This document shows, in pieces, positions 1 through 64,000 of a DNA stretch of 64,000 nt. Under the pieces are notes generated by a model. The model did no database searches. It had not been told where the DNA came from and was given only the letters and a program-made list of their open reading frames with translations. The stretch comes from Bacteroidetes bacterium 47-18 (GTDB taxonomy: Bacteria; Bacteroidota; Bacteroidia; Chitinophagales; Chitinophagaceae). How positions within the stretch are numbered: position 1 is the stretch's first letter; the number at the start of each line of letters is the position of its first letter. Made by a program: the position numbers and the translations under genes. The stretch lies in NCBI GenBank assembly GCA_001897155.1, contig MKSF01000013.1:124001-188000 (forward strand). Reading direction: 5' to 3'.

Positions 1-173
1 CATAACCGGCCAAGCTTTGTAGTATCTGCGCGCCGCTCTACTTTCTCCAATAACTTCAACACGGTATCCTGGGGTATTTAGTACTGAATTATGTGGATTC
101 CAGCGATATCCCGGAAGGCGGAAATATTGCTGCCACACTTTTCCTTTATAGACCTATATACCTCAAAAACGAA

Positions 174-202
174 GGTCTCCTTATAAATATTATAAGGAGA
201 CC
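174..202 (-). terminator. Rho-independent terminator of the T9SS type B gene
   Basis: A 12-bp perfect inverted repeat (ggtctccttata / tataaggagacc) with a 5-nt loop lies about 25 nt past the stop of the leftward gene. Read on the minus strand it is followed by a T-rich stretch (cgttttt). The remaining sequence 1-173 shows no convincing complete gene. Confidence 0.75.
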
Positions 203-225
203 CAAGAGTTTATTAGTACTACGAA

Positions 226-2256
226 CTATCGTATCAGCGTCACATTGCCCGTCCTGATGATCCGTTCAAATGTATTGGCGCAGTTGGCATCCACTTCCCA
301 TACATACACCCCGAACGGAGCATCCTTGCCATCTGTCGTTCCGTCCCATCCGGCGTTAGGGTCTGTGGTTTCAAATACTACCTTTCCCCACCTGTCATAT
401 ACCTTAAAGGAGTTGATCTTGGAGAACTGGCTGTTCAGCAATTTAAAGGTATTGGCACCGCTATTGGAGGACCCGGGAGTAAAGGCATTCGGTAAGGTCA
501 CATTGTCACATGGCACCGTTATGCTTACGGAATCTATGGCATAACAGCCGCGATCGTTGGATACTTCCAGGTAATAAGTAATGCTGTAAGGAGGCTTGGC
601 CGTAGTGAAAGGCTCCCATTCGCCGCCGGTCAGACCGATCAGAGGCGTCCATTTATAGTCGTAACCTTCCACGATGCTGGTATTGGGACCACCAAGCGCC
701 GTACTGGAACCATCGCTCATAGTACGGTCAGGACCTGCGTCAGCGCTGATCTTGCTTACATTAACGTTCAATGGCTTTCTCACCACACAGTCACGGTCAA
801 AATAAATGGTGTAATGGTAATCCGTCTGCTGCTGCGGCCATATATTTACGCTGTGGCCCACGGTAGTGTCAATATTGTAATCCGGCATCCATAATATGCT
901 GTCCACGTTGAATACCATAACCTGTACACGGATGGTATCATTCTGGCAGACCACCGTATCTCTTGTATTGATGGTAATAGCCGGATGCGGATATACATAT
1001 ATGGACTGGCACTCTGTTGTTACGGTCGGCAGACCTTCATCAACAGTCAGGATCACATTGTAATACCCGGGCTCGCTGTATTTGAAAGTAGGCGGAAGAC
1101 GCTGATCCTTGAATGCCGGTGTGGCAAAATCACAGGGCTTGTATTCTATCAGGGAGATAGACTGGTCAATGGCATTCGCGGAAAGCATATACAGTCCTCC
1201 GTTCTCCCTTACGGTATTGGACAGGGTCTGCGCTTTCCTGATACCGATGAAGTTACCCAGGTTAGTAGCAACAGGCGTATCGGCAATAGAGTTATTCCAT
1301 ACCAGGCCTACCAGGTTGGAGTTACCTTCACTCAATACCCAGCCGTAGTATTTATCACAATCCCTTGTGATGGAGATACCTACCGGCCTGGCCACCGTAG
1401 TACCCAGCGTTGCGTAATTGATGACATAGATAGGGTTCAGGAAAGAGTTACCGAAAGAGATCCTTTTTACAGCACTTTCTTCCTTGTTGGTGATATACAG
1501 GTGCCAGTTGTCCAGCTCCTTGATCAGCTCAAAGCTTGTCACATCCTTCAGGTTATCGTGCAGGGTACCCAGGTTGGTAATATAAGGCCTGCTTTCCAGG
1601 TTCGTACCAAACTCAAAGCGGATCAGCTCCGCGTTCCTGTTAACGGTAAAGCCATACCAGTTCTTATCATTGTCCTGCGCCACCACCAATTGATTGGTAC
1701 CTACCAGCAGGCTGTCAAAGTTGCCGAAGCTGGTCACATTGGTCGCATCCTGCAGCAGCCCGTTTTCAAAATCCAGGCGCATCAGGTTGGAAGTATTCCA
1801 TTCACCGCCGCCGATCACGAACACGTGCCATTTAGTGCCGGAGTAGACCGGGTAGATGCCGCGCCCTGTAGTGGCTACCTTTCCGAGCTCCTTCACATGA
1901 GAGGGGCTGCCGGTAATGCCATCTTCATAGCGCATCTTGTAAAAATAACCGTCGCTGTTCACATAGAAGCCCATCAGGGTGCTGTTATATTTTACAAGCC
2001 TGAAAGACGTGGGATTATTGAAATAAGCAAAGGGTCCCTGGTTGCCTCCGGTCGGAAATTCGGAAAGATTCGGCGGGCAGAAGCTCCAGTTATAGGATTG
2101 CGCGCCTTCGACAATGTCATAGGGCTCAATCTCATGATCCGTACAAACAGTATCAGGTATATTAAAGATATCATACCTTACCTGGGCATTCGAAATGCCT
2201 GGGCTGGCCAGTAATGTAAAAATACTTGATGCAAGTACGAGTAATTTTTTAATCAT
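226..2256 (-). CDS. Secreted protein with type B T9SS (gliding-motility-associated) C-terminal domain
   Basis: A cell-surface or secreted protein predicted to cross the outer membrane by the type IX secretion system. I start it at the second Met (MIKKLLVLASS), which gives a clean signal peptide ending near SNAQ; an upstream Met adds four residues. The body repeats beta-rich segments with PKD-like features (SEPGYYNVILTV) around residues 395-430. The last ~90 residues carry the CHU_C/TIGR04131 pattern: LPNAFTPGS, FKVYDRWGKVVFE, GWDGTTDGKDAPFGVYVW. That domain is the known type B sorting signal in Bacteroidota. The body has no recognisable enzymatic motif. It is divergent from the S46 peptidase gene and has its own terminator. 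Confidence 0.88.
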   Translation of the reverse strand: MIKKLLVLASSIFTLLASPGISNAQVRYDIFNIPDTVCTDHEIEPYDIVEGAQSYNWSFCPPNLSEFPTGGNQGPFAYFNNPTSFRLVKYNSTLMGFYVNSDGYFYKMRYEDGITGSPSHVKELGKVATTGRGIYPVYSGTKWHVFVIGGGEWNTSNLMRLDFENGLLQDATNVTSFGNFDSLLVGTNQLVVAQDNDKNWYGFTVNRNAELIRFEFGTNLESRPYITNLGTLHDNLKDVTSFELIKELDNWHLYITNKEESAVKRISFGNSFLNPIYVINYATLGTTVARPVGISITRDCDKYYGWVLSEGNSNLVGLVWNNSIADTPVATNLGNFIGIRKAQTLSNTVRENGGLYMLSANAIDQSISLIEYKPCDFATPAFKDQRLPPTFKYSEPGYYNVILTVDEGLPTVTTECQSIYVYPHPAITINTRDTVVCQNDTIRVQVMVFNVDSILWMPDYNIDTTVGHSVNIWPQQQTDYHYTIYFDRDCVVRKPLNVNVSKISADAGPDRTMSDGSSTALGGPNTSIVEGYDYKWTPLIGLTGGEWEPFTTAKPPYSITYYLEVSNDRGCYAIDSVSITVPCDNVTLPNAFTPGSSNSGANTFKLLNSQFSKINSFKVYDRWGKVVFETTDPNAGWDGTTDGKDAPFGVYVWEVDANCANTFERIIRTGNVTLIR

Positions 2257-2400
2257 ATAATTAAACAATATCGTTGTTCCTAATAATACCTTTCAGGCAT
2301 TGTACATGCCCTTATCACCGGAAAAGTTTGGCTAATGTAATAATAATCTGTGAATTTATTGCAAACAATTCCTAATTTTATTCCAAAATAAAAAATAATT

Positions 2401-4557
2401 ATGTGGAATTCAAAATTTACAGCCCTTTTATTTGGTTTTTTTTCTTTACCGTTGACACTCACTACCCTATGCGCCAAAGAAGGCATGTACCAGCCTTCAA
2501 AAATAAAATCCCGGGAGGCGGAAATGAAGCGTATGGGACTGAAAATACCCGTGGAGCAACTGTATAATGAGAACGGAACCGGCCTGAACAATGCCGTAGT
2601 GCTGTTCGGAGGGGGATGTACCGGAGAATTCGTATCACCGCAGGGACTTATCTTTACCAACCACCACTGCGCGTACAGCTACGGCCAGTCCTTAAGCACC
2701 AAGGAGCAGAATTACCTCGAAAACGGCTTTTTTGCCAAAAGCAGGGCGGAAGAACTGCCCTGTCCCGGGCTCACCGTGCAGGTGGTCAGGAAGCTGGAGG
2801 ACGTAACCGGCTATATTACCAGTAACCTGGCCGACACGCTCCCGGAAGCGGAACGGAACAGGATCATCAAGGAAAGAATAGAAAATCTTACGCGGGCTTA
2901 CCACAGGAACCAGCATACGGAAGTGGATATCAGGCCGTTTTACGAAGGCAATGAATACTGGGCCACTATCAAGGAGACCTATAAGGACGTCCGGATGGTC
3001 ATTTTCCCGCCCGACGGGATCGGGAAATTCGGCGCAGATACCGACAACTGGATGTGGCCGCGCGAGTCCGGCGATTTCGCTGTGTTACGCGTATACGCGG
3101 ACGCGAATAACAATCCGGCCGATTATCATCCCGACAACAAGCCGTACAGGCCCGTAAAATATTTCCCCATCAATATTTCAGGCGTCAAGGAAGGAGATTT
3201 CACTATGGTGTACGGCTTCCCCGGCCGGACCACGCAGTATTTATCCTCCTTCCAGGTGGACCAGGTGCAGCATATCATTGACCCGATACGCATCCAGGCC
3301 AGGACCATCAAGCTGGATATCTGGGATAAGTATATGAGAAATGACAAGGATATTTTCCTCAAATATGCTTCCAAGCAGGCTTCCGTTGCCAACGGCTGGA
3401 AAAAATGGCAGGGAGAGGTGCTCGGGCTGCAGCAAAATAATGTTATACGCATCAAAGAGCAGCAGGAAGAAAGATTTATGGCGCAGGTAGCCAACAGCCC
3501 TGACGCCGGGGACCGTTTCCTGCTGACCGGCCTGGAAGCCAATGTAAAGGGCAGCAACAGGCACGTAGCGGCCATAGAATATTCAAGGGAAGCCATACTC
3601 GGCATTGAGGCCATACAGGCATCGGCCGTATTCAATAACATCTTGGGACTGTTCAGGACCGATGCCTCACAGGCACAGGTGACAGACTCGCTCCAGAAGA
3701 TCAAGAAAAGCCTGGCAGGGTTTTATAAAAATTATCTTCCACACGTGGATCAGACCGTTTTTGAAGGACTGATACCGTACTATATGCAGCAGAACGATTA
3801 CGTGGTAGCGCCCCAGATGAAATACCTGTACAGCGTATACGGCCGGGACGCGCACAAATGGTCCAACAGCGTTTACAACAACTCGCTGATCACCAGCAGC
3901 CAGAGAATGTACGATTTCCTGGACAAAGCGACCAAGGCCGACAGCTTCGCCATCCTCGGCGACCCGGCCTATAAGCTCTATTATGAAGTGACCAGCTATG
4001 TAAAGAATGATATCACGCCCAGGCTCACCGTCAACAGCGATAAGATCAATGTGCTCAACAGGCAATATGTAAGGGCCCAGATGAAATACAACCCTGCCCG
4101 TAAGCCGCTTTACCCCGATGCCAACTCCACGCTCCGCATCGCTTACGGCAACGTAGCGCCTATCGCCCAGAAAGAGGGCAATTTCTTCCTGACCACACTG
4201 GATATGAAGATCCCCCGCCACAACCCGGAGGTAGATGAATTTCGCATACCGCAGCGCCTGACAGACCTGTACAACCGTAAGGATTTCGGCCGCTGGCAGC
4301 AGAACAATACCGTACCTGTCAATTTTATCGCTACGAACCACACGACCGGCGGTAACAGCGGCAGCCCGGTGCTGAACGGCAAAGGAGAGCTGATAGGCAT
4401 CAATTTCGACAGGATCTGGCAGGGCACGATGAGCGATATCTATTTTGACGAAGGCTTCTGCAGGAACATCGCGGTAGATGTACGGTATGTGCTGTTCATT
4501 ATAGAAAAGTACGGCCAGGCAGGGTGGCTGCTGAAAGAAATGAAATTGAATAAGTAA
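2401..4557 (+). CDS. S46 family dipeptidyl-peptidase, DPP11-like (Asp/Glu specific)
   Basis: A periplasmic serine exopeptidase that removes dipeptides from peptide N-termini. The 718-residue length fits the family, and an N-terminal signal peptide ends near residue 25. The chymotrypsin-like triad is visible: His89 in TNHHCAY, an Asp in the WPRESGDF region, and Ser653 in GGNSGSP. Eighteen residues after the Ser is Arg671 in GINFDRIWQGTMSD. In characterised S46 enzymes Arg at this place (Arg673 of P. gingivalis DPP11) marks preference for acidic P1 residues, while DPP7 has Gly. It is therefore likely to serve peptide catabolism, feeding on Asp/Glu peptides. It stands alone, with a strong terminator downstream. 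Confidence 0.92.
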   Translation: MWNSKFTALLFGFFSLPLTLTTLCAKEGMYQPSKIKSREAEMKRMGLKIPVEQLYNENGTGLNNAVVLFGGGCTGEFVSPQGLIFTNHHCAYSYGQSLSTKEQNYLENGFFAKSRAEELPCPGLTVQVVRKLEDVTGYITSNLADTLPEAERNRIIKERIENLTRAYHRNQHTEVDIRPFYEGNEYWATIKETYKDVRMVIFPPDGIGKFGADTDNWMWPRESGDFAVLRVYADANNNPADYHPDNKPYRPVKYFPINISGVKEGDFTMVYGFPGRTTQYLSSFQVDQVQHIIDPIRIQARTIKLDIWDKYMRNDKDIFLKYASKQASVANGWKKWQGEVLGLQQNNVIRIKEQQEERFMAQVANSPDAGDRFLLTGLEANVKGSNRHVAAIEYSREAILGIEAIQASAVFNNILGLFRTDASQAQVTDSLQKIKKSLAGFYKNYLPHVDQTVFEGLIPYYMQQNDYVVAPQMKYLYSVYGRDAHKWSNSVYNNSLITSSQRMYDFLDKATKADSFAILGDPAYKLYYEVTSYVKNDITPRLTVNSDKINVLNRQYVRAQMKYNPARKPLYPDANSTLRIAYGNVAPIAQKEGNFFLTTLDMKIPRHNPEVDEFRIPQRLTDLYNRKDFGRWQQNNTVPVNFIATNHTTGGNSGSPVLNGKGELIGINFDRIWQGTMSDIYFDEGFCRNIAVDVRYVLFIIEKYGQAGWLLKEMKLNK

Positions 4558-4566
4558 GCCATTAAC

Positions 4567-4742
4567 CAAGCTGACCATATAGAAAGTACAGTACACTATA
4601 ACCTGCTATAAATGATCAGGAGATTCCCGTCCGGAACGACCGCCATTCAGGAGTACCTTTATAGCTGTCTCACAGGGCAAAGCACCCCCCAGCGAAGCGT
4701 ATCCGTAATAAGAGGCAGCTTCCTATAAGCCGATAGTGACTT
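4567..4742 (+). repeat. MITE-like intergenic repeat, copy A
   Basis: A degenerate copy of a family also found at 6503, 20097, 22325 and 28353. The left end ctgaccatatagaaa resembles the left terminal repeat, and the right end ataagccgatagtgac resembles the right one. The internal segment cagcgaagcgtatccgta is shared with the copies at 22325 and 28353. Confidence 0.6.
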
Positions 4743-4745
4743 AAC

Positions 4746-4798
4746 ACATATATCAAAAAAGTGCAGCCCGGACCGGGCTGCACTTTTTTGATATATGT
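4746..4798. terminator. Bidirectional terminator, 26-bp perfect palindrome
   Basis: Left arm 4746-4771 and right arm 4773-4798 are exactly complementary around a single unpaired A. The GC-rich core (gtgcagcccgg) is flanked by A6 on the left and T6 on the right, so it can act on both strands. It separates the convergent S46 peptidase and HtrA genes. Confidence 0.9.
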
Positions 4799-4811
4799 TA
4801 TCGTAATACTA

Positions 4812-6299
4812 CTACTTGATACTTTCCGTCTGGATACTGTTCATGCCATAATAGTACATACCGTTACGGCCCGCATACACGCCACCCAACTGGATACCAT
4901 CCGGCGACTGCTGCAACTGCTGGTTGAACTCAGCCACATTCCGGATACGCTTGTCATTCACGGTAACGATGATAAATCCTTCCCTGATATTGACACTGGC
5001 GAAGCTGCCCTTGCCGATCTTTTCCACGATCACACCGCCGCCTTCCACATTATATTTTTTCTGCTCCTCTGCGGTCAGGTTCCGGAAGGTGGCTCCCGCC
5101 AGCTCAAACCGGGTCTGCTTGTCGTCCAGTATCTTATTCCCAAAGTTGCTTTTCAGCTCCACCTGCCTGGTAAAGGATTTACCGTCGCGCTGGTAGGTAA
5201 CGCTGATCTTATCACCGGGATGATAACGGGCCACCACACCCTGGAGCTGCGGTACATTCTCTATGGTCGTACCATTGATCGCGGTAATGAAATCTCCTTT
5301 TTTCAGCCCGGCCTCGGCAGCGCCGCTTTCCGGCTCAACCGAATTCACATATACGCCTTTGATATTCCTGAAATCGTTCTTATTGATGCCCAGCTGCTCT
5401 GCTCCTTCATCATTCAGGTCCGCCAGGGCGACACCCAGGTAGCCCCGCTGCACCTTACCATGCTTGATGATATCCCTTGCCACTTTCTCCACGATATTGG
5501 ACGGGATCGCGTAGGAATAGCCGGCATAGCTCCCGGTAGGAGACGCAATGGCCGAATTGATACCTATCAGCAGCCCGGCGGTATTCACCAGCGGTCCGCC
5601 GCTGTTGCCGGGATTTACGGCAGCGTCCGTCTGGATAAAGGATTCTATGGCAGAGGTGGATTGCCGCTGGTTAATGCCCAGCGCCCTTCCTTTGGCTGAA
5701 ACAATACCTGCCGTCACTGTGGCGTCCAGGTTGAGCGGGTAGCCTACCGCCAGCACCCACTGGCCCAGCTTGACCTCATCCGAATTGCCTATCTCCATAT
5801 AATGCAGGTTTTTGGCATCTATTTTCAATACGGCAAGGTCGGTAGAAGGGTCCGTTCCTATCACCTGGGCGATCTCCGTATTGCGGTCATTGAAAGTGAC
5901 CTGCACTTTTGAAGCGCCTGCTATCACGTGGTTATTGGTGATGATATAGCCGTCTTCAGAAATGATCACGCCGGAGCCGGAGCCTACCTGGTCGGGCATC
6001 TTATACTCCCTGAAACCATACATCCCGAAAATATCAAAAGGGTCCCTGGCCCTTACGGTCCTGCCCTCGCTCAGCGTCTTGATATGCACCACCGATTTTA
6101 CCGCCTCTTCAGCGGCAGGGGAAAAGTCCACAGGCTGGGTAGCTGCAGCCATGCCGTTGCTGACATAGTGCACGGGTACAGACCTATCCTTATCGCCTGA
6201 AAAAACTGAATCGCTTCCGGAAAAATATTGGGTACCTAATGCTGTGGCTATAGAAGTGATGGCTGCTGTGGCTATCACTGGAAAGATAATTTTTTTCAT
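4812..6299 (-). CDS. Do/DegP/DegQ-family periplasmic serine protease with two PDZ domains
   Basis: An envelope quality-control protease and chaperone of the HtrA family. 495 residues. A hydrophobic N-terminus (residues 4-26) is a signal peptide or anchor. The protease domain has His124 (TNNHVIAG), Asp154 (PSTDLAVLKI) and Ser233 (VNPGNSGGPL). PDZ1 spans about 285-385 (QRGYLGVAL, ESGAAEAGLKKGDFI). A shorter, more divergent second PDZ spans about 400-490 (GGGVIVEKIGKGSFA). It converges on the S46 peptidase and is transcribed in the same direction as the upstream cyclophilin, but they are separated by a repeat and a hairpin, so it probably has its own promoter. Confidence 0.93.
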   Translation of the reverse strand: MKKIIFPVIATAAITSIATALGTQYFSGSDSVFSGDKDRSVPVHYVSNGMAAATQPVDFSPAAEEAVKSVVHIKTLSEGRTVRARDPFDIFGMYGFREYKMPDQVGSGSGVIISEDGYIITNNHVIAGASKVQVTFNDRNTEIAQVIGTDPSTDLAVLKIDAKNLHYMEIGNSDEVKLGQWVLAVGYPLNLDATVTAGIVSAKGRALGINQRQSTSAIESFIQTDAAVNPGNSGGPLVNTAGLLIGINSAIASPTGSYAGYSYAIPSNIVEKVARDIIKHGKVQRGYLGVALADLNDEGAEQLGINKNDFRNIKGVYVNSVEPESGAAEAGLKKGDFITAINGTTIENVPQLQGVVARYHPGDKISVTYQRDGKSFTRQVELKSNFGNKILDDKQTRFELAGATFRNLTAEEQKKYNVEGGGVIVEKIGKGSFASVNIREGFIIVTVNDKRIRNVAEFNQQLQQSPDGIQLGGVYAGRNGMYYYGMNSIQTESIK

Positions 6300-6419
6300 A
6301 GCTCTTCTTCTCGTGTTAAATAATATCTGTTTAAAAAATAGATGTACTATAAATATTTTAACGTAGAGTTCTGCCGATACTATAAAAATGTTAGGTTTTT
6401 TAAAAAAATACTATAAAAA

Positions 6420-6475
6420 TTATTATCAAAATAACGAACATTTTCTGAAAAAATGAATCGTTATTTTGATAATAA
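6420..6475. promoter_or_regulatory. 18-bp perfect inverted repeat upstream of the HtrA gene
   Basis: Arms 6420-6437 (ttattatcaaaataacga) and 6458-6475 are exact reverse complements with a 20-nt spacer. There is no T-tract and GC is low, so a terminator is unlikely. It lies about 120 bp upstream of the HtrA start and could be a regulator-binding site or part of its 5' region. Confidence 0.4.
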
Positions 6476-6502
6476 GTTGTAAAAAATCAAATATTATTCG
6501 CA

Positions 6503-6590
6503 CTGACCACCTGTAAGCAACAAAGTCATTATATGGCAGGCGCTCACCGGACCATAAAGAGCGGTATTCTCTATATAAGCGGACAGTGAC
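6503..6590 (+). repeat. MITE-like intergenic repeat, copy E (internally deleted, 88 bp)
   Basis: The left end ctgaccacctgtaagcaac continues as aaagtcattat, as in the other copies. The right end is ataagcggacagtgac. The middle (about 80-100 bp of the longer copies) is missing. It ends 2 bp before the stop codon of the cyclophilin gene. Confidence 0.6.
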
Positions 6591-6591
6591 T

Positions 6592-7293
6592 TTATTTTTT
6601 ACCTTTTTCCTGCTTCATTTCCGTGTACTTACCGTTCTTATCCTTTACCAGGACCTTTACGGAAAGGATGCGCTGGTCCACATCAGGCCTGTCCATGCCG
6701 TTCCTTTTCTGGCTCACGATCTTATCCACCGTTTCCATACCTTTTACCACTTCGCCGTACACGGTATAGTTGTTATCCAGGAAAGGCGTTCCACCCTGGG
6801 TTTTATAAATGTTCTTCTGCGCATCGGTGTACTTGATGCCGATACGCTGCTGTATCATATCCAGCTCCGCATCCGTAACGGTCTTTCCTGCTACGATATA
6901 GAACTGGCACCCGGAGCTCGCTTTCTCGGGGTTATTATCGCGGGCAGCCGCCAGCGCGCCTCTTTTGTGGATATATTTATCCGTTTTAAACTCAGCGGGG
7001 ATCCTGTTGCCATGAGAGCCTGAGCCCAGGGGAGTGCCCGGCGCCGCGTTCTTTGAGGTAGGGTCTCCGCCCTGGACCATAAATTCAGGAATTACCCGGT
7101 GAAACAGCAGGCTGTCATAAAATCCTTCCCTTGCCAGCTTTACGAAATTCTCAGAATGAAGGGGTGTCTCATCATATAGGATCATCTCGATATTGCCCTG
7201 CGTAGTGGACATCATCACCTTATACTTCTGGGCGAACGCGCCCGTTGCTCCTGCTATGGCCAGACCGGCCAGTAATAATACTTTTCTTATCAT
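6592..7293 (-). CDS. Cyclophilin-type peptidyl-prolyl cis-trans isomerase, exported
   Basis: Catalyses proline isomerisation during folding of exported proteins. 233 residues with a signal peptide ending at GAFAQ. The single cyclophilin domain shows FHRVIPEFMVQGGDP, which contains the active-site Arg and the Phe and Gln of the binding pocket, then GSGSHGNRIPAEF, SSGCQFYIV and LDNNYTVYGEVVKGM. Its location next to the HtrA protease fits envelope protein folding. The C-terminus is Lys-rich. Confidence 0.92.
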   Translation of the reverse strand: MIRKVLLLAGLAIAGATGAFAQKYKVMMSTTQGNIEMILYDETPLHSENFVKLAREGFYDSLLFHRVIPEFMVQGGDPTSKNAAPGTPLGSGSHGNRIPAEFKTDKYIHKRGALAAARDNNPEKASSGCQFYIVAGKTVTDAELDMIQQRIGIKYTDAQKNIYKTQGGTPFLDNNYTVYGEVVKGMETVDKIVSQKRNGMDRPDVDQRILSVKVLVKDKNGKYTEMKQEKGKK

Positions 7294-7432
7294 GGATTAA
7301 TTATCTTTTGCAAATGTTCCCAAATTTAGTAAAAAACGGCATATAAAGATCCTGCCTTTTTCAATAGGACCTGCCGCCGCCGCAAAAGTTTAAATATAGC
7401 AGCATTCTTCATGACATACCTTACGTCAAAAA

Positions 7433-7475
7433 GCAGGGAGGCTGCTCCGTACGGAACAGCCTCCCTGCCTTAAAT
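7433..7475 (-). terminator. Terminator of the TPR protein gene
   Basis: gcagggaggctgctccgt pairs with acggaacagcctccctgc with one mismatch and no loop beyond the turn. On the minus strand it lies directly after the TPR gene and is followed by a tttttgacgt stretch. Confidence 0.65.
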
Positions 7476-7491
7476 TCGGTATATGTCAACA

Positions 7492-8151
7492 TTAAAGGTC
7501 GGTATTGCCCAGCAGGCCAAGCGCTTTTTCCACCTCTCTCGCCTGCGGAGAGAACGGGTAGTCGGCGCTGATCTGTTTGTATAAGGCTACCGCCTCATCT
7601 GCCTGGTTGTTCAGCTCATAGGCCTTTGCAGCCCTGTAAAGATACAGGGGCGCATAAAAATCATCCTTGTATTCAGCGGCTTTCTTATAGTAGCTGATGC
7701 CTTTACTGATATCCTGCTTTTCCATATAGGCGTCGCCCAGGCTGCCGTAAACGGTATATGCAAAAAAGGTACCGTGGCCATTAAAGCCATCCAGCATCTT
7801 GATAGCTTCGTCAAACTGGCCGAGGTTCAGGTAAGCCATACCGGCATAATACCTGGCCAGGTTACCGGCATCCGTGCTGCCATATTTTTTTACGATATGC
7901 AGGGCGCCTTCATACTGACCGTCTCCATCCAGCACATATTGCAGGGAATCCGCTTCAAACCAGTGCTCTACCCGGAACAGGGCGCTGCCGGCCTTTTCCT
8001 GGTCAGGCTTCTGTACGAATTCCTTATATCCGAAAAAGCCTCCAACCAATACCACGATGGCCACACCTACACCGATCAATGTTTTTGTTAACCTTGCAGT
8101 ACCGTTACCTGTAGCGCCTGCAGGTTTGCTATTTGTTGTCTGAACACTCAT
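7492..8151 (-). CDS. Membrane-anchored tetratricopeptide repeat protein
   Basis: 219 residues. A cytoplasmic N-terminal tail of ~23 residues is followed by one transmembrane helix (about 24-45, LIGVGVAIVVLVGGFFGY) and a soluble domain with TPR-type helices (NLARYYAGMAYLNLGQFDEAIKML; SKGISYYKKAAEYK; ADEAVALYKQISADYPFSPQA). The layout resembles YfgM/CcmH-like TPR proteins that work with envelope folding or assembly factors. The exact partner is not evident. The bamD gene diverges from it. Confidence 0.8.
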   Translation of the reverse strand: MSVQTTNSKPAGATGNGTARLTKTLIGVGVAIVVLVGGFFGYKEFVQKPDQEKAGSALFRVEHWFEADSLQYVLDGDGQYEGALHIVKKYGSTDAGNLARYYAGMAYLNLGQFDEAIKMLDGFNGHGTFFAYTVYGSLGDAYMEKQDISKGISYYKKAAEYKDDFYAPLYLYRAAKAYELNNQADEAVALYKQISADYPFSPQAREVEKALGLLGNTDL

Positions 8152-8352
8152 TGTTATTAAAAAATTAAAGTGGGCAAATTTAAATATTTATTTTAATTAT
8201 TCAGCACATATTTTTAAAAATAATCGTTCCCTGCTTTCCTGCCGGTCCGTTATCCTTCCCATCCTGTTCCTGCCTTTTATATGGGGGGCCGCAAAATAAA
8301 TTCCCGCCATATCCGTTTTTATCTCCGTAATATTTTATTTATATATTTTCAC

Positions 8353-8360
8353 TAACTTTG
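8353..8360 (+). promoter_or_regulatory. Bacteroidota -7 element (TAACTTTG) of the bamD operon
   Basis: TAACTTTG fits TAnnTTTG exactly. No clear -33 TTG is seen at the proper spacing. The start codon at 8368 lies only 7 nt downstream, so the mRNA would be almost leaderless. Confidence 0.5.
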
Positions 8361-8367
8361 CAGGTCT

Positions 8368-9174
8368 ATGCGTAAACTTCTGGCACTATCCGTTATAGCA
8401 ATGCTGCTCCTGGTCTCCTGTAGTCCTTACAACCAGGTGCTGAAAGGCAATGACTATAACCTGAAACTCTCCAAGGCAAATGAATATTATGATGCCGGGA
8501 AATGGCTGCGGGCGGGTGAGCTGTATAACCAGGTGCTTCCTGTATTCAAAGCGACCAAAGACTATGAGATGATCTATTACCGGTATGCCTATACGCAGTA
8601 TAATACCAGGAATTATCTTTCCGCTTCTTATCACTTCAAGAATTTTACTGAATTTTTCCCCGGAAGCTCCAAAGCAGAGGAATGCATGTATATGTACGGC
8701 GTCTCCCTGTTCAAAGACTCCCCTAGGTATAACCTGGATGCTACGAGCACCTCCAGGGCGCGCGAAGTGCTTGTACATTACGTCAATACCTACCCTACCT
8801 CCCCCACCGTGCCGGATGCGATGAAATACATCGAGGAATGTACGGAAAAGCTGGAAACCAAGGGTTACCACGCCGCGCTGCTGTATTATAATATGGAGCA
8901 GTACAAGGCCGCTACCGTAGCCTTCAAGGAGCTGATAGCTACCTATATAGAATCCAAGAAAACGGATTATTATATGTACCTGCAGTTCCGTTCGGCGTTT
9001 CTCTATGCGCAGCAGAGCGTTCTCAACAAACAGCAGGAGCGCTACGTGGATGCCATAGCCATATACAAGGAGTTCAAAAGTTTTTATCCCAATTCATCTT
9101 ATACCAAGGAAGCTGACAAATTATTTGATTCGGCTGAAAAAAGCATAAAACAATTAAGAAATGAGCATAAATAG
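8368..9174 (+). CDS. bamD: Outer membrane protein assembly lipoprotein BamD
   Basis: Lipoprotein component of the beta-barrel assembly machine. The lipobox LLLVSC puts the lipidated Cys at residue 18. It is followed by TPR-like helical repeats (AGELYNQVLPVFKA, YLSASYHFKNFTEFFPGSSKAEE, MYMYGVSLF, DAIAIYKEFKSFYPNSSYTKEA) typical of BamD/YfiO. The 268-residue length is normal. The 3' end overlaps the start of rpoZ by 14 nt, in the order bamD-rpoZ-coaBC usual in Bacteroidota, so these are very likely co-transcribed. Confidence 0.93.
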   Translation: MRKLLALSVIAMLLLVSCSPYNQVLKGNDYNLKLSKANEYYDAGKWLRAGELYNQVLPVFKATKDYEMIYYRYAYTQYNTRNYLSASYHFKNFTEFFPGSSKAEECMYMYGVSLFKDSPRYNLDATSTSRAREVLVHYVNTYPTSPTVPDAMKYIEECTEKLETKGYHAALLYYNMEQYKAATVAFKELIATYIESKKTDYYMYLQFRSAFLYAQQSVLNKQQERYVDAIAIYKEFKSFYPNSSYTKEADKLFDSAEKSIKQLRNEHK

Positions 9175-9490
9175 GAAATTAGTTGCGTCTTTAAATCCTT
9201 TAATTGAAACCCGTGATGTGGTGGCGATTAAAAATATTACAGGCAACCTGTACGAATCTATCGTGGTGATGGCTAAAAGAGCCAATAAGATCAATATCAC
9301 CCTGAAAGAGGAGCTGCACAGGAAGCTTGAAGATTTCGCAAGCAATAATGATACCCTGGAAGAGATCCACGAGAACAAGGAGCAGATCGAAATATCAAAA
9401 TTCTATGAAAGAATGGCCAACCCTGCGATCCAATCCATAGGAGAGCTGATGAATGGTAAAATATATTTCAAGGAAAAGGAAGAGGAATAA
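9161..9490 (+). CDS. rpoZ: DNA-directed RNA polymerase omega subunit, Bacteroidota type
   Basis: A 109-residue protein of the RPB6/omega family that helps assemble RNA polymerase. The conserved block GNLYESIVVMAKRANKI matches the omega helix that wraps the beta-prime tail. The C-terminus is acidic. It starts inside the end of bamD (14-nt overlap) and precedes coaBC. Confidence 0.9.
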   Translation: MSINRKLVASLNPLIETRDVVAIKNITGNLYESIVVMAKRANKINITLKEELHRKLEDFASNNDTLEEIHENKEQIEISKFYERMANPAIQSIGELMNGKIYFKEKEEE

Positions 9491-9550
9491 GCCCCTTCCT
9501 AATTTTCCTGCCGGGACCCGGATCTGTCAACTCAAAAAGGAATACACGTC

Positions 9551-10741
9551 ATGTTGCTTCAAGGTAAGAAAATCGTATTGGGCATAAGCGGGAGCATTGC
9601 TGCTTATAAAGCTCCAGAGCTGGTAAGACAGCTGGTAAAAAAAGGAGCGGAAGTACAGGTTATTCTTACGGAAGGCGGACAACAGTTTGTAACCCCGCTC
9701 GCGCTCGCTACCGTCTCCAGGCGGGAAGTGATGCTATCCATGACAGATAACTCGCAATGGCACAATCATGTGGCCCTGGGCTTATGGGCAGACCTTTTTA
9801 TAATAGCTCCCTGCAGCGCTAACCTGCTGGGAAAAATGGCCAACGGACTGTGTGATAACATGTTGTTGGCCACTTACCTTTCCGCCAGATGCGAGACAGC
9901 CATAGCCCCCGCGATGGACCTGGATATGTGGCAGCACCCTGCTGTACAGCATAATATCAGCAGGCTTAAGGCCAATGGCAATTATATCATCGATCCCGAA
10001 ACAGGCGAGCTGGCCAGCGGGCTGACCGGCCAGGGCCGGATGGCCGCCCCTGAAAATATCGTATCCTGGGCGGAACGTTATTTCTACCAGCAGCGGCCAC
10101 CGTTGCAGACCGCCCTGGTAACAGCCGGCCCCACCTATGAGCCTATCGACCCCGTAAGATTTATCGGTAATCATTCCACCGGCAAAATGGGCATTGCGCT
10201 TGCCGAAGCCTTAGCCGATGCCGGCTACAGCGTCAGGCTGGTATTAGGCCCTTCCTCCTGCTCCACCCGGCATCCCGGCATTGAAACGATACCCGTTACC
10301 GATGCCGCATCCATGTACGAGGCCTGCCACCGGTATTTTCCGCAGGCGGAGATAGCCATACTCGCCGCAGCCGTGGCGGACTTCACCCCGGTCAGCGTGG
10401 CGGAGCAGAAGATAAAAAAAGGCACGGACGAAACTATGCAACTGCACCTGGCACAGACCAGGGATATACTGGCGTCACTGGGAAAGATCAAGACCGGCAC
10501 ACAAAAACTCGTAGGTTTTGCGTTAGAGACAAATGATGCGCTGGACAATGCACGGGCCAAACTGGAAAGGAAGCAGGCGGATTATATCGTCCTGAACACC
10601 CTGCAGGACGCAGGTGCGGGCTTCGGACACGACACCAATAAGGTCACGATCCTCAGCAGGCAGGGTACGGTCACGGAATTGCCGCTCCAGTCCAAAAAAG
10701 ATATTGCCCGCGCTATTGTAAATCATATTTTAATATCTTAG
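9551..10741 (+). CDS. coaBC: Bifunctional phosphopantothenoylcysteine decarboxylase / phosphopantothenate-cysteine ligase
   Basis: Carries out two steps of coenzyme A synthesis: ligation of cysteine to 4'-phosphopantothenate (CoaB, C-terminal) and decarboxylation to 4'-phosphopantetheine (CoaC, N-terminal FMN domain). CoaC signs are SGSIAAYKAPELVRQL, the catalytic-His segment WHNHVALG, APCSANLLGKMANG, and PAMDLDMW, a variant of the PxMNxxMW motif with Asp for Asn. CoaB begins around residue 185 with TAGPTYEPIDPVRFI and HSTGKMG. 396 residues, the normal length. Confidence 0.95.
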   Translation: MLLQGKKIVLGISGSIAAYKAPELVRQLVKKGAEVQVILTEGGQQFVTPLALATVSRREVMLSMTDNSQWHNHVALGLWADLFIIAPCSANLLGKMANGLCDNMLLATYLSARCETAIAPAMDLDMWQHPAVQHNISRLKANGNYIIDPETGELASGLTGQGRMAAPENIVSWAERYFYQQRPPLQTALVTAGPTYEPIDPVRFIGNHSTGKMGIALAEALADAGYSVRLVLGPSSCSTRHPGIETIPVTDAASMYEACHRYFPQAEIAILAAAVADFTPVSVAEQKIKKGTDETMQLHLAQTRDILASLGKIKTGTQKLVGFALETNDALDNARAKLERKQADYIVLNTLQDAGAGFGHDTNKVTILSRQGTVTELPLQSKKDIARAIVNHILIS

Positions 10742-10745
10742 AACG

Positions 10746-11669
10746 ATGAGGAAAGGTTTGTATCTGCTGATAGCCGTGTTATTTTCGGGCAATATGCTCT
10801 TGGCGCAGGAGCTGAACTGTAAGGTGACGGTGACGCACAGGGAGATCCAGAATGTGGATGCCAAAGTGTTTAAAGCGCTGGAGAAAAGCCTGAATGACTT
10901 TATGAACAACCAGAAATGGACTTCTGACATCTTTCAGCCCAACGAAAAGATAGAATGCTCCTTTCTGCTGAACATCACCAAGAACCCCGAGCAGAACATG
11001 TATTCAGGCACCTTGACGATCAATGCTTCCAGGCCGGTATATGGTACGAGCTACAGCACTTCCCTCCTGAATTACGTGGAGCGGGACGAGGATTTCACCT
11101 TCAGGTTTGACGAAAGCCAGCCCCTCCTGTTCGATGACAACAGGGTATCGGGCAGCGATGCGCTCGGCTCCAACCTTACAGCAGTATTCGCTTTTTACGC
11201 CTATATGATCCTCGGCTATGATTACGATTCCTTTTCACCGCTGGGCGGCACCGCCCTGTTCAAGAAAGCGCAGAACGTAGCGTTCAATGCGCCCGAAGAC
11301 GGTAAAATAGCGGGGTGGAAATCCAGTGAGCGCAATAACGGCAACAGGTACTGGATGATAGAGCAACTGATGAACCCAAGGTATGAGCCTCTCAGGGAAG
11401 CCTGGTATAAATACCACCGCCAGGGACTGGACCTGATGACCTCCCAGCCCGAAGAGGCTGTCAATAATATCATGTCCGTCCTGGACCCCATTGACCGCCT
11501 GAGCAAGGAGACCCAGTACCCGGTGGTCGTAAAGCTGTTCTTTTTTTCCAAAAGCCTGGAGTACCAGAACTTCCTGCCGCAGGCGCCGGCGGAGAAGCGC
11601 AAGAATTATATTGAAATGCTGGCCCGTACCGACATTCCCAATGCAGGTAAATACCGCTCTATAAAGTAA
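10746..11669 (+). CDS. DUF4835 family protein (PorD-like, T9SS-associated)
   Basis: 307 residues with a signal peptide ending near LLAQE. The start ELNCKVTVTHREIQNVD and the later ASRPVYGTSYSTSLLNYVERD and FYAYMILGYDYDSFSPLGGT are the conserved landmarks of DUF4835. In related genomes this family is annotated as a type IX secretion accessory protein (PorD). It starts 5 nt after coaBC in the bamD operon. The role here is inferred from family naming, not from residues. Confidence 0.85.
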   Translation: MRKGLYLLIAVLFSGNMLLAQELNCKVTVTHREIQNVDAKVFKALEKSLNDFMNNQKWTSDIFQPNEKIECSFLLNITKNPEQNMYSGTLTINASRPVYGTSYSTSLLNYVERDEDFTFRFDESQPLLFDDNRVSGSDALGSNLTAVFAFYAYMILGYDYDSFSPLGGTALFKKAQNVAFNAPEDGKIAGWKSSERNNGNRYWMIEQLMNPRYEPLREAWYKYHRQGLDLMTSQPEEAVNNIMSVLDPIDRLSKETQYPVVVKLFFFSKSLEYQNFLPQAPAEKRKNYIEMLARTDIPNAGKYRSIK

Positions 11670-11678
11670 GCTTATACC

Positions 11679-12146
11679 ATGATCCAACGGCCGATACCCC
11701 GCTTTTCCAGTTTGTGGACCTGCATCTTATTGTTGTTCTGTACCGCCTGTAACGACAGTACGAAGGATATGCCGGTCCCGTCTGATAAGATGGTCCGTAT
11801 CATATCAGATATACACGTTGCAGAATACTACAGCCAGGGATTGGGTATGCCTTCCGCCTTTAAGAAGAACCCCGACAGCCTCTCACTGTATTACAACTCG
11901 ATATTACACCATCACCAGATCAGCTACGATTCATTCATGAACGCCTACAGGTGGCTGATGAAGCACCCGGTCATCATGGACAGCATCTATAACCAGGTGC
12001 TGTCCAATTTAGAGCAACTGAGAAAAGAATACCCGAACAATACAGGTAAACCCGGGGCCCGTAACCCTGAGGATGATCCTTCAAAGACGCGCGATACCGC
12101 CGCCGGCAATAATGCTACCAATATTCAAGAAGCAGGAGAAATATGA
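11679..12146 (+). CDS. DUF4296 domain lipoprotein
   Basis: A 155-residue lipoprotein with lipobox FCTAC (Cys near residue 24). The DUF4296 pattern is MVRIISDIHVAEYY, then YYNSILHHHQISYDSFMNAYRWLMKHP and MDSIYNQVLSNLEQL. Function unknown. It is common in Bacteroidota and here overlaps gldD by 4 nt (ATGA), suggesting translational coupling. The C-terminal ~35 residues are low-complexity. Confidence 0.82.
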   Translation: MIQRPIPRFSSLWTCILLLFCTACNDSTKDMPVPSDKMVRIISDIHVAEYYSQGLGMPSAFKKNPDSLSLYYNSILHHHQISYDSFMNAYRWLMKHPVIMDSIYNQVLSNLEQLRKEYPNNTGKPGARNPEDDPSKTRDTAAGNNATNIQEAGEI

Positions 12147-12739
12147 ACCGCAATATCTTTATAATCATTACCTTAATCTCAGCAGCCTGCTTATGGAGCT
12201 GCAGACCCTATACGCCCACACCCAGGAAAAAAGGCTATTTTAAGCTGGAAATGCCTACGGAACATACCTACCAGAAATTCAGCATGGCAGGCTTCCCGTT
12301 TGAGTTCGAATATCCTCATTACGCCAAGATCACCCAGGATACCAATCTCGTACTGCAGGAGAAAGCCCCCTACTGGATCAATGTGAGCTTCCTGGATTAT
12401 AATGCCACCATTTACCTGAGCTATAAGCCCATTACCGCGGCAGACCCGCTGGAGAAGCTCATTGATGATTCCTACAGGCTGTCATACGGGCACGATAAAC
12501 GCGCCGATTATATCGAATCGGAACAGATCCAGACCCCTCATAACCTGTATGGTGTCAAATACCAGATAGGCGGTAACGCGGCATCGGCCCACCAGTTCTA
12601 TCTTACGGATTCGGTCCGCCATTTCCTGAGAGGTTCCCTCTATTTTGAGACGGTGCCGAATGCAGATTCCCTGGCGCCCGCCATCAGGTTCCTGAACGAG
12701 GATATGCAGCACCTGGTCGAAACCCTGAAATTCAGGTAA
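12143..12739 (+). CDS. gldD: Gliding motility lipoprotein GldD
   Basis: 198 residues. The lipobox around LWSC is followed by YTPTPRKKGYFKLEMP, then PFEFEYPHYAKI, YWINVSFLDYNATIYLSYKPI, LIDDSYRLSYGHDKRADYI and FYLTDSVRHFLRGSLYFET, the successive conserved blocks of GldD. GldD is needed for gliding in flavobacteria and is associated with the T9SS envelope machinery. It is the last gene of the run starting at bamD and is followed by a strong terminator. Confidence 0.92.
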   Translation: MNRNIFIIITLISAACLWSCRPYTPTPRKKGYFKLEMPTEHTYQKFSMAGFPFEFEYPHYAKITQDTNLVLQEKAPYWINVSFLDYNATIYLSYKPITAADPLEKLIDDSYRLSYGHDKRADYIESEQIQTPHNLYGVKYQIGGNAASAHQFYLTDSVRHFLRGSLYFETVPNADSLAPAIRFLNEDMQHLVETLKFR

Positions 12740-12768
12740 GACACTGGCATACATACCAAAGCATATAT

Positions 12769-12810
12769 AAAAAAGCAGCCCTGTAATTATAATTACAGGG
12801 CTGCTTTTTT
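12769..12810. terminator. Terminator after gldD
   Basis: A perfect palindrome: A6 plus gcagccctgtaatta, mirrored by taattacagggctgc plus T6. It serves the gldD operon and, read the other way, can stop transcription leaving the tRNA-Arg gene. Confidence 0.9.
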
Positions 12811-12812
12811 AG

Positions 12813-12884
12813 TCTCCCCAACAGGAATCGAACCTATATCAAAAGTTTAGGAAACTTACGTTTTATCCATTAAACTATGGGGAG
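12813..12884 (-). tRNA. tRNA-Arg (anticodon CCT)
   Basis: Read on the minus strand: acceptor CTCCCCA/TGGGGAG, D-arm GTTTAATGGATAAAAC, anticodon loop TTCCTAA (anticodon CCT), T-loop TTCGATT, discriminator A. CCA is not encoded. A TACCTTTG -7 element lies 37-44 bp upstream (12921-12928). Confidence 0.92.
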
Positions 12885-12920
12885 CAGTATCATTATTATC
12901 TGCTGCTGTTTAAGAGCGGT

Positions 12921-12928
12921 CAAAGGTA
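12921..12928 (-). promoter_or_regulatory. -7 element of tRNA-Arg
   Basis: The minus strand reads TACCTTTG, an exact TAnnTTTG. A -33 TTG is not evident. Between here and 13170 I see no gene. Confidence 0.45.
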
Positions 12929-13172
12929 GCATTTATTTTTTAAATTTCATAGAAAAACAGGAAAAATGTCTTCGGGGAAATGCTGCCAGATATCCCGGTA
13001 AGCATTCTGCAGAAAGTGACACCGTACTGCGACTTACACGGAAGTATTGCTTACAGCAATATCCTGTTCACCTCCCGAGCCTGTTACCCCCTGCAGACCG
13101 GTAATACCAGGAGATAAGGTCCCTTTTGTAAACCCGCAGCGTAACCCCAAAAAGCAACCGGCCGTAAATCTG

Positions 13173-13206
13173 TTGCAATTAATAAAAAGTTATTTATATA
13201 CATTTG
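13173..13206 (+). promoter_or_regulatory. Promoter of the AMP nucleosidase gene
   Basis: TTG at 13173-13175, 23-nt spacer, TACATTTG at 13199-13206. This matches the Bacteroidota primary sigma consensus at the long end of the accepted spacing. The ATG is 64 nt downstream. Confidence 0.6.
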
Positions 13207-13269
13207 AATATAAAAACCATGAGAAATAGATAAATTGAAAACAGTTTATGTTGTAATACCACACATGCT

Positions 13270-14040
13270 ATGAGGACAAAACCAGATATAGTAAAAGACT
13301 GGCTGCCGCGGTACACCGGGCAGCAATTGAAAGATTTCGGTTCCTATATCCTGCTGTGCAATTTCTCCAATTATGTGGAACTGTTTGCGGAATGGCACAG
13401 CGTGGAAGTTGTCGGCGTCGGGAAAGCAATGCAGTGCGCCACTGCAGACGATATTACCATTATCAACTTCGGTATGGGCAGCCCGGGCGCCGCCACCGTT
13501 ATGGACCTGCTGAGCGCCATTAAGCCCAAAGCGGTGCTCTTCCTGGGCAAATGCGGCGGCCTTAAGAAAAAGAATACCGTGGGAGACCTCATCCTGCCCA
13601 TAGCGGCCATCAGGGGAGAAGGTACCAGCAATGACTATTTCCCGCCCGAAGTGCCCGCGCTGCCTGCCTTTGCCCTGCAGAAGGCCATCTCCACCACCAT
13701 CAGGAATTATGAAAAGGATTACTGGACCGGGACCTGCTATACCACCAACAGAAGGGTATGGGAGCACGATGAAGAATTCAAGAACTACCTGAAAAGGATC
13801 AGGGCGATGGCCATAGATATGGAAACCGCCACGATCTTCTCCACGGGATTTTACAACGAGATCTCGACAGGCGCCCTCCTGCTGGTCAGCGACAGCCCTA
13901 TGACCCCCGAAGGCGTGAAGACCTCCAAAAGCGATGCCCTCGTCACTTCCACGTATGTGGAAACCCACCTGGGGATCGGCATAGACGCGCTTAAGGAGCT
14001 GAAAAATAAAGGGCTTACAGTAAAACATCTCCAATTTTAA
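13270..14040 (+). CDS. amn: AMP nucleosidase (short form)
   Basis: Hydrolyses AMP to adenine and ribose 5-phosphate, part of purine salvage and adenylate control. 256 residues, the short form lacking the N-terminal regulatory domain of the E. coli enzyme. Nucleoside-phosphorylase-fold landmarks are INFGMGSPGAATVMDLL, FLGKCGGLK, AMAIDMETATIF (the nucleoside-binding Met-Glu) and LLLVSDSPMTPEG. An adenine deaminase gene occurs at 60917, so adenine released here could be converted to hypoxanthine. Confidence 0.92.
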   Translation: MRTKPDIVKDWLPRYTGQQLKDFGSYILLCNFSNYVELFAEWHSVEVVGVGKAMQCATADDITIINFGMGSPGAATVMDLLSAIKPKAVLFLGKCGGLKKKNTVGDLILPIAAIRGEGTSNDYFPPEVPALPAFALQKAISTTIRNYEKDYWTGTCYTTNRRVWEHDEEFKNYLKRIRAMAIDMETATIFSTGFYNEISTGALLLVSDSPMTPEGVKTSKSDALVTSTYVETHLGIGIDALKELKNKGLTVKHLQF

Positions 14041-14078
14041 TCATTTCAACAGCCGGTTGTCCACCCGCATTCAAAAAG

Positions 14079-15512
14079 ATGAAAAAAATCCACAACTACC
14101 TGCTTTTATGCCTGCTCTTACTGACAGCCTTCCAGGCCAACGCCCAGAAGAAGGGCTACAACATTAAAGTGACCTTCAGCCAGCCTCTCAACGGCAATTA
14201 CGTGTACCTGGCACACTATTACGCAAAGGGACTGCCCACCATCTATAAGGTCGATTCGGCCAGGGTGGACAACAAGAAGCAGCAGGTGATCTTCCAGCGG
14301 AAGGACAGCCTGCTGGGCGGCGTTTACCTCGTCCTGCTCAATAACAACAGCCAGTATTTCGAGATACTGCTCGATAACGGTGATGCCTTTGAAGTGCAGG
14401 CAGACACAGCCAGGCTTCCTTTAGGGCTTACCTTTAAGAATTCGACGGCCAATGAAAGGTATATGGAGATGAACAATAATTTTATCGCCGCACGCACCCG
14501 GGTCAACGAGCTGAAAAAGGAGCATCCGTCTGAAGACATCTCCGCCAGGGCCAGGGATATCTATAAGCAGGCCTACCAGAAAAACCTGGAGATAGCCCAC
14601 GCGATGGGAAAGCATACGCTGCTGTCCAAGATCATTTACGCCTTCACGCCGCCCAATGACCCCGACCCTTCCGGATATACCCGTAACGGCGAGGTGGACT
14701 CCATGGACCTCACCTACCTGCTGAAAGAAGCCTACTGGGATAATTACGACCTGTCGGACGACCGGCTGATACATACCCCTTTCTACGAGAACAAGCTGAA
14801 ATATTATTTTGACAATTACGTGTACAACTATCTTCCCGATTCCGTCATCTATGAAGCCGAAAAGCTGCTGTACCTGACCAGGAACACCACGGAAAATTTC
14901 AAATTCACCCTGCAATGGCTGACCAATTATACCCACAGCAGCAAGATCATGGGTATGGATATCGCCTTTGTGCACCTGGCTGAAAATTATCATATGCAGG
15001 GTAAGGCCTACTGGCTGGACAGCGTACAACTGAAGAAGGTTACTGACAGGGCCATCACCCTTGCGCCGAATGTCATAGGCAGGAAGGGCGAGAATTTCAC
15101 CTTATATGACCTGTACGATCTCAGGAAAAGATCCCTGTACGACGTGGATGCCAGGTACACCCTGCTGGTCTTCTGGAGCATAGACTGCGGCCATTGCCTG
15201 AAGGAGGTGCCCCAGCTGAAAGCCCTGTATGACAGCACGCTCAAGGCCAAAGGCGTAAAGGTCTTCTCGGTGCCTACCGGGGAAGAGCAGAAAAAGATAC
15301 AGGAAAAGGTAGCCGAATTCGGTATCGGGGAATGGACCCACGTCATAGACCTGGGTAACGGCAATTCAGATTATATCAAGCATTACGATGCTTACACCAA
15401 GCCTAAAATATACCTGCTGGATAAGGATAAGATCATCAGGGGGAAGAACCTCGGCCACGAAAATATCTCCCAGGTCATAGAGGCCCTGGAACGCAGGGAG
15501 CATAAGCATTAA
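14079..15512 (+). CDS. Exported thioredoxin-fold protein with DUF4369-like N-terminus
   Basis: 477 residues. The signal peptide ends at FQANAQ. A beta-rich DUF4369-like region (residues 25-130: YNIKVTFSQPLNGNYVYLAHYY) is followed by a helical middle section and a C-terminal TlpA/AhpC-type thioredoxin domain with LLVFWSIDCGHCLKEVPQL (Cys370-Gly-His-Cys373) and a cis-Pro region YDAYTKPKIYLLDKD. It is likely periplasmic, either a disulfide reductase or redox partner. It converges on the FMN reductase gene with a 4-nt overlap of the ends. Confidence 0.85.
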   Translation: MKKIHNYLLLCLLLLTAFQANAQKKGYNIKVTFSQPLNGNYVYLAHYYAKGLPTIYKVDSARVDNKKQQVIFQRKDSLLGGVYLVLLNNNSQYFEILLDNGDAFEVQADTARLPLGLTFKNSTANERYMEMNNNFIAARTRVNELKKEHPSEDISARARDIYKQAYQKNLEIAHAMGKHTLLSKIIYAFTPPNDPDPSGYTRNGEVDSMDLTYLLKEAYWDNYDLSDDRLIHTPFYENKLKYYFDNYVYNYLPDSVIYEAEKLLYLTRNTTENFKFTLQWLTNYTHSSKIMGMDIAFVHLAENYHMQGKAYWLDSVQLKKVTDRAITLAPNVIGRKGENFTLYDLYDLRKRSLYDVDARYTLLVFWSIDCGHCLKEVPQLKALYDSTLKAKGVKVFSVPTGEEQKKIQEKVAEFGIGEWTHVIDLGNGNSDYIKHYDAYTKPKIYLLDKDKIIRGKNLGHENISQVIEALERREHKH

Positions 15513-16009
15513 AAATCCAGGAAGCCCTCTACCTGGTCCGCTATCACCACGGGGGTCACCGTATTGAGCCAGTTGCCCTGCTCATCCGTTTCCTGGTTGA
15601 TCCTGGAAATGGGCAGTTTATTAAAATATACATTCACCTTAAGGTAATTCAATACATTCGTCAGGTGGTCCAGTCCCCTAAGGTTACCGGCCCTGCCATC
15701 GGCAATACCCGTGAGCAGGGCCTTTTTATAATGCCAGGCGCTTTTAATATCGGTGATGTCGAACAGCAGCTTCAGGACGCCCGGGAAGCTGCCGTTATAC
15801 TCGGGGATAATGAATATGAACTTATCAGCCGGCTTCAGGAAAACATCTTCCAGCTCCCTGACGGTATCATTACGTATTACGGCATCCAACATTTCAAGGC
15901 TCAGGAGCTGATGCGCTATACCTTTTTCATTCAATATTCCCTGGTAATGTGCCGCGATCTGTCTTGTTTTGCTTCCCGGTCTGTTCGTGCCTGAAATAAT
16001 TGTAATCAT
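15509..16009 (-). CDS. NAD(P)H-dependent FMN reductase family protein
   Basis: A flavodoxin-like oxidoreductase of the FMN_red family, about 166 residues. The phosphate-binding loop is SGTNRPGSKTRQIA, and the later flavin contact PEYNGSFPGVLKLLFD fits the family's PEYNxSxPGxLKN block. I start at MITIISG; an upstream in-frame Met at 16027 would add six residues not typical of the fold. The electron acceptor is unknown. Confidence 0.85.
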   Translation of the reverse strand: MITIISGTNRPGSKTRQIAAHYQGILNEKGIAHQLLSLEMLDAVIRNDTVRELEDVFLKPADKFIFIIPEYNGSFPGVLKLLFDITDIKSAWHYKKALLTGIADGRAGNLRGLDHLTNVLNYLKVNVYFNKLPISRINQETDEQGNWLNTVTPVVIADQVEGFLDF

Positions 16010-16119
16010 AATAAAAGTATTGGGCATTCAAAATTAGTTATTTTGCACCTCATAAAAGCCTTCGTTTATTCAAAAAATGCTTACTTTTAAAAACAGTTGA
16101 TCCCGGCATATCCACATAT

Positions 16120-17451
16120 ATGAGAAGAACAGTACGCTACATCGCGTTGATCGCTGCTTTTTTGGCTATCAGCGGATGCATTACCGGCTCTTATAAAAAA
16201 AAGTATCATCCTGACGATATTCCTTCCGTAACGAAGCAGTACCTGCAGGGGATGTTCAGGAATGTGCTCCATCCCGAAGTTGAAAAGCAATGCAAAAGCG
16301 CCTACCAGATCAACCAGATGCAGCTTATATGGCTGAACTCCCGGGAACCGGGCCAGCTTTTCACCCAATACCTGCAGCAGCTTTATACACTCCAGGACGA
16401 AGGGATCGATCTGGGCAAGCTCAATATCAACCTGATCGGCAGGATACACAACCAGCTGACCAGGTGGTACGATAACCAGGTCAGCATTCCCCTGGACAGC
16501 ATCGTGATATGGGACATGGAGCTGACCAAAAGCTATATCACCGCAGCCTACCTGCTCACATTCGGCGACAAAAAAGAAGTTTTCAGGAATGACATCCTGA
16601 ACCAGCAGGAGAACTTCCGGGCAGCAGACAACCTTATCTTTTCCGTACACCAGTCCGACGCCTTCCCTGCCCTGGATATCTACAGGCCCCAGCACTTCCT
16701 TTACGTGCAGATGGTATTTGCCCTCAAAAACTGGATGGTATTGAGCGGCGATAAGGAATATATGAGCCTTAAAAACAAGATCCGCCATGACTCCTGCAGC
16801 ACTGCAGAGATCTGGACCGTTATCAAAAAGGAAATGGGCAGCCTCCAGAGCGAAGATACCGTTAACCTGGTCCTGAAATACCAGGCCAAGCATTCCTTAC
16901 CGCAAACCGGCATGCTGGATGCGGCCACCCTGCTATCCCTGAAAACCTCGCCGGAAGATTACCGGAGAAAGCTGAAGATCAATATGGAAAGGCTGCGGCT
17001 GTTCTCCAATACTTTTCCTGAAGAGTATTTCTGGTATGATATTGTCAGCAAAAAGTTCCACTTTGTGCAGTCCGGCAAGATCATCTATGAGAGTAATGTC
17101 AACAGCTCCAGTCCGCTTGTGTACGATGCCCCCCTGTTCTTCCGTGATGACAGCAGCGCTGCCCGTTCCCCGGCGGCAACGGCCTTAAAAGCCGTGCTCC
17201 GGTCCGACGGAACGATCAATGTGGAGGGTATCTATAAAGACACATCCTTCAGGGAAGTATTCACGCTGGAGAATACCCAATACCTGGTGGGATCTATAAG
17301 GGACCCGCTTTATGCCGGCCAGCATCCTGCTGATCCGCCTGCGTTCAGTTTTTATAAGGTCTACCTGACCATAGGACAGGATGCGGAGAATAATGTGCTG
17401 AAATACCTGGATGATGTGCTGCAATGGGATAACACCGGATATTCTTTTTAA
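16120..17451 (+). CDS. Lipoprotein with L,D-transpeptidase-like scaffold but no catalytic domain
   Basis: 443 residues with a lipobox (AISGC, Cys20). Residues about 90-230 resemble the helical scaffold of YcbB/LdtD-type L,D-transpeptidases. Residues 241-275 look like a peptidoglycan-binding domain (VLKYQAKHSLPQTGMLDAATL). RRKLKINMERLRLFSNTFPEEYFWYDI resembles the start of the transpeptidase domain. The remaining ~110 residues then have no HxxxxxxSxGC-type motif and no candidate catalytic Cys. There is no frameshift, so this is an intact non-enzymatic relative, perhaps a cell-wall-binding envelope protein. The tRNA-Leu gene lies 70 bp downstream. Confidence 0.65.
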   Translation: MRRTVRYIALIAAFLAISGCITGSYKKKYHPDDIPSVTKQYLQGMFRNVLHPEVEKQCKSAYQINQMQLIWLNSREPGQLFTQYLQQLYTLQDEGIDLGKLNINLIGRIHNQLTRWYDNQVSIPLDSIVIWDMELTKSYITAAYLLTFGDKKEVFRNDILNQQENFRAADNLIFSVHQSDAFPALDIYRPQHFLYVQMVFALKNWMVLSGDKEYMSLKNKIRHDSCSTAEIWTVIKKEMGSLQSEDTVNLVLKYQAKHSLPQTGMLDAATLLSLKTSPEDYRRKLKINMERLRLFSNTFPEEYFWYDIVSKKFHFVQSGKIIYESNVNSSSPLVYDAPLFFRDDSSAARSPAATALKAVLRSDGTINVEGIYKDTSFREVFTLENTQYLVGSIRDPLYAGQHPADPPAFSFYKVYLTIGQDAENNVLKYLDDVLQWDNTGYSF

Positions 17452-17466
17452 AATTCAGTATAAAAT

Positions 17467-17497
17467 TTGTTATAATCATTAAAATACCTGAAATTTG
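17467..17497 (+). promoter_or_regulatory. Promoter of tRNA-Leu
   Basis: TTG at 17467-17469, 20-nt spacer, GAAATTTG at 17490-17497 (one mismatch to TAnnTTTG). The tRNA begins 25 nt downstream. Confidence 0.5.
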
Positions 17498-17521
17498 CAC
17501 CACTCCTGAAAAACGGGATGC

Positions 17522-17605
17522 GCGGAGGTGGCGAAACTGGTAGACGCGCAACGTTGAGGTCGTTGTGTCCGAAAGGACATGGGAGTTCGAATCTCCTCTT
17601 CCGCA
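17522..17605 (+). tRNA. tRNA-Leu (anticodon GAG)
   Basis: 84 nt. Acceptor GCGGAGG/CTTCCGC, D-arm GGCGAAACTGGTAGACGC, anticodon loop TTGAGGT (GAG), long variable arm TGTCCGAAAGGACA typical of class II tRNA, T-loop TTCGAAT, discriminator A. Confidence 0.96.
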
Positions 17606-17612
17606 CCTGAGT

Positions 17613-17650
17613 GGACAAAATGGATGCATTTCCGTTTTGTCCATTTTTAT
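17613..17650 (+). terminator. Terminator of tRNA-Leu
   Basis: tggacaaaatgg pairs with ccgttttgtcca (one G-T pair) and is followed by tttttatttttc. The same design follows tRNA-Met at 28769. Confidence 0.8.
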
Positions 17651-17689
17651 TTTTCAGATTAACTGAGATTAGTTTGAACACCTCATTTA

Positions 17690-18333
17690 TCAGTAGATGT
17701 TGTACTTTAAGGATTTCTCGTTTTTTTCCAGTTTGGGCAAGAGCGAATCAAGTATCTTTAAACTATGGTCAATCTTAATACGATCCATGTATTGGAATTT
17801 TCAGGTACAGATCTTTCTTCAGAATTTTTTTCACCATTTTTGTAAGTAACTAAAACAGGCTTTATTCGCCAAAGGGCGTACCACAGCATGGTCTGAGAGG
17901 ATTGGAGGAAATTAAAGTCGAATAAAAGTTTTATAGATAGTTTCATTTTTTACATTTATGAACTCTAAATTCAAAGTATCGTACGAACTGTTGAAATAAT
18001 ATTTTTCGATTTGCTCGTCTGTTCGAAGCTTTATCCTATCATCAATTGTAAGTATATGAATTGCCCCCCCCTTTTGAATACCAATAACGTGAGTTATCCA
18101 CATTTAATGTATCGGATTTTTCACTTGCAGAAATGATCAGCTCGCCTGTAGATTTGTAAGCAAAATGGTATCGTGTGACTATCAAAAGTTATTAATTTGT
18201 ACTTCCCGATAATAAATGAATCCCTTTCTTCCGACAGATAAAATTCTTTTAATAGTTCGCTCTTTTTTCTTGGACTACAGCTTAATGCAATCAAAAGCAT
18301 TGAAAGTAATATGAATACCTTTTTAATTTTTAT
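17690..18333 (-). pseudogene. Decayed lipoprotein gene
   Basis: On the minus strand from 18333, the frame reads KIKKVFILLS followed by a lipobox MLLIALSC, but the codon where Met is expected is ATA. The frame breaks near 18150. The following frame, continuing the same protein-like text (YKSTGELIISASEKSDTL), breaks again at a G8 tract (18064-18071 as C8 on +). A third frame continues to about 17935 (DRIKLRTDEQIEKYY), and fragments run on to a stop at 17690. No family recognised. Several lesions make this a pseudogene rather than one sequencing error, though the G8 tract could also be a phase-variable site. Confidence 0.55.
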
Positions 18334-18361
18334 ATCTTTAAATATATAATAGTTCCTGCTT

Positions 18362-18568
18362 CTAAAGGACAGGCATTAAAGCCCCAGACAATGATATTAG
18401 ATACCTTTTCATAGTATAGCTGTACCGGGTGCCAGTCTTTGGCAACTTGTTTTTATAAAGACGATATATTGGCAAATGAAATTGGGTAACAGTATAAATC
18501 GAATCTATGAATAGTAAGCTTTTCAGGTCATTGCTTAATAGCTTTGTTATATCCGGGTGATCTTCCTG
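18362..18568 (-). other. Open frame without start codon, possible gene remnant
   Basis: A 68-codon minus-strand frame (DITKLLSNDLKSLLFIDSIY...) opens after a stop at 18569 and ends at TAG 18362. It has no ATG near its start and no recognisable family. It lies between two decayed genes, so it may be another remnant. 18569-18660 shows nothing clear. Confidence 0.25.
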
Positions 18569-18662
18569 TCAGAAGCTGATGAAAGGTAATAAGACAGCAG
18601 CAGACAGGCGAGGAAAACATAGAGCCTGATGCCTAAAATTTCGCCGGCATTCCGGGGTCCGG

Positions 18663-19379
18663 TTATTGGGTTTTACGGGCCCCTATCGCTTTCAGGAAAT
18701 CGCTGCGACACCTCCTGCTCAACGGGATCGTCATATCCCCCACCTCTATTTCATTACCGTTTATCGCAGTGATATGAGCGAGATTGACGATGAATCGCTT
18801 GTGGCTTTTCAGCAGGCATTGGTCAGAAGGCTTTGCAGAGGCTGCTGTCATGCTTAGGTTGGTCATGACAGGCTTACGCTGTCCAGCTATATGCAGGAAT
18901 ACAAAATTGCCGTTGCCCTCTATGGCCAGAAGGTCCGCATTCAAAACCCTCAGCAGCTTGCCGCTGAATACATCTTTGACAAAGAAATATGCCCGGTCAC
19001 TACTTTCCCTTTTAGCCGTCCACAGACGCTTAGCTTTCTCTACGGCCTCCACAAATCGCACATACTGTACAGGCTTCAACAGATAATCCACAGCATCTGT
19101 CTCATACGCATCCTCCACATATTCTTTGGAACCCGATATGAAAATAATGGTCGTCAGCTTATGAATGATCCTGGCAATCTCAGGGCCGGTAATACTGCCC
19201 AATTGCACCTCAAGAAAACACAGATCCGGCTTTATCTCACCGGACAGCAGCTTTTGGGCGGCAATATATGAGTCCTGCTCATAGCCTAAGAGATACAGCT
19301 CTTCATGACGCTCCACGTAGGATATAATTTGCTTTGCCATTTCGCTTTCGTCATCAATGATATAGCAGGAGTAACTCAT
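18663..19379 (-). CDS. LytTR-family response regulator with Glu at the phospho-acceptor position
   Basis: 238 residues: an N-terminal CheY-like receiver (1-120) and a C-terminal LytTR DNA-binding domain (about 135-235: LAIEGNGNFVFLHI, LKSHKRFIVNLAHITAI). The acidic pocket YIIDDES is present, and so is the conserved Lys (YLLKPVQY). The phospho-acceptor Asp, normally in a FLD-type motif, is Glu57 (DLCFLEVQL). Glu at this site often mimics phosphorylation in other regulators. The cognate kinase gene immediately upstream (ATGA overlap) is reduced to a C-terminal remnant. This regulator may therefore work constitutively; that is inference. Confidence 0.88.
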   Translation of the reverse strand: MSYSCYIIDDESEMAKQIISYVERHEELYLLGYEQDSYIAAQKLLSGEIKPDLCFLEVQLGSITGPEIARIIHKLTTIIFISGSKEYVEDAYETDAVDYLLKPVQYVRFVEAVEKAKRLWTAKRESSDRAYFFVKDVFSGKLLRVLNADLLAIEGNGNFVFLHIAGQRKPVMTNLSMTAASAKPSDQCLLKSHKRFIVNLAHITAINGNEIEVGDMTIPLSRRCRSDFLKAIGARKTQ

Positions 19380-19550
19380 AAATTGATTTTTAGGTTAAGG
19401 GTAAATGTTTTTCCATCAGAGTTTAGATGCAGATGGTAATTACCGGCCCGGGCATCATCCGGGTGTATCATCAGGTTATGAGGTCCTATACCCGTATTCC
19501 CTGCTCATGCTGCTGTTTCAGCAAGGCTGATTCCTTAGGGCACTGCTCCC
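19376..19550 (-). pseudogene. C-terminal remnant of a LytS-type sensor histidine kinase
   Basis: Directly upstream of the response regulator, the minus strand reads GIGPHNLMIHPDDARAG and ends TFTLNLKINL with a TGA that overlaps the regulator's ATG (19376-19379). GIGxxN followed by a short strand ending in NLKI is the C-terminal end of the GHKL ATPase domain of LytS-type kinases. A frame break just upstream separates it from PKESALLKQQHEQGI, which fits the segment before the G box. Nothing upstream to 19800 restores an H box or N box. Confidence 0.6.
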
Positions 19551-20096
19551 CCCAGGTGGAAAACGAACCCATATACGGCGCTCATCCTCATCATGAAAAT
19601 GCCTGCCCAAACGGATTTGCTGAAGTTGGCGATGCCTTCTTAAGTACCAGGTATATATGGCGCCATTAATTCTACCCACCAGGATTTCAACCTTCGAAAA
19701 CCACCGCTTACACGAAAATAACGACCGTTTATCACTATTTATATCCCGCTTATCAATCTTTTTTCCTGAAATCCGCATTTAAAAATAGCTTTGATATAAT
19801 ATTGTATTTGCAATACAACAAACCAATACACATCATTGAAAAGGCACAGGAAAAATCCAACGTATCAGGTAAAATCTGCTTTCAATCTGTCATTTCAGGA
19901 AAGATATAGGTCCCAAGGTCTGTTCAGGCCTAACAACATGAACAATTAGCCTATTGGAAAACTAAAAACATTTGGGGATGGATCAGAAAGCCCGACCCGC
20001 TTTTAAACAAAAAGCTTCTTACTTTAGAAAAATATAAATTTGATTGGTAACTTCTTAGCAATATCTAAATTTTAACAAATAAAAATTAAATTATCT
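19551..20096. other. Intergenic, AT-rich, no gene recognised
   Basis: No protein-like frame with a plausible start was found. An inverted repeat ttgtatt-tgc-aatacaa lies at 19802-19818 and could be an operator, but no gene starts close to it. Confidence 0.4.
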
Positions 20097-20252
20097 GCCT
20101 ATCTATATATAGGCAACAAAGCCATTATAAGCTACAAATGACCAGTACCCTCAGCTCCTTTATAGCTAAAACGGTATCTGAGCCCCAGAAAGGACAATGC
20201 CCAGCAAATCGTAACCATAACAAAAGATTGTTGCCTGTAAGCAGATAGTCAC
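20097..20252 (+). repeat. MITE-like intergenic repeat, copy B (156 bp)
   Basis: The left end ctatctatatataggcaac and the right end, read in reverse complement as gtgactatctgcttacaggc and then aacaa, are matching terminal inverted repeats. The internal aaagccattataagctac is shared with copies C and D. Confidence 0.75.
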
Positions 20253-20385
20253 TTTAAATTAAACATCATTAGCTTACCGGATTTAGAAACCCCAGACCTA
20301 CCCTTGTCCCCCCTCAACGAGCACAGATTTGTAACAGGCAAAATTCACCATAGTAAAATCTATTCCCTTACCCATTTTTAAGTTG

Positions 20386-20433
20386 CCTGTGCAATAGTGC
20401 TTCTTTTTTAATATTTCCAAAAACACTTTGATC
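20386..20433 (+). promoter_or_regulatory. Conserved upstream block of the secreted-protein array, gene 1
   Basis: CCTGTGCAA at 20386-20394, then ttttttaa and ccaaaaac before the ATG. The same order of motifs precedes genes 2 (20945-20992), 3, 4 and 5. Confidence 0.45.
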
Positions 20434-20898
20434 ATGAAAAACACTTTACTGAGCCTTATCTTAATTATATTTTCCTTTGCCGGCTTTTCACAGGCTTCAG
20501 GTTTAAAAGTCATCAATAACAGTAACTGCTATGCCTTATTCCGGATATTTGGATCAGAGGATTGTAGCTGCAGAATGGATTACTACAGCAACCTGATCGG
20601 CGTACCGAGCGGCGGAATCCTTTACTTAACCAATACTACCCACTGGTTGATCGGGGGCAATTTTCCGATTTCAACACCTGCTTATGTGCATTCTGTGGTT
20701 ATGTACGGATCCAAAGTTTGCCAAGATCCATATATCTCTCCACTTTTTGGAGAACCGGCATGTGGGTATCCAACCTCCATACCATTTTCGACTCAGGACT
20801 GGGGCTGTGCAAATCTATGTGACCGCCTGGTTGCACAATGGTTGCATGACGACCTGTCTTGCGAGGGCACTGCCTATTTAACAATACTGGATCTATAA
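20434..20898 (+). CDS. Small secreted protein, array gene 1 (subtype A)
   Basis: About 154 residues. The signal peptide MKNTLLSLILIIFSFAGFSQA is followed by a short mature protein starting SGLKVINNSNCYALFRI. It shares with the other array members the N-terminal strand pattern, the YYSNLIGVPSG block and the STPAYVHSVVMYGS block. Nine Cys are scattered through the mature part. I start at the second Met since the first adds only two residues. No known family recognised. Subtype A is shared with truncated gene 4. Confidence 0.75.
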   Translation: MKNTLLSLILIIFSFAGFSQASGLKVINNSNCYALFRIFGSEDCSCRMDYYSNLIGVPSGGILYLTNTTHWLIGGNFPISTPAYVHSVVMYGSKVCQDPYISPLFGEPACGYPTSIPFSTQDWGCANLCDRLVAQWLHDDLSCEGTAYLTILDL

Positions 20899-20944
20899 TA
20901 CTTAACTACCAGGTCCTAACTATTTCCTTAAAACAAATTCAATG

Positions 20945-20992
20945 CCTGTGCAATAGCATTTCTTTTTTTAACCTTTCCAAAACCTTTTTATT
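20945..20992 (+). promoter_or_regulatory. Conserved upstream block, array gene 2
   Basis: CCTGTGCAA at 20945-20953, tttttttaacc, then ccaaaacctttttatt directly before the ATG; nearly identical to genes 3 and 5 in the last 17 bases. Confidence 0.45.
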
Positions 20993-21448
20993 ATGAAAAA
21001 TCTATTATTAAGTTTCGCCTTGGTCCTATTATCCTTTGCAGGCTATGCTACATCCAGCGGTATCGAAATTATCAACCAGAGTGACTGTGATATCTATATA
21101 CAGATCCAGGGTTCTAAAACCTGTCCGAGCTGCGATGTAGAATACATTAGCAACATGATAGTCGTACCGGCCTCAGGAACAGCACTTTTCCCAAATACGA
21201 CCATGTTGGGCGGAAGCTTTCCGGTCGCAATGCCAGCCTTCGTTCATTCAGCTATCATTTATAGCGGACCTACCTATTGTCAGCCATTGGAAAGATGGCG
21301 GATTGGTGATCAAATCTGTAATTATCCTCCTGAAATTGTATTTTGGTCTATGAACCAGAATTGCGATAGAAAGTGTGACTGTCTGAGGGCCCGTTGGTTG
21401 CCTGCTCCCTGTACCGGCATAGCAAGAATCATTATTCAACCTTGTTAA
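20993..21448 (+). CDS. Small secreted cysteine-rich protein, array gene 2 (subtype B)
   Basis: 151 residues. The signal peptide ends at FAGYATS, then mature SGIEIINQSDCDIYIQIQG. The mature part has ten Cys, including CPSC, a CDRKCDC cluster and a C-terminal Cys, so it is probably stabilised by disulfides outside the cytoplasm. Conserved blocks shared with genes 3 and 5 are PAFVHSAIIYSGP, LERWRIGD, FWSMNQNC and GIARIIIQPC. No T9SS tail and no known domain seen. Function unknown; a secreted effector, adhesin or antimicrobial are all possible. Confidence 0.8.
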   Translation: MKNLLLSFALVLLSFAGYATSSGIEIINQSDCDIYIQIQGSKTCPSCDVEYISNMIVVPASGTALFPNTTMLGGSFPVAMPAFVHSAIIYSGPTYCQPLERWRIGDQICNYPPEIVFWSMNQNCDRKCDCLRARWLPAPCTGIARIIIQPC

Positions 21449-21536
21449 GCTATCCATATACTTATTGATATTTACCTCCATGAAATGTCTGCGCATCAGC
21501 AACCATTTTTTTAAATCTATCTAAAACCTTTTTATT

Positions 21537-21983
21537 ATGAAAAATCTATTATTAAGTTTCGTCTTAGTTCTATTATCCTTTGCGGGATATTCTACATCCA
21601 GCGGTATCGAAATACACAACAATACCGAATGCGATATTTACCTCCAGATCAGAGGGTCCCATGAGTGTCCCAATTGTGAAATTGAATTGATAAGTTGCAT
21701 GATAGTGATACCTCCCGGGGCACATATTACTTATCCAACTACAAGTAGTATATGCAACTTCCCCGCAGCTTCAGCTTTTGTACACTCGGTGCTCCTATAT
21801 AGCGGTCCACGCCATTGCCAACCTTTAGAAACTTGGGAAGTCGGCGATCCTCAATGTTATCCGCCAGATGTCACATTCTGGAGCATGAACCGGGCATGTG
21901 AGCCAGTATGTGACTGCCTGCATGCCAGATGGGAACCTGCCGAATGCGATGGCATCGCCCGCCTCATCATAGAACGTTGCTAA
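21537..21983 (+). CDS. Small secreted cysteine-rich protein, array gene 3 (subtype B)
   Basis: 148 residues and clearly paralogous to gene 2: the first ~30 residues are nearly identical (MKNLLLSFVLVLLSFAGYS), followed by SGIEIHNNTECDIYLQIRG, CPNC, AFVHSVLLYSGPRHCQPLE, FWSMNRACEPVCDC and GIARLIIERC. The signal peptide is more conserved than the mature part, suggesting diversification of the secreted portion. A CCGTTGCACAGG segment follows the stop at 22006-22017, an inverted copy of the upstream CCTGTGCAA. Confidence 0.8.
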   Translation: MKNLLLSFVLVLLSFAGYSTSSGIEIHNNTECDIYLQIRGSHECPNCEIELISCMIVIPPGAHITYPTTSSICNFPAASAFVHSVLLYSGPRHCQPLETWEVGDPQCYPPDVTFWSMNRACEPVCDCLHARWEPAECDGIARLIIERC

Positions 21984-22127
21984 TAAACTATCCTAATCCC
22001 AACCACCGTTGCACAGGTATTTTCGGGATTAAAGAGGCAACACATAATGAAAACGCATAAAACCATACGGCTGTTATCATACCTTTTTAATGAATACAAA
22101 GCCCGATAAGATTGATGCCAGTTTTCG

Positions 22128-22259
22128 ATGGACAGGGTATGGCAGGCTTTCAATCCGATGTTGCAGGAGCTGTTGGCCCGACTACCTACACTGTCCCTAC
22201 ACAAGTTTAAGCCGGAACAGGAACGGCTTTACAATGGTTTATCAATAAGCCATTCCTGA
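22128..22259 (+). CDS. Possible small ORF of 43 residues
   Basis: A short frame (MDRVWQAFNPMLQELLARLP...) runs between array gene 3 and a terminator. A second overlapping frame (22090-22248, 52 residues, Cys-rich CCRSCWPDYLHCP) is also open. Neither has a recognisable family. At most one is real, and it may simply be the 3' untranslated region. Confidence 0.2.
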   Translation: MDRVWQAFNPMLQELLARLPTLSLHKFKPEQERLYNGLSISHS

Positions 22260-22266
22260 TTAATAG

Positions 22267-22305
22267 AGGCTCATAAAGCTATCATGCTTTATGAGCCTTT
22301 TTATT
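22267..22305 (+). terminator. Terminator after array gene 3
   Basis: aggctcataaagc and gctttatgagcct form a 13-bp perfect stem with a 6-nt loop, followed by ttttatt. Confidence 0.9.
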
Positions 22306-22324
22306 CCAGAAAGTTAAGGCAAGC

Positions 22325-22521
22325 TATTCTTAGCTTTTAGTGAAAGGAAATAAAGCCATTATAAGTTACAAATCCTATTATAAGAGATGCCTCGCATCCG
22401 TTGGGAATGACCAATATACCATAAGTATCTTTATAGTAAAAGCGGTCCTGGCCCGTAGAGAAGACGCATCCCGGCGAAGCGTATCCGTAGTAAAGGTTGT
22501 TACCTGTAAGCAGATGGTCAC
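22325..22521 (+). repeat. MITE-like intergenic repeat, copy C (about 197 bp)
   Basis: Contains the full internal sequence: aaagccattataagttac, gcatccgttgggaatgacc, cggcgaagcgtatccgtag. The right end is ttacctgtaagcagatggtcac. The left terminal repeat is degenerate, so the left border is approximate. Confidence 0.7.
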
Positions 22522-22591
22522 TTTATTTTATTCCTGACCGCCTTTTATTTTAATAATGATCCTGTATTGCAGGAATAGGGCAACTGCCGTA

Positions 22592-22621
22592 TTGTCAAAA
22601 CATTGAATTTCAATACATTTG
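22592..22621 (+). promoter_or_regulatory. Consensus promoter upstream of the membrane protein gene
   Basis: TTG at 22592-22594, 19-nt spacer, TACATTTG at 22614-22621: an exact match to the Bacteroidota primary promoter. An inverted repeat acgtaa-N8-ttacgt (22628-22647) lies just downstream of the start site and could be an operator. Confidence 0.6.
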
Positions 22622-22783
22622 TATGTCACGTAATCAATCCGTTACGTAGGCGGATTTCAAAATGGCCGCATTAACGGCTACGGTAAGAAAATTCTGATAG
22701 TAGGATTGCAAAAGGCTGTTTCGGGCAAGATATGCACAAAGGCAGTAACCAATGCCCTCGTTTTATTTTGAAAATTTAGAGCA

Positions 22784-23362
22784 ATGAAGTGGCATAACCG
22801 CATAGAAATACTCACCTTGCTGCTTACTACCCTATGGGGCACGTTGCAGGGCGAGGTAACAGTTTTTTATATCATTTACCTGTTCTGGTTTCAAGAGCTG
22901 GTAAGGACAGTGATCAACGTTGGTTATGCCTATGCAACCGGAATGGAAGATGGCACCAAGCCAGTTACCAGGGATTGGACTGGCAATATCTTTATATTGT
23001 TCATCTATGTGGTTTTTATCATCCTGCTGTTTGGCTTTATGCTCAATTGGGACAACCTGCATTTAATGTCTATCAATATGCAGACCTTATTCTTCCGAAA
23101 TTGGTCTTTTAATGCCAACCTGATGCTTTTTGCGGTGCAGTATTTCCTCTACCGCAAGAATACCGGAACACAGGCTCCTGATTTGAAGATCTTTAACCGC
23201 AATCATATCATCCTGCACGTTTCCATTATTACCGGAGCATTACTGCAGATGATGGTGCTAAACAAATATCCCGAATATTTTTCCGGTAATGTCTTATGGG
23301 GTTCCGGGTTGGTTGTATTACCATTTCTGCTGTTAAGGGTATTAATGCCCCAAAGACAGTAG
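22784..23362 (+). CDS. Integral membrane protein of unknown function
   Basis: 192 residues with about five to six predicted hydrophobic helices (ILTLLLTTLWGTL; TVFYIIYLFWFQELVRTVI; IFILFIYVVFIILLFGFML; NLMLFAVQYFLY; IILHVSIITGALLQMMVL; LVVLPFLLLRVLM). Loops are short and there is no enzymatic motif. A long 5' leader (~150 nt) separates it from a consensus promoter. It lies between the two blocks of the secreted-protein array, but no functional link is visible. Confidence 0.7.
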   Translation: MKWHNRIEILTLLLTTLWGTLQGEVTVFYIIYLFWFQELVRTVINVGYAYATGMEDGTKPVTRDWTGNIFILFIYVVFIILLFGFMLNWDNLHLMSINMQTLFFRNWSFNANLMLFAVQYFLYRKNTGTQAPDLKIFNRNHIILHVSIITGALLQMMVLNKYPEYFSGNVLWGSGLVVLPFLLLRVLMPQRQ

Positions 23363-23524
23363 TCCGTGAAACCAGATCAATAAAGGCACGGGCAGCACCA
23401 AAGAAAAGTAGTTTTTCCTGCCGGCAATACGGATAAGGACAATAATGGAAACCTTGATCTATAAAAGAAACCGTCACATTCCATAATCACGGGATATTTT
23501 ACATCTATTGATTTGATTTTTTTC

Positions 23525-23532
23525 TATATTTG
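23525..23532 (+). promoter_or_regulatory. -7 element (TATATTTG) upstream of the RNA candidate
   Basis: An exact TAnnTTTG. The nearest TTG (23508-23510) is only 14 nt away, so the -33 is poor. It could drive the structured region ending near 23792. Confidence 0.35.
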
Positions 23533-23619
23533 CAAATAATATATTTTTTTTAACCATAAATCTTATTTAACCGGAAAATATTTAAATTTAAAATAAACAG
23601 CATTTCGCTTTTATACTTT

Positions 23620-23795
23620 TCTCGTCTCTGAAAATCGACCAAATTAAAAGACAACACGAGGGAGTGGAAAGTTGAAATGCCTGCGCAAATATCTTTGCAG
23701 ATATGAGCGTGGGCTTTCCTTTTTACTTGTGTTGCACGGTTCTTGGTCGGACCCTCAGAGGCAAGCATTGGAAGTCCACGCTCATCTTTTTTAAG
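23620..23795 (+). ncRNA. Candidate structured non-coding RNA
   Basis: No protein-like frame spans this interval, but it contains nested pairing. ctcgt/acgag (around 23623 and 23655) and gcaaa-tatc-tttgc (about 23684-23699) precede a long stem. In that stem atgagcgtgg (23703-23712) plus ctt/cc pair with ggaagtccacgctcat (23770-23785), followed by T6. The apical part gttgcacggttcttggtcgg and accctcagaggc has a loose likeness to the apical CGGUU...CGGUCC segment of 6S RNA, which is only a lead. The 5' end is uncertain. Confidence 0.4.
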
Positions 23796-24027
23796 ATCGG
23801 CAATATAGCGTACCCTGTCTATCAGGACTCCCCTGGTACCTGTAACGGTACTGCAAGGCCATTCCGGCTATGTGAAAAGCATTGAAGCTGTAAAACCAAC
23901 CAACCCACTATTTACTTTTCACTCATGCATCCCGGACCAGGATGTAAATTAAATTTTATGACTAAACCCTGAAACGTGCCTGTTACCGGTTCGCCCCCAC
24001 TCCTATATGAAGAATCTATCCTTACCT

Positions 24028-25140
24028 ATGAAAACTATTTACATCATCAGCAATGATATAAACGGGATATTTCCTACCAGCCTGCAAACAATATTGTGCG
24101 AAGCCCGCAACGATTATATCATTTATCAGCATACCCCCCGGGAGCTGGCCGCCGGTTTGCCGGTAAAGCCCTTTGCTGATAATATCGTGTTTATAATTTT
24201 ATGGGACAAGCATTCTTACCTGGAAGGATGGCTGGCTTCTTTGCTGAACCTGAGAATGAAAAGCAAGAAAGTACTCCCCCTGATCTTTGTTGGCCTGACC
24301 ATACAGATGATGCTGAAGGTATGTGACCTTCCCAATGTCGGGATAATTTCTGTATGTACAAGGCTTAAGGATTTCAATAGATACATAGATGAACTTATCA
24401 GCGGGAAGAAAACTTTCGTAGTCAGCCCGGACATTATGCCCATGCTGGCTAAGCATCTTCATAAAATACAAAAGGGCATTACACTCACAGGAACAATAGT
24501 CAACCAGTTATGCCCGGAGCTTTTACGACCGGGCTTTATCGTAACGGGCATCATTACCAGCCGTCACGCTGCAGCTTCACGCACCAACGGCATATCAAAA
24601 GCCCAGCAACCCGGCCATTCTATACTGTACTCCAAACGCTTTCTTTACCACTCAGCCAGGGAAACAGAGCTGCTTTTAAGGAGTGGTGCAAGGACGCGAT
24701 ATAATAAAGACTTCCGGTACCTGTATAAATCTCAACCCATTTTCTCCATTTATGAGTGTGCATTCTGCGCAAAACCCCTGTGCCATTCATACAAAAACCC
24801 GTGTCATTCAGGCGCAGCAATGTGCCACTCAGGCATCATATGCCTTATTCAGGTATTTTTATGTATCATTCAGACTTTTTCCATTCCAAATGTTTGGAAA
24901 TGGTCGTATCTCCTTTTTACTTTGTCCCGGATAGAAGCAAAAATTTTTCAGAATGTCCCGGAATTGCAGTCAGCAGCCTTTTCACAGTATGCAATATCAT
25001 ATTATCCGTATAAACCTGCTGTGCACCCGGGGTCTTTAACCACAAAAACCTTTTGCTATGAAAACCCTCATCTTTCTTATTGCAGCTTTCCTATTTTCAT
25101 TTACAGGATTTTCGCAGGCTCCGGGCCCGGTGGGCCATAA
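24028..25140 (+). pseudogene. NarL-like receiver domain with eroded C-terminus
   Basis: Residues 1-150 from 24028 follow the layout of a NarL/LuxR-type receiver: MKTIYIISND, a strand ADNIVFIIL where the phospho-acceptor would lie, KVLPLIFVGL, VGIISVC, and the last helix FNRYIDELISGKKTFVVSPDI, which fits the typical IxxGKxxxSPEI end. The acidic phospho-acceptor is not evident. No helix-turn-helix follows, and after about 24480 the frame is compositionally unlike a protein and runs over a repeat array and into the signal peptide of array gene 4. I treat only 24028-24480 as a former gene. Confidence 0.45.
24757..24888 (+). repeat. Array of six to seven CATTCA units at ~21-bp spacing
   Basis: CATTC[AT]-type hexamers start at 24761, 24784, 24805, 24826 (CACTCA), 24846 (TATTCA) and 24867, with a possible last one at 24882. 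Most are followed by GG, and several are preceded by TGTG/TGTC. Spacing is 20-23 bp, about two helical turns. It lies ~170 bp upstream of array gene 4. The spacing resembles direct-repeat sites of LytTR regulators; the assignment is not proven. Confidence 0.5.
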
Positions 25141-25267
25141 TACCAGGAGTTTTGGATCCCAAAATGACTACAGGTACGATTATTATAGCAGCCTGGTAGG
25201 TCTACCAAACGATGACAGTCTTTATTTGCCTAATACTATCCATTGGATAATATCAGATTGCTCTTAA
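25058..25267 (+). pseudogene. Truncated secreted-protein paralog, array gene 4 (subtype A)
   Basis: 69 residues. Signal peptide MKTLIFLIAAFLFSFTGFSQAPG, then YDYYSSLVGLP and SLYLPNTIHWII, which align with YYSNLIGVPSG and LYLTNTTHWLIGG of gene 1. It lacks the first conserved strand and stops where gene 1 continues for ~85 more residues. The upstream block (CTGTGCA at 25019-25025, caaaaaccttttgct before the ATG) is kept. Probably a decayed copy of gene 1. Confidence 0.65.
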
Positions 25268-25386
25268 TATACTCCCATTACTAACCCATCATATTATTTA
25301 CATATTACCCGATCATTACCTCAGGTAATTCCATCCCGGTCCTTGTGCAACGACCATTATTTTTAAACACCCAAAACCTTTTTATT

Positions 25387-25842
25387 ATGAAAAACATCTT
25401 ATTAAGCGCCATCCTGGTTTTATTATCCCTTGCGGGTTATGCTACTTCCCGCGGCATCCAAATTATCAACAAAAGCGACTGTGAACTCAATATCGAGATA
25501 CAGGGCTCAGAAAAATGTCCCGATTGTACTATTAAATATACCAGCAACTGGATCGTGATTCCTCCCGTTGCAACTGTCACATTCCCCAATACAACTATGC
25601 TCGGTGGTTCCTTCCCGACATCTTCCCCGGCCTTCATAAACTCGGCTATCATTTACAGCGGACCTCGCCACTGTCCCCGGTTAGAAAGATGGCTGATCGG
25701 CGATCCCAAATGCGGCTTCCCGCACCAGATCCAATTTTACACAATGAACCAAAATTGTGAGAGAAAATGTCCCTGCCTGAAAGCCACCTGGAAACGCTCC
25801 GATTGTGACGGCATTGCACAACTGATCATAGAACCCTGCTAA
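25387..25842 (+). CDS. Small secreted cysteine-rich protein, array gene 5 (subtype B)
   Basis: 151 residues from MKNILLSAILVLLSLAGYATS; an upstream in-frame Met at 25345 would place 14 non-signal residues ahead of the signal peptide and overlap the conserved upstream block. Mature part: GIQIINKSDCELNIEIQG, CPDC, FPNTTMLGGSFP, INSAIIYSGPRHC, MNQNCERKCPC and GIAQLIIEPC. It is closest to gene 2. CCGTTGCACAGG follows the stop (25863-25874), as after gene 3. Confidence 0.8.
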   Translation: MKNILLSAILVLLSLAGYATSRGIQIINKSDCELNIEIQGSEKCPDCTIKYTSNWIVIPPVATVTFPNTTMLGGSFPTSSPAFINSAIIYSGPRHCPRLERWLIGDPKCGFPHQIQFYTMNQNCERKCPCLKATWKRSDCDGIAQLIIEPC

Positions 25843-26304
25843 ACTATAACTACCGTTAACAGCCGTTGCACAGGCTCCGGGAATATTTATAAAAAGCAAT
25901 ACCCCACACATGGGAACCCAGGCAGGCATTTTATTCTTTAATCTACCTGCACCGGTATAGCCCACATTATTATCAGCTAAGCAACCAATACACACTGCAC
26001 AATATTACCATCCGGTATGAAATCCAGGTAAGGTGCAGCCGAAAGCTCCTGATCAGAGCAGCCGTTATTCTCTTATCATAAAAACCGGTTGCTTTATAAC
26101 CGGTCTGAAATTTCTTACCATACGTTCATAAACCAAAAGATCCGACAATATTAAACGGCTGTTTCTTTTCAGCCGGGCATTTATGCCGGTTTTCTTCCGG
26201 ATGGAAGATCAGCTCAAAGGACCCCGGCAGTTTCCACCGCCGGTTCTTTACCAGGCTTGTGAACCAGGACAGACAGCTATTTTACGCCTGGAACACAGTA
26301 ATGT

Positions 26305-26345
26305 AAAAGACCCATAAGGTTAAAACTTTATGGGTCTTTTTTAGT
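26305..26345 (+). terminator. Terminator after the array region
   Basis: aaaagacccataa pairs with ttatgggtctttt and is followed by more T. The stretch 25880-26300 before it shows no gene. Confidence 0.8.
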
Positions 26346-26465
26346 ATTCCTTTGATAAGTACAAAAAGCCTTTTACGAATTGGAACTATCTGCAGTTAAT
26401 CCGGACAACCGGAATCAAAGCCTGCTATAGCTGCACTTAAAGTGAACGGATAGCTGCCGGGGATA

Positions 26466-28109
26466 TTACCTGACAATGGTAAATGCCTGGCCGGACCTCC
26501 ATTCTTTACAGGAAAAGAAAATGGTATAATTACCGGAAGGCAGCCCGGATACATCTACGGAGCTTTCATTTTTCCGGCCGGTTGCAGCCTGGTACACTTC
26601 CTGTCCCTGCGCGTTATAAATACTCACAGCTTCATATCCCGATATATTTTCTATATTTAATACTTCGCTGACTGGATTAGGATATATCCTGACTGATACT
26701 GCATCGGGTGACGGGCGTTCGATCTTTGCAGGGCCAAAACCGTATCCCGGTCCGCTGTATTTATAGTAAATATCATACCCCTGATTATATGCCGTAATCA
26801 TATTATCCCCTCCGTTACAGCTATTCGATACGGATACACAGGGTACCCGGTCGTTGTAAGTAATGGTCGGCATGTTGTTGATTTGCTCATAAGAAGCAGT
26901 GGACATGTTGGGACTATTGTCCATATAATTGGCAAAGAAACCGGGGTTGGTGTACCCGGGGTAATTAACCCGGTGCCAGGCAAAAGTAAATTGATTATTA
27001 CCCCAGTCTCCGCTGCTGCCGGGGAAATAATTCCCAAGGCCTGCCGTTACATCTGCGTCCAGGTTCAGGTCGGTACTAAAGTTTACGGTATTGTCAAAAA
27101 ACGAACCATTATCCGTATAGGTATGTATGGCCGTACTGTTGTGGCTACCTGTAGTCGCCCATTTCGGATTGGGGCCCCAATATTCTCCCACACTATAGCC
27201 TTCTATCCGGAACCTGTTGTAATCATCGGAGGGGGTCAGAGGAAAATCGTTATCGCTCCAACTGTTCAGATGGATCTCTTTTACGATGATATCAGGCGGA
27301 AAATTAGCATCATAGAAGACTGCATAAGCGAACGGTTCGCCGATATCCAGGTAATTGACCGCGCAAATGTCCTGGACAGAGTTAGCCGGATAGGAAGCGG
27401 AGGAGGCTGAGGATATAGGATCAGCGACCCGGCAACGGGTTATCACCATATCAGGAAGTCCAAACCTGTTATAGGCCAGGACAAATTCATTCATTACCGG
27501 TCTGTCATCACCAGGAAATGGGATCATTTGACTGATATCTGCCAGGACATCTATGCTGGGATCATAGCCATAGTCCACAAATTCAGTTGACAAATGATTA
27601 AGGGCCACCACCTGCTCCATCGCATCTAATTGCGCCTGGTATCTTGTAAGATATACCTCCCAATCACTTCCGTTCCACTCCGTATAAGCCACTATAACTA
27701 TAAAGGCATCCTGCCGTTGTTCATCATTGGCTATAATTACATCCGGTGAGGTTGTGTGCGAACCGCCCGTGTAATAGCCTACGCCCGAATAATTCCCGGT
27801 AATCGGCGCCTGGATCGGCGTTGCTCCCAAAGGGATACCTGCCGTACTTTCCACGAATAGTTCAACCGTGCCACTGTTATCCCACTTTACAACTATAGCG
27901 CTTACCTGGTAAATTGAAGATCCGTCAGTAGATGGAAAATCAATCATCGCGGTGCGGACAGAGGCCATCGGATCAGCGCCTGTCAATTGTGTGCTGGGAA
28001 TGCCCGGCGGTATAATTGTCTGGCCCAGCATACTATCGGGCTTTGAAAGAAGCGCTAAAAAGGTTAATTGCATGAGCAATAATGCGGATTTCGTGATTTT
28101 CATTTTCAT
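26466..28109 (-). CDS. Secreted protein with type A T9SS sorting domain
   Basis: 547 residues. The signal peptide ends near SMLGQ. The long middle region has no enzymatic motif I recognise and resembles T9SS cargo with repeated beta segments. The last ~75 residues hold a Por_Secre_tail: VRIYPNPVSEVLNIEN, AVSIYNAQGQEVYQ, SSVDVSGLPSGNYTI and a terminal IVR. It is therefore likely exported across the outer membrane by the T9SS and possibly surface-anchored. The start is supported by the signal peptide MKMKITKSALLLMQLTFLAL. Confidence 0.87.
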   Translation of the reverse strand: MKMKITKSALLLMQLTFLALLSKPDSMLGQTIIPPGIPSTQLTGADPMASVRTAMIDFPSTDGSSIYQVSAIVVKWDNSGTVELFVESTAGIPLGATPIQAPITGNYSGVGYYTGGSHTTSPDVIIANDEQRQDAFIVIVAYTEWNGSDWEVYLTRYQAQLDAMEQVVALNHLSTEFVDYGYDPSIDVLADISQMIPFPGDDRPVMNEFVLAYNRFGLPDMVITRCRVADPISSASSASYPANSVQDICAVNYLDIGEPFAYAVFYDANFPPDIIVKEIHLNSWSDNDFPLTPSDDYNRFRIEGYSVGEYWGPNPKWATTGSHNSTAIHTYTDNGSFFDNTVNFSTDLNLDADVTAGLGNYFPGSSGDWGNNQFTFAWHRVNYPGYTNPGFFANYMDNSPNMSTASYEQINNMPTITYNDRVPCVSVSNSCNGGDNMITAYNQGYDIYYKYSGPGYGFGPAKIERPSPDAVSVRIYPNPVSEVLNIENISGYEAVSIYNAQGQEVYQAATGRKNESSVDVSGLPSGNYTIFFSCKEWRSGQAFTIVR

Positions 28110-28352
28110 GGTTTCAGGATTTAGTGAAGAATATGGATGCTAATGATGCTACATCAAACCGGGCAGAGATTGCGTTGCTGATCAGCCAACCTCATATTAT
28201 CCTGCCTGGTTCCAGCTTAGGGATATTAAATATTTCTCCTGCCTGTATAAGAGCAGGAATGAGACAGGAACAATATTAATTAAATTTTAATTATAAATTA
28301 AATAAAATCAATATTATATTTTAATAATTTAATTAGCTTGATAAAATAAGAA

Positions 28353-28545
28353 GTGACTATCTGCTATATAGCCAATAACCTTTTTATATGGATACGCTTC
28401 GCCGGGCTGTGTCCTCTCTGCGGTTCAGAGACCGCTTGTACTATAACGGTACTTGGGGGTGCTGGTCATTCCGAACGGATGTGAGGAATCTCTTATAATA
28501 ACAGGCAGCTTATAATGGCTTTGTTTCCTATATATAGATAGTCAG
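28353..28545 (-). repeat. MITE-like intergenic repeat, copy D (193 bp, best preserved)
   Basis: Inverted relative to the other copies. Plus-strand ends are gtgactatctgctatatagc and cctatatatagatagtcag, mutually inverted repeats. The interior carries ggatacgcttcgccggg and ggtcattccgaacggatgtg followed by aggaatctc. Confidence 0.8.
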
Positions 28546-28641
28546 TAAACAGGAAACTGTTTCCTTTCCAGCGAAAGCTACCTTTCCTGACAGCACAATC
28601 CAATGGTTCATCTTTTATCCCGTAAAAATTCAGGAATATTT

Positions 28642-28672
28642 TTGGTACTATGCAAATTGTACATTACTTTTG
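28642..28672 (+). promoter_or_regulatory. Promoter of tRNA-Met
   Basis: TTG at 28642-28644, 20-nt spacer, TACTTTTG at 28665-28672, exact TAnnTTTG. The tRNA starts 17 nt later. Confidence 0.7.
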
Positions 28673-28689
28673 CACACCACAAAACGTTT

Positions 28690-28763
28690 GGCGGGGTAGC
28701 TCAGGTGGTTAGAGCGCAGGATTCATAACCCTGAGGTCACGGGTTCAATTCCCGTCTCCGCTA
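28690..28763 (+). tRNA. tRNA-Met (anticodon CAT), island integration site
   Basis: 74 nt. Acceptor GGCGGGG/CTCCGCT (G1-T72 wobble), D-arm with GGTGGTTAGAGC, anticodon loop TTCATAA (CAT), T-loop TTCAATT, discriminator A. The final 41 nt are also the 3' end of the recombinase reading frame on the opposite strand. Confidence 0.95.
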
Positions 28764-29560
28764 CTAAACAGGACAAATGAAATTGATTTTCGTTTGTCCT
28801 GTTCTTATTTTGGGGTAATCCGTTGTTTATCTGAAAGATATAGTTTGCGATTACATTCATTCGAGCGGTTCGATAAGTTTTTCCGTCAAACTCCAATTTT
28901 TCAGGGAATATCGAACCAATTATACTTCTCCTTGTGTTGATTTCTCCCTCGCTGTACATTTTGGGAATGTTTTCTATATACTTTAAAGCTCTGTCCAGAG
29001 ACTTATCTATATTGATTTTATCTGTATCAGAACCGTCCTTGCTCAACTGTTCTTCCAGACTTTCAATTCGTGTCTTGCACTCATCTTTAATTTCAAGGTA
29101 TTCCTCATCATCAATAATTTCAGATAGCAGTTTGTTGCATGCTACTGATAACCTTGCATTCAATTTATCTATTTCCTGTGCAATCTGTTTCTTTTCGCCA
29201 AACGGATTCTTTACAAATTTCTTGTAGTTATCTAACAGCAGTCTTTTCACTATTTGGGCAGAACCGTTTAAAGCAAACTGTCGCATACTCTTTTCAAAAA
29301 TATCGTTGGCTAATTCGGCTTTTTGGCGGAAGCCACAGGATGAAACGCAATGATAGTAATAATAACGGTTTGTTCTACCTTTGGAAGCACTTCCTGTCAG
29401 GTTACGACCACATTCGGGACATACCAAGAAACCCCGCAGAAGCAGGTTCTCATCTGAAAGCATTTTGGTATTAGGACGTTCAGTTCTTTTGCTTCCGTCC
29501 AATATCAGTTGCACCCTATCAAAAAGTTCTTTGGATATAAGCGGTTCGTGCTGGAAACTA
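28723..29560 (-). pseudogene. Serine recombinase C-terminal fragment
   Basis: Large serine recombinases catalyse site-specific integration of mobile elements. What remains starts at about FQHEPLISKELFDRVQ, followed by the zinc beta-ribbon (LRGFLVCPECGRNLTGS, CVSSCGFR), a coiled-coil stretch and a C-terminal end. The catalytic N-terminal resolvase domain with its Ser is missing: upstream of ~29550 the frame (MPYNRSNLTF...) is unrelated and overlaps the relaxase fragment. The 3' end continues into the T-arm of tRNA-Met (GIEPVTSGL, stop at 28723). The element can no longer be mobilised by this protein. Confidence 0.75.
28769..28810 (+). terminator. Terminator of tRNA-Met
   Basis: caggacaaatgaaa mirrors ttttcgtttgtcctg and is followed by ttcttatttt. 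Built like the tRNA-Leu terminator at 17613. Confidence 0.7.
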
Positions 29561-30377
29561 AATATAACCTGAATAAAGCCACTGAGCAGGAGCAGAAACA
29601 AGCCGACAAGATTTTCAAACCTGTAAATCATAAAAATGGGGACATCAAAAGTCAGGTTGCTTCGGTTGTACGGCATTTACCAAAGTATTACAGCTTACCA
29701 ACTTTGGGAAGTTATAATGCGTTGCTATCACTATTCAATATCACAGCGGAAGCAGTCAAAGGCGAACGAAACGATCAATCTGTAAACGGATTGGTTTATG
29801 TAGCATTGGACGAAAACGGAAACAAAGCAAGTAATCCTTTCAAAGCATCACTATTCGGGAAAGATGCAGGGATTGCACATCTGCAAAAGCACTTTGAACA
29901 GTTCAAAGAGAAAATGAAAACTAACCCTACAAAGTCTGTTCTGAAAAACACGGTGGAGCTTGCCATACAAGCAACGAAAGGGAATTTAAAAAGCAATTGA
30001 CTGAACAAGGAATTAATACGGTTGTGAGAAGTAATAATGAAGGACGAATTTATGGTATAACCTTTATTAACCACGAAAGTCGAACCGTTTGGAATGGCTC
30101 ACAATTAGACAGAGACCTGTCGGCAAATGTGTTTAACGAATGGTGGAACAACGGCAACAAACCCGAACTAAAAATACAGGACAGCCCCGTTTCCAATACG
30201 AACACATTAGAGAGCCAACCGACTAAAGATCTTTTTGAGTTTATCACACAGGAACATTCGCAGAGTACCGATTTGGGATTGTTTAATCTGTTACCAGATA
30301 CACAAGGCGAGAATTACGAGGAAGGGCAGTTTGCCAACCAAATTAAGAAAAAGAAGAAAGGTCGTCGAAGAATATAA
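29548..30377 (+). pseudogene. MobB-type relaxase, C-terminal fragment with frameshift
   Basis: Relaxases nick the transfer origin of conjugative and mobilisable elements. Here only the C-terminal region of the Bacteroidota family remains: YNLNKATEQEQKQADK, LPTLGSYNALLSLFNITAEAVKGE, GLVYVALDENGNKASNPFKASLFGKDAG. The first frame ends at 30000 (GNLKSN). The protein continues in another frame from about 29980 as EFKKQLTEQGINTVVR, then IYGITFINHESRTVWNGSQL and LSANVFNEWW, so one base is gained or lost near 29976-29985. The N-terminal nuclease domain is gone, joined instead to the recombinase fragment. Confidence 0.75.
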
Positions 30378-30390
30378 AGCACTATATTTT

Positions 30391-30456
30391 TTGCTAAAAA
30401 ATTTGTTCAATGTATTTTTGTTCACTATTTTTGAATGTTCATTCCTGCTGAACATT
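30391..30456 (+). promoter_or_regulatory. Tandem promoters and candidate AbiEi operators
   Basis: Two overlapping consensus promoters: TTG 30391-30393 with N19 and TATTTTTG 30413-30420; TTG 30403-30405 with N20 and TATTTTTG 30426-30433. They form a direct repeat (ttgttcaatgtattt, ttgttcactattt). A perfect inverted repeat AATGTTCA-N7-TGAACATT follows at 30434-30456. AbiEi antitoxins elsewhere bind inverted repeats in their own promoter. Confidence 0.6.
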
Positions 30457-30476
30457 TAATTTTATTGAACGAAGAA

Positions 30477-31460
30477 ATGTATAAAGACAATGATTTTGTT
30501 TATGAGGCTATTGCTTCCCTAGAAGATACAACAGGGATTCCTATCGCTATTGAAAGCGTTAGGGAAACCTATGATATGGTTCTTCAAATTAACAATGAGA
30601 CCTTTTATTGCATTGCTAAAAAGAATGCAAAGAATGCAAACTACGGCATCATTATGTCTGCTTTGAAGGACATTAGTAATTCAAAGAATAATATTGTCAT
30701 TGCTGATTATTTAACTAAAAAAACAGCAGAAGAACTTAAACAAAATAGCATCAATTATCTTGATGCGTCCGGAAATGCCTTTATTAAGACGAAGGATTTT
30801 TTTGTATATATAGAAGGCAGAAAAACAAAAATCAATAAAAAAACGAACCAAACCCGAGCATTTCAGGAAGCAGGTTTGAAATTACTCCTATTGCTTATCT
30901 CTAATCCTGAAACATTGCAATTTTCTTATAGAGAATTAGCAGAAAAAACAGGAATTGCTTTGGGGTCTGTAAGTAATATCTTTAAAGAACTGGAGGAAAG
31001 CCATTATTTATTAAAAACAAGAAACAAAAGGGTTTTAAAAAATCAGGACGACATCATTGAACGTTGGGTAATTGCCTACAATGAACTGTTAAAACCCCGC
31101 TCTTTAAGGAAGAAGATGAGGGCGATAGGAAATGAATTTAATACAAATAATATTATAAATAAAAATAACATAAAACTCTATTTCGGAGGAGAGCCAGGAG
31201 GAGAACTTCTGACTGGTCATTTAAAACCAAAAGATTATATCATATATACGGACGAAGAGACAAGCAAAGTTGCAAAAGAACTGAAACTTGTCCCAGACGA
31301 AGAAGGAAATATTGAATTGTATAATAAATTCTGGACAGATAGTCTTCATTTGAAGAATGAATATACCGCCCCACCCTTGGTCGTATATGCAGATCTATTA
31401 GGCACTGGGAATAATAGAAATATAGAAACAGCTAAAATTATTCTAGAAAATGGATTATAA
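30477..31460 (+). CDS. AbiEi-type antitoxin / autoregulator (type IV TA)
   Basis: Predicted antitoxin of an AbiE abortive-infection pair. I start at MYKDNDFVYEAI (30477). The upstream ATG at 30435 lies inside the inverted repeat next to the promoters, so it is less likely. The N-terminal region (IESVRETYDMVLQI, IVIADYLTKKTAEELKQNSINYLDASGNAFI) and the winged-helix segment FSYRELAEKTGIALGSVSNIFKELEESHYL match AbiEi-family proteins with a DNA-binding domain. About 327 residues. It overlaps the toxin gene by 11 nt, supporting co-expression. Confidence 0.82.
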   Translation: MYKDNDFVYEAIASLEDTTGIPIAIESVRETYDMVLQINNETFYCIAKKNAKNANYGIIMSALKDISNSKNNIVIADYLTKKTAEELKQNSINYLDASGNAFIKTKDFFVYIEGRKTKINKKTNQTRAFQEAGLKLLLLLISNPETLQFSYRELAEKTGIALGSVSNIFKELEESHYLLKTRNKRVLKNQDDIIERWVIAYNELLKPRSLRKKMRAIGNEFNTNNIINKNNIKLYFGGEPGGELLTGHLKPKDYIIYTDEETSKVAKELKLVPDEEGNIELYNKFWTDSLHLKNEYTAPPLVVYADLLGTGNNRNIETAKIILENGL

Positions 31461-32292
31461 TATATCAAGTGAAAAACTGGAACATCCATTACTAAAAAAA
31501 CTATTGGACGAGCTAATTCCTGTATTTCAAAAATTGGAAATCAAGTTTTTCGTCATCGGGGCAACAGCTCGAGATATCATTATGGAACTTCACGGAGAAA
31601 AATCTGGTAGAAGAACACAGGACATAGATATTGCCATAGCTGTAGATAAATGGGAAGAGTTTTCAACCATAGAGAAAGAAATAACACAACTGCCTGATTT
31701 TGAAAAAGATCCAAAGCAACAACAACGATTTTTGTATCTAAATGATTTTCAGTTAGATGTAGTTCCGTATGGTGGGATTACAACTGCTGAAGATAAAATC
31801 TTCTGGCCGCCTGATCAGTCTTTTGCAATGACTGTATTGGGATTTCAAGAAGCAGAAAAGGATTTAGTCAGGGTTAAGATAGATGATACACTGGAAATTG
31901 ATATTGTTTCATTGACAGGAATTTTCATTTTGAAATTAGTTGCTTGGAAAGACAGGCATCACAAGGGCAATAAAGACGCAGATGATATGGGATTTATCCT
32001 CCAGAACTATCTCAATATCCACGAAGAAAGAGCGGCTACTGAACATTATGAAGAGGTGTATGAAATAGAAGATTTTACCACCATAAAAGCCGGTACAGCT
32101 CTGTTAGGTATTGATATTAACAACCTTTTGACTGACAATGAAACCAACAAAGCAAAATTGAAAGCAATTATCGAATCAGAAATAAATTTAAAAGAAGACA
32201 GCATTCTGTTCAATCAGATTGTTGAAACAAACAAAGTCAAATTTGATGATATACTGGATTGCTTTCAAATCCTCAACCAAAAAATAAAGTAA
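31450..32292 (+). CDS. AbiEii/AbiGii-type nucleotidyltransferase toxin
   Basis: 280 residues of the nucleotidyltransferase fold used by AbiEii toxins. In studied systems these transfer nucleotides and arrest growth when phage infect. The signature FFVIGATARDIIMEL (G-x-x-x-R) and RTQDIDIAIAVD (paired Asp for metal binding) lie in the first 65 residues. FQLDVVPYG may supply the third acidic residue. KLVAWKDR and KDADDMGFIL follow, as in the family. The frame is intact and active residues are present. It forms a pair with the upstream antitoxin. Confidence 0.85.
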   Translation: MDYNISSEKLEHPLLKKLLDELIPVFQKLEIKFFVIGATARDIIMELHGEKSGRRTQDIDIAIAVDKWEEFSTIEKEITQLPDFEKDPKQQQRFLYLNDFQLDVVPYGGITTAEDKIFWPPDQSFAMTVLGFQEAEKDLVRVKIDDTLEIDIVSLTGIFILKLVAWKDRHHKGNKDADDMGFILQNYLNIHEERAATEHYEEVYEIEDFTTIKAGTALLGIDINNLLTDNETNKAKLKAIIESEINLKEDSILFNQIVETNKVKFDDILDCFQILNQKIK

Positions 32293-32370
32293 TGGGAACA
32301 AATATTAGAAGATAATCAGGCGTATGTTTCACAAACAAGTTAGACCAAAAGACTTACTAAAAGATAAAAA

Positions 32371-34560
32371 ATGACAAGCACAATTCAAAGAGAAATATTA
32401 CACAATAAAATATGGAAAATCGCCAACGAGGTACGTGGCTCAGTAGATGGATGGGATTTTAAACATTTTGTATTAGGAACACTCTTTTATCGATACATTA
32501 GTGAACACTTTGCAAATTATATGGAAGGTGGTGATGACAGCGTTGACTATGCAAAGTTACCAGATGATATCATAACGCCTGAAATTAAAGCCGATGCGGT
32601 AAGAACAAAAGGTTATTTTATATATCCTAGCCAATTGTTTGTGAATATTGCTGAAAAAGCAAATACAAACGAGAACCTCAACACCGACTTAAAAGCTATT
32701 TTTGATGCCATCGAGAGTTCTGCAAACGGCTATCCTTCTGAACAAGACATCAAAGGACTGTTTGCTGATTTCGATACGACCAGTACACGTTTAGGAAATA
32801 CGGTAGAAAACAAAAACAGCCGTTTAGCTGCTATTTTGAAAGGTGTGGAAGGGTTGAATTTTGGGAGTTTTGAGGACAACCAAATCGACCTTTTTGGTGA
32901 TGCTTACGAATTTTTGATTAACAACTATGCCGCTAATGCCGGAAAATCTGGTGGCGAGTTTTTCACCCCGCAACACGTATCCAAGCTTATAGCACAGTTG
33001 GCAATGCATAAGCAAACCACTGTAAATAAAATCTACGATCCGGCAGCGGGTTCGGGTTCTTTGTTGCTTCAAGCAAAAAAACACTTTGACAACCATATTA
33101 TCGAAGATGGCTTCTTTGGTCAAGAGATTAACCATACGACCTACAACCTGGCTCGTATGAATATGTTTTTGCATAACATCAATTACGATAAGTTTGATAT
33201 TGCATTAGGCAACACCTTGATTGACCCTCATTTTGGCGATGACAAACCTTTTGATGCCATTGTGTCCAATCCACCGTATTCGGTCAATTGGATAGGCTCG
33301 GACGATCCTACTTTGATTAATGATGACCGTTTTGCACCTGCTGGTGTATTAGCTCCTAAGTCCAAAGCCGATTTTGCCTTTGTATTGCATGCACTCAGTT
33401 ATCTTTCCAGTAAAGGAAGGGCGGCTATAGTATGTTTTCCGGGAATATTTTATAGAGGTGGTGCCGAGCAAAAGATTAGAAAATATTTGGTAGATAATAA
33501 TTTTGTAGAAACCATTATCGCTTTACCTTCCAATTTGTTTTACGGCACTTCTATTTCGGTAAATATCTTGGTACTTTCCAAACATAAGACCAATACCAAA
33601 ACCCAATTTATAGATGCCACGGGAGAAGGTTTCTTTAAGAAAGTAACCAATAACAATGTGTTGGAAGACAAACACATTGAAAAGATAATGGAGATTTTTG
33701 ATAGCAAAACCGATGATGTGCATATAGCAGTATCTATTGATAATGCTAAAATTGCTAAAAATGATTATAACCTATCCGTTAGTACCTATGTAGAAGCTAA
33801 AGACATTCGAGAAAAGCTTGATATCATTGAATTAAATAAAGGTATATCAAAAGCTGTAAGCAGAATTGCGTCACTTCGTGCTGACATTGATACATTGATA
33901 AAAGATATTGGCACTGAAAACAATATTGATTTTATAAGTAAATTACTCGATGGAGTTGGGGTTAAGTGGGAGTCGTTAGGGAATGTTTCAGAGCTTTATA
34001 GTGGGCTTTCAGGTAAAACGAAAGCTGATTTCGAAAATGGAAATGCTCAGTACATATCATATAAAAATATTTATGACAATATTGAAGTTGATTTTGATAG
34101 AAATGATAGAGTAAAAGTGTCTGCTTTTGAGAATCAAAATACACTCAAATATGGAGATGTTATATTCACAGGTTCTTCGGAAACCCCAGAAGAGGCAGGC
34201 ATGTCTTCAGCAGTTACATCTGAGCCATCACAAGATGTTTATCTAAATAGTTTTTCTTTTGGGCTTCGTTTTAATGAAGGCATTGAAATAATTCCAGAGT
34301 TCTCTAAATATCTTTTTCGTGCTCCATTTATGCGTGCTGCTATTTGTAAATCAGCCAATGGTGTAACGCGATATAATGTTTCAAAAAATGCGTTTAAAAA
34401 AATACTCATCCCGATACCATCATTAGAAGTACAAAAAGAAATCGTTCGTGTTTTAGATACTTTTACGGAGCTTACAGCGGAGCTTACAGCTCGTAAAAAG
34501 CAGTATGAATACTACAGGTCTATGTTATTAACATTTCCAAAAGATAATTTAGAAGAATAA
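32371..34560 (+). CDS. Type I restriction-modification HsdM fused to a half HsdS
   Basis: 729 residues. The HsdM part (1 to ~515) has the N-terminal helical domain ([30 protein letters not shown]), [14 protein letters not shown], AdoMet motif DPAAGSG (223-229) and the N6-adenine motif NPPY (300-303). A linker with [23 protein letters not shown] leads to one target-recognition domain (~530-715, [16 protein letters not shown] to [19 protein letters not shown]) and one C-terminal coiled coil ([17 protein letters not shown]). Ordinary HsdS has two recognition domains, so this should dimerise and read a symmetric site. It overlaps nothing, and is followed after 1 nt by the prrC-like gene. Confidence 0.88.
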
Positions 34561-34561
34561 T

Positions 34562-35778
34562 ATGGCACAATCATTAACTGAAATAGCACAATCATTGAAG
34601 GATGCCAATAAAAAAGTGCAACTGATTTATGCGTTTAATGGTACGGGCAAAACTCGTTTGTCACGTGAGTTTAAAGAGTTAATAGCTCCCAAAAATCAAG
34701 AAGTTGGAGAAGAGGAAACAAAAATCAAGATGATGTACTACAATGCATTCACAGAAGATTTGTTTTATTGGGATAATGATTTGCATAACGATGTAGATAG
34801 AAAATTGAAAATCCAGCCTAATGGATATACAAAGTGGGTACTTCAGGATCAAGGACAAGAACCGAATATAACGGCTCATTTCCAGCGGTACACGAGCGAT
34901 AAATTAACGCCTCATTTTAATGAAGAATACACTATTAAGGATCAAAACAATCGGGATATAACGATTCCTGCTTATTCCGAAGTGCGTTTTTCATTTGAAC
35001 GTGGAAATGATGAGCCTTCAGAGTTTGTGAAAATTTCTAAAGGTGAAGAGAGCTGTTTTGTCTGGAGTGTTTTTTACAGTTTATTAGAGCAAACAATTAA
35101 TGTATTAAATGTAGCAGAGGAAGCTGATCGGGAAACAGACCAATTTAATGACTTGCAATATGTATTTATTGACGATCCAGTAAGTTCATTGGATGATACA
35201 CACTTGATTGAATTGGCTGTGAATATCGCTGAACTAATAAAATCGAATCAATCCGACCTTAAATTTATTATTACAACGCACACAATCCACTGTTTTATAA
35301 TGTATTGTTTAATGAATTCAATAACGCGGATTCAAGTTCCGGTTATAAAGTAAAGCATTGTGCAAAAAGACGTTTTGAAAAATTAGCAGATGGTACTTTT
35401 TTACTGAGTGATCAATCAAGTGATTCACCCTTTTCCTATCATTTATTTCTTCTATCTGAATTGGATAAAGCTATACTGCCATCAGGTAATATTCAAAAGT
35501 ATCATTTTAATTTTCTTCGTAATATTTTAGAAAAAATGTCCACTTTTTTAGGGTACAATAAATGGAGAGACCTTTTGCCTGAAGAGTCACGCGAAGCATA
35601 TTACAATCGCATAATAAATTTGTCAAGTCATGGCAAATTTTCGGGCGAAGAAACCTCTATAATCCATGATAACGATAAAAGAGTTTTAGAATATTTAGTG
35701 AATCAAATTAAAACAAACTATCGTTTTAAATCTAATAATAACCCAATTGTAGAAGAAGAACAAGATGCCACAGTATAA
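34562..35778 (+). pseudogene. PrrC-like anticodon nuclease, frameshifted by a CA repeat
   Basis: Joining 34562-35281 with the frame ending at 35778 gives a ~405-residue protein with an ABC-type ATPase (Walker A FNGTGKT at 25-31; signature-like KISKGEES; Walker [14 protein letters not shown]). The C-terminal domain contains FLRNILEKM and, 33 residues after that Glu, the His of [14 protein letters not shown]. PrrC of E. coli uses Arg320-Glu324-His356, the same order and nearly the same spacing, and sits between hsdS and hsdR, as here. The frame breaks at (CA)3 35279-35284, where (CA)2 would restore [15 protein letters not shown]. Phase variation, decay or a sequence error are all possible. Confidence 0.75.
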
Positions 35779-38700
35779 CACCATAGCAGAATCAAACAAT
35801 TTTATTGTTTTAGATAAGTACACCAAGCATTCTATGCTTAACGAAGCTCCTGTAAGCTATCAAACGGAATATGCACTCGAGAAAGAATTTATCCAGGACT
35901 TAATTAGTCAGGGCTATGAAAACCCGAAGGAGCTAACTACCCAGCAAGCTATGTTGGCTAATATAAGGGTGCAATTGGAGATACTTAATGATATGGTGTT
36001 TACAGATGCGGAATGGATTCGTTTTGTAGCTGAGTATTTGGATAAACCCGGGGATGGTATCATTGATAAAACAAGAAAGTTACATGATAACTATATTTAC
36101 GATTTTGTATTTGATGATGGTCACATCCAAAACATTTATTTAGTAGATAAAAAGAACATTGTTCGCAATAAAGTGCAAGTCATTTCACAATTCGAACAAA
36201 AAGGAGCGCATGCCAACCGATACGATGTAACGATCTTAGTGAATGGTTTGCCATTGGTACAGGTCGAAATTAAAAAACGTGGGGTGGCTATTCGTGAGGC
36301 ATTTAACCAAGTGCACCGTTACAGCAAAGAAAGCTTTAATAGCGAAAACTCTCTTTTTAAATATTTACAGGTATTTGTTATATCAAACGGTACTGATAGC
36401 CGTTATTTTGCCAACACCGTAAAACGAGATAAAAACAGTTTCGACTTTACCATGAATTGGGCAAAAGCGGATAATTCTTTGATAAAAGATCTGAAAGATT
36501 TTACAGCAACTTTTTTTCAGAAACATACTTTGTTAAATGTACTCCTTACCTATTCAGTTTTCGATACAAGCGATACATTGCTCATCATGCGTCCGTACCA
36601 AATAGCGGCGACAGAAAGGATTTTATGGAAAATAGCAAGTTCGTATCAATCCAAAAAATGGTCTTCTACAGAAGGTGGTGGATTTATATGGCATACCACA
36701 GGTTCGGGAAAAACCTTAACCAGTTTTAAAGCAGCCAGACTAGCCACACAGCTCGATTTTATAGATAAAGTATTCTTCGTAGTGGACAGAAAAGATTTGG
36801 ACTTCCAAACCATGAAAGAATATCAACGGTTTTCTCCCGATAGTGTGAACGGATCAGATAGTACGGCTGGATTGAAGCGGAATATTGAAAAAGAGGACAA
36901 CAAGATTATAGTTACCACTATACAGAAGTTAAACAACCTCATGAAAAGTGAGGGAGATTTAGCCATTTATCAAAAGCAAGTAGTTTTCATTTTTGATGAA
37001 GCACACCGTTCTCAATTTGGTGAGGCACAAAAAAACCTGAAAAAGAAGTTCAAAAAATTCTATCAATTTGGTTTTACAGGTACACCCATCTTTGCAGGAT
37101 ATAACGCTTTAGGAGCAGAAGACACCGCCAGTGTTTTCGGTCGTGAGTTACACTCTTATGTCATTACCGATGCCATTAGGGATGAGAAAGTATTGAAATT
37201 CAAAGTAGATTATAACGATGTCCGTCCGCAATTTAAGCGTATAGAAAAAGAGCAAGACGAGCAAAAACTAAGTACAGCAGAAAACAAAACAGCCTTATTG
37301 CACCCTGCCCGTATTAAAGAAATTTCGCAATACATTTTGCAAAATTTCAGAATTAAGACCCATAGAAACCAAGGTAGCGATAAAGGATTTAATGCCATGT
37401 TTGCCGTAAGCAGTGTGGATGCCGCCAAATTATATTATGAAGAACTCCATCGACTGCAAAAAGAGAGTGAAAAGCTGCTTAAAATAGCGACTATCTTCTC
37501 CTTTGCTGCCAATGAAGAACAAAATGCAGTTGGTGAAATTCCTGATGAAACCTTTGAACCAACAGCGATGGATAGTAGCGCCAAAGAGTTTTTAACCAAA
37601 GCCATCAATGATTATAACGTCCTATTCAAAACCAGTTATGGGGTTGAAAGCAAAGAATTTCAAAACTACTATCGCGATCTTGCAAAACGTGTGAAGAGCA
37701 AAGAAGTTGATCTCATCATAGTAGTAGGTATGTTTCTTACCGGGTTCGATGCACCGACACTTAATACGCTTTTTGTAGATAAGAACTTGCGCTATCATGG
37801 CTTAATGCAAGCCTTTTCGCGTACCAATCGTATTTATGATGCGACAAAAACTTTTGGCAATATCGTTACATTTAGAGATTTAGAACAAGCGACCATTGAT
37901 GCCATTACTTTATTTGGTGATAAGTACACGAAAAATGTGGTGCTTGAAAAAAGCTATAAAGAGTATTTGGAGGGCTTTACAGACATTGCAACAGGCGAAG
38001 CCCGCAGAGGTTATATTGATGTTGTAAATGAGTTGAATGAAAGGTTTCCTAACCCTGATGAAATCGTTAAAGAAAAAGACAAAAAAGAATTTGCGAAGCT
38101 TTTTGGGGAATACTTGCGTGTGGAAAATATATTACAAAATTACGATGAATTTACCCATTTAAGAGCGTTACAGGAAATCGATTTGAATGATGCTGATGCC
38201 GTTGATGCATTCAAAGAAGCTTATTTTGTAACAGATGAGGAAATTGATACCATGCAAACAATAGCTCTGTTGCCGGAAAGAACAGTTCAAGATTATCGTT
38301 CTACATATAATGATATACGTGATTGGATAAGACGAGAAAAAAATGGAAAAGAAGCAGCGGAATCTACAGTCGATTGGGATGATGTAGTTTTTGAAATAGA
38401 CTTATTGAAATCACAAGAAATCAATCTGGATTACATTCTCGAATTAATTTTTGAACACAACAAAAAGACCAAAGATAAAGCTAGTTTGGTAGAAGAAATT
38501 CGCAGAGTTATCCGTGCCAGTATAGGCAACAGAGCAAAAGAATCTTTAGTTGTTGATTTTATTAACGAAACCAATCTTGATATGATTCAAGATAAAGCAG
38601 GGATAATAGATACCTTTTTTGAATATGCACAGGCAAAACAAAAAAATAGAAGCGTCAGAATTAATTACAGATGAAAATCTAAATGAGGAGGCAACAAAGA

Positions 38701-38876
38701 GATACATATCTGCATCATTGAAACGAGAATTTGCCAGTGAAAATGGTACGGAGCTGAATGCTATTTTGCCTAAAATGAGTCCGTTAAATCCACAATATTT
38801 AACCAAGAAACAAAGCGTTTTTCAAAAAATCAGTGCATTTGTAGAAAAATTTAAAGGAGTGGGAGGACAACTTTAA
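35765..38876 (+). pseudogene. Type I restriction endonuclease HsdR, frameshifted near its C-terminus
   Basis: The motor and nuclease subunit. The open frame to 38674 (969 residues) has the PD-(D/E)xK nuclease ([22 protein letters not shown]), Walker [28 protein letters not shown], and [18 protein letters not shown] with QAFSRTNR. At A7 (38640-38646) it shifts and ends in SVRINYR. The next frame (to 38876) reads [15 protein letters not shown] to [17 protein letters not shown], the usual HsdR C-terminus; A6 would join them. The C-terminal ~80 residues, which in type I enzymes help contact the methylase core, are thus missing. Its start overlaps the prrC-like gene by 14 nt. Confidence 0.85.
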
Positions 38877-38913
38877 ATCAGAATTTAACATCTTGGCATT
38901 CTAACAGGCATTA

Positions 38914-39603
38914 ATGGAAGTACAACAGCTGACAGGAACAGGAAAAAGAGAAAGTAATCAAGATTTTATCTGTATAGACAGATTAGAGTCTGGTGCTTCT
39001 TTTTTTCTTATTGCCGACGGTATGGGAGGTTATGAGAAAGGCGATGAAGCGGCAAGAATTGTTACTGAAAACATTTTCACCTTCCTAAATTTTGTCGGTA
39101 GCATCAACGAACAAAATATTCAACAAGCTGTTCAAAAAGCCAATTTGGCTATCAAACAGTTCAATAATAAAAATAATATTAAATCGGGTGCTACGATAGG
39201 GGGAATTATTGTAGAAGAAAATGCTGTTCATATTTTTTGGGTTGGCGATGTGATGATTTATCAAATTAATAAGGATAAAGTTTTGTTTCAGACCCAATGT
39301 CATACTTTGGTAAATAGCCTTTTAGAATCCGAAAGTATAAAAGACGAAAAGTCTTTGGAAAAATATAAACATATCGTAACCAGATCTATATCTGGAAAAC
39401 CTTCTGAATCCAATATCGGATATAAATCGGTTCGGTTTTCAGAAGATAATATTTTTATTATTTGTTCAGATGGGGTGCATAATACTATTTCGGTCGAACA
39501 GATTCTTCAATACACAGGTAAAGAAGAGGGCTTGCAAGAATTAGAATATCAATTTCTCAAAGAGGCAGAAGATAATTATTCTGTTATTACCGTGATATTT
39601 TAA
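38914..39603 (+). CDS. PP2C-family Ser/Thr protein phosphatase
   Basis: 229 residues, a minimal PPM phosphatase. Metal-site motifs in order: RESNQDFI, LIADGMGGYEKGDEAA, SGATIGGIIVEE, IFWVGDVMIYQI, FIICSDGVHN and EDNYSVITVIF. It removes phosphate from Ser/Thr of partner proteins. No kinase gene is in the island. It follows hsdR by about 40 nt and shares the AT-rich composition of the restriction locus, so it may be a regulatory passenger. Function in defence is inference. Confidence 0.85.
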   Translation: MEVQQLTGTGKRESNQDFICIDRLESGASFFLIADGMGGYEKGDEAARIVTENIFTFLNFVGSINEQNIQQAVQKANLAIKQFNNKNNIKSGATIGGIIVEENAVHIFWVGDVMIYQINKDKVLFQTQCHTLVNSLLESESIKDEKSLEKYKHIVTRSISGKPSESNIGYKSVRFSEDNIFIICSDGVHNTISVEQILQYTGKEEGLQELEYQFLKEAEDNYSVITVIF

Positions 39604-39645
39604 TGGCTGAGACTTTCTGCTTTGGATAAAATATGATTACTATAT

Positions 39646-40739
39646 ATGAGTAAAATAGACCTTACTAGAAAACAACTTTACGAGCTTGTATGAGAGAAAC
39701 CTCTTAGCCATATTGTAGATACTTATGGAGGTACTTATCAAGAAGTAAAGGAAATGCTAAAAAAATATGATATTCCCTCACCTGAAAATGGATATTGGTC
39801 AAAGTTGAGAGCTGGGCATAATATCCCGAGGGTAGCATTTCCTAATGGTAATGAGTTTGAAAAAGTCATCTATGAACCAAAAGAAAAAAGAAGAGGATAA
39901 AATCAGCCGAACATACTGCAGCAAAAAAAGATATTCAAATAGCTAGATCACAAGATAAATTAGTCATAGAGGCAAAAAAGGTCTTTCAAAATAATAACAA
40001 GGGTAGCAAAGATGACAGTCTTGTCAGTATTGCGTACGAGTCTTTGAATATTAATGTTAGCCCTAAAATGCTCGATAGGGCTCTTGCGTTTTTCAATTTA
40101 TTAATTATTGAGGTAAAGCGTATCGGAGGAGCAATAGAAGTAAAGCCCCACCATTCTACGGTTATTTATATAGGTGAAAGAATGGAAGTATCACTGAGAG
40201 AGAAACAAAATCGGATATTAAAAGAAAATCAAGCTCATTCATGGGATACTTATGACTATCTACCTTCAGGCATCTTATTATTCAAACTTGGGGAGCATTC
40301 TTGGAATGTGAAGGAATGGAAAGATACGAGCTATACAGTATTAGAGGATAAAATTGAAGATATTATCGAACATATAAGAAAAGTTGCTGTCAAGATACAA
40401 GAGGACAGAAGAGAAAGTGAACGACGCAGGATTGAACAAGAAAAGGAACGTCAGAAGCAAATAGAATTAGAAAAACTGCAAGTTACAGAGCTAAATAATT
40501 TTATTGAAATCAAAACAAAAGCTGAATTATGGAAGAATGCTACTATTATGAGAGAATATGTTATGGTTCTTGAAGAAACCGCTAAAAAGAATGGTACTTA
40601 TGATTTAAATATGCAACAGTATCTAGAATGGGCAAGAAAAAAAGCCGATTGGTACGATCCTCTTGTCGAAGCCGAGGACGAACTACTTCGAAAAGTCGAT
40701 AAAACAACATTAACGTTACCAAAGAAAGGTTTTTGGTAA
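39646..40739 (+). pseudogene. Broken gene of an uncharacterised family (in-frame TGA plus frameshift)
   Basis: The start reads MSKIDLTRKQLYELV, then TGA (39691-39693) at a position where relatives carry Trp, then EKPLSHIVDTYGG, IPSPENGYWSKLRAGHNIP. A one-base shift near the A6 at 39884-39889 moves the protein into the frame that contains LNINVSPKMLDRALAFFNLLI and a long Arg/Glu-rich coiled coil, ending KADWYDPLVEAEDELLRKV. The N-terminal LTRExLYELVW and RGYWxKLxAG pattern belongs to a widespread family without known function. Two lesions argue for loss of function. Confidence 0.7.
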
Positions 40740-40828
40740 CGTTAGTCGAAAGAATTCTTTGTTGTCAGCCGCTCCAAATCTTCTAAAAAATGTTTCAAGA
40801 TTTGTTCGGGTTCGGCTACAAAGTCCAA

Positions 40829-40868
40829 AACGCTAAGATGCAATACAGTTAAGCATTTTAGCGTTTTT
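40829..40868 (+). terminator. Terminator near the right edge of the island
   Basis: aaaacgctaa-gatgc pairs with gcat-tttagcgtt and is followed by T6. Beyond it the composition returns to the more GC-rich host pattern. Confidence 0.7.
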
Positions 40869-40966
40869 TTATTGTTATTTCTCATCAAATTCATCTTGCC
40901 TTACCCGGGTCAACATAACATACATAAGGCCGGATGGCATTTAGCGGCACCGTTACATAAAAATAG

Positions 40967-40994
40967 TTCAAATAACACATTTTCAATACATTTG
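40967..40994 (+). promoter_or_regulatory. Probable promoter of the TPR protein gene
   Basis: TACATTTG at 40987-40994 is an exact -7. TTC at 40967-40969 with a 17-nt spacer is a weak -33. Confidence 0.45.
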
Positions 40995-41085
40995 CACAAA
41001 TATTTATCCCTGCTGTCACCATTTAAATATTCCCTTGAAAACCGATCAGCCACTCTAAGCCAGCAACACTATTCAATCGCGCTAT

Positions 41086-42171
41086 ATGATAAGAATATTC
41101 AAATTGATCATCGTGCTCTTCCTGGCCGCAGGACACAGCATATATGCACAATCCACCCAACAGGAAACCGCACTGAAAATGGGCAGAGAAGCCATCCGCC
41201 TTATGGATAAAGGGCAGTTCGATGAAAGCATTAAGCTGCTGGAAGAAGCGCAACAGCTTGATCCCGAAAATATCAATTATCCCTATGAGCTGGCTTATGC
41301 ATATTATTCAAAAAAAGATTACCAAAAGTCCCGCAAATATCTGGAAAGGATCTTAAAGCATAAAGATATTAACCCTATGGTATACCAGTTGCTGGGCAAC
41401 AGCTATGACCATCTTGGCAAAAGCGACAAAGCGATCGCAACCTATGAAGCGGGTCTGAAGCTATTTCCTGATGCAGGTAATCTGTACCTGGAAATGGGTG
41501 TTATGCAGATAGGGAAAAAAGATTATCACAAAGCGCTCGCCTACTATGAAAAAGGAATAGATGTGGATCCTTCATTTCCGTCCAATTACTATTGGGCCGC
41601 TAAAATATATTGCAACTCCACCGAAGAGATATGGGGAATGATCTACGGAGAATTATTCATGAACATGGAACGTAACAGTAAAAGGACTGTGGAGATCAGT
41701 AAGCTGCTGTATGATACCTACAAAAGCGAGATACATTTCAAAAGCGATACTTCATGGTCAGTAAGCTTTTCTCAAAACATCAGCCTGGCCATTGGTGAAG
41801 ATATGGAACCGAAAGATATTAAAATACCTTTTCAGCTTGTTTATGAGCCCATCCTGGTCCTTTCAATGGTCCAGGTAAAAACAATAGATATACACACCCT
41901 TAATACTATAAGAAGCGCTTTTGTTGATAATTATTTCAGCAATGAAAATGACAAGACACATCCTAATATCTTATTCAGCTACCAGAAAAAGATCAAAGAT
42001 GCCGGGCATATGGAAGCATATAATTACTGGTTGCTTATGAAAGGCGATGAGGCCGAATTTGATCAATGGTATAAAGCCAATCGTGATAAATGGGACCGCT
42101 TTGCAGACTGGTTTACAGACAACCAGCTCATAATTGACAGTAACCATAAATTTCACCGTAAACAATATTAA
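41086..42171 (+). CDS. Exported tetratricopeptide repeat protein
   Basis: 361 residues with a signal peptide ending at SIYAQS. Residues 25-175 hold four TPRs (EAIRLMDKGQFDESIKLLEEAQQLDPEN; LAYAYYSKKDYQKSRKYLERIL; LGNSYDHLGKSDKAIATYEAGLKLFPD; MGVMQIGKKDYHKALAYYEKGIDVDPS). The C-terminal ~180 residues (SFSQNISLAIGEDM, LVYEPILVLSM) have no recognised domain but are common behind TPRs in Bacteroidota. Probably a periplasmic scaffold. It is the first host gene after the island. Confidence 0.83.
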   Translation: MIRIFKLIIVLFLAAGHSIYAQSTQQETALKMGREAIRLMDKGQFDESIKLLEEAQQLDPENINYPYELAYAYYSKKDYQKSRKYLERILKHKDINPMVYQLLGNSYDHLGKSDKAIATYEAGLKLFPDAGNLYLEMGVMQIGKKDYHKALAYYEKGIDVDPSFPSNYYWAAKIYCNSTEEIWGMIYGELFMNMERNSKRTVEISKLLYDTYKSEIHFKSDTSWSVSFSQNISLAIGEDMEPKDIKIPFQLVYEPILVLSMVQVKTIDIHTLNTIRSAFVDNYFSNENDKTHPNILFSYQKKIKDAGHMEAYNYWLLMKGDEAEFDQWYKANRDKWDRFADWFTDNQLIIDSNHKFHRKQY

Positions 42172-42308
42172 GCACACTCCGCAGCACCCAAAAGAGCCAC
42201 AAAACAGCTTAGCATATCCTGCACCTTTCCCCATTTTCCGTAAATTAACGGAATAGCGGCAACAAATCGGGTACCTGTCTGTTAATCAGCAACAGTAACT
42301 ATTTGTAC

Positions 42309-43313
42309 ATGTTGCAATTCACACCCAAAGGTATCTACTGCATACCCGGTCGATTCTATATTGATCCCTGGCTGCCGGTGGACCTGGCAGTCATCACCCA
42401 TGGTCACGGCGATCATGCAAGGGCCGGTATGCAAAAATACCTGTGCCACCATCTCACCGTACCTGTGCTGAAAACGCGGATAGGACCGGACATCACCGTA
42501 CAGGGCCTGGCATACAATGAGCCGCTGCTGATCAACGGCGTACGGATATCCATGCACCCTGCCGGCCATATCATAGGTTCCGCGCAGGTGCGCCTGGAAT
42601 ACCGGGGTAAGGTCACTGTCATATCCGGGGATTATAAGGTCCAGGATGACGGGCTGTCCACGCCCTTTGAGCTGGTCAAATGCCACGAATTCGTAACGGA
42701 AAGCACCTTTGGTCTGCCCATCTATAAATGGCAGACCGTTGAAAAGCAGCATGAGCTGCTGCAGGACTGGGTACAGCAAAACCGGGACAACGGCAAGACC
42801 TCGGTCATCAGCGGGTACTCGCTCGGCAAGGCCCAACGGATTATGAAAGCGCTGGAAGACATAGCGCCGCTATATGTCCATACCGCTATAGGAAGGATCA
42901 ACCAGGCCTACGAAAGCGTGGGCATCCGGCTGCCGGCATACCAGGTCCTGGACGAGCACACTACGGCTGCACAGCTGGATCAATCCGTAGTGATCGTACC
43001 GCCCGCGCTGCTGGACACTAAGATGATCCGGAAAATTCCCCGTAAGGCGGACGCCATCTGCTCCGGCTGGATGCAGGTACGCGGTGCCCGCCGCTGGCAG
43101 CATGCGGACGCGGGATTTCCCATCAGCGACCATGCTGACTGGCAGGGATTACTGACCGTGGTCAAAGAAACCGGGGCAGAGCAGGTGTATGTCACCCACG
43201 GGCAGACGGCAGTATTTGCCAGGTACCTGAATGAATCAGGCATAACGGCGGCAGTCATACAGACGGCATTCGGAGAAGAAGAGGAGCAGAACGGGAAGCC
43301 GGCAGAACAATAA
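42309..43313 (+). CDS. Ligase-associated DNA exonuclease (metallo-beta-lactamase fold)
   Basis: Predicted 3' exonuclease of the conserved ligase-associated repair set. MBL motifs: ITHGHGDHARAG (metal ligands), HPAGHIIGSAQV, ISGDYKVQDDG, FVTESTFGLP, ISDHADWQGL and VYVTHGQT. I start at the ATG 42309 (MLQFTPKGIYCIPGRFYIDPW); a TTG six bases upstream is unlikely. ~334 residues. It is the first gene of the cluster exonuclease-ligase-(Dps)-helicase-PdeM. Confidence 0.92.
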   Translation: MLQFTPKGIYCIPGRFYIDPWLPVDLAVITHGHGDHARAGMQKYLCHHLTVPVLKTRIGPDITVQGLAYNEPLLINGVRISMHPAGHIIGSAQVRLEYRGKVTVISGDYKVQDDGLSTPFELVKCHEFVTESTFGLPIYKWQTVEKQHELLQDWVQQNRDNGKTSVISGYSLGKAQRIMKALEDIAPLYVHTAIGRINQAYESVGIRLPAYQVLDEHTTAAQLDQSVVIVPPALLDTKMIRKIPRKADAICSGWMQVRGARRWQHADAGFPISDHADWQGLLTVVKETGAEQVYVTHGQTAVFARYLNESGITAAVIQTAFGEEEEQNGKPAEQ

Positions 43314-43392
43314 CCATCCATAGCAAAACAGGAAATACCCCTGCCAGAGCTCCGTGCTATTGAATCAGAACATCATTTAAAACCATAAGACA

Positions 43393-44973
43393 TTGAAAGC
43401 ATTCGGTACCCTGATCGCTACGCTGGACACAACCAATAAGACCACGCTGAAGCTGGAAGCCATCGACCGGTTCCTCAGCGAAGCGGAAGAGCGTGACAAG
43501 CTGTGGTTCCTGGCGCTGTTTACAGGTAAAAGGCCCAGGAGAAATGTCAGCACCGCTCTCCTCCGGCAATGGGCCATGGAAATCACCGGCATACCGGAAT
43601 GGCTGTTCCGGGAATCCTATACCGCCGTAGGTGACCTGGGAGAAACGATCTCCCTGATCCTGCCAGAACCGGTGGCCTATTCGGAACGCAGCCTTTCAGA
43701 ATGGATGGAGCTGATAGCCGGGCTCAGCAATAAAACAGAAGAAGAGAAAAAAGATTTTGTCATACATGCCTGGCAGCACCTCCCGCATGCCGAACGGTTC
43801 ATTTTCAACAAGCTGCTGGGCGGCAGCTTCCGGGCGGGCATATCGGCCCAAAGCCTTATCAACGCGCTTGCCACTCACTATAGCATAGACGCCAGCACCG
43901 TGGCGCACAGTGTCATGGGCCATTGGGCGATAGATGAAGTATCTTTTGACGACCTGATAAAAGGCGGCTATACCGATGTGCAGAGTTCCCGGCCTTATCC
44001 TTTCTGCCTGGCCTATCCCCTTGACAGGACAGCGGCAGCGCTGGGCGATATCAGCGAATGGCAGGCGGAATACAAATGGGATGGCATCCGGGGGCAGGTG
44101 ATCAAACGGAATGGCCAGGTATATATCTGGTCACGCGGTGAAGAGCTGGTGACAGAACAGTTCCCGGAGATCAGGGACGCGCTGTTGCAATGGAACGGAG
44201 ATTTTGTTCTGGACGGTGAGCTGCTGGCATTTAAGGATGACCGGGTCCTGAACTTTTCCGACCTGCAGAAGCGGCTGAACAGGAAAAATCCCGGGAAGAA
44301 AATCATACAGGAAATACCTGTTATGCTCTATGCCTACGACGTCCTGGAATGGGAAGGCGAAGACTGCAGGCACCGCGGACTGGCAGAACGCAGGGCATTA
44401 CTGGAACAGTTGTACCGGGAAAACGCCTGCCCGGAAGTCCGGCTCTCGCCTGTTATTGAATGCCCCAGCTGGGAAACGCTGGCGAATATGCAACAGCAGG
44501 CAAGGGACGTGAACAGCGAGGGGCTGATGCTGAAGCATAAGGCGTCCCCTTATCATACCGGCAGGAAGCGGGGCGACTGGTGGAAATGGAAGACCGCACC
44601 TATGACCATTGATGCCGTGCTGATCTACGCCCAGAAAGGCAGCGGCCGCCGGAGCGGGCATTACACCGACTATACCTTCGCGGTAAAGCAGGGAGACGAG
44701 CTGGTGACCATAGCCAAGGCCTACTCCGGCCTGACCGACCAGGAAATAAAGGAGGTCAGCAGCTTTGTCAATAAGAATGCCGTGGAAAAATTCGGGCCGG
44801 TACGGACGGTCAGGCCGGAGCTGGTATTTGAAATAGCCTTTGAAGGTATAGGGTTCAGCAACCGCCATAAATCGGGCGTAGCCCTGCGCTTCCCGCGCAT
44901 CGTCCGCTGGCGGAGAGATAAAACGGTACGGGATATTGATGATATAGAGGAAATCAAAAAAATGATCCGGTAA
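43393..44973 (+). CDS. ATP-dependent DNA ligase of the ligase-associated repair cluster
   Basis: Seals nicks via a ligase-AMP intermediate. 526 residues: an N-terminal helical domain (MKAFGTLIATLDTTNKT...), then the adenylation domain with the nucleophile Lys228 in AEYKWDGIRGQ, motif III WSRGEELVTEQFPEI, DGELLAF, SEGLMLKHK, WWKWKTAP, and an OB-fold. The start is TTG (43393): no in-frame ATG is near, and the N-terminus then matches the family. It acts with the neighbouring exonuclease, helicase and PdeM in a presumed DNA repair pathway. Confidence 0.93.
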   Translation: MKAFGTLIATLDTTNKTTLKLEAIDRFLSEAEERDKLWFLALFTGKRPRRNVSTALLRQWAMEITGIPEWLFRESYTAVGDLGETISLILPEPVAYSERSLSEWMELIAGLSNKTEEEKKDFVIHAWQHLPHAERFIFNKLLGGSFRAGISAQSLINALATHYSIDASTVAHSVMGHWAIDEVSFDDLIKGGYTDVQSSRPYPFCLAYPLDRTAAALGDISEWQAEYKWDGIRGQVIKRNGQVYIWSRGEELVTEQFPEIRDALLQWNGDFVLDGELLAFKDDRVLNFSDLQKRLNRKNPGKKIIQEIPVMLYAYDVLEWEGEDCRHRGLAERRALLEQLYRENACPEVRLSPVIECPSWETLANMQQQARDVNSEGLMLKHKASPYHTGRKRGDWWKWKTAPMTIDAVLIYAQKGSGRRSGHYTDYTFAVKQGDELVTIAKAYSGLTDQEIKEVSSFVNKNAVEKFGPVRTVRPELVFEIAFEGIGFSNRHKSGVALRFPRIVRWRRDKTVRDIDDIEEIKKMIR

Positions 44974-45074
44974 AGACCTGTTATCCCGATGGTCTTATTA
45001 AACAATTGACTGTTATTTTCGTTAAAGAGATATTCCAAAGGGTATTATTTTTTTAACTCAAAATATATAAAATT

Positions 45075-45551
45075 ATGAAACCGAATATTGGCATTACAGA
45101 CAAAAACTTGAAAGAATCCTGCAACCTTCTGAACAACTGCCTCGCAGACGCCCACATCCTTTACTTTAAGCTCCGGAAATATCACTGGAACTTAAAAGGA
45201 GATAATTTTATGGAGCTGCACAAGGTATTTGAAAAGCAATACGAAATCTTACAAAATGCCATAGATGAGATCGCCGAAAGGGTGAGTCAACTGGGAGGAG
45301 TGGCCATAGGCACCACCTCTGAATTTGCCAAAAACTCTTCCTTAAAAGAGCAGCCCGGTAAAAATCCTGAAAACAACCTGGATATGGTAAAAGAGCTGCT
45401 GGAAGACCATGAGACCATTATCAAAAACCTGAGACAGGGGGTGGATGACGCGGACGAAAAATTCTCTGACCAGGGTACAGCCGATTTCCTGACAGGGCTG
45501 ATGGAAAGCCACGAAAAAATGGCCTGGATATTACGGCGATATTTCAAATAA
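45075..45551 (+). CDS. dps: Dps/starvation-inducible ferritin-like DNA-protection protein
   Basis: 158 residues forming a four-helix ferritin-like subunit that oxidises and stores iron and may bind DNA. The ferroxidase signature is KLRKYHWNLKGDNFMELHKVFEKQYEILQNAIDEIAER split over helices A and B. SLKEQPGKNPENNLDMVKEL and SHEKMAWILRRYFK follow. The gene lies inside the ligase-associated repair cluster, between ligase and helicase, about 100 nt after the ligase stop; shared expression under oxidative stress is plausible but not shown. Confidence 0.93.
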   Translation: MKPNIGITDKNLKESCNLLNNCLADAHILYFKLRKYHWNLKGDNFMELHKVFEKQYEILQNAIDEIAERVSQLGGVAIGTTSEFAKNSSLKEQPGKNPENNLDMVKELLEDHETIIKNLRQGVDDADEKFSDQGTADFLTGLMESHEKMAWILRRYFK

Positions 45552-45620
45552 TTCCAGCACATATTGATAACTATACGCCATATCCTGGCGTGATCATAAT
45601 ATTTACTCCGGCAATCATTA

Positions 45621-48086
45621 TTGAAAAACCAGTTTCAGCAGACACAGGGCTATACCATCATTGCCCGCTGGATGCAGGATAAAGGCATGGCTCCTTTCCG
45701 TTTCCAGGAAAATACATGGCAAAAATACAGCAGGGGATACAGTGGAATCGTCGTCGCGCCTACAGGGTTCGGCAAGACATTCTCTGTATTCCTTGCCGTT
45801 GTTATTGATTTCCTTAACCGGCCGGAACAGTTCGCCGAAGGGCTGAAGCTGCTCTGGATCACTCCCCTGCGCTCGCTGGCGCAGGACCTGGCCCGCGCTA
45901 TGCAGGAAGCTATCAACGAAATAGGACTGGACTGGACCGTAGAGGTCCGCAACGGCGATACCGACCCGCTTATCCGGCGCAGGCAGCAGCGGCAGATGCC
46001 AGACATCCTCCTGGTCACGCCCGAAACGCTGCATCTCTTGCTGGCGCAGAAAGGAAGAGACCGGTTCTTCCGCTCGCTTCAGTGCATAGCGGCAGATGAA
46101 TGGCATGAGCTGCTGGGCAGCAAGCGCGGGGTCATGACCGAGCTGGCCATCAGCTATTTAAAATCCCAATATGCCGGTCTACGTATCTGGGGGATCACCG
46201 CCACCATCGGCAATCTCGAAGAAGCCTTGCAGGTGCTCGTACCTTACCCCGGCAGGAAAGCCAGGGTGACCGCACAGGAAAAGAAAAAGCTGGAGATCAT
46301 CTCCGTCTTTCCGCCTGAGGTCGAAATACTGCCCTGGGCAGGTCATTCAGGCAGCAGGCTGGTAGAGCAGGCCGTACCCCTGATACTGAACAGCAGGTCA
46401 ACGATTGTTTTTACCAATACCAGGAGCCAGAGCGAGCTGTGGTACCAGTTGCTGCTGGAAGCCTGGCCGGATTTTTCAGGTCAGATCGCGCTGCATCACA
46501 GCTCTATAGACAGCCATATCCGGTACTGGATAGAAGACAGCCTGAGCAAAGGCAGGCTTAAAGCCGTAGTAGCCACTTCCTCCCTTGACCTGGGCGTGGA
46601 TTTCAAGCCGGTAGATACCGTCATACAGGTCGGATCCGGGAAAAGCGTGGCCCGCTTTATGCAGCGTGCGGGCCGGAGCGGTCATACGCCCCATGAAATA
46701 TCCAGGATATACTTTGTGCCTACCCACTCCCTGGAGCTTATTGAAGCGGCCGCTTTAAAGGAAGCGGTAAAGACACGGACCGTTGAGGACAGGACGCCGG
46801 TGGTCATGGCCTTTGATGTGCTTGTCCAGTTCATGGTCACCATAGCGCTGGGCGGAGGATTCAGGGAAGATGCGCTCCATAATACCGTTCGTAATACACA
46901 CGCTTTCAGCTTTATAACGCAGGAAGAATGGCAGTGGTGCGTGGCATTCATTACAACCGGCGGAACCATCGGCGCAGGCTACGAGGACTTTCACAAGGTA
47001 GCGGTGCAGCCGGACGGGCTGCTGAAAGTAGAAAAACGCCGTATCGGTATGCTGCACCGGATGAACATCGGGGTCATTGTCAGCGATGCGATGATGCGTG
47101 TCAAATTCACATCAGGAGGCTATGTCGGTATGGTGGAAGAATACTTCCTGTCCCGGCTCAGGGCCGGGGAAAAGTTCATGCTGGCGGGAAGGGTGCTGGA
47201 GCTGGTCCGTATCAAGGAGATGACCGCTTATGTAAGGCTGTCTTCCGGTAAAGGCATCACGCCCAGCTGGCTGGGAGGACGGTTGTCGCTCAGCTCCAAC
47301 CTCAGCCATTTCCTGCGGCAAAAATTAGCACAGGCAGCGAATCCCGGGAACCGGGAACCTGAGCTGCGGTTCCTGCATCCCCTGATAGCCCGCCAGCAGG
47401 AATACTCGCACATTCCTGCCGAAGATGAATTCCTGGTGGAAATGATCCATACCAGGGAAGGCTATCATCTATTCATGTACCCGTTCGAGGGCAGGCTGGT
47501 GCACGAGGTAATGGCCGCGCTGATCGCTTTCCGCATCAGCCGCCTGTACCCGATAAGCTTTTCCATGGCGATGAACGACTATGGCTTTGAGCTCTTCTCC
47601 GATTCCGAGATAAGGCTCACAGAAGACCAGCTTCACCAGGTGCTCAGCCGGGATGGTCTGATGCAGGACGTAGTCAGCAGCATCAATGCCACGGAAATGG
47701 CCAGGCATAAGTTCCGGGATATTGCCGTCATATCAGGGATGGTGATACAGAATACTTACGGCCGGCAGAAGAACAATAAATCGCTCCAGTCTTCGGCAGG
47801 CATCATCTTCAAGGTCCTGGAAGCCTATGACCCTTCCAACCTGCTGCTGAAGCAGGCCTATACGGAAGTATTCAACCAGCAATTGGAGGAGCAGCGCCTG
47901 GTAGCGGCTTTCCTGCGGATCAGCAAAAGCAGGATCATCTACAGGCAGGCCACCCGCTTTACACCGCTGAGCTTTCCCATTAAAGTGGACAGCCTGCGCC
48001 AGTCCCTCTCCAGCGAAGCGCTGGCCCAGCGTATTCAGAAACTTCAGAACAGCAGCCTGAAACCCGGCAGGAAAACAAAATCATGA
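45621..48086 (+). CDS. Ligase-associated DEXH-box DNA helicase (Lhr-like)
   Basis: 821 residues of the Lhr-type superfamily 2 helicases. Motifs: APTGFGKTFS (Walker A), TPLRSLAQD, VTPETLHLL, AADEWHELLGSKRG (DEWH in place of DEXH), GITATIGN, FTNTRSQSE, TSSLDLGVDFKPVD and QRAGRSGHTPHE. A long C-terminal part follows. The start is TTG at 45621, as no ATG lies upstream in frame close by. It overlaps pdeM by 4 nt (ATGA). Confidence 0.92.
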   Translation: MKNQFQQTQGYTIIARWMQDKGMAPFRFQENTWQKYSRGYSGIVVAPTGFGKTFSVFLAVVIDFLNRPEQFAEGLKLLWITPLRSLAQDLARAMQEAINEIGLDWTVEVRNGDTDPLIRRRQQRQMPDILLVTPETLHLLLAQKGRDRFFRSLQCIAADEWHELLGSKRGVMTELAISYLKSQYAGLRIWGITATIGNLEEALQVLVPYPGRKARVTAQEKKKLEIISVFPPEVEILPWAGHSGSRLVEQAVPLILNSRSTIVFTNTRSQSELWYQLLLEAWPDFSGQIALHHSSIDSHIRYWIEDSLSKGRLKAVVATSSLDLGVDFKPVDTVIQVGSGKSVARFMQRAGRSGHTPHEISRIYFVPTHSLELIEAAALKEAVKTRTVEDRTPVVMAFDVLVQFMVTIALGGGFREDALHNTVRNTHAFSFITQEEWQWCVAFITTGGTIGAGYEDFHKVAVQPDGLLKVEKRRIGMLHRMNIGVIVSDAMMRVKFTSGGYVGMVEEYFLSRLRAGEKFMLAGRVLELVRIKEMTAYVRLSSGKGITPSWLGGRLSLSSNLSHFLRQKLAQAANPGNREPELRFLHPLIARQQEYSHIPAEDEFLVEMIHTREGYHLFMYPFEGRLVHEVMAALIAFRISRLYPISFSMAMNDYGFELFSDSEIRLTEDQLHQVLSRDGLMQDVVSSINATEMARHKFRDIAVISGMVIQNTYGRQKNNKSLQSSAGIIFKVLEAYDPSNLLLKQAYTEVFNQQLEEQRLVAAFLRISKSRIIYRQATRFTPLSFPIKVDSLRQSLSSEALAQRIQKLQNSSLKPGRKTKS

Positions 48087-48739
48087 ATATAAGCGAACAG
48101 ATCATAACCTTTGCAGGAGAATCCCTGACCCTGACAAACCAGGGTGTTCTCTTCTGGGAAAAGCAGCAGGCCCTGGTACTATCCGACCTGCACCTGGGCA
48201 AGGCCGCCCATTTCCGCCAGAACGGCATAGCGATCCCCTCCCGGCTGGCTGCGGATGACCTGGAAAAGCTCGGGCGGCTGATCGGTCATTACCAGGCCCG
48301 TACCGTCATCATCACGGGCGACCTGCTCCATGCAGGAAGCAATAAGGAGACGGACCTGCTCGCAGCACTGACCAACCGGCATCCCGGTACCGGATTCGTG
48401 CTCATCAGGGGCAATCACGACAGGCTGCCTGCAGCACAGCTGCACAGCCTCGGTATAAGCGCAATATACCGGCAGCTAAAGATCAATGACATAGCCTTTA
48501 CCCATCTCCCTGCCATAGAGCCTGACGGCTTCACCATTTGCGGACATCTGCATCCCGGTGTCGCTGTACAGGTACCACCTTACAGGACCTTACGCCTCCC
48601 CTGCTATGTGGTAACGCCCCGGCAGATCATCTTACCGGCCTTCAGCCGTTTTACAGGACTGGATACCCGCCCGGTTATACCGCCCGCTACCCGGTATGCT
48701 TTTTACGAAGATGGCTTTATTGCCATTCCGGAAACGTAA
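48083..48739 (+). CDS. pdeM: Ligase-associated metallophosphoesterase PdeM
   Basis: 218 residues of the calcineurin-like phosphoesterase fold, predicted endonuclease or phosphodiesterase of the same repair cluster. Metal-binding motifs: LSDLHLGKAAHFRQNG, TGDLLHAG, RGNHDR, FTHLP and CGHLHPGV. It is translationally coupled to the helicase. About 180 bp without a gene follow. Confidence 0.92.
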   Translation: MNISEQIITFAGESLTLTNQGVLFWEKQQALVLSDLHLGKAAHFRQNGIAIPSRLAADDLEKLGRLIGHYQARTVIITGDLLHAGSNKETDLLAALTNRHPGTGFVLIRGNHDRLPAAQLHSLGISAIYRQLKINDIAFTHLPAIEPDGFTICGHLHPGVAVQVPPYRTLRLPCYVVTPRQIILPAFSRFTGLDTRPVIPPATRYAFYEDGFIAIPET

Positions 48740-48916
48740 CGCAAAGCAGGATAGCAGGAAGCAACGGCAGCCGGATGCACGCCTGTTCCAGGCCCGGCCT
48801 CATGGCTGCTTAATACCAGGGCATTTATGTAATTCCGCTTTTTTACAGTCTTATATAAAAGTTTAGAGGCTTTTTATTGTATTTTAGTAACCTGTAACAC
48901 TATAAGCGATCGTACT

Positions 48917-50233
48917 ATGCAGTTGGACCAGCTAACATTAGATGACCTGTCAATATTAAAGGGAGAGAATGCGGTGTATCTTTTACTGGATAAATGCCAC
49001 ACCAAAGAAGGCAGCCTGTTGCTCCGGAAAAGACTGCAGGAGCCCTATGGGCAACGGGACGACATGCTCCGCTACCAGGAAGCCATACGTTTCTGGAGCG
49101 CACATGGGCAAGACTTCAAATGGGAGCTGACCAACGGGACGGTCATGATGCTGCAGCAATTCCTGCACTCCAATGAATTTGCGGATAAGGTCAATGATGA
49201 CCTGGGACTCCGTATCAATACCTTCCTGAAAAAGATCGTACACAGGGAAAGCCTGGACCATATCAGCTTCCTGACCGAGCAGATCATACTGCTCCTCCGG
49301 GACGGCAGGAAGATACAGCAGGTGTTGGAACAGGGCGGATCACAACTGCCGGATTACCTCCAGCAGGACAGGGCAGCGCTGGCTGAGGCATTACAGCACC
49401 CTGCCGTCAAGGTATACGATGCACATACTGAAAAAAGGGCTATGGCAGCCAAAATAGCGATGATACATCAGTTGAAACGCTACGGACGGAATATGCTGGA
49501 AAAGATCATAACGGTCATATCACGGATAGACGTTATTATGGTCATGTCCGGCTGGGCCGCCAGGGAGGGCTGGTCACTTCCGGAAGTGTTGCCGCAGGAG
49601 CGCCTTGTACTGTCCGCCCGACAACTGTTCCACCCGCTCATACCTGACGCGCATCCTTATGATATTACTTTCGACCGGCAACACCAGCTGCTGCTGCTTA
49701 CCGGCGCCAACATGTCCGGTAAAAGCACCTTTATGCGCACGGTGGGGCTCTGTGCCATACTCGCGCATTGCGGGTATCCCGTACCGGCACAATCTATGGA
49801 CATAAGCTGCCTGAACGCGCTGATCACGCAGATACAGGTTCAGGACGACCTGAGCAAGGGTGAAAGCTATTTTTACGCGGAAGTACTGAGAATGAAGCAA
49901 ACCGCCCAGCGTATCCGGCAGCAATCATATAATCTTATCATTATGGATGAACTATTTAAAGGCACCAATGTTCATGATGCTTATGACTGCAGCGTAGCCG
50001 TTGTAAAAGGATTGCTGAAAAAGGGTAACAACCTGATACTGCTATCTACACATCTGCACGAGCTTCCAGAGCAGCTGGAACGTTCGGAAGGCTTATTTTT
50101 CAGGTATTTTGAAACGCTGATCGATGGGGAAAAGAACTTTAAATTCACGTATCGCCTGAAGGAAGGCATTTCCAAGGACAGAATAGGTTACGCATTATTA
50201 AAGCAGGAAGGTGTCATTGATTTGCTGAATTAA
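48917..50233 (+). CDS. MutS-related ATPase lacking mismatch-recognition domains
   Basis: 438 residues, only half of a classical MutS: the helical lever/core region (residues 1-235) and the ABC-type ATPase with Walker A LTGANMSGKSTFMRTVG, IQVQDDLSKGESYFYAEV (signature), LIIMDELFKGTN (Walker B) and THLHELPEQLE. The N-terminal mismatch-binding domain and the C-terminal Smr domain of MutS2 are absent. It is a Bacteroidota-typical MutS-like protein whose substrate is unknown. Confidence 0.9.
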   Translation: MQLDQLTLDDLSILKGENAVYLLLDKCHTKEGSLLLRKRLQEPYGQRDDMLRYQEAIRFWSAHGQDFKWELTNGTVMMLQQFLHSNEFADKVNDDLGLRINTFLKKIVHRESLDHISFLTEQIILLLRDGRKIQQVLEQGGSQLPDYLQQDRAALAEALQHPAVKVYDAHTEKRAMAAKIAMIHQLKRYGRNMLEKIITVISRIDVIMVMSGWAAREGWSLPEVLPQERLVLSARQLFHPLIPDAHPYDITFDRQHQLLLLTGANMSGKSTFMRTVGLCAILAHCGYPVPAQSMDISCLNALITQIQVQDDLSKGESYFYAEVLRMKQTAQRIRQQSYNLIIMDELFKGTNVHDAYDCSVAVVKGLLKKGNNLILLSTHLHELPEQLERSEGLFFRYFETLIDGEKNFKFTYRLKEGISKDRIGYALLKQEGVIDLLN

Positions 50234-50282
50234 GTATATTTGTTAAGCTTATTCAGTATTTGATTAACTAAAAAGATCAATT

Positions 50283-51062
50283 ATGAGAAAAGAATTATTA
50301 TTCATTGTCCTGGCAGGTATGACGGTCGCAGGTAGTTCCTGCGTTGCAAAAAAGAAGTATCTGGAAGCGGAAAATACCATCTCCGGTCTCCGAAAAACAA
50401 ACGCGGATCTGAAAGAAGACATCAGCAACCTGAAGGAGAGACTGTACATGATGGAAGATGCCAATAACAGCGCAGCCAACGAATTGACCTCAAAAGACAG
50501 TCTATTATATCTGAAGGAAAATGCATTGAAGAGCCAGGAGCAGCAGCTAAGAGAATTACAGGCTATGATAGACAGGCAGAAAAGACAAACTCAGGAGCTC
50601 CACCGGAAGATGCAGAATGCGCTCGGAGGATTCAAATCGGATGAGCTGTACGTTTACACCAAAAACAACAAGGTGTACGTGAGCATGTCGGAAAAGCTGC
50701 TTTTCCCTTCGGGAAGCGCGGTGGTCAACAAGGAAGGAAAGGAAGCGCTGGGTAAGATCGCGCAGGCCCTGAAGGACAACAATGATATCAATATAACAGT
50801 GGAAGGCCACACCGACAGCATTCCCATTAAGATCCGCTTCGAGGACAACTGGGCGCTGAGCGTTGCGCGCTCCAACTCCATCATCAGGATCCTGGTGAAT
50901 GATTACCAGGTGGTACCGGAAAAGCTGACGGCTGCCGGAAGAGCGGAATTTGAGCCGGTAGCAGACAATGCCACACCGGAAGGCAGGGCCAAGAACAGGA
51001 GAACGGAGATCGTGCTGGCTCCCAAGCTGGATGAGCTATTTAACCTAATGAAAACAGACTAA
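50283..51062 (+). CDS. OmpA-family lipoprotein with coiled coil
   Basis: 259 residues. Lipobox VAGSSC (Cys20), then a coiled coil (about 25-118, SGLRKTNADLKEDISNLKERL) and an OmpA domain (~130-250: LLFPSGSAVVNKEGKEAL, ITVEGHTDSIPI, LSVARSNSIIRILVNDYQV, AGRAEFEPVADNATPEGRAKNRRTEIVL) that binds peptidoglycan. It tethers the outer membrane to the cell wall. Fourteen nt separate it from the TlpA-like gene. Confidence 0.92.
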   Translation: MRKELLFIVLAGMTVAGSSCVAKKKYLEAENTISGLRKTNADLKEDISNLKERLYMMEDANNSAANELTSKDSLLYLKENALKSQEQQLRELQAMIDRQKRQTQELHRKMQNALGGFKSDELYVYTKNNKVYVSMSEKLLFPSGSAVVNKEGKEALGKIAQALKDNNDINITVEGHTDSIPIKIRFEDNWALSVARSNSIIRILVNDYQVVPEKLTAAGRAEFEPVADNATPEGRAKNRRTEIVLAPKLDELFNLMKTD

Positions 51063-51075
51063 AGCAATTTTTTAA

Positions 51076-52479
51076 ATGTATAAATACATTCTGAGTACCG
51101 CCGGCCTGATGGCTGCATCTTTTATGCTCCTGGCACAAAAGCCAATAGAACTGAAAGGCAGGATCACTGCCGGGAAAGTGGATTCCATAGTAGTGGTCAA
51201 TACCACCACCGCCTCAATGGAAGGGCAGCTCCCGAAATATTATAAGCCGGACGCGCAGGGCAACTTCAGCGTAAAGATCCCCACTGTCACCCGCTATAAT
51301 ACCATTGCGGTCCTAAACGGCAACCAGCGCTTTGATATCCTGGGAGAATCCGGCAAGACACTGAAGGCTGATTTCGCGTTCGAAGGCAATCCCGGGGTCA
51401 CCTTTACCGATCCCAAAGAAAGTTTCAGCGCAACGGTACTCGAACGTTTCAATAAAGAAAAAGGCGGCCTCGACCGCTTCCAGAATGATACGAGACTGCT
51501 CCTCAATACCGGCAGCGGCCAATACCCCGCCGCCCTGGACTCCCTGTATGATGACTACAAAAAGTATATACAGACCGCAGCAGGCAGTGATAAAAAGCTG
51601 GCAGCATACCTGCAGGAGCAACTGGACCTGTATAAGGCCAATGCCCTGGTGATGTATGCAGCCAACCAGTTGAACAGCAGGGCGGGCAACCTCACGCCGG
51701 AACAGGCCCAGGAATATATCGCGGTATCGCAAAAAGCGGCCAACCTCGTAAACGACAATTATATTACCTACCCCGTATACCAGGAATATATTGTCAACTA
51801 TTACCTGTACGGGTATATTTACGAGCATCTTGATCAGGCCGGCGATCTGAACAAAAATATAGAAGGCACCCTGCAAAGGCTGAAAGCTATCCCGCAGAAA
51901 AAATCCGCCGCTTTGGGAACAGCCAGATTATTGCAGATGGTGCAGCGCAATATGGACCAGAAGCTGTGGCTGGCACATGCCAATGATTTCTATACCGCTT
52001 TCAGGAACGACCCCAATGCTGCCGTGATCAAAAATATGGCGGACGACCTGCAAAAATTTGAAAAGGGCCGTAAGGCTGTAGATTTTGAATTTGTGACCCT
52101 GGAAGGCGAGAAGAAAAAGCTCAGCGATTATAAGGGCAAGGTGGTATACCTGGACTTCTGGGCCAGCTGGTGCGGTCCCTGCCGTCAGCAGATGCCCTTT
52201 GCCAGGGAAGTAAAAAAGCACTTCGAAGGCAAGGAAGTGGTATTCCTGTATGTATCTATTGATGATTCTGATGAGAAATGGCAGAACGGCATAAAAAATA
52301 TGAGCGTGGAAGGTGTGCAGACCCGTTCCGGCGGATGGGGCGGCGCTATTCCCCGGTTGTATAATATCTCCAGCATACCTGCCTACTTCCTGATAGATAA
52401 GAATGGTAATTTTGCCGAGCGTCCTCCGCGTCCCAGCCAGAAGCAGGAGCTGATACGCCTCATAGAAAGCCTCTTATAG
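51076..52479 (+). CDS. TlpA-like exported thioredoxin protein with DUF4369-type N-terminus
   Basis: 467 residues. The signal peptide ends at FMLLAQ. A beta-rich N-terminal domain (IELKGRITAGKVDSIVV, YYKPDAQGNFSVKIPTV), a helical middle and a C-terminal thioredoxin fold with VVYLDFWASWCGPCRQQMPF (Cys366-x-x-Cys369) and cis-Pro segment YNISSIPAYFLIDKNGN. Likely a periplasmic thiol-disulfide oxidoreductase. It is a paralog in design of the gene at 14079 but has CGPC rather than CGHC. Confidence 0.9.
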   Translation: MYKYILSTAGLMAASFMLLAQKPIELKGRITAGKVDSIVVVNTTTASMEGQLPKYYKPDAQGNFSVKIPTVTRYNTIAVLNGNQRFDILGESGKTLKADFAFEGNPGVTFTDPKESFSATVLERFNKEKGGLDRFQNDTRLLLNTGSGQYPAALDSLYDDYKKYIQTAAGSDKKLAAYLQEQLDLYKANALVMYAANQLNSRAGNLTPEQAQEYIAVSQKAANLVNDNYITYPVYQEYIVNYYLYGYIYEHLDQAGDLNKNIEGTLQRLKAIPQKKSAALGTARLLQMVQRNMDQKLWLAHANDFYTAFRNDPNAAVIKNMADDLQKFEKGRKAVDFEFVTLEGEKKKLSDYKGKVVYLDFWASWCGPCRQQMPFAREVKKHFEGKEVVFLYVSIDDSDEKWQNGIKNMSVEGVQTRSGGWGGAIPRLYNISSIPAYFLIDKNGNFAERPPRPSQKQELIRLIESLL

Positions 52480-52519
52480 CCTGGTACTCAGTTGAGGCTG
52501 TATAAAAGCTCTTGTATGA

Positions 52520-52563
52520 TCACATTGACCTTGTCGTGTCACATTGAGCTCGTCGAAATGTGA
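52520..52563. repeat. Short dispersed-type repeat (cacattgag...cgtcgaaatgtg)
   Basis: tcacattgaccttgtcg (52520-52536) is followed by tcacattgagctcgtcga (52539-52556) and aatgtga (52557-52563); the second unit is itself an inverted repeat TCACATT...AATGTGA. Similar short intergenic repeats are common in genomes of this phylum. There is only one occurrence in this window. Confidence 0.45.
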
Positions 52564-52579
52564 TATTATATATAAAATA

Positions 52580-52636
52580 AACAACCCTGTCCATATTCCG
52601 GCTGAGTTCCGTATGACAGGGTTGTTCGCTTTTTAG
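52580..52636. terminator. Terminator between the TlpA-like and truB genes
   Basis: aacaaccctgtc pairs with gacagggttgtt over a 23-nt loop, followed by cgcttttt on the plus strand. Confidence 0.65.
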
Positions 52637-52702
52637 TATCATTATAATGATGGGCTCTTGTCTTGCTTAGTTGCCCACCGGCAACCCGGTACTTTGTATC
52701 AT

Positions 52703-53419
52703 CTAAGATTGTATGGCCGGCTCCTTCTCTTTCTCCGCTTTGATATAATCCACCCACTCCTGTACGGTCCAGGCATCATTCACCGAAACATCACCGATCC
52801 TGGTCCTGCGAAGCGAGGACAGGTAAGCGCCACAGCCTAACGCCTGCCCGAAATCATGTGCCAGGCTGCGTATATAGGTACCGGTAGAACATACCACGCG
52901 AAAGGTTATGACAGGCAGGTTGATGTTCGTGATCTCAAATTCATGGATCGTAACGGCACGTGGCTCCAGTTGCACCTCCTTGCCTGCCCGGGCCAGCTTA
53001 TAGACCGGCTTACCGTCCTGCTTGATAGCCGAATGGATAGGCGGCACCTGCCGGATATCTCCGGTAAAAAGGGTGCAGGTCTGCCGAATCTGCTCGGGGG
53101 TCACGGAACTGTAATCGCTGAAATTGCCGGGCTCTGACTCCAGGTCATAGGTAGGGGTGGTCGCACCAATGGTGAAAGTACCCGTGTACTCCTTTTCCTG
53201 CTTCTGGAAGGTAGTGATCTGCTTGGTCATTTTGCCGGTGCAGCATATCAGCAGCCCTGTAGCCAGGGGGTCCAGGGTACCGCAATGTCCTATCTTCACT
53301 TTCCTGATGCTCCACTTTATCTTATTGATGGCATCAAAGGAAGACCAGTTCAACGGCTTATCTATCAGGATAGCTACACCTTCCTGTATCTGTGCCAGGG
53401 TTGGTTTATTTTCGATCAT
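52703..53419 (-). CDS. truB: tRNA pseudouridine(55) synthase TruB
   Basis: Converts U55 of the T-loop of tRNAs to pseudouridine. 238 residues. LIDKPLNWSSFDAINKIK, the catalytic Asp motif KIGHCGTLDPLATGLLI, TGTFTIGATTPTYDLESE, SAIKQDGKPVYKLARAGK and STGTYIRSLAHDFGQALGCGAYL are all present. The short length is normal for Bacteroidota. It is convergent with the TlpA-like gene. Confidence 0.96.
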   Translation of the reverse strand: MIENKPTLAQIQEGVAILIDKPLNWSSFDAINKIKWSIRKVKIGHCGTLDPLATGLLICCTGKMTKQITTFQKQEKEYTGTFTIGATTPTYDLESEPGNFSDYSSVTPEQIRQTCTLFTGDIRQVPPIHSAIKQDGKPVYKLARAGKEVQLEPRAVTIHEFEITNINLPVITFRVVCSTGTYIRSLAHDFGQALGCGAYLSSLRRTRIGDVSVNDAWTVQEWVDYIKAEKEKEPAIQS

Positions 53420-53459
53420 AACCGCAAAAATGCCGATAAAATCTCTAAATGTGAAAATC

Positions 53460-55370
53460 TTATACCTTTTTATCTAATTTTTCATAGATAGAATTGTTAC
53501 TGATGAACTCCGGTACGATGGATTTCATCTTGGAGACGGTCTCCTGGGTATAATGCCTGGCGGACAGGTTGAGCAGCTCATTGATGTCTTTGGAAACCTC
53601 GATGAAGTCATACTCGATAACCTTGGCTATCAATATCTTGGCGTTATAGGTAGGAATGGTGTTCTCTTTATTGTTCAGCAGCTCCTCGAAGAGCTTTTCA
53701 CCCTGCCGGAGACCTGTAAATTCTATCTTGATATCCTTATCAGGGATCTTACCGGACAGCCTGATCATTTTACGGGCCAGGTCCACGATCTTCACCGGCT
53801 TGCCCATATCAAACACAAATACTTCTCCGCCCTTACCCATAGCCCCGGCTTCCAGCACCAGCTGGCAGGCTTCCGGTATGGTCATAAAATAACGTGTGAT
53901 ATCCGGGTGCGTTACCGTAATGGGACCGCCGGATTCCAGTTGCTTTTTGAAATGCGGGATAACGGACCCGTTGGATCCCAGTACGTTCCCGAAACGGGTA
54001 GTAATGAATTTGGTGGTATTCAGGACGATATTGCTGTCAATGCGGTTATTCTGGAGATGATTGCTCAACGACTGGGTAAAGATCTCTGCGATCCGCTTGG
54101 AAGCCCCCATGACATTGGTAGGATTCACCGCCTTATCGGTGCTCACCATCACAAATTTATGCACGCCATACTGCACGGATATTTCGGCCAGCACTTTAGT
54201 ACCCAGCACATTATTCCTTACCGCCACGGATGGATGATCCTCCATCAGCGGCACATGCTTATAGGCCGCGGCGTGGTACACGATGTTCGGCGCATAGATC
54301 TCGAATATCTGCTCCATCCGCACCTTATCCGTAATGTCACCGATAAAGGTCCTTACAGGGGCGTCTTTAGGCAGCGTAAGCTTCAGCTCGTGCAAAGCCG
54401 TCTCGGCGTTGTCACAGGCAATGACCAGCGTAGGCTGGTAGACAAGCACCTGCTTGACGATCTCGCTGCCTATGGAGCCGGCAGCGCCTGTTACAAGTAT
54501 GATCTTATTCCTGACGTCCTTTACAATATTGTCATTATCAATGCGGATCACTTCTCTTTCCAGCAGTTGTTCGATCTTGATATCTTTCAGCTGGTCCACA
54601 TCCAGGCTGTTATTGATCCATTTATCGCTGGAAGGCACTTCCTGCACCCTTATGCCCAGCTCCAGGCAGATGTCCACCAGCTCGTTCAGCCTTTGCTTCT
54701 TGATGAACGGATCGGCTATGATCAGGCGCTCCACCCCGTCTTTCTGCAGCTTCTCTATATTGTGCTGGGATGCTTTCAGCACGGGCGTGCTTTCTATGTA
54801 TTTGCCTATCATATTCAGCTTATCCTCCAGGATAGCGGAGATCTTCATATCAAAGCGCTGGTTCTCCGAGATCATCTTCATAGCGAGGAGACCATCATAG
54901 CCCGCAGAATATACGGCGGCCTTGACCGTCTTCTTCCGCACGGCAAAAAGCTGCCTGAAAAGGTTCTTGATAACGATACGGTAAAAGATCAGCAGGAAAT
55001 TGGCACAGATAAAATAGATAAAAGCAATGGACATCGGGATAAAACCTTCGTCCGGGTGAGCGGTCACATATATTTTATCAATAATAAGAAAAGAAATGGT
55101 AGCGCTCAGGTTGAAGACCAGGATTCTTGTTGTATCTTCGATGGAGGTATACCTGATGATACCTGCATAGATCTTAAAAACAGTGAGCAAGCATAAATTA
55201 ACCAATGTGGAAATACCGAGAATCTTTAAAAAAGGGAAATGTTCCAATACATAAACCCCGTCAAAATTAAACCTCAGCAAGAAAGCGATGCAGATTGCGA
55301 AAAAGCAACAGATCGTATCCAGCGATAAAATAATCCACTTCGGGGTGAATTGCATTTTAGACATTAGCAT
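53460..55370 (-). CDS. Membrane-bound nucleoside-diphosphate-sugar epimerase/dehydratase (CapD/PglF type)
   Basis: 636 residues. The N-terminus has four to five membrane helices (WIILSLDTICCFFAICIAFLL; STLVNLCLLTVFKIYAGII; FICANFLLIFYRIVI) and a CoA-binding-like domain. The C-terminal SDR domain has ILVTGAAGSIGSEIVKQV, VYHAAAYKHVPLMEDHP and FVMVSTDKAVNPTNVMGASKR. Such enzymes act as UDP-GlcNAc 4,6-dehydratases or epimerases supplying sugars for polysaccharides or glycoproteins. The LMW-PTP gene is divergent, with 127 bp between. Confidence 0.92.
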   Translation of the reverse strand: MLMSKMQFTPKWIILSLDTICCFFAICIAFLLRFNFDGVYVLEHFPFLKILGISTLVNLCLLTVFKIYAGIIRYTSIEDTTRILVFNLSATISFLIIDKIYVTAHPDEGFIPMSIAFIYFICANFLLIFYRIVIKNLFRQLFAVRKKTVKAAVYSAGYDGLLAMKMISENQRFDMKISAILEDKLNMIGKYIESTPVLKASQHNIEKLQKDGVERLIIADPFIKKQRLNELVDICLELGIRVQEVPSSDKWINNSLDVDQLKDIKIEQLLEREVIRIDNDNIVKDVRNKIILVTGAAGSIGSEIVKQVLVYQPTLVIACDNAETALHELKLTLPKDAPVRTFIGDITDKVRMEQIFEIYAPNIVYHAAAYKHVPLMEDHPSVAVRNNVLGTKVLAEISVQYGVHKFVMVSTDKAVNPTNVMGASKRIAEIFTQSLSNHLQNNRIDSNIVLNTTKFITTRFGNVLGSNGSVIPHFKKQLESGGPITVTHPDITRYFMTIPEACQLVLEAGAMGKGGEVFVFDMGKPVKIVDLARKMIRLSGKIPDKDIKIEFTGLRQGEKLFEELLNNKENTIPTYNAKILIAKVIEYDFIEVSKDINELLNLSARHYTQETVSKMKSIVPEFISNNSIYEKLDKKV

Positions 55371-55497
55371 AACTTGAAGGTTTGGTGACGCATCGGTTGG
55401 TTGGTTCGCACAAAGTTACTTGTTTTTATATTATACAATCTAATATTTCTCCGTTAAATTTCCTTAACTAACTGGAATACTGTTTAAAAACAAATTA

Positions 55498-55956
55498 ATG
55501 AAAATACTATTTATCTGCCTCGGTAACATCTGCCGTTCCCCTATCGCGGAAGGCGTGCTGACCCACCTTGCCGGGACCCATGACCTGGGCCACTGGCAGG
55601 TAGCCTCCGCCAGCACCAATACCTACCATACCGGCGAGGCCCCCCATCCCATGTCACAAAAGATATGCCTTGATGCCGGTATCGACATTTCCCGCCAGCG
55701 CGCCAGGAGGATCACTCCGGCCGATATGGAGGATTTCGACGTGATATTTGTAATGGCAGCGGATGTGATGAATGAGGTGAAGCGCCTTACCGGAACAGCT
55801 TTTGACAGCTCCAAAGTCAGATATTTTATGGAGACGCTGTCTCCCGGCGGACCCAAAGACGTACCTGACCCCTGGTATGGCGGCTGGGAGGATTTCGTCG
55901 GGGTCTACGATACCATCTATAGAGGCTGCGAGAAAATTATAAGATTATACAAATGA
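55498..55956 (+). CDS. Low-molecular-weight protein-tyrosine phosphatase
   Basis: 152 residues. P-loop FICLGNICRSPIAEG (catalytic Cys7, Arg13) and the acid loop DPWYGG (Asp near residue 122). It dephosphorylates Tyr residues; neighbours of such genes often make exopolysaccharide, which fits the divergent epimerase gene. It precedes hisS by about 40 nt. Confidence 0.93.
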   Translation: MKILFICLGNICRSPIAEGVLTHLAGTHDLGHWQVASASTNTYHTGEAPHPMSQKICLDAGIDISRQRARRITPADMEDFDVIFVMAADVMNEVKRLTGTAFDSSKVRYFMETLSPGGPKDVPDPWYGGWEDFVGVYDTIYRGCEKIIRLYK

Positions 55957-55994
55957 TTATATACTTACTTTTGCGTCAATTTTAATTGAGAACT

Positions 55995-57374
55995 ATGAAA
56001 CCAGGTATCCCCCAGGGCACCCGAGATTTTGCGCCCAAAACGGTCAGAGAAAGACAGTTTATCCTGAATACCATCAGAACGGTGTACGAGCTGTACGGCT
56101 ACCAGCCGCTGGAAACCCCGGCCATGGAAAACCTTAGCACGCTCACCGGGAAGTATGGCGAAGAGGGAGATAAATTAATGTTCAAAATACTGAATAACGG
56201 CCTGAACAATCCTGAAAAGAGAGACAGCATTGTAAGCGGGTTCAATAATATACTGGAAGGAAGGAACGACCTTAAGATAACGGAAAGAGCACTCCGCTAC
56301 GACCTGACCATTCCTTTCGCCCGCTTCGTGGCCATGCACCACAATGACCTCGCGCTGCCTTTCAAGCGCTACCAGATGCAGCCCGTATGGCGCGCCGACC
56401 GTCCCCAGAAAGGGCGGTACAGGGAGTTCTGGCAATGCGATGCCGATGTGGTGGGCTCGGTTTCCCTTATCAATGAAGCGGAGCTGCTGGCCATCTACCG
56501 GACCGCTTTCCACCACCTCCGCGTACCGGGCATATCGGTCCGGATCAACAGCCGTAAGATCCTGGCCGGGCTGGCGGAACATTGCGGAGCCACAGACAAG
56601 CTGACGGATATGACAGTAGCCATTGACAAGCTGGATAAGATAGGCTGGGATGGCGTGGCCAGCGAACTGGCGCAGCGGGGCTTCACACCGGAGCAAACTG
56701 CCACCATCGGTGACTATATCACCATACGCTCCGGCAGCCCGGAAATCATGCTGGACGCGCTGGACCGCCTGATCGGCGCTTCAGCAACGGCACGCGAAGG
56801 CATCAGGGAGATACAGGCAGTGCTGGAGTATCACAGCCTGCTGGAACAGCAGGAATGGGAGAATAAGATAGTGGTGGACTTTACACTGGCCCGGGGACTG
56901 AACTATTATACCGGCATCATTATGGAAGTAGTAACGGATGCCGTCGCTATGGGCAGCATCGGCGGTGGCGGACGGTACGATGACCTTACCGGCCTCTTCG
57001 GGCTGAAAGGCATTTCCGGGGTAGGGATATCCTTCGGTATAGACCGCATCTATGATGTTATGGAACAGCTGGGACTCTTCCCGGAAAGCACCCGGCAGTC
57101 GGTAAATGTCCTGTTCCTGAATATAGACAGCACCACCACCACCCACGTATTGTCCCTGGTCAATACATTAAGAAGCAGCGGCATACCCTGTGAAATGTAT
57201 ATGGATGTCTCCAAAATGGATAAGCAGATGAAATATGCCAATAAGCGGGGACTGAAATACATTGCCTTTATCGGCAACCAGGAAATGGAGCAGGGAAAGA
57301 TAGCCCTGAAGAATATGGAAAGCGGCGTGCAGGAGCTGCTGGACATCGATGCCCTGATAGCGGCTGTCCAATAA
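55995..57374 (+). CDS. hisS: Histidine-tRNA ligase
   Basis: Class II aminoacyl-tRNA synthetase charging tRNA-His. I start at ATG 55995 (MKPGIPQGTRDFAPK); a TTG 9 nt upstream is less likely. Motif 2 RYQMQPVWRADRPQKGRYREFWQCDAD and HisA motif ARGLNYYTG with GSIGGGGRYDDL are visible. A C-terminal anticodon-binding domain follows (VNVLFLNID to RGLKYIAFIGNQE). 459 residues, the standard length. Confidence 0.96.
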   Translation: MKPGIPQGTRDFAPKTVRERQFILNTIRTVYELYGYQPLETPAMENLSTLTGKYGEEGDKLMFKILNNGLNNPEKRDSIVSGFNNILEGRNDLKITERALRYDLTIPFARFVAMHHNDLALPFKRYQMQPVWRADRPQKGRYREFWQCDADVVGSVSLINEAELLAIYRTAFHHLRVPGISVRINSRKILAGLAEHCGATDKLTDMTVAIDKLDKIGWDGVASELAQRGFTPEQTATIGDYITIRSGSPEIMLDALDRLIGASATAREGIREIQAVLEYHSLLEQQEWENKIVVDFTLARGLNYYTGIIMEVVTDAVAMGSIGGGGRYDDLTGLFGLKGISGVGISFGIDRIYDVMEQLGLFPESTRQSVNVLFLNIDSTTTTHVLSLVNTLRSSGIPCEMYMDVSKMDKQMKYANKRGLKYIAFIGNQEMEQGKIALKNMESGVQELLDIDALIAAVQ

Positions 57375-57398
57375 AAATCCGATAATTAATACCCTGGA

Positions 57399-57436
57399 AC
57401 CCGCGCTGTGCCATCATGGTACAGCGCGGGTCTTTG
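57399..57436 (+). terminator. Terminator after hisS
   Basis: acccgcgctgt pairs with acagcgcgggt over an 11-nt loop; ctttg follows. Confidence 0.8.
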
Positions 57437-57492
57437 TATGCACCTCCCGCAGGATGCTCCCCGGGCAGCCCGGAAGCCATTCTTTGCCAGGA

Positions 57493-58119
57493 CTACTGCT
57501 CCAGCAGCTTTTTAAAGCTGGACATAGACTTAAAGATATTATCCTGTATAATGGGGTCGGAGATAAACCTTGGTATCTTTTTATCCCTGTCGCTGGATAT
57601 GGTATAGGTCACCTGCACCAGTTCGCCGGGCTGCTTTTCCAGCTTCCACGACCCTTTGACACCCGAGATGCGCTTCACTCCGCTTTTCACCGGGTACTGG
57701 CTGTCCGCAGTGCTGCTGAAGAGCACCACACAGGACTGGGCGTCCGGCACCAGGCCCATAGGAATAGCATACAGCAGCAGGCAGTCCTGGTCATCCATCA
57801 CCGCGGGCAGATCGTATTGTATGTAATTGATCCAGGCCACCGGCTCCTGCAGCATCTTTACCGTATATGCCGAGGCCTTGGTCTGCCATTGTGTGCCATG
57901 CTGCTGTGACTGCAGTAATTTCACAATGCTGGTAATATCGCTCCTGACCGAAAAAACAGCCTTCAGCTCCCGCACCTGCTCCTTGTCCACGGTGATCCAC
58001 CGTTCATACAGGTGCGTGGGGCCATTCTTCCTTATCAGCTTGAATTCATTATTGGCGTATACGCCTGTAGTCATACACAGGAGCATGCTTACCAGCCATA
58101 TTACTGACAGTCTTTTCAT
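57493..58119 (-). CDS. Exported START-like domain protein
   Basis: 208 residues with a signal peptide ending at GVYAN. The rest fits a START/SRPBCC lipid-binding fold: LYERWITVDKEQVRELKAVFSVRSDITSIVKLL, QWQTKASAYTVKML, WINYIQYDLPAVMDDQDCLL, GSWKLEKQPGELVQVTYTISSD and FISDPIIQDNIFKSM. The ligand is unknown. Such proteins are frequent in Bacteroidota. It converges on hisS with a terminator between. Confidence 0.82.
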   Translation of the reverse strand: MKRLSVIWLVSMLLCMTTGVYANNEFKLIRKNGPTHLYERWITVDKEQVRELKAVFSVRSDITSIVKLLQSQQHGTQWQTKASAYTVKMLQEPVAWINYIQYDLPAVMDDQDCLLLYAIPMGLVPDAQSCVVLFSSTADSQYPVKSGVKRISGVKGSWKLEKQPGELVQVTYTISSDRDKKIPRFISDPIIQDNIFKSMSSFKKLLEQ

Positions 58120-58593
58120 GATTTAAATATTTAGTGATGTAATCTTCCGTTCTATAAGCATTCTTTTACGGGGGCCAGGGAAGCCGTTCCGGCTGTTAAC
58201 CCTCCCACGGTCGCCGGCACCGTAATAGGATTGCCGGCAGGATAAAGCGCCAGGCGGTCTTTAGGGCAGGCACTTTATAATATGACAGTCTGGAATGGGT
58301 TTACCCCTAAGATCTCCTGAAATTAAATCTGTTGCCATAAAGAATCCGGGGTCAGGCTCGTTATGACAGCAGTGTAAGACCCGCCGCCGGGACGTAAAGG
58401 GAATCCGGATATCATAAAGACAGGATAGGAGAACCGGTAGAAAGAACGTTTTACATGCCCGGGATATTATAAGACCGGAGATCAGGAAGGCCGGCACATA
58501 CAGCATATGCTCAACAAAGGGCTGTCCTTTGGTCATAACAGCCGGGCGGGTACCCGGTCAATACAAAGGCTACCCGGCTGAAGCATAGTTATC
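58120..58593. other. Intergenic, no gene recognised
   Basis: Open frames here (for example 58261-58536 on the minus strand) have no protein-like pattern. An inverted repeat cagccggg/cccggctg (58539-58546, 58573-58580) near the end of the GNAT gene may be its terminator. Confidence 0.4.
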
Positions 58594-58884
58594 TTAAAAC
58601 AGCACATCCTTATAGGCATCGCTCTTCTTAAACATACCGGCGGCAAAAGGACAAAGCGGCATGATCTTTACACCTTTTTCCCTGGCATAAGCTACAGCGG
58701 TCTCAAAGATGGCCTTACCGACTCCCATACCACCGAACGCCTCCTCCACCTCCGTATGGTCGATGATGAACTTATCCTCACCGGCCCAGGAATAGGTCAT
58801 TTCACCGGCCTGGGTACCGTCTTCAGCGATGGCAACAAAAGCGCCTTTATGTTCACCTTCTTTTACTTGCGTGGTAAATTGCAT
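58594..58884 (-). CDS. Small GNAT-type N-acetyltransferase
   Basis: 96 residues, the reduced GCN5-related acetyltransferase fold (YjdJ/Gtn type). MTYSWAGEDKFIIDHTEV is followed by the acetyl-CoA loop EEAFGGMGVGKAIFETAVAYAREKGVKIMPLCPFAAGMFKK. The substrate is unknown. It lies 6 nt downstream of the pirin gene and probably shares its transcript. Confidence 0.9.
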   Translation of the reverse strand: MQFTTQVKEGEHKGAFVAIAEDGTQAGEMTYSWAGEDKFIIDHTEVEEAFGGMGVGKAIFETAVAYAREKGVKIMPLCPFAAGMFKKSDAYKDVLF

Positions 58885-58890
58885 AACAGA

Positions 58891-59796
58891 TTAATTTTTA
58901 CGGTTCAGCCTGTCGCTATAATAGGCAGGCAACGGTACCCGCTCCGTTTCATGGATCACTGCGGGAAATTTATTATCATTCCAGTCCTGGATGGCCTGCT
59001 CCAGCACCTCCTTTGATGAGCTTACAAAATTCCAGGCAATAAAATGCTCTTTCTCAAAGGGCAGTCCTCCGAAAATATAAACGGACGTATGCGGGTGTAT
59101 CTCAAAACTGCACAGCCGCGACTCTTTAGCTACCAGGATCTGCTTCGCTTCATAATCATACCCGTCAGCAGTCACCCGTCCTTCCAGGATATACATACCG
59201 GCTTCTCCGTACAGCTCATCCCCGACATCAATGACCTTAACTTCGTCAGCAGTATTCCTGATCTCCAGCATATACAGCTCGCTGAACACCGCTACCGGTG
59301 ATTTCCTGCTTCCCAGATGCCCTGCCACGAGCCTGAAGTGCACATCATTATCCTGCCAGGCCGGAAGCGATGCCGCTTCGTAATGCTGGAACGAGGGCGC
59401 CACCTGCTCGAACGCCTCAGGTAAGGCCACCCATATCTGTAAGCCGTGCAGGATCTTGGCGCTGTTCCTCAGCGCTTCCGGTGTACGCTCCGAATGGGTA
59501 ACGCCCCTTCCGGCCGTCATCCAGTTCACTGCGCCGGGCGCTATGACCACCTCGTTCCCCAGGCTGTCACGGTGCATGATCTCCCCTTCAAACAGGTAGG
59601 TCAGTGTGGACAGGCCGATATGCGGATGCGCGGCAACATCCAGGTTCTCATGTTCAGACATATGGGCAGGTCCCATATGGTCAATGAAGATGAACGGCCC
59701 TATCATTCTTTTCTGCTTAAAAGGCAGCAACCGGCCTACCAGGAAATTTCCCAGGTCAGCGGCCCTTTCTTCTATGATCATACCGACATTAGACAT
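58891..59796 (-). CDS. Pirin family protein
   Basis: About 301 residues of the bicupin pirin family; some members are quercetinases, others regulators. Start chosen at MSNVGMIIEERAAD; an upstream Met adds ten residues. N-terminal cupin metal motif: HPHIGLSTLTYLFEGEIMHRDSLG, then APGAVNWMTAGRGVTHSE. The C-terminal cupin is less conserved (YIFGGLPF). It is transcribed with the GNAT gene. Confidence 0.93.
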   Translation of the reverse strand: MSNVGMIIEERAADLGNFLVGRLLPFKQKRMIGPFIFIDHMGPAHMSEHENLDVAAHPHIGLSTLTYLFEGEIMHRDSLGNEVVIAPGAVNWMTAGRGVTHSERTPEALRNSAKILHGLQIWVALPEAFEQVAPSFQHYEAASLPAWQDNDVHFRLVAGHLGSRKSPVAVFSELYMLEIRNTADEVKVIDVGDELYGEAGMYILEGRVTADGYDYEAKQILVAKESRLCSFEIHPHTSVYIFGGLPFEKEHFIAWNFVSSSKEVLEQAIQDWNDNKFPAVIHETERVPLPAYYSDRLNRKN

Positions 59797-60044
59797 ACCA
59801 GCTTCTTTTTTTATAACATTTTTCAAAATACGATATTTCCGGGCATTAAAAAATTAATCAGCATTATTTTTCATTGGATTTTCCATACATAAAAAACCAC
59901 GGGAACAGGCGCAGCCGGCACGGGCTTTAGGAACAACTTCCAATATCTGCCCTTCCGTCACGCTTTTTTTTAATAGCAGAATATTATATTTGTGATCCCG
60001 ATAACTTAAAGGCGTATGACGGCCTTCCATACCAGCATCATACT

Positions 60045-60830
60045 ATGACATTCGACTTTTACAATAAATACCAGCGGCTCTCCGACCAGGAATTGCTTCA
60101 CATTGTCCGGAACGCGGCACAATACCAGGAAACAGCGGCAACAGCCGCTCAAACCATATTACAGGAAAGAGGCGTGGATATTGCAGCAGCGCTCCAAGAG
60201 CCCGTTACGGAAGACACCTCCGATGCCGAAGCTGATCCTGAGGACCTTGCCACCCTGCTGGCTCCCGGTTACCGGTCGGATAAATACGCTTTCCGGTCGC
60301 TTTACGAAGCCTTCAGCACCATAAAGGACAACCGGCCCCTGCTGCTGTTCAAAATAGTGCTGGCTATCTATATACTTACCTATGCCTACCATATAGGTTC
60401 CCTGTTCTTCTCGGGCAACCTTACCTATCTTTTGTTCTATAGCCTGTACGACATCGGTCTCCTGGCACTGCAAGTGCTCCTGCCCCTGTTGCTGATGCTG
60501 TTTTTAAACCGCCTGCACCCCGCTGCCTGGGTTATACTTTATGTCAGCACGGCATACAGCGGATCAGTGCAGCTCCTTTCCCTCCTGCAACTGGGCATTA
60601 TGGGATTTTCCGGAGACTTGGGCACAATGATGTTCCTGACCTGGCTGTGGCTGAGCAGCAATATCTTCAGCCTGTACGCGATGAGCCTACCTTATAACCG
60701 GCAACTTTTCCGTGTCAGCAAACGCACTATGCTGATAACGCTCCTGGTCGGATTGATCTGCGGTATAATATCTACCGTTATAAACTACTACACCTATGCA
60801 TCATATATGGAAACATTCCCGGCTTATTAA
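60045..60830 (+). CDS. Membrane protein of unknown function
   Basis: 261 residues. A soluble N-terminal segment (FYNKYQRLSDQELLHIVRNAAQYQ, TAAQTILQERG) that recurs in Bacteroidota membrane proteins is followed by about four to five helices (IVLAIYILTYAYHIGSLF; LLALQVLLPLLLMLFL; MMFLTWLWLSSNIFSLYAM; TLLVGLICGIISTVI). No enzyme motif is visible. It converges on the adenine deaminase gene. Confidence 0.75.
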   Translation: MTFDFYNKYQRLSDQELLHIVRNAAQYQETAATAAQTILQERGVDIAAALQEPVTEDTSDAEADPEDLATLLAPGYRSDKYAFRSLYEAFSTIKDNRPLLLFKIVLAIYILTYAYHIGSLFFSGNLTYLLFYSLYDIGLLALQVLLPLLLMLFLNRLHPAAWVILYVSTAYSGSVQLLSLLQLGIMGFSGDLGTMMFLTWLWLSSNIFSLYAMSLPYNRQLFRVSKRTMLITLLVGLICGIISTVINYYTYASYMETFPAY

Positions 60831-60855
60831 AGCATCTCTGATATACTAAAAGCGG

Positions 60856-60896
60856 GCAGCCCGGGATAAGCTTAAATGCTTTCACCCGGGCTGCGC
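60856..60896. terminator. Terminator between the membrane protein and ade genes
   Basis: gcagcccggg pairs with cccgggctgc over a 19-nt loop. There is no long T-tract, so efficiency is uncertain. Confidence 0.5.
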
Positions 60897-60916
60897 CATA
60901 TCGGAACAGGAACCGC

Positions 60917-62569
60917 TCAGCCGTTCACTGTGCTTACAAAATCAAACATACCGACATCAAACAGTCCCTTGTCGGTCATCTTCAGGCGGGGTATGACCGG
61001 CAGGGCCATAAAGGACAAGGTCATAAAAGGCGCTTTCAGGGTACAGCCCAGCGCCTTCGCTTTCGCATCCAGCAGCTCGTAATGTCCTGCTACTTCCGTA
61101 ATATCCTTATCGCTCATTAACCCGGCAACCGGCAAAGGCAGTATATGGGTTTCCCGCCCGTCATGCACAGCTATGCCGCCTTCATTCCTGATAATGGTAT
61201 TCACTACCGCGGCAATGGCCTGGTCACTGACACCTACCGCCACGATATTATGGCTGTCATGGGCTACCGAGGAAGCAATAGCGCCCTGCTTCAGCCGGAA
61301 ATTCCTGATAAAGCCCACCGCCGGACGCGCATCCCGGTACCTGTTGACGATCACTATCTTTAATACATCCTGGCGGACGTCACTGCACAGCCTGCCCTTT
61401 ACAGGACGAAGCATGGCAGTCCCTTCACCGGTGATGATCTCCCCGTCCACAGCTTCTATCACCTTCACCTCGACCGGGGCATCGCCGCCGCCTTCATATG
61501 TCAGCGCCAGGTCTGCTTCGCTGATCGTATGGCATTTGAAATTATTGATCCTCGGCACCGGCACCCGTTCAAAGAACACCTTGCCATTGGTAAATACCTT
61601 TTCTCCGTTGATATAGGTACGCAGCACATTCAGCCTTTCAAAGCTATCCAGCACTATAAAATCGGCATAGTCGCCTTCCCGGAGATACCCCACCGGGAGC
61701 TTATAATGCATTACCGGGTGGATGCAGGCGGCGTACAAAACATGAAACAGGTCATGACCGTCCCGCAGCGCCCTGGCGACCAAAGTGTTGATATGCCCGT
61801 GCAGCAGCTCATCCGGGTGCTTGTCGTCACTGCACAGCATCAGCCATTCCGGGTGGGTGTTAAATAAAGGATGGAGCGCCTGGTAATTTTTGGCGGCGCT
61901 GCCTTCCCGGATGAGTATTTTCATTCCTCCTGCTATCTTATGCAGCGCTTCCTCCAGCGAGGTACACTCGTGGTCTGTAGAGATACCGGCCCGGATATAC
62001 CGGTCCGCCAGCTCTCCGCGCAGACCGGGCGCGTGCCCGTCCACCGGCTTGTTGCAGGCCCTGGCGGCGGCGATCTTACGCATCACCTCCGGGTCCTCGT
62101 TCAGCACGCCGGGAAAATTCATCATTTCCGCGAGATAATAGATATGGTCATCCCGCAGCAGGTCCTCCACGGCGGCGGCGTCAATTACGGCACCGGCCGT
62201 TTCGAAAGGTGTGGCCGGCACACAGGAGGGCGCGCCGAAACAGAATTTCAGCGGCACCTGCGCGGCATTTCGGATCATATACCGTACTCCCTCCACACCG
62301 CAGACATTAGCGATCTCGTGCGGGTCGCTTACCGTTGCAACGGTACCATGCTGCACCGCTATCTGTGCAAATTCGGACGGTACCAGCATAGAGCTTTCAA
62401 TATGTATATGCGCATCGATAAATCCCGGCAATATATACTGGTGCGGCACTTCCCTGTCGGTCAGCCTGTCGATGGACCGGATGCGCCTGCCCTCTATATT
62501 GACACGACCCGGGTAGATCTCCCGGTTCAATATATCTACTATAAATCCTTTGATTGCACTGCTTATCAT
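60917..62569 (-). CDS. ade: Adenine deaminase
   Basis: Deaminates adenine to hypoxanthine in purine salvage. 550 residues of the amidohydrolase superfamily. Metal and substrate motifs: LPGFIDAHIHIESSML, SDPHEIANVCG, APSCVPATPFE, NFPGVLNEDPEV, DGHAPGLRG, STDHECTSLEEA and LCSDDKHPDEL. The C-terminal half has DSHNIVAVG and INGEKVFTNGK. It overlaps the next upstream gene by 4 nt (ATGA), so they are coupled. Together with AMP nucleosidase (13270) it gives an AMP to hypoxanthine route. Confidence 0.95.
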   Translation of the reverse strand: MISSAIKGFIVDILNREIYPGRVNIEGRRIRSIDRLTDREVPHQYILPGFIDAHIHIESSMLVPSEFAQIAVQHGTVATVSDPHEIANVCGVEGVRYMIRNAAQVPLKFCFGAPSCVPATPFETAGAVIDAAAVEDLLRDDHIYYLAEMMNFPGVLNEDPEVMRKIAAARACNKPVDGHAPGLRGELADRYIRAGISTDHECTSLEEALHKIAGGMKILIREGSAAKNYQALHPLFNTHPEWLMLCSDDKHPDELLHGHINTLVARALRDGHDLFHVLYAACIHPVMHYKLPVGYLREGDYADFIVLDSFERLNVLRTYINGEKVFTNGKVFFERVPVPRINNFKCHTISEADLALTYEGGGDAPVEVKVIEAVDGEIITGEGTAMLRPVKGRLCSDVRQDVLKIVIVNRYRDARPAVGFIRNFRLKQGAIASSVAHDSHNIVAVGVSDQAIAAVVNTIIRNEGGIAVHDGRETHILPLPVAGLMSDKDITEVAGHYELLDAKAKALGCTLKAPFMTLSFMALPVIPRLKMTDKGLFDVGMFDFVSTVNG

Positions 62570-63546
62570 TGTGAAATACTTTTACTTTTTTGCCGGATGC
62601 CCACCATTAATACGCTGCCGATTACGGCCGGCAATACCAGGTTCAGCAGCCAGGTCACATAGCTGGCCGCGAGCAAAGATACCCCGTTAAGCGCCAGACC
62701 CGTTTCCAGGAACACCACCCCCGCCACAAATCCCCGCACGCTGATGTCTGCCAGCATAAAGGAAGGAATAGCCATCAGCAGCCAGTACATCATCATAGTG
62801 GCAAAGATACCCGCCACCCAGGGCACCTGCGCTCCCAACAGATTGGCCAGCAGCAGGAACTGCATATTATAGGTAAGATATTTGACCAGTGAAAACCCGT
62901 ATATGAAAACAATATCCCTGGTATCATATCTTTTCAGCACCCTGAAATACCGGGCCATCTTCCTGAAAGGCCTGAACTGCAGCAGCCAGCCTGTCCAGCG
63001 GCGCCGTGTTCCCCACAGGATACCTAATAAAATTACGACAAGACCGCAGATTTTCAAAAAGTCCGACAGCCAGCGGCCGGAATGATGATGCCAGAGAAAA
63101 TAAATTACACCTGCCATACCGGCGGTGGAAGACGCCGCTACCTGGATAAGATTGGTCATCAGGGTGCCGATGGCGGCAGCTACCCGCTTCCGCTGCGGCA
63201 CATATAATATCCTGCCTGCAAAATCACCGAGCTTGCCGGGCGTCACCATGCCGAAAGCGATACCGGTCACGACCGCTTTAAAGGACACCCATAAGGTCAC
63301 GGGATGCAGGTACCTGACCACCCGCTGCCATTTTACGGCTTCCCAGAACCAGTTGACAGGCGCCAGCAGGATTACCAACGTAAACCAGGAAGGACCTGCG
63401 CTGTGCCAGTAAGACCGCAAAGCCTGCCACTGCTGCCCCAGGTCGCCTTTCGCCGTAAGCTGGCGATATATTAACCATAAGAAAAATACCATCAAAATGG
63501 GCGCCAGTACGTACCGGAGTAATATTTTTTTGGTAGCTTTGGTCAA
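62566..63546 (-). CDS. Lysylphosphatidylglycerol synthase transmembrane-domain (UPF0104) family protein
   Basis: 326 residues with about eight membrane helices. GMVTPGKLGDFAGRI is a form of the conserved TPGxxGE-type motif of the flippase domain found in MprF and its solo relatives; LLMAIPSFMLADISVRG and SYVTWLLNLVLPAVIG follow. The solo domain is thought to transport lipids or precursors. It is co-transcribed with ade and divergent from ruvC. Confidence 0.85.
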   Translation of the reverse strand: MTKATKKILLRYVLAPILMVFFLWLIYRQLTAKGDLGQQWQALRSYWHSAGPSWFTLVILLAPVNWFWEAVKWQRVVRYLHPVTLWVSFKAVVTGIAFGMVTPGKLGDFAGRILYVPQRKRVAAAIGTLMTNLIQVAASSTAGMAGVIYFLWHHHSGRWLSDFLKICGLVVILLGILWGTRRRWTGWLLQFRPFRKMARYFRVLKRYDTRDIVFIYGFSLVKYLTYNMQFLLLANLLGAQVPWVAGIFATMMMYWLLMAIPSFMLADISVRGFVAGVVFLETGLALNGVSLLAASYVTWLLNLVLPAVIGSVLMVGIRQKSKSISQ

Positions 63547-63611
63547 AATATCAGGTATTTATTATCTATTAATACAGTCACAACTTAGCAATTAACGAAT
63601 CCTATTTCATA

Positions 63612-64000
63612 TGGCCGTCATACTTGGCATAGATCCTGGCACATTACTGATGGGATATGGTATCATTTCCGTTGACAAAAATAAGGTTTCCCTTGTTGAA
63701 ATGGGCGTCCTTCACCTGTCAAAGCATAAAGATCATTCGAAAAGGCTGCATTATATCTTTGAGAAAGTAAGCGCGCTGGTCCAAATTCACCGGCCGGATG
63801 CGGTGGTGATAGAAGCGCCCTTCTTCGGGAAGAACGTGCAGAGCATGCTGAAGCTCGGCCGTGCGCAGGGGGTAGCCATTGCCGCCGCTATGGCTCATGG
63901 CAGCGCCACGGTGGAATACGCGCCCAGGAAAATAAAGCAGGCCGTGACGGGCAACGGGAACGCCTCCAAGGAACAGGTGTGGAAAATGCTCCAGACCATC
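63612..64000 (+). CDS. ruvC: Holliday junction resolvase RuvC, N-terminal part (cut by window end)
   Basis: The first 129 codons of RuvC, which cleaves Holliday junctions with RuvAB during recombination repair. [19 protein letters not shown] carries the first catalytic Asp, and [23 protein letters not shown] the second acidic residue. [23 protein letters not shown] is the DNA-contact segment. The stop and the remaining catalytic acids lie beyond the window. Confidence 0.95.

Follow-up and report, generated by a model that had tools for sequence, protein, structure and literature searches.

Our main finding is that a LytTR response regulator gene in the window, by which we mean the whole 64-kb stretch of DNA analysed here, is the sole intact gene of a collapsed cassette for a LanB-type RiPP, and that it carries Glu at residue 57, the phospho-acceptor position. 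The collapse of the peptide cassette is the larger event at this locus and was missing from the first-pass annotation, which had described the regulator and a dead kinase gene next to it. Glu57 is exceptional. Both a regulator that is permanently on and a regulator that is decaying were entertained as explanations, and relaxed constraint is the most likely one. We give about an even chance to the reading that the window regulator is the stranded last open reading frame of the cassette, drifting under relaxed constraint. The features of the locus are the following:

18663..19379, minus strand: LytTR response regulator, 238 aa, sole intact gene of the collapsed cassette (open reading frame; Pfam PF00072 and PF04397)
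19209..19211, minus strand: GAG, the codon for Glu57, at the phospho-acceptor position (all 64 other aligned rows have Asp)
19376..19492, minus strand: kinase pseudogene, C-terminal piece of 38 codons and a stop, the stop overlapping the regulator's ATG (tblastn to residues 339-376 of the kinase of genome G279; profile)
19556..19621, minus strand: probable kinase pseudogene piece, matching kinase residues 142-163 (ungapped score 42)
19518..19778, minus strand: frame with a possible N-terminal kinase relic (weak: score 27-28, not above shuffles; position; DNA alignment of the divergent zone)
19779..19835, no strand: zone that separated the divergent starts of the kinase and the precursor (global alignment with locus L048)
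19836..19901, plus strand: relic of a LanA-type precursor leader, its start no longer ATG and its core unrecognisable (ungapped score of 59 to the leader at L048 of G279)

In the case of the regulator itself, Pfam recognises both a receiver (Response_reg, PF00072, E 1e-11, 45.4 bits with a cut-off of 30.2) and a LytTR domain (PF04397, E 1.3e-8, 35.3 bits with a cut-off of 22.6). By Pfam and by fold, the open reading frame thus has the N-terminal receiver and C-terminal LytTR domain of a LytTR response regulator. It lacks a phosphorylatable Asp and a cognate kinase, as residue 57 is Glu and the kinase is a pseudogene. A receiver fold with the phospho-Asp replaced defines an aspartate-less receiver, and the window regulator has this constitution. 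Its AlphaFold model has a mean pLDDT of 91 and a pTM of 0.58, in a type of model that responds little to single residue changes. The top five fold matches of the model are all full-length ComE (4cbv), the closest solved fold. The Glu at residue 57 (GAG), reported in the first-pass annotation, was confirmed; each of the 64 other regulators in the comparison has Asp there. Elsewhere in the receiver, D9, D10 and K102 are kept, Thr82 is now Ser, and the changes M60L, P61G and A88V are present.

The rarity of Glu57 was judged on an alignment of 65 distinct LytTR regulators, picked by similarity to the window regulator and with identical copies dropped. The rows derive from three sets of matches: 10 of 10, 29 of 37 outside the window genome (those with loci given) and 27 of 27. 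Position 57 is Asp in 64 of the 65 regulators and Glu in the window regulator alone. A LytS-type kinase lies within the fetched flanks of 58 regulators, and Asp is present in 58 of these 58. Orthologues with intact kinases that also bear Glu57, which the first-pass annotation had named as evidence against its own proposal, were consequently not seen among the kinase-paired regulators. Seven rows have no LytS-type match in their flanks. Three of them, L014, L135 and L143, adjoin a sensor gene that is longer or of another kind, and all three have Asp. At L014 this is a long sensor gene whose His_kinase domain lies beyond the fetched flank; at L135 and L143 the neighbour is a different histidine-kinase-like gene (motif recognised by eye). 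On recheck, four rows count as kinase-less within about 1.5 kb: the window regulator with Glu, as against L050, L140 and L145 with Asp. Kinase loss alone therefore does not bring Glu, since these three regulators, for which a kinase was not found, keep Asp.

In addition, the Glu motif was searched for as a DNA pattern in 394 genomes of the family. This gave six matches, which is chance level, the backwards control giving seven (own count). Only the match in the window is a receiver; the other five read F-F-E in non-receiver frames. In the 60 genomes to which the Asp form of the pattern was applied, it matched 272 times, and both patterns would miss receivers with a differently worded motif.

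The intact form of the cassette was found in related genomes. The nearest relative of the window regulator found across the 394 genomes, with 44% identity (next 36%), is encoded at G279 C18 (locus L048), and a maximum-likelihood tree of the 65 regulators pairs the two (100/97). At this locus, a regulator with Asp57 is accompanied by an intact 376-aa kinase with a Pfam His_kinase domain, an RteC gene, a 923-aa LanB (Pfam Lant_dehydr_N and Lant_dehydr_C) and a 49-aa precursor-like peptide with a Cys at its end. The gene order of the intact cassette is lanB (+), lytTR regulator (-), lytS kinase (-) and lanA-like precursor (+), often with rteC. Both the window regulator and the L050 regulator belong to a 13-row clade (support 90/88; inner nine rows 98/92). 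Whether relatives keep the kinase, a check proposed with the first annotation, could be answered: a kinase and LanB adjoin the regulator in all 11 clade rows that belong to other genomes, and an RteC-like gene is near 8 of the 11. Matches to LanB (PF14028) in G279 (four), G239 (one) and G191 (one) each adjoin a clade-type regulator, and LanB without a listed regulator adjoining is represented by the one in G124 and three of four in G006.

Recurrence of the lanB / LytTR regulator / LytS kinase cassette was observed at L048, L101 and L152-L160, in several genera of the family, with a small precursor-like open reading frame in most of these loci. It is possible that these cassettes constitute a LytTR-regulated RiPP system. 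We call the product class RiPP, lanthipeptide-like; the LanB also matches the NCBIfam model thiopep_ocin. The name lanA rests on the position, length and Ser/Thr-rich composition of the precursor-like peptides, and NCBIfam models gave no match for the four of them compared (L048, L153, L154 and L160). A similar organisation is known from LanR/LanK of type 1 lantibiotic clusters, where kinase and regulator are encoded with LanB and the precursor as in the relatives' cassette; one Chitinophaga cluster, in contrast, is reported to have a regulator of the LuxR family, not LytTR (PMC3091789). A LytTR-LanB cassette was not found described in the open-access literature searched on LytTR with lanthipeptides in Bacteroidetes and on RteC with lantibiotic dehydratase or LytTR, including passages of PMC7440613, PMC3091789 and PMC10352776.

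The window locus is like the family's LytS-LytTR pairs beside LanB-type RiPP genes in its clade, its gene order and the overlap of kinase end and regulator start, and it retains the cassette order of regulator, kinase pieces and precursor-leader relic. Unlike these loci, it has no kinase, no LanB and no precursor core, and it has Glu57.

In the case of the kinase, about 38 codons of a LytS-type kinase end (GIG...NLKINL) overlapping the regulator had already been recognised in the first annotation. This assignment is upheld, with the correction that the relic is probably longer than 38 codons. The 38 codons at 19379-19492 align without gaps to the C-terminus of the nearest relative's intact kinase (13 of 38 identical). 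A kinase-end profile made from relatives also places its best match here when run on six frames of the window, with 6.9 bits as compared to 0.3 for the next place. Pfam gives no match for the 39-aa kinase fragment, and the kinase assignment therefore rests on alignments and position. With its score of 42, the piece at 19556-19621 barely rises above the shuffled background (60 shuffles, whose top scores reached 38 at the 95th percentile and 43 at most). From the sequence alignment we infer that the lost kinase started near 19778, where an ATG matches the position of the relative's kinase start. A kinase of about 1.13 kb (1131 bp in the relative) has been reduced to about 0.4 kb, with a changed frame and about 700 bp missing. 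Regarding other partners, all eight LytS-type (PF06580) kinase genes of the genome are near other LytTR regulators, and within this PF06580 family no unpaired partner was found for the window regulator or for L050.

The precursor-leader relic at 19836-19901 (+) was absent from the first annotation. Its ungapped score of 59 to the L048 leader compares with 34 for the next best place in the window (six frames); other loci, 454 kb in all, gave at best 37 once the leader's own place was set aside. The surrounding DNA is 71% identical to L048 over 77 columns (E 1e-6); for the regulator DNA, identity to that of the relative is 60% over 463 columns. A Ser/Thr/Cys core was not recognised at the relic, so that a precursor with both leader and core is not present there. 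Global alignment of 19765-19905 with L048 gave a score of 95.5, the maximum of 300 shuffles being 70.5. In what used to be the divergent promoter zone, a perfect 17-bp inverted repeat was noticed at 19802-19818 (TTGTATT TGC AATACAA); there is none in the matching stretch of L048 that was scanned. The promoter motif of Bacteroidota is TAnnTTTG with a -33 box, and this combination was not found upstream of the window regulator.

No lanB lies next to the regulator. A LanB remnant in the window was considered and rejected, the best profile score being -5.8 at 17.4-23 kb. In the window genome, which is 98.8% complete, searches with the G279 protein and with PF14028 gave no LanB match; the PF14028 search matched in six of eight genomes searched, with four copies in G279. 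LanB is thus neither at the locus nor found in the genome, and the window locus is therefore a relic and not a member of the cassette. About 1 kb of decayed-looking DNA lies at 17640-18650, between a tRNA-Leu gene (17522-17607) and the regulator. This stretch, where LanB would have lain, has pieces that read like a lipoprotein gene.

A second collapsed locus, L050, is present in the same genome. Here, a paralogue of the window regulator (33-34% identity) with a similar neighbourhood is found without kinase or LanB, and it has kept its Asp. The L050 regulator pairs in the tree with one of genome G239 (100/99). Compared to the G239 cassette, the L050 DNA is 58% identical in the regulator and 67% identical at the kinase start (98 columns, E 1.5e-5), and about 1.05 kb of G239 between the regulator and the kinase start is reduced to 182 bp. 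A profile search gave no kinase relic at L050, although the DNA match at the kinase start did appear, and a search for a precursor leader gave no match above background. Since both the window locus and L050 are without a kinase, the kinase was lost twice and Asp was kept once. In keeping its Asp, L050 is like most orphan regulators, which are typical receivers (PMC12632262).

To describe the constraint on the window regulator, conserved columns of the alignment were compared by leaving out one row at a time. With conservation in 90% or more of rows as the threshold, the window regulator differs at 8 of 16 columns, more than any other of the 65 rows (median 0); at 80% and 70% it ranks third and sixth. 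The eight departures are D57E, M60L, P61G, T82S and A88V in the receiver and L184P, F189L and S195R in the LytTR domain, so that neither domain is spared. When the columns are selected from rows outside the clade, the picture depends on the threshold. At 95% or more, the window regulator is changed at four of seven columns and the other 12 clade rows at zero to two. At 90% or more (22 columns), its nine changes equal those of L129 (nine), and L124 and L050 have eight; at 80% and 70%, L124 has more changes than the window regulator. The end branch of the window regulator in the tree (1.12; sister 0.76, and up to 1.57 in the clade) is not exceptionally fast. All 238 codons of the frame are open, and its alignment with the relative has just three short gaps, though the neighbouring kinase is cut up. 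Its codon-position GC is coding-like, with a GC3 of 0.55 as compared to 0.35-0.44 in the flanking decayed DNA, though most conserved genes measured have a higher GC3 (0.62-0.71). The regulator is the gene left open in both collapsed loci, which hints at use. A search of the genome contig collection with the regulator protein found no relative, and the genus is represented by one genome. Altogether, the losses at conserved columns appear to reflect relaxed constraint, a reading that we hold with moderate confidence, and they agree with it no less well than with a phosphomimic kept by selection.

Next to the regulator lies a group of genes for secreted proteins:

20434..20898, plus strand: secreted small Cys-rich protein (alignment)
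20993..21448, plus strand: secreted small Cys-rich protein (alignment)
21537..21983, plus strand: secreted small Cys-rich protein (alignment)
25387..25842, plus strand: secreted small Cys-rich protein (alignment)
26466..28109, minus strand: secreted protein with a type IX sorting tail (Pfam PF18962)

The Cys-rich family has nine full copies in the window genome (20434-25842 of the window; 7629-8102 of L050; L057, L060 and L062), with eight invariant Cys in the nine aligned copies, and matches in 16 of 394 genomes and 7 of 101 genera. Its genes adjoin the window regulator, the L050 regulator and an intact kinase-regulator-LanB cassette at G279 C33. The best other match of the 26466-28109 protein in the same genome adjoins the L050 regulator, so that this type of protein accompanies both stranded regulators. 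In the fetched flanks of the own genome, a Cys-rich gene is present for two of two clade regulators and for none of the eight others. Overall, 21 Cys-gene stretches were compared, and 5 of them are flanked by a LytTR gene. Receiver-less proteins with a LytTR domain (by Pfam for the L100 copy) were observed directly upstream of Cys-rich arrays at L100 (8803-9801; G279 C15) and L103 (9350-10399; G239 C11), in two genomes of one sister genus; by eye, they have N-terminal hydrophobic segments. Several Cys-rich genes are also preceded by a similar element (TGCCTGTGCAATRG..TTCTTTTTT), seen by eye about 50 bp before the ATG, and this element likewise precedes Cys-rich copies without a LytTR gene nearby. 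The link between LytTR and Cys-rich genes looks real on sequence grounds, and the shared upstream element is a by-eye candidate only. The model of the 20993-21448 protein is a confident beta-rich fold. Foldseek gave no match for it at E<=0.001, and a second structure comparison gave a best Z of 7.0, with aegerolysin-like chains and actinoporins at Z 4.9-6.4, too low to trust.

The first-pass annotation had suggested that the two-component system could have become a constitutive regulator. Of this suggestion, the kinase loss and the change at the phospho-site hold, and constitutive activity is possible. It is unproven because near-invariant residues are lost in both domains and because three kinase-less regulators keep Asp. 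A co-opted constitutive regulator, kept for the divergent Cys-rich genes and held by Glu57 in a permanent active-like state with the aid of K102 and Ser82, can tentatively be proposed; the five loci at which LytTR genes adjoin Cys-rich genes make it a rival to be taken seriously. It would account for Cys-rich genes flanking both stranded regulators and the G279 C33 pair, for receiver-less LytTR proteins at two more loci, for the two of two against zero of eight in the own genome, and for an intact frame with a predicted fold (pLDDT 91). Furthermore, ComE D58E is dimeric without DNA and permits constitutive competence, and CdtR D61E is partly active (PMC12482169); a target probe is bound by phosphomimetic ComE and not by wild type (PMC11109429). 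Domain layout, site and change are the same in these proteins as in the window regulator, but their changes were engineered in working regulators, whereas the window change is natural and comes with other altered core residues (PMC12482169, PMC11109429). In aspartate-less receivers the Asp is most often replaced by Glu (26%), and a change from Asp to Glu may activate a receiver, yet often does not do so by itself (PMC4395418). Co-option is further weakened by the Asp of L050, L140 and L145, by the changes L184P, F189L and S195R in the LytTR domain, and by the occurrence of the shared upstream element before Cys-rich genes away from LytTR regulators. That the dead cassette gave the regulator a new job, with Glu57 locking an active-like state that permanently drives the flanking Cys-rich genes, we regard as unlikely.

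Known aspartate-less or pseudo-receivers such as ChxR, which has Glu, resemble the window regulator in fold, in the Glu and in having no adjoining partner kinase (PMC4395418, PMC12632262). Unlike these, the window regulator has a LytTR output, Asp in all relatives compared and a kinase wreck adjoining. Redox control is known in other aspartate-less receivers (PMC12632262), and the genome holds a paralogue in a similar neighbourhood. Regulation of the receiver without Asp57, e.g. by a heterodimer with the Asp-bearing L050 paralogue or by a redox or protein-protein signal, nevertheless seems quite improbable, as it has left no direct sign in the sequence and the window and L050 regulators differ in their closest tree relatives. 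An assembly or sequencing error behind the broken kinase or the GAG codon could be imagined in a draft genome of 39 contigs from a genus without a second genome. Such an error would have to explain a loss of about 700 bp with a frame change in the kinase, the loss of the precursor core, a LanB not found in a 98.8% complete assembly and the same kind of loss at L050. As the losses are many and large, we judge it very unlikely.

A LanB-type cassette of this kind should be a regulated peptide system, in which the kinase would phosphorylate Asp57 and the regulator would drive the cluster. Comparison with the relatives shows that the window lineage has lost lanB, that its kinase has been truncated and has changed frame, and that a leader fragment is what is left of the precursor. 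Asp57 has become Glu, presumably after the kinase had gone and Asp had become dispensable, an order of events that we infer. Under the preferred reading of a stranded regulator, the protein would now be drifting and, if still made, would not switch via Asp57 and would have at most weak phosphate-independent activity.

Aspartate-less receivers are common, and their origin is rarely visible. Here, an intact ancestor-like cassette, a kinase wreck, a precursor relic and the Asp-keeping L050 can be compared. Direct comparison of these remains therefore makes the order 'kinase loss first, then Asp loss' testable with a few more strains. If the regulator did receive a new job, the window regulator and L050, with its kinase lost and its Asp kept, would form a before-and-after pair for the conversion of a two-component into a one-component regulator. 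As a whole, the comparison suggests that LytS-LytTR pairs regulate a LanB-type peptide cassette in genomes of the family Chitinophagaceae.
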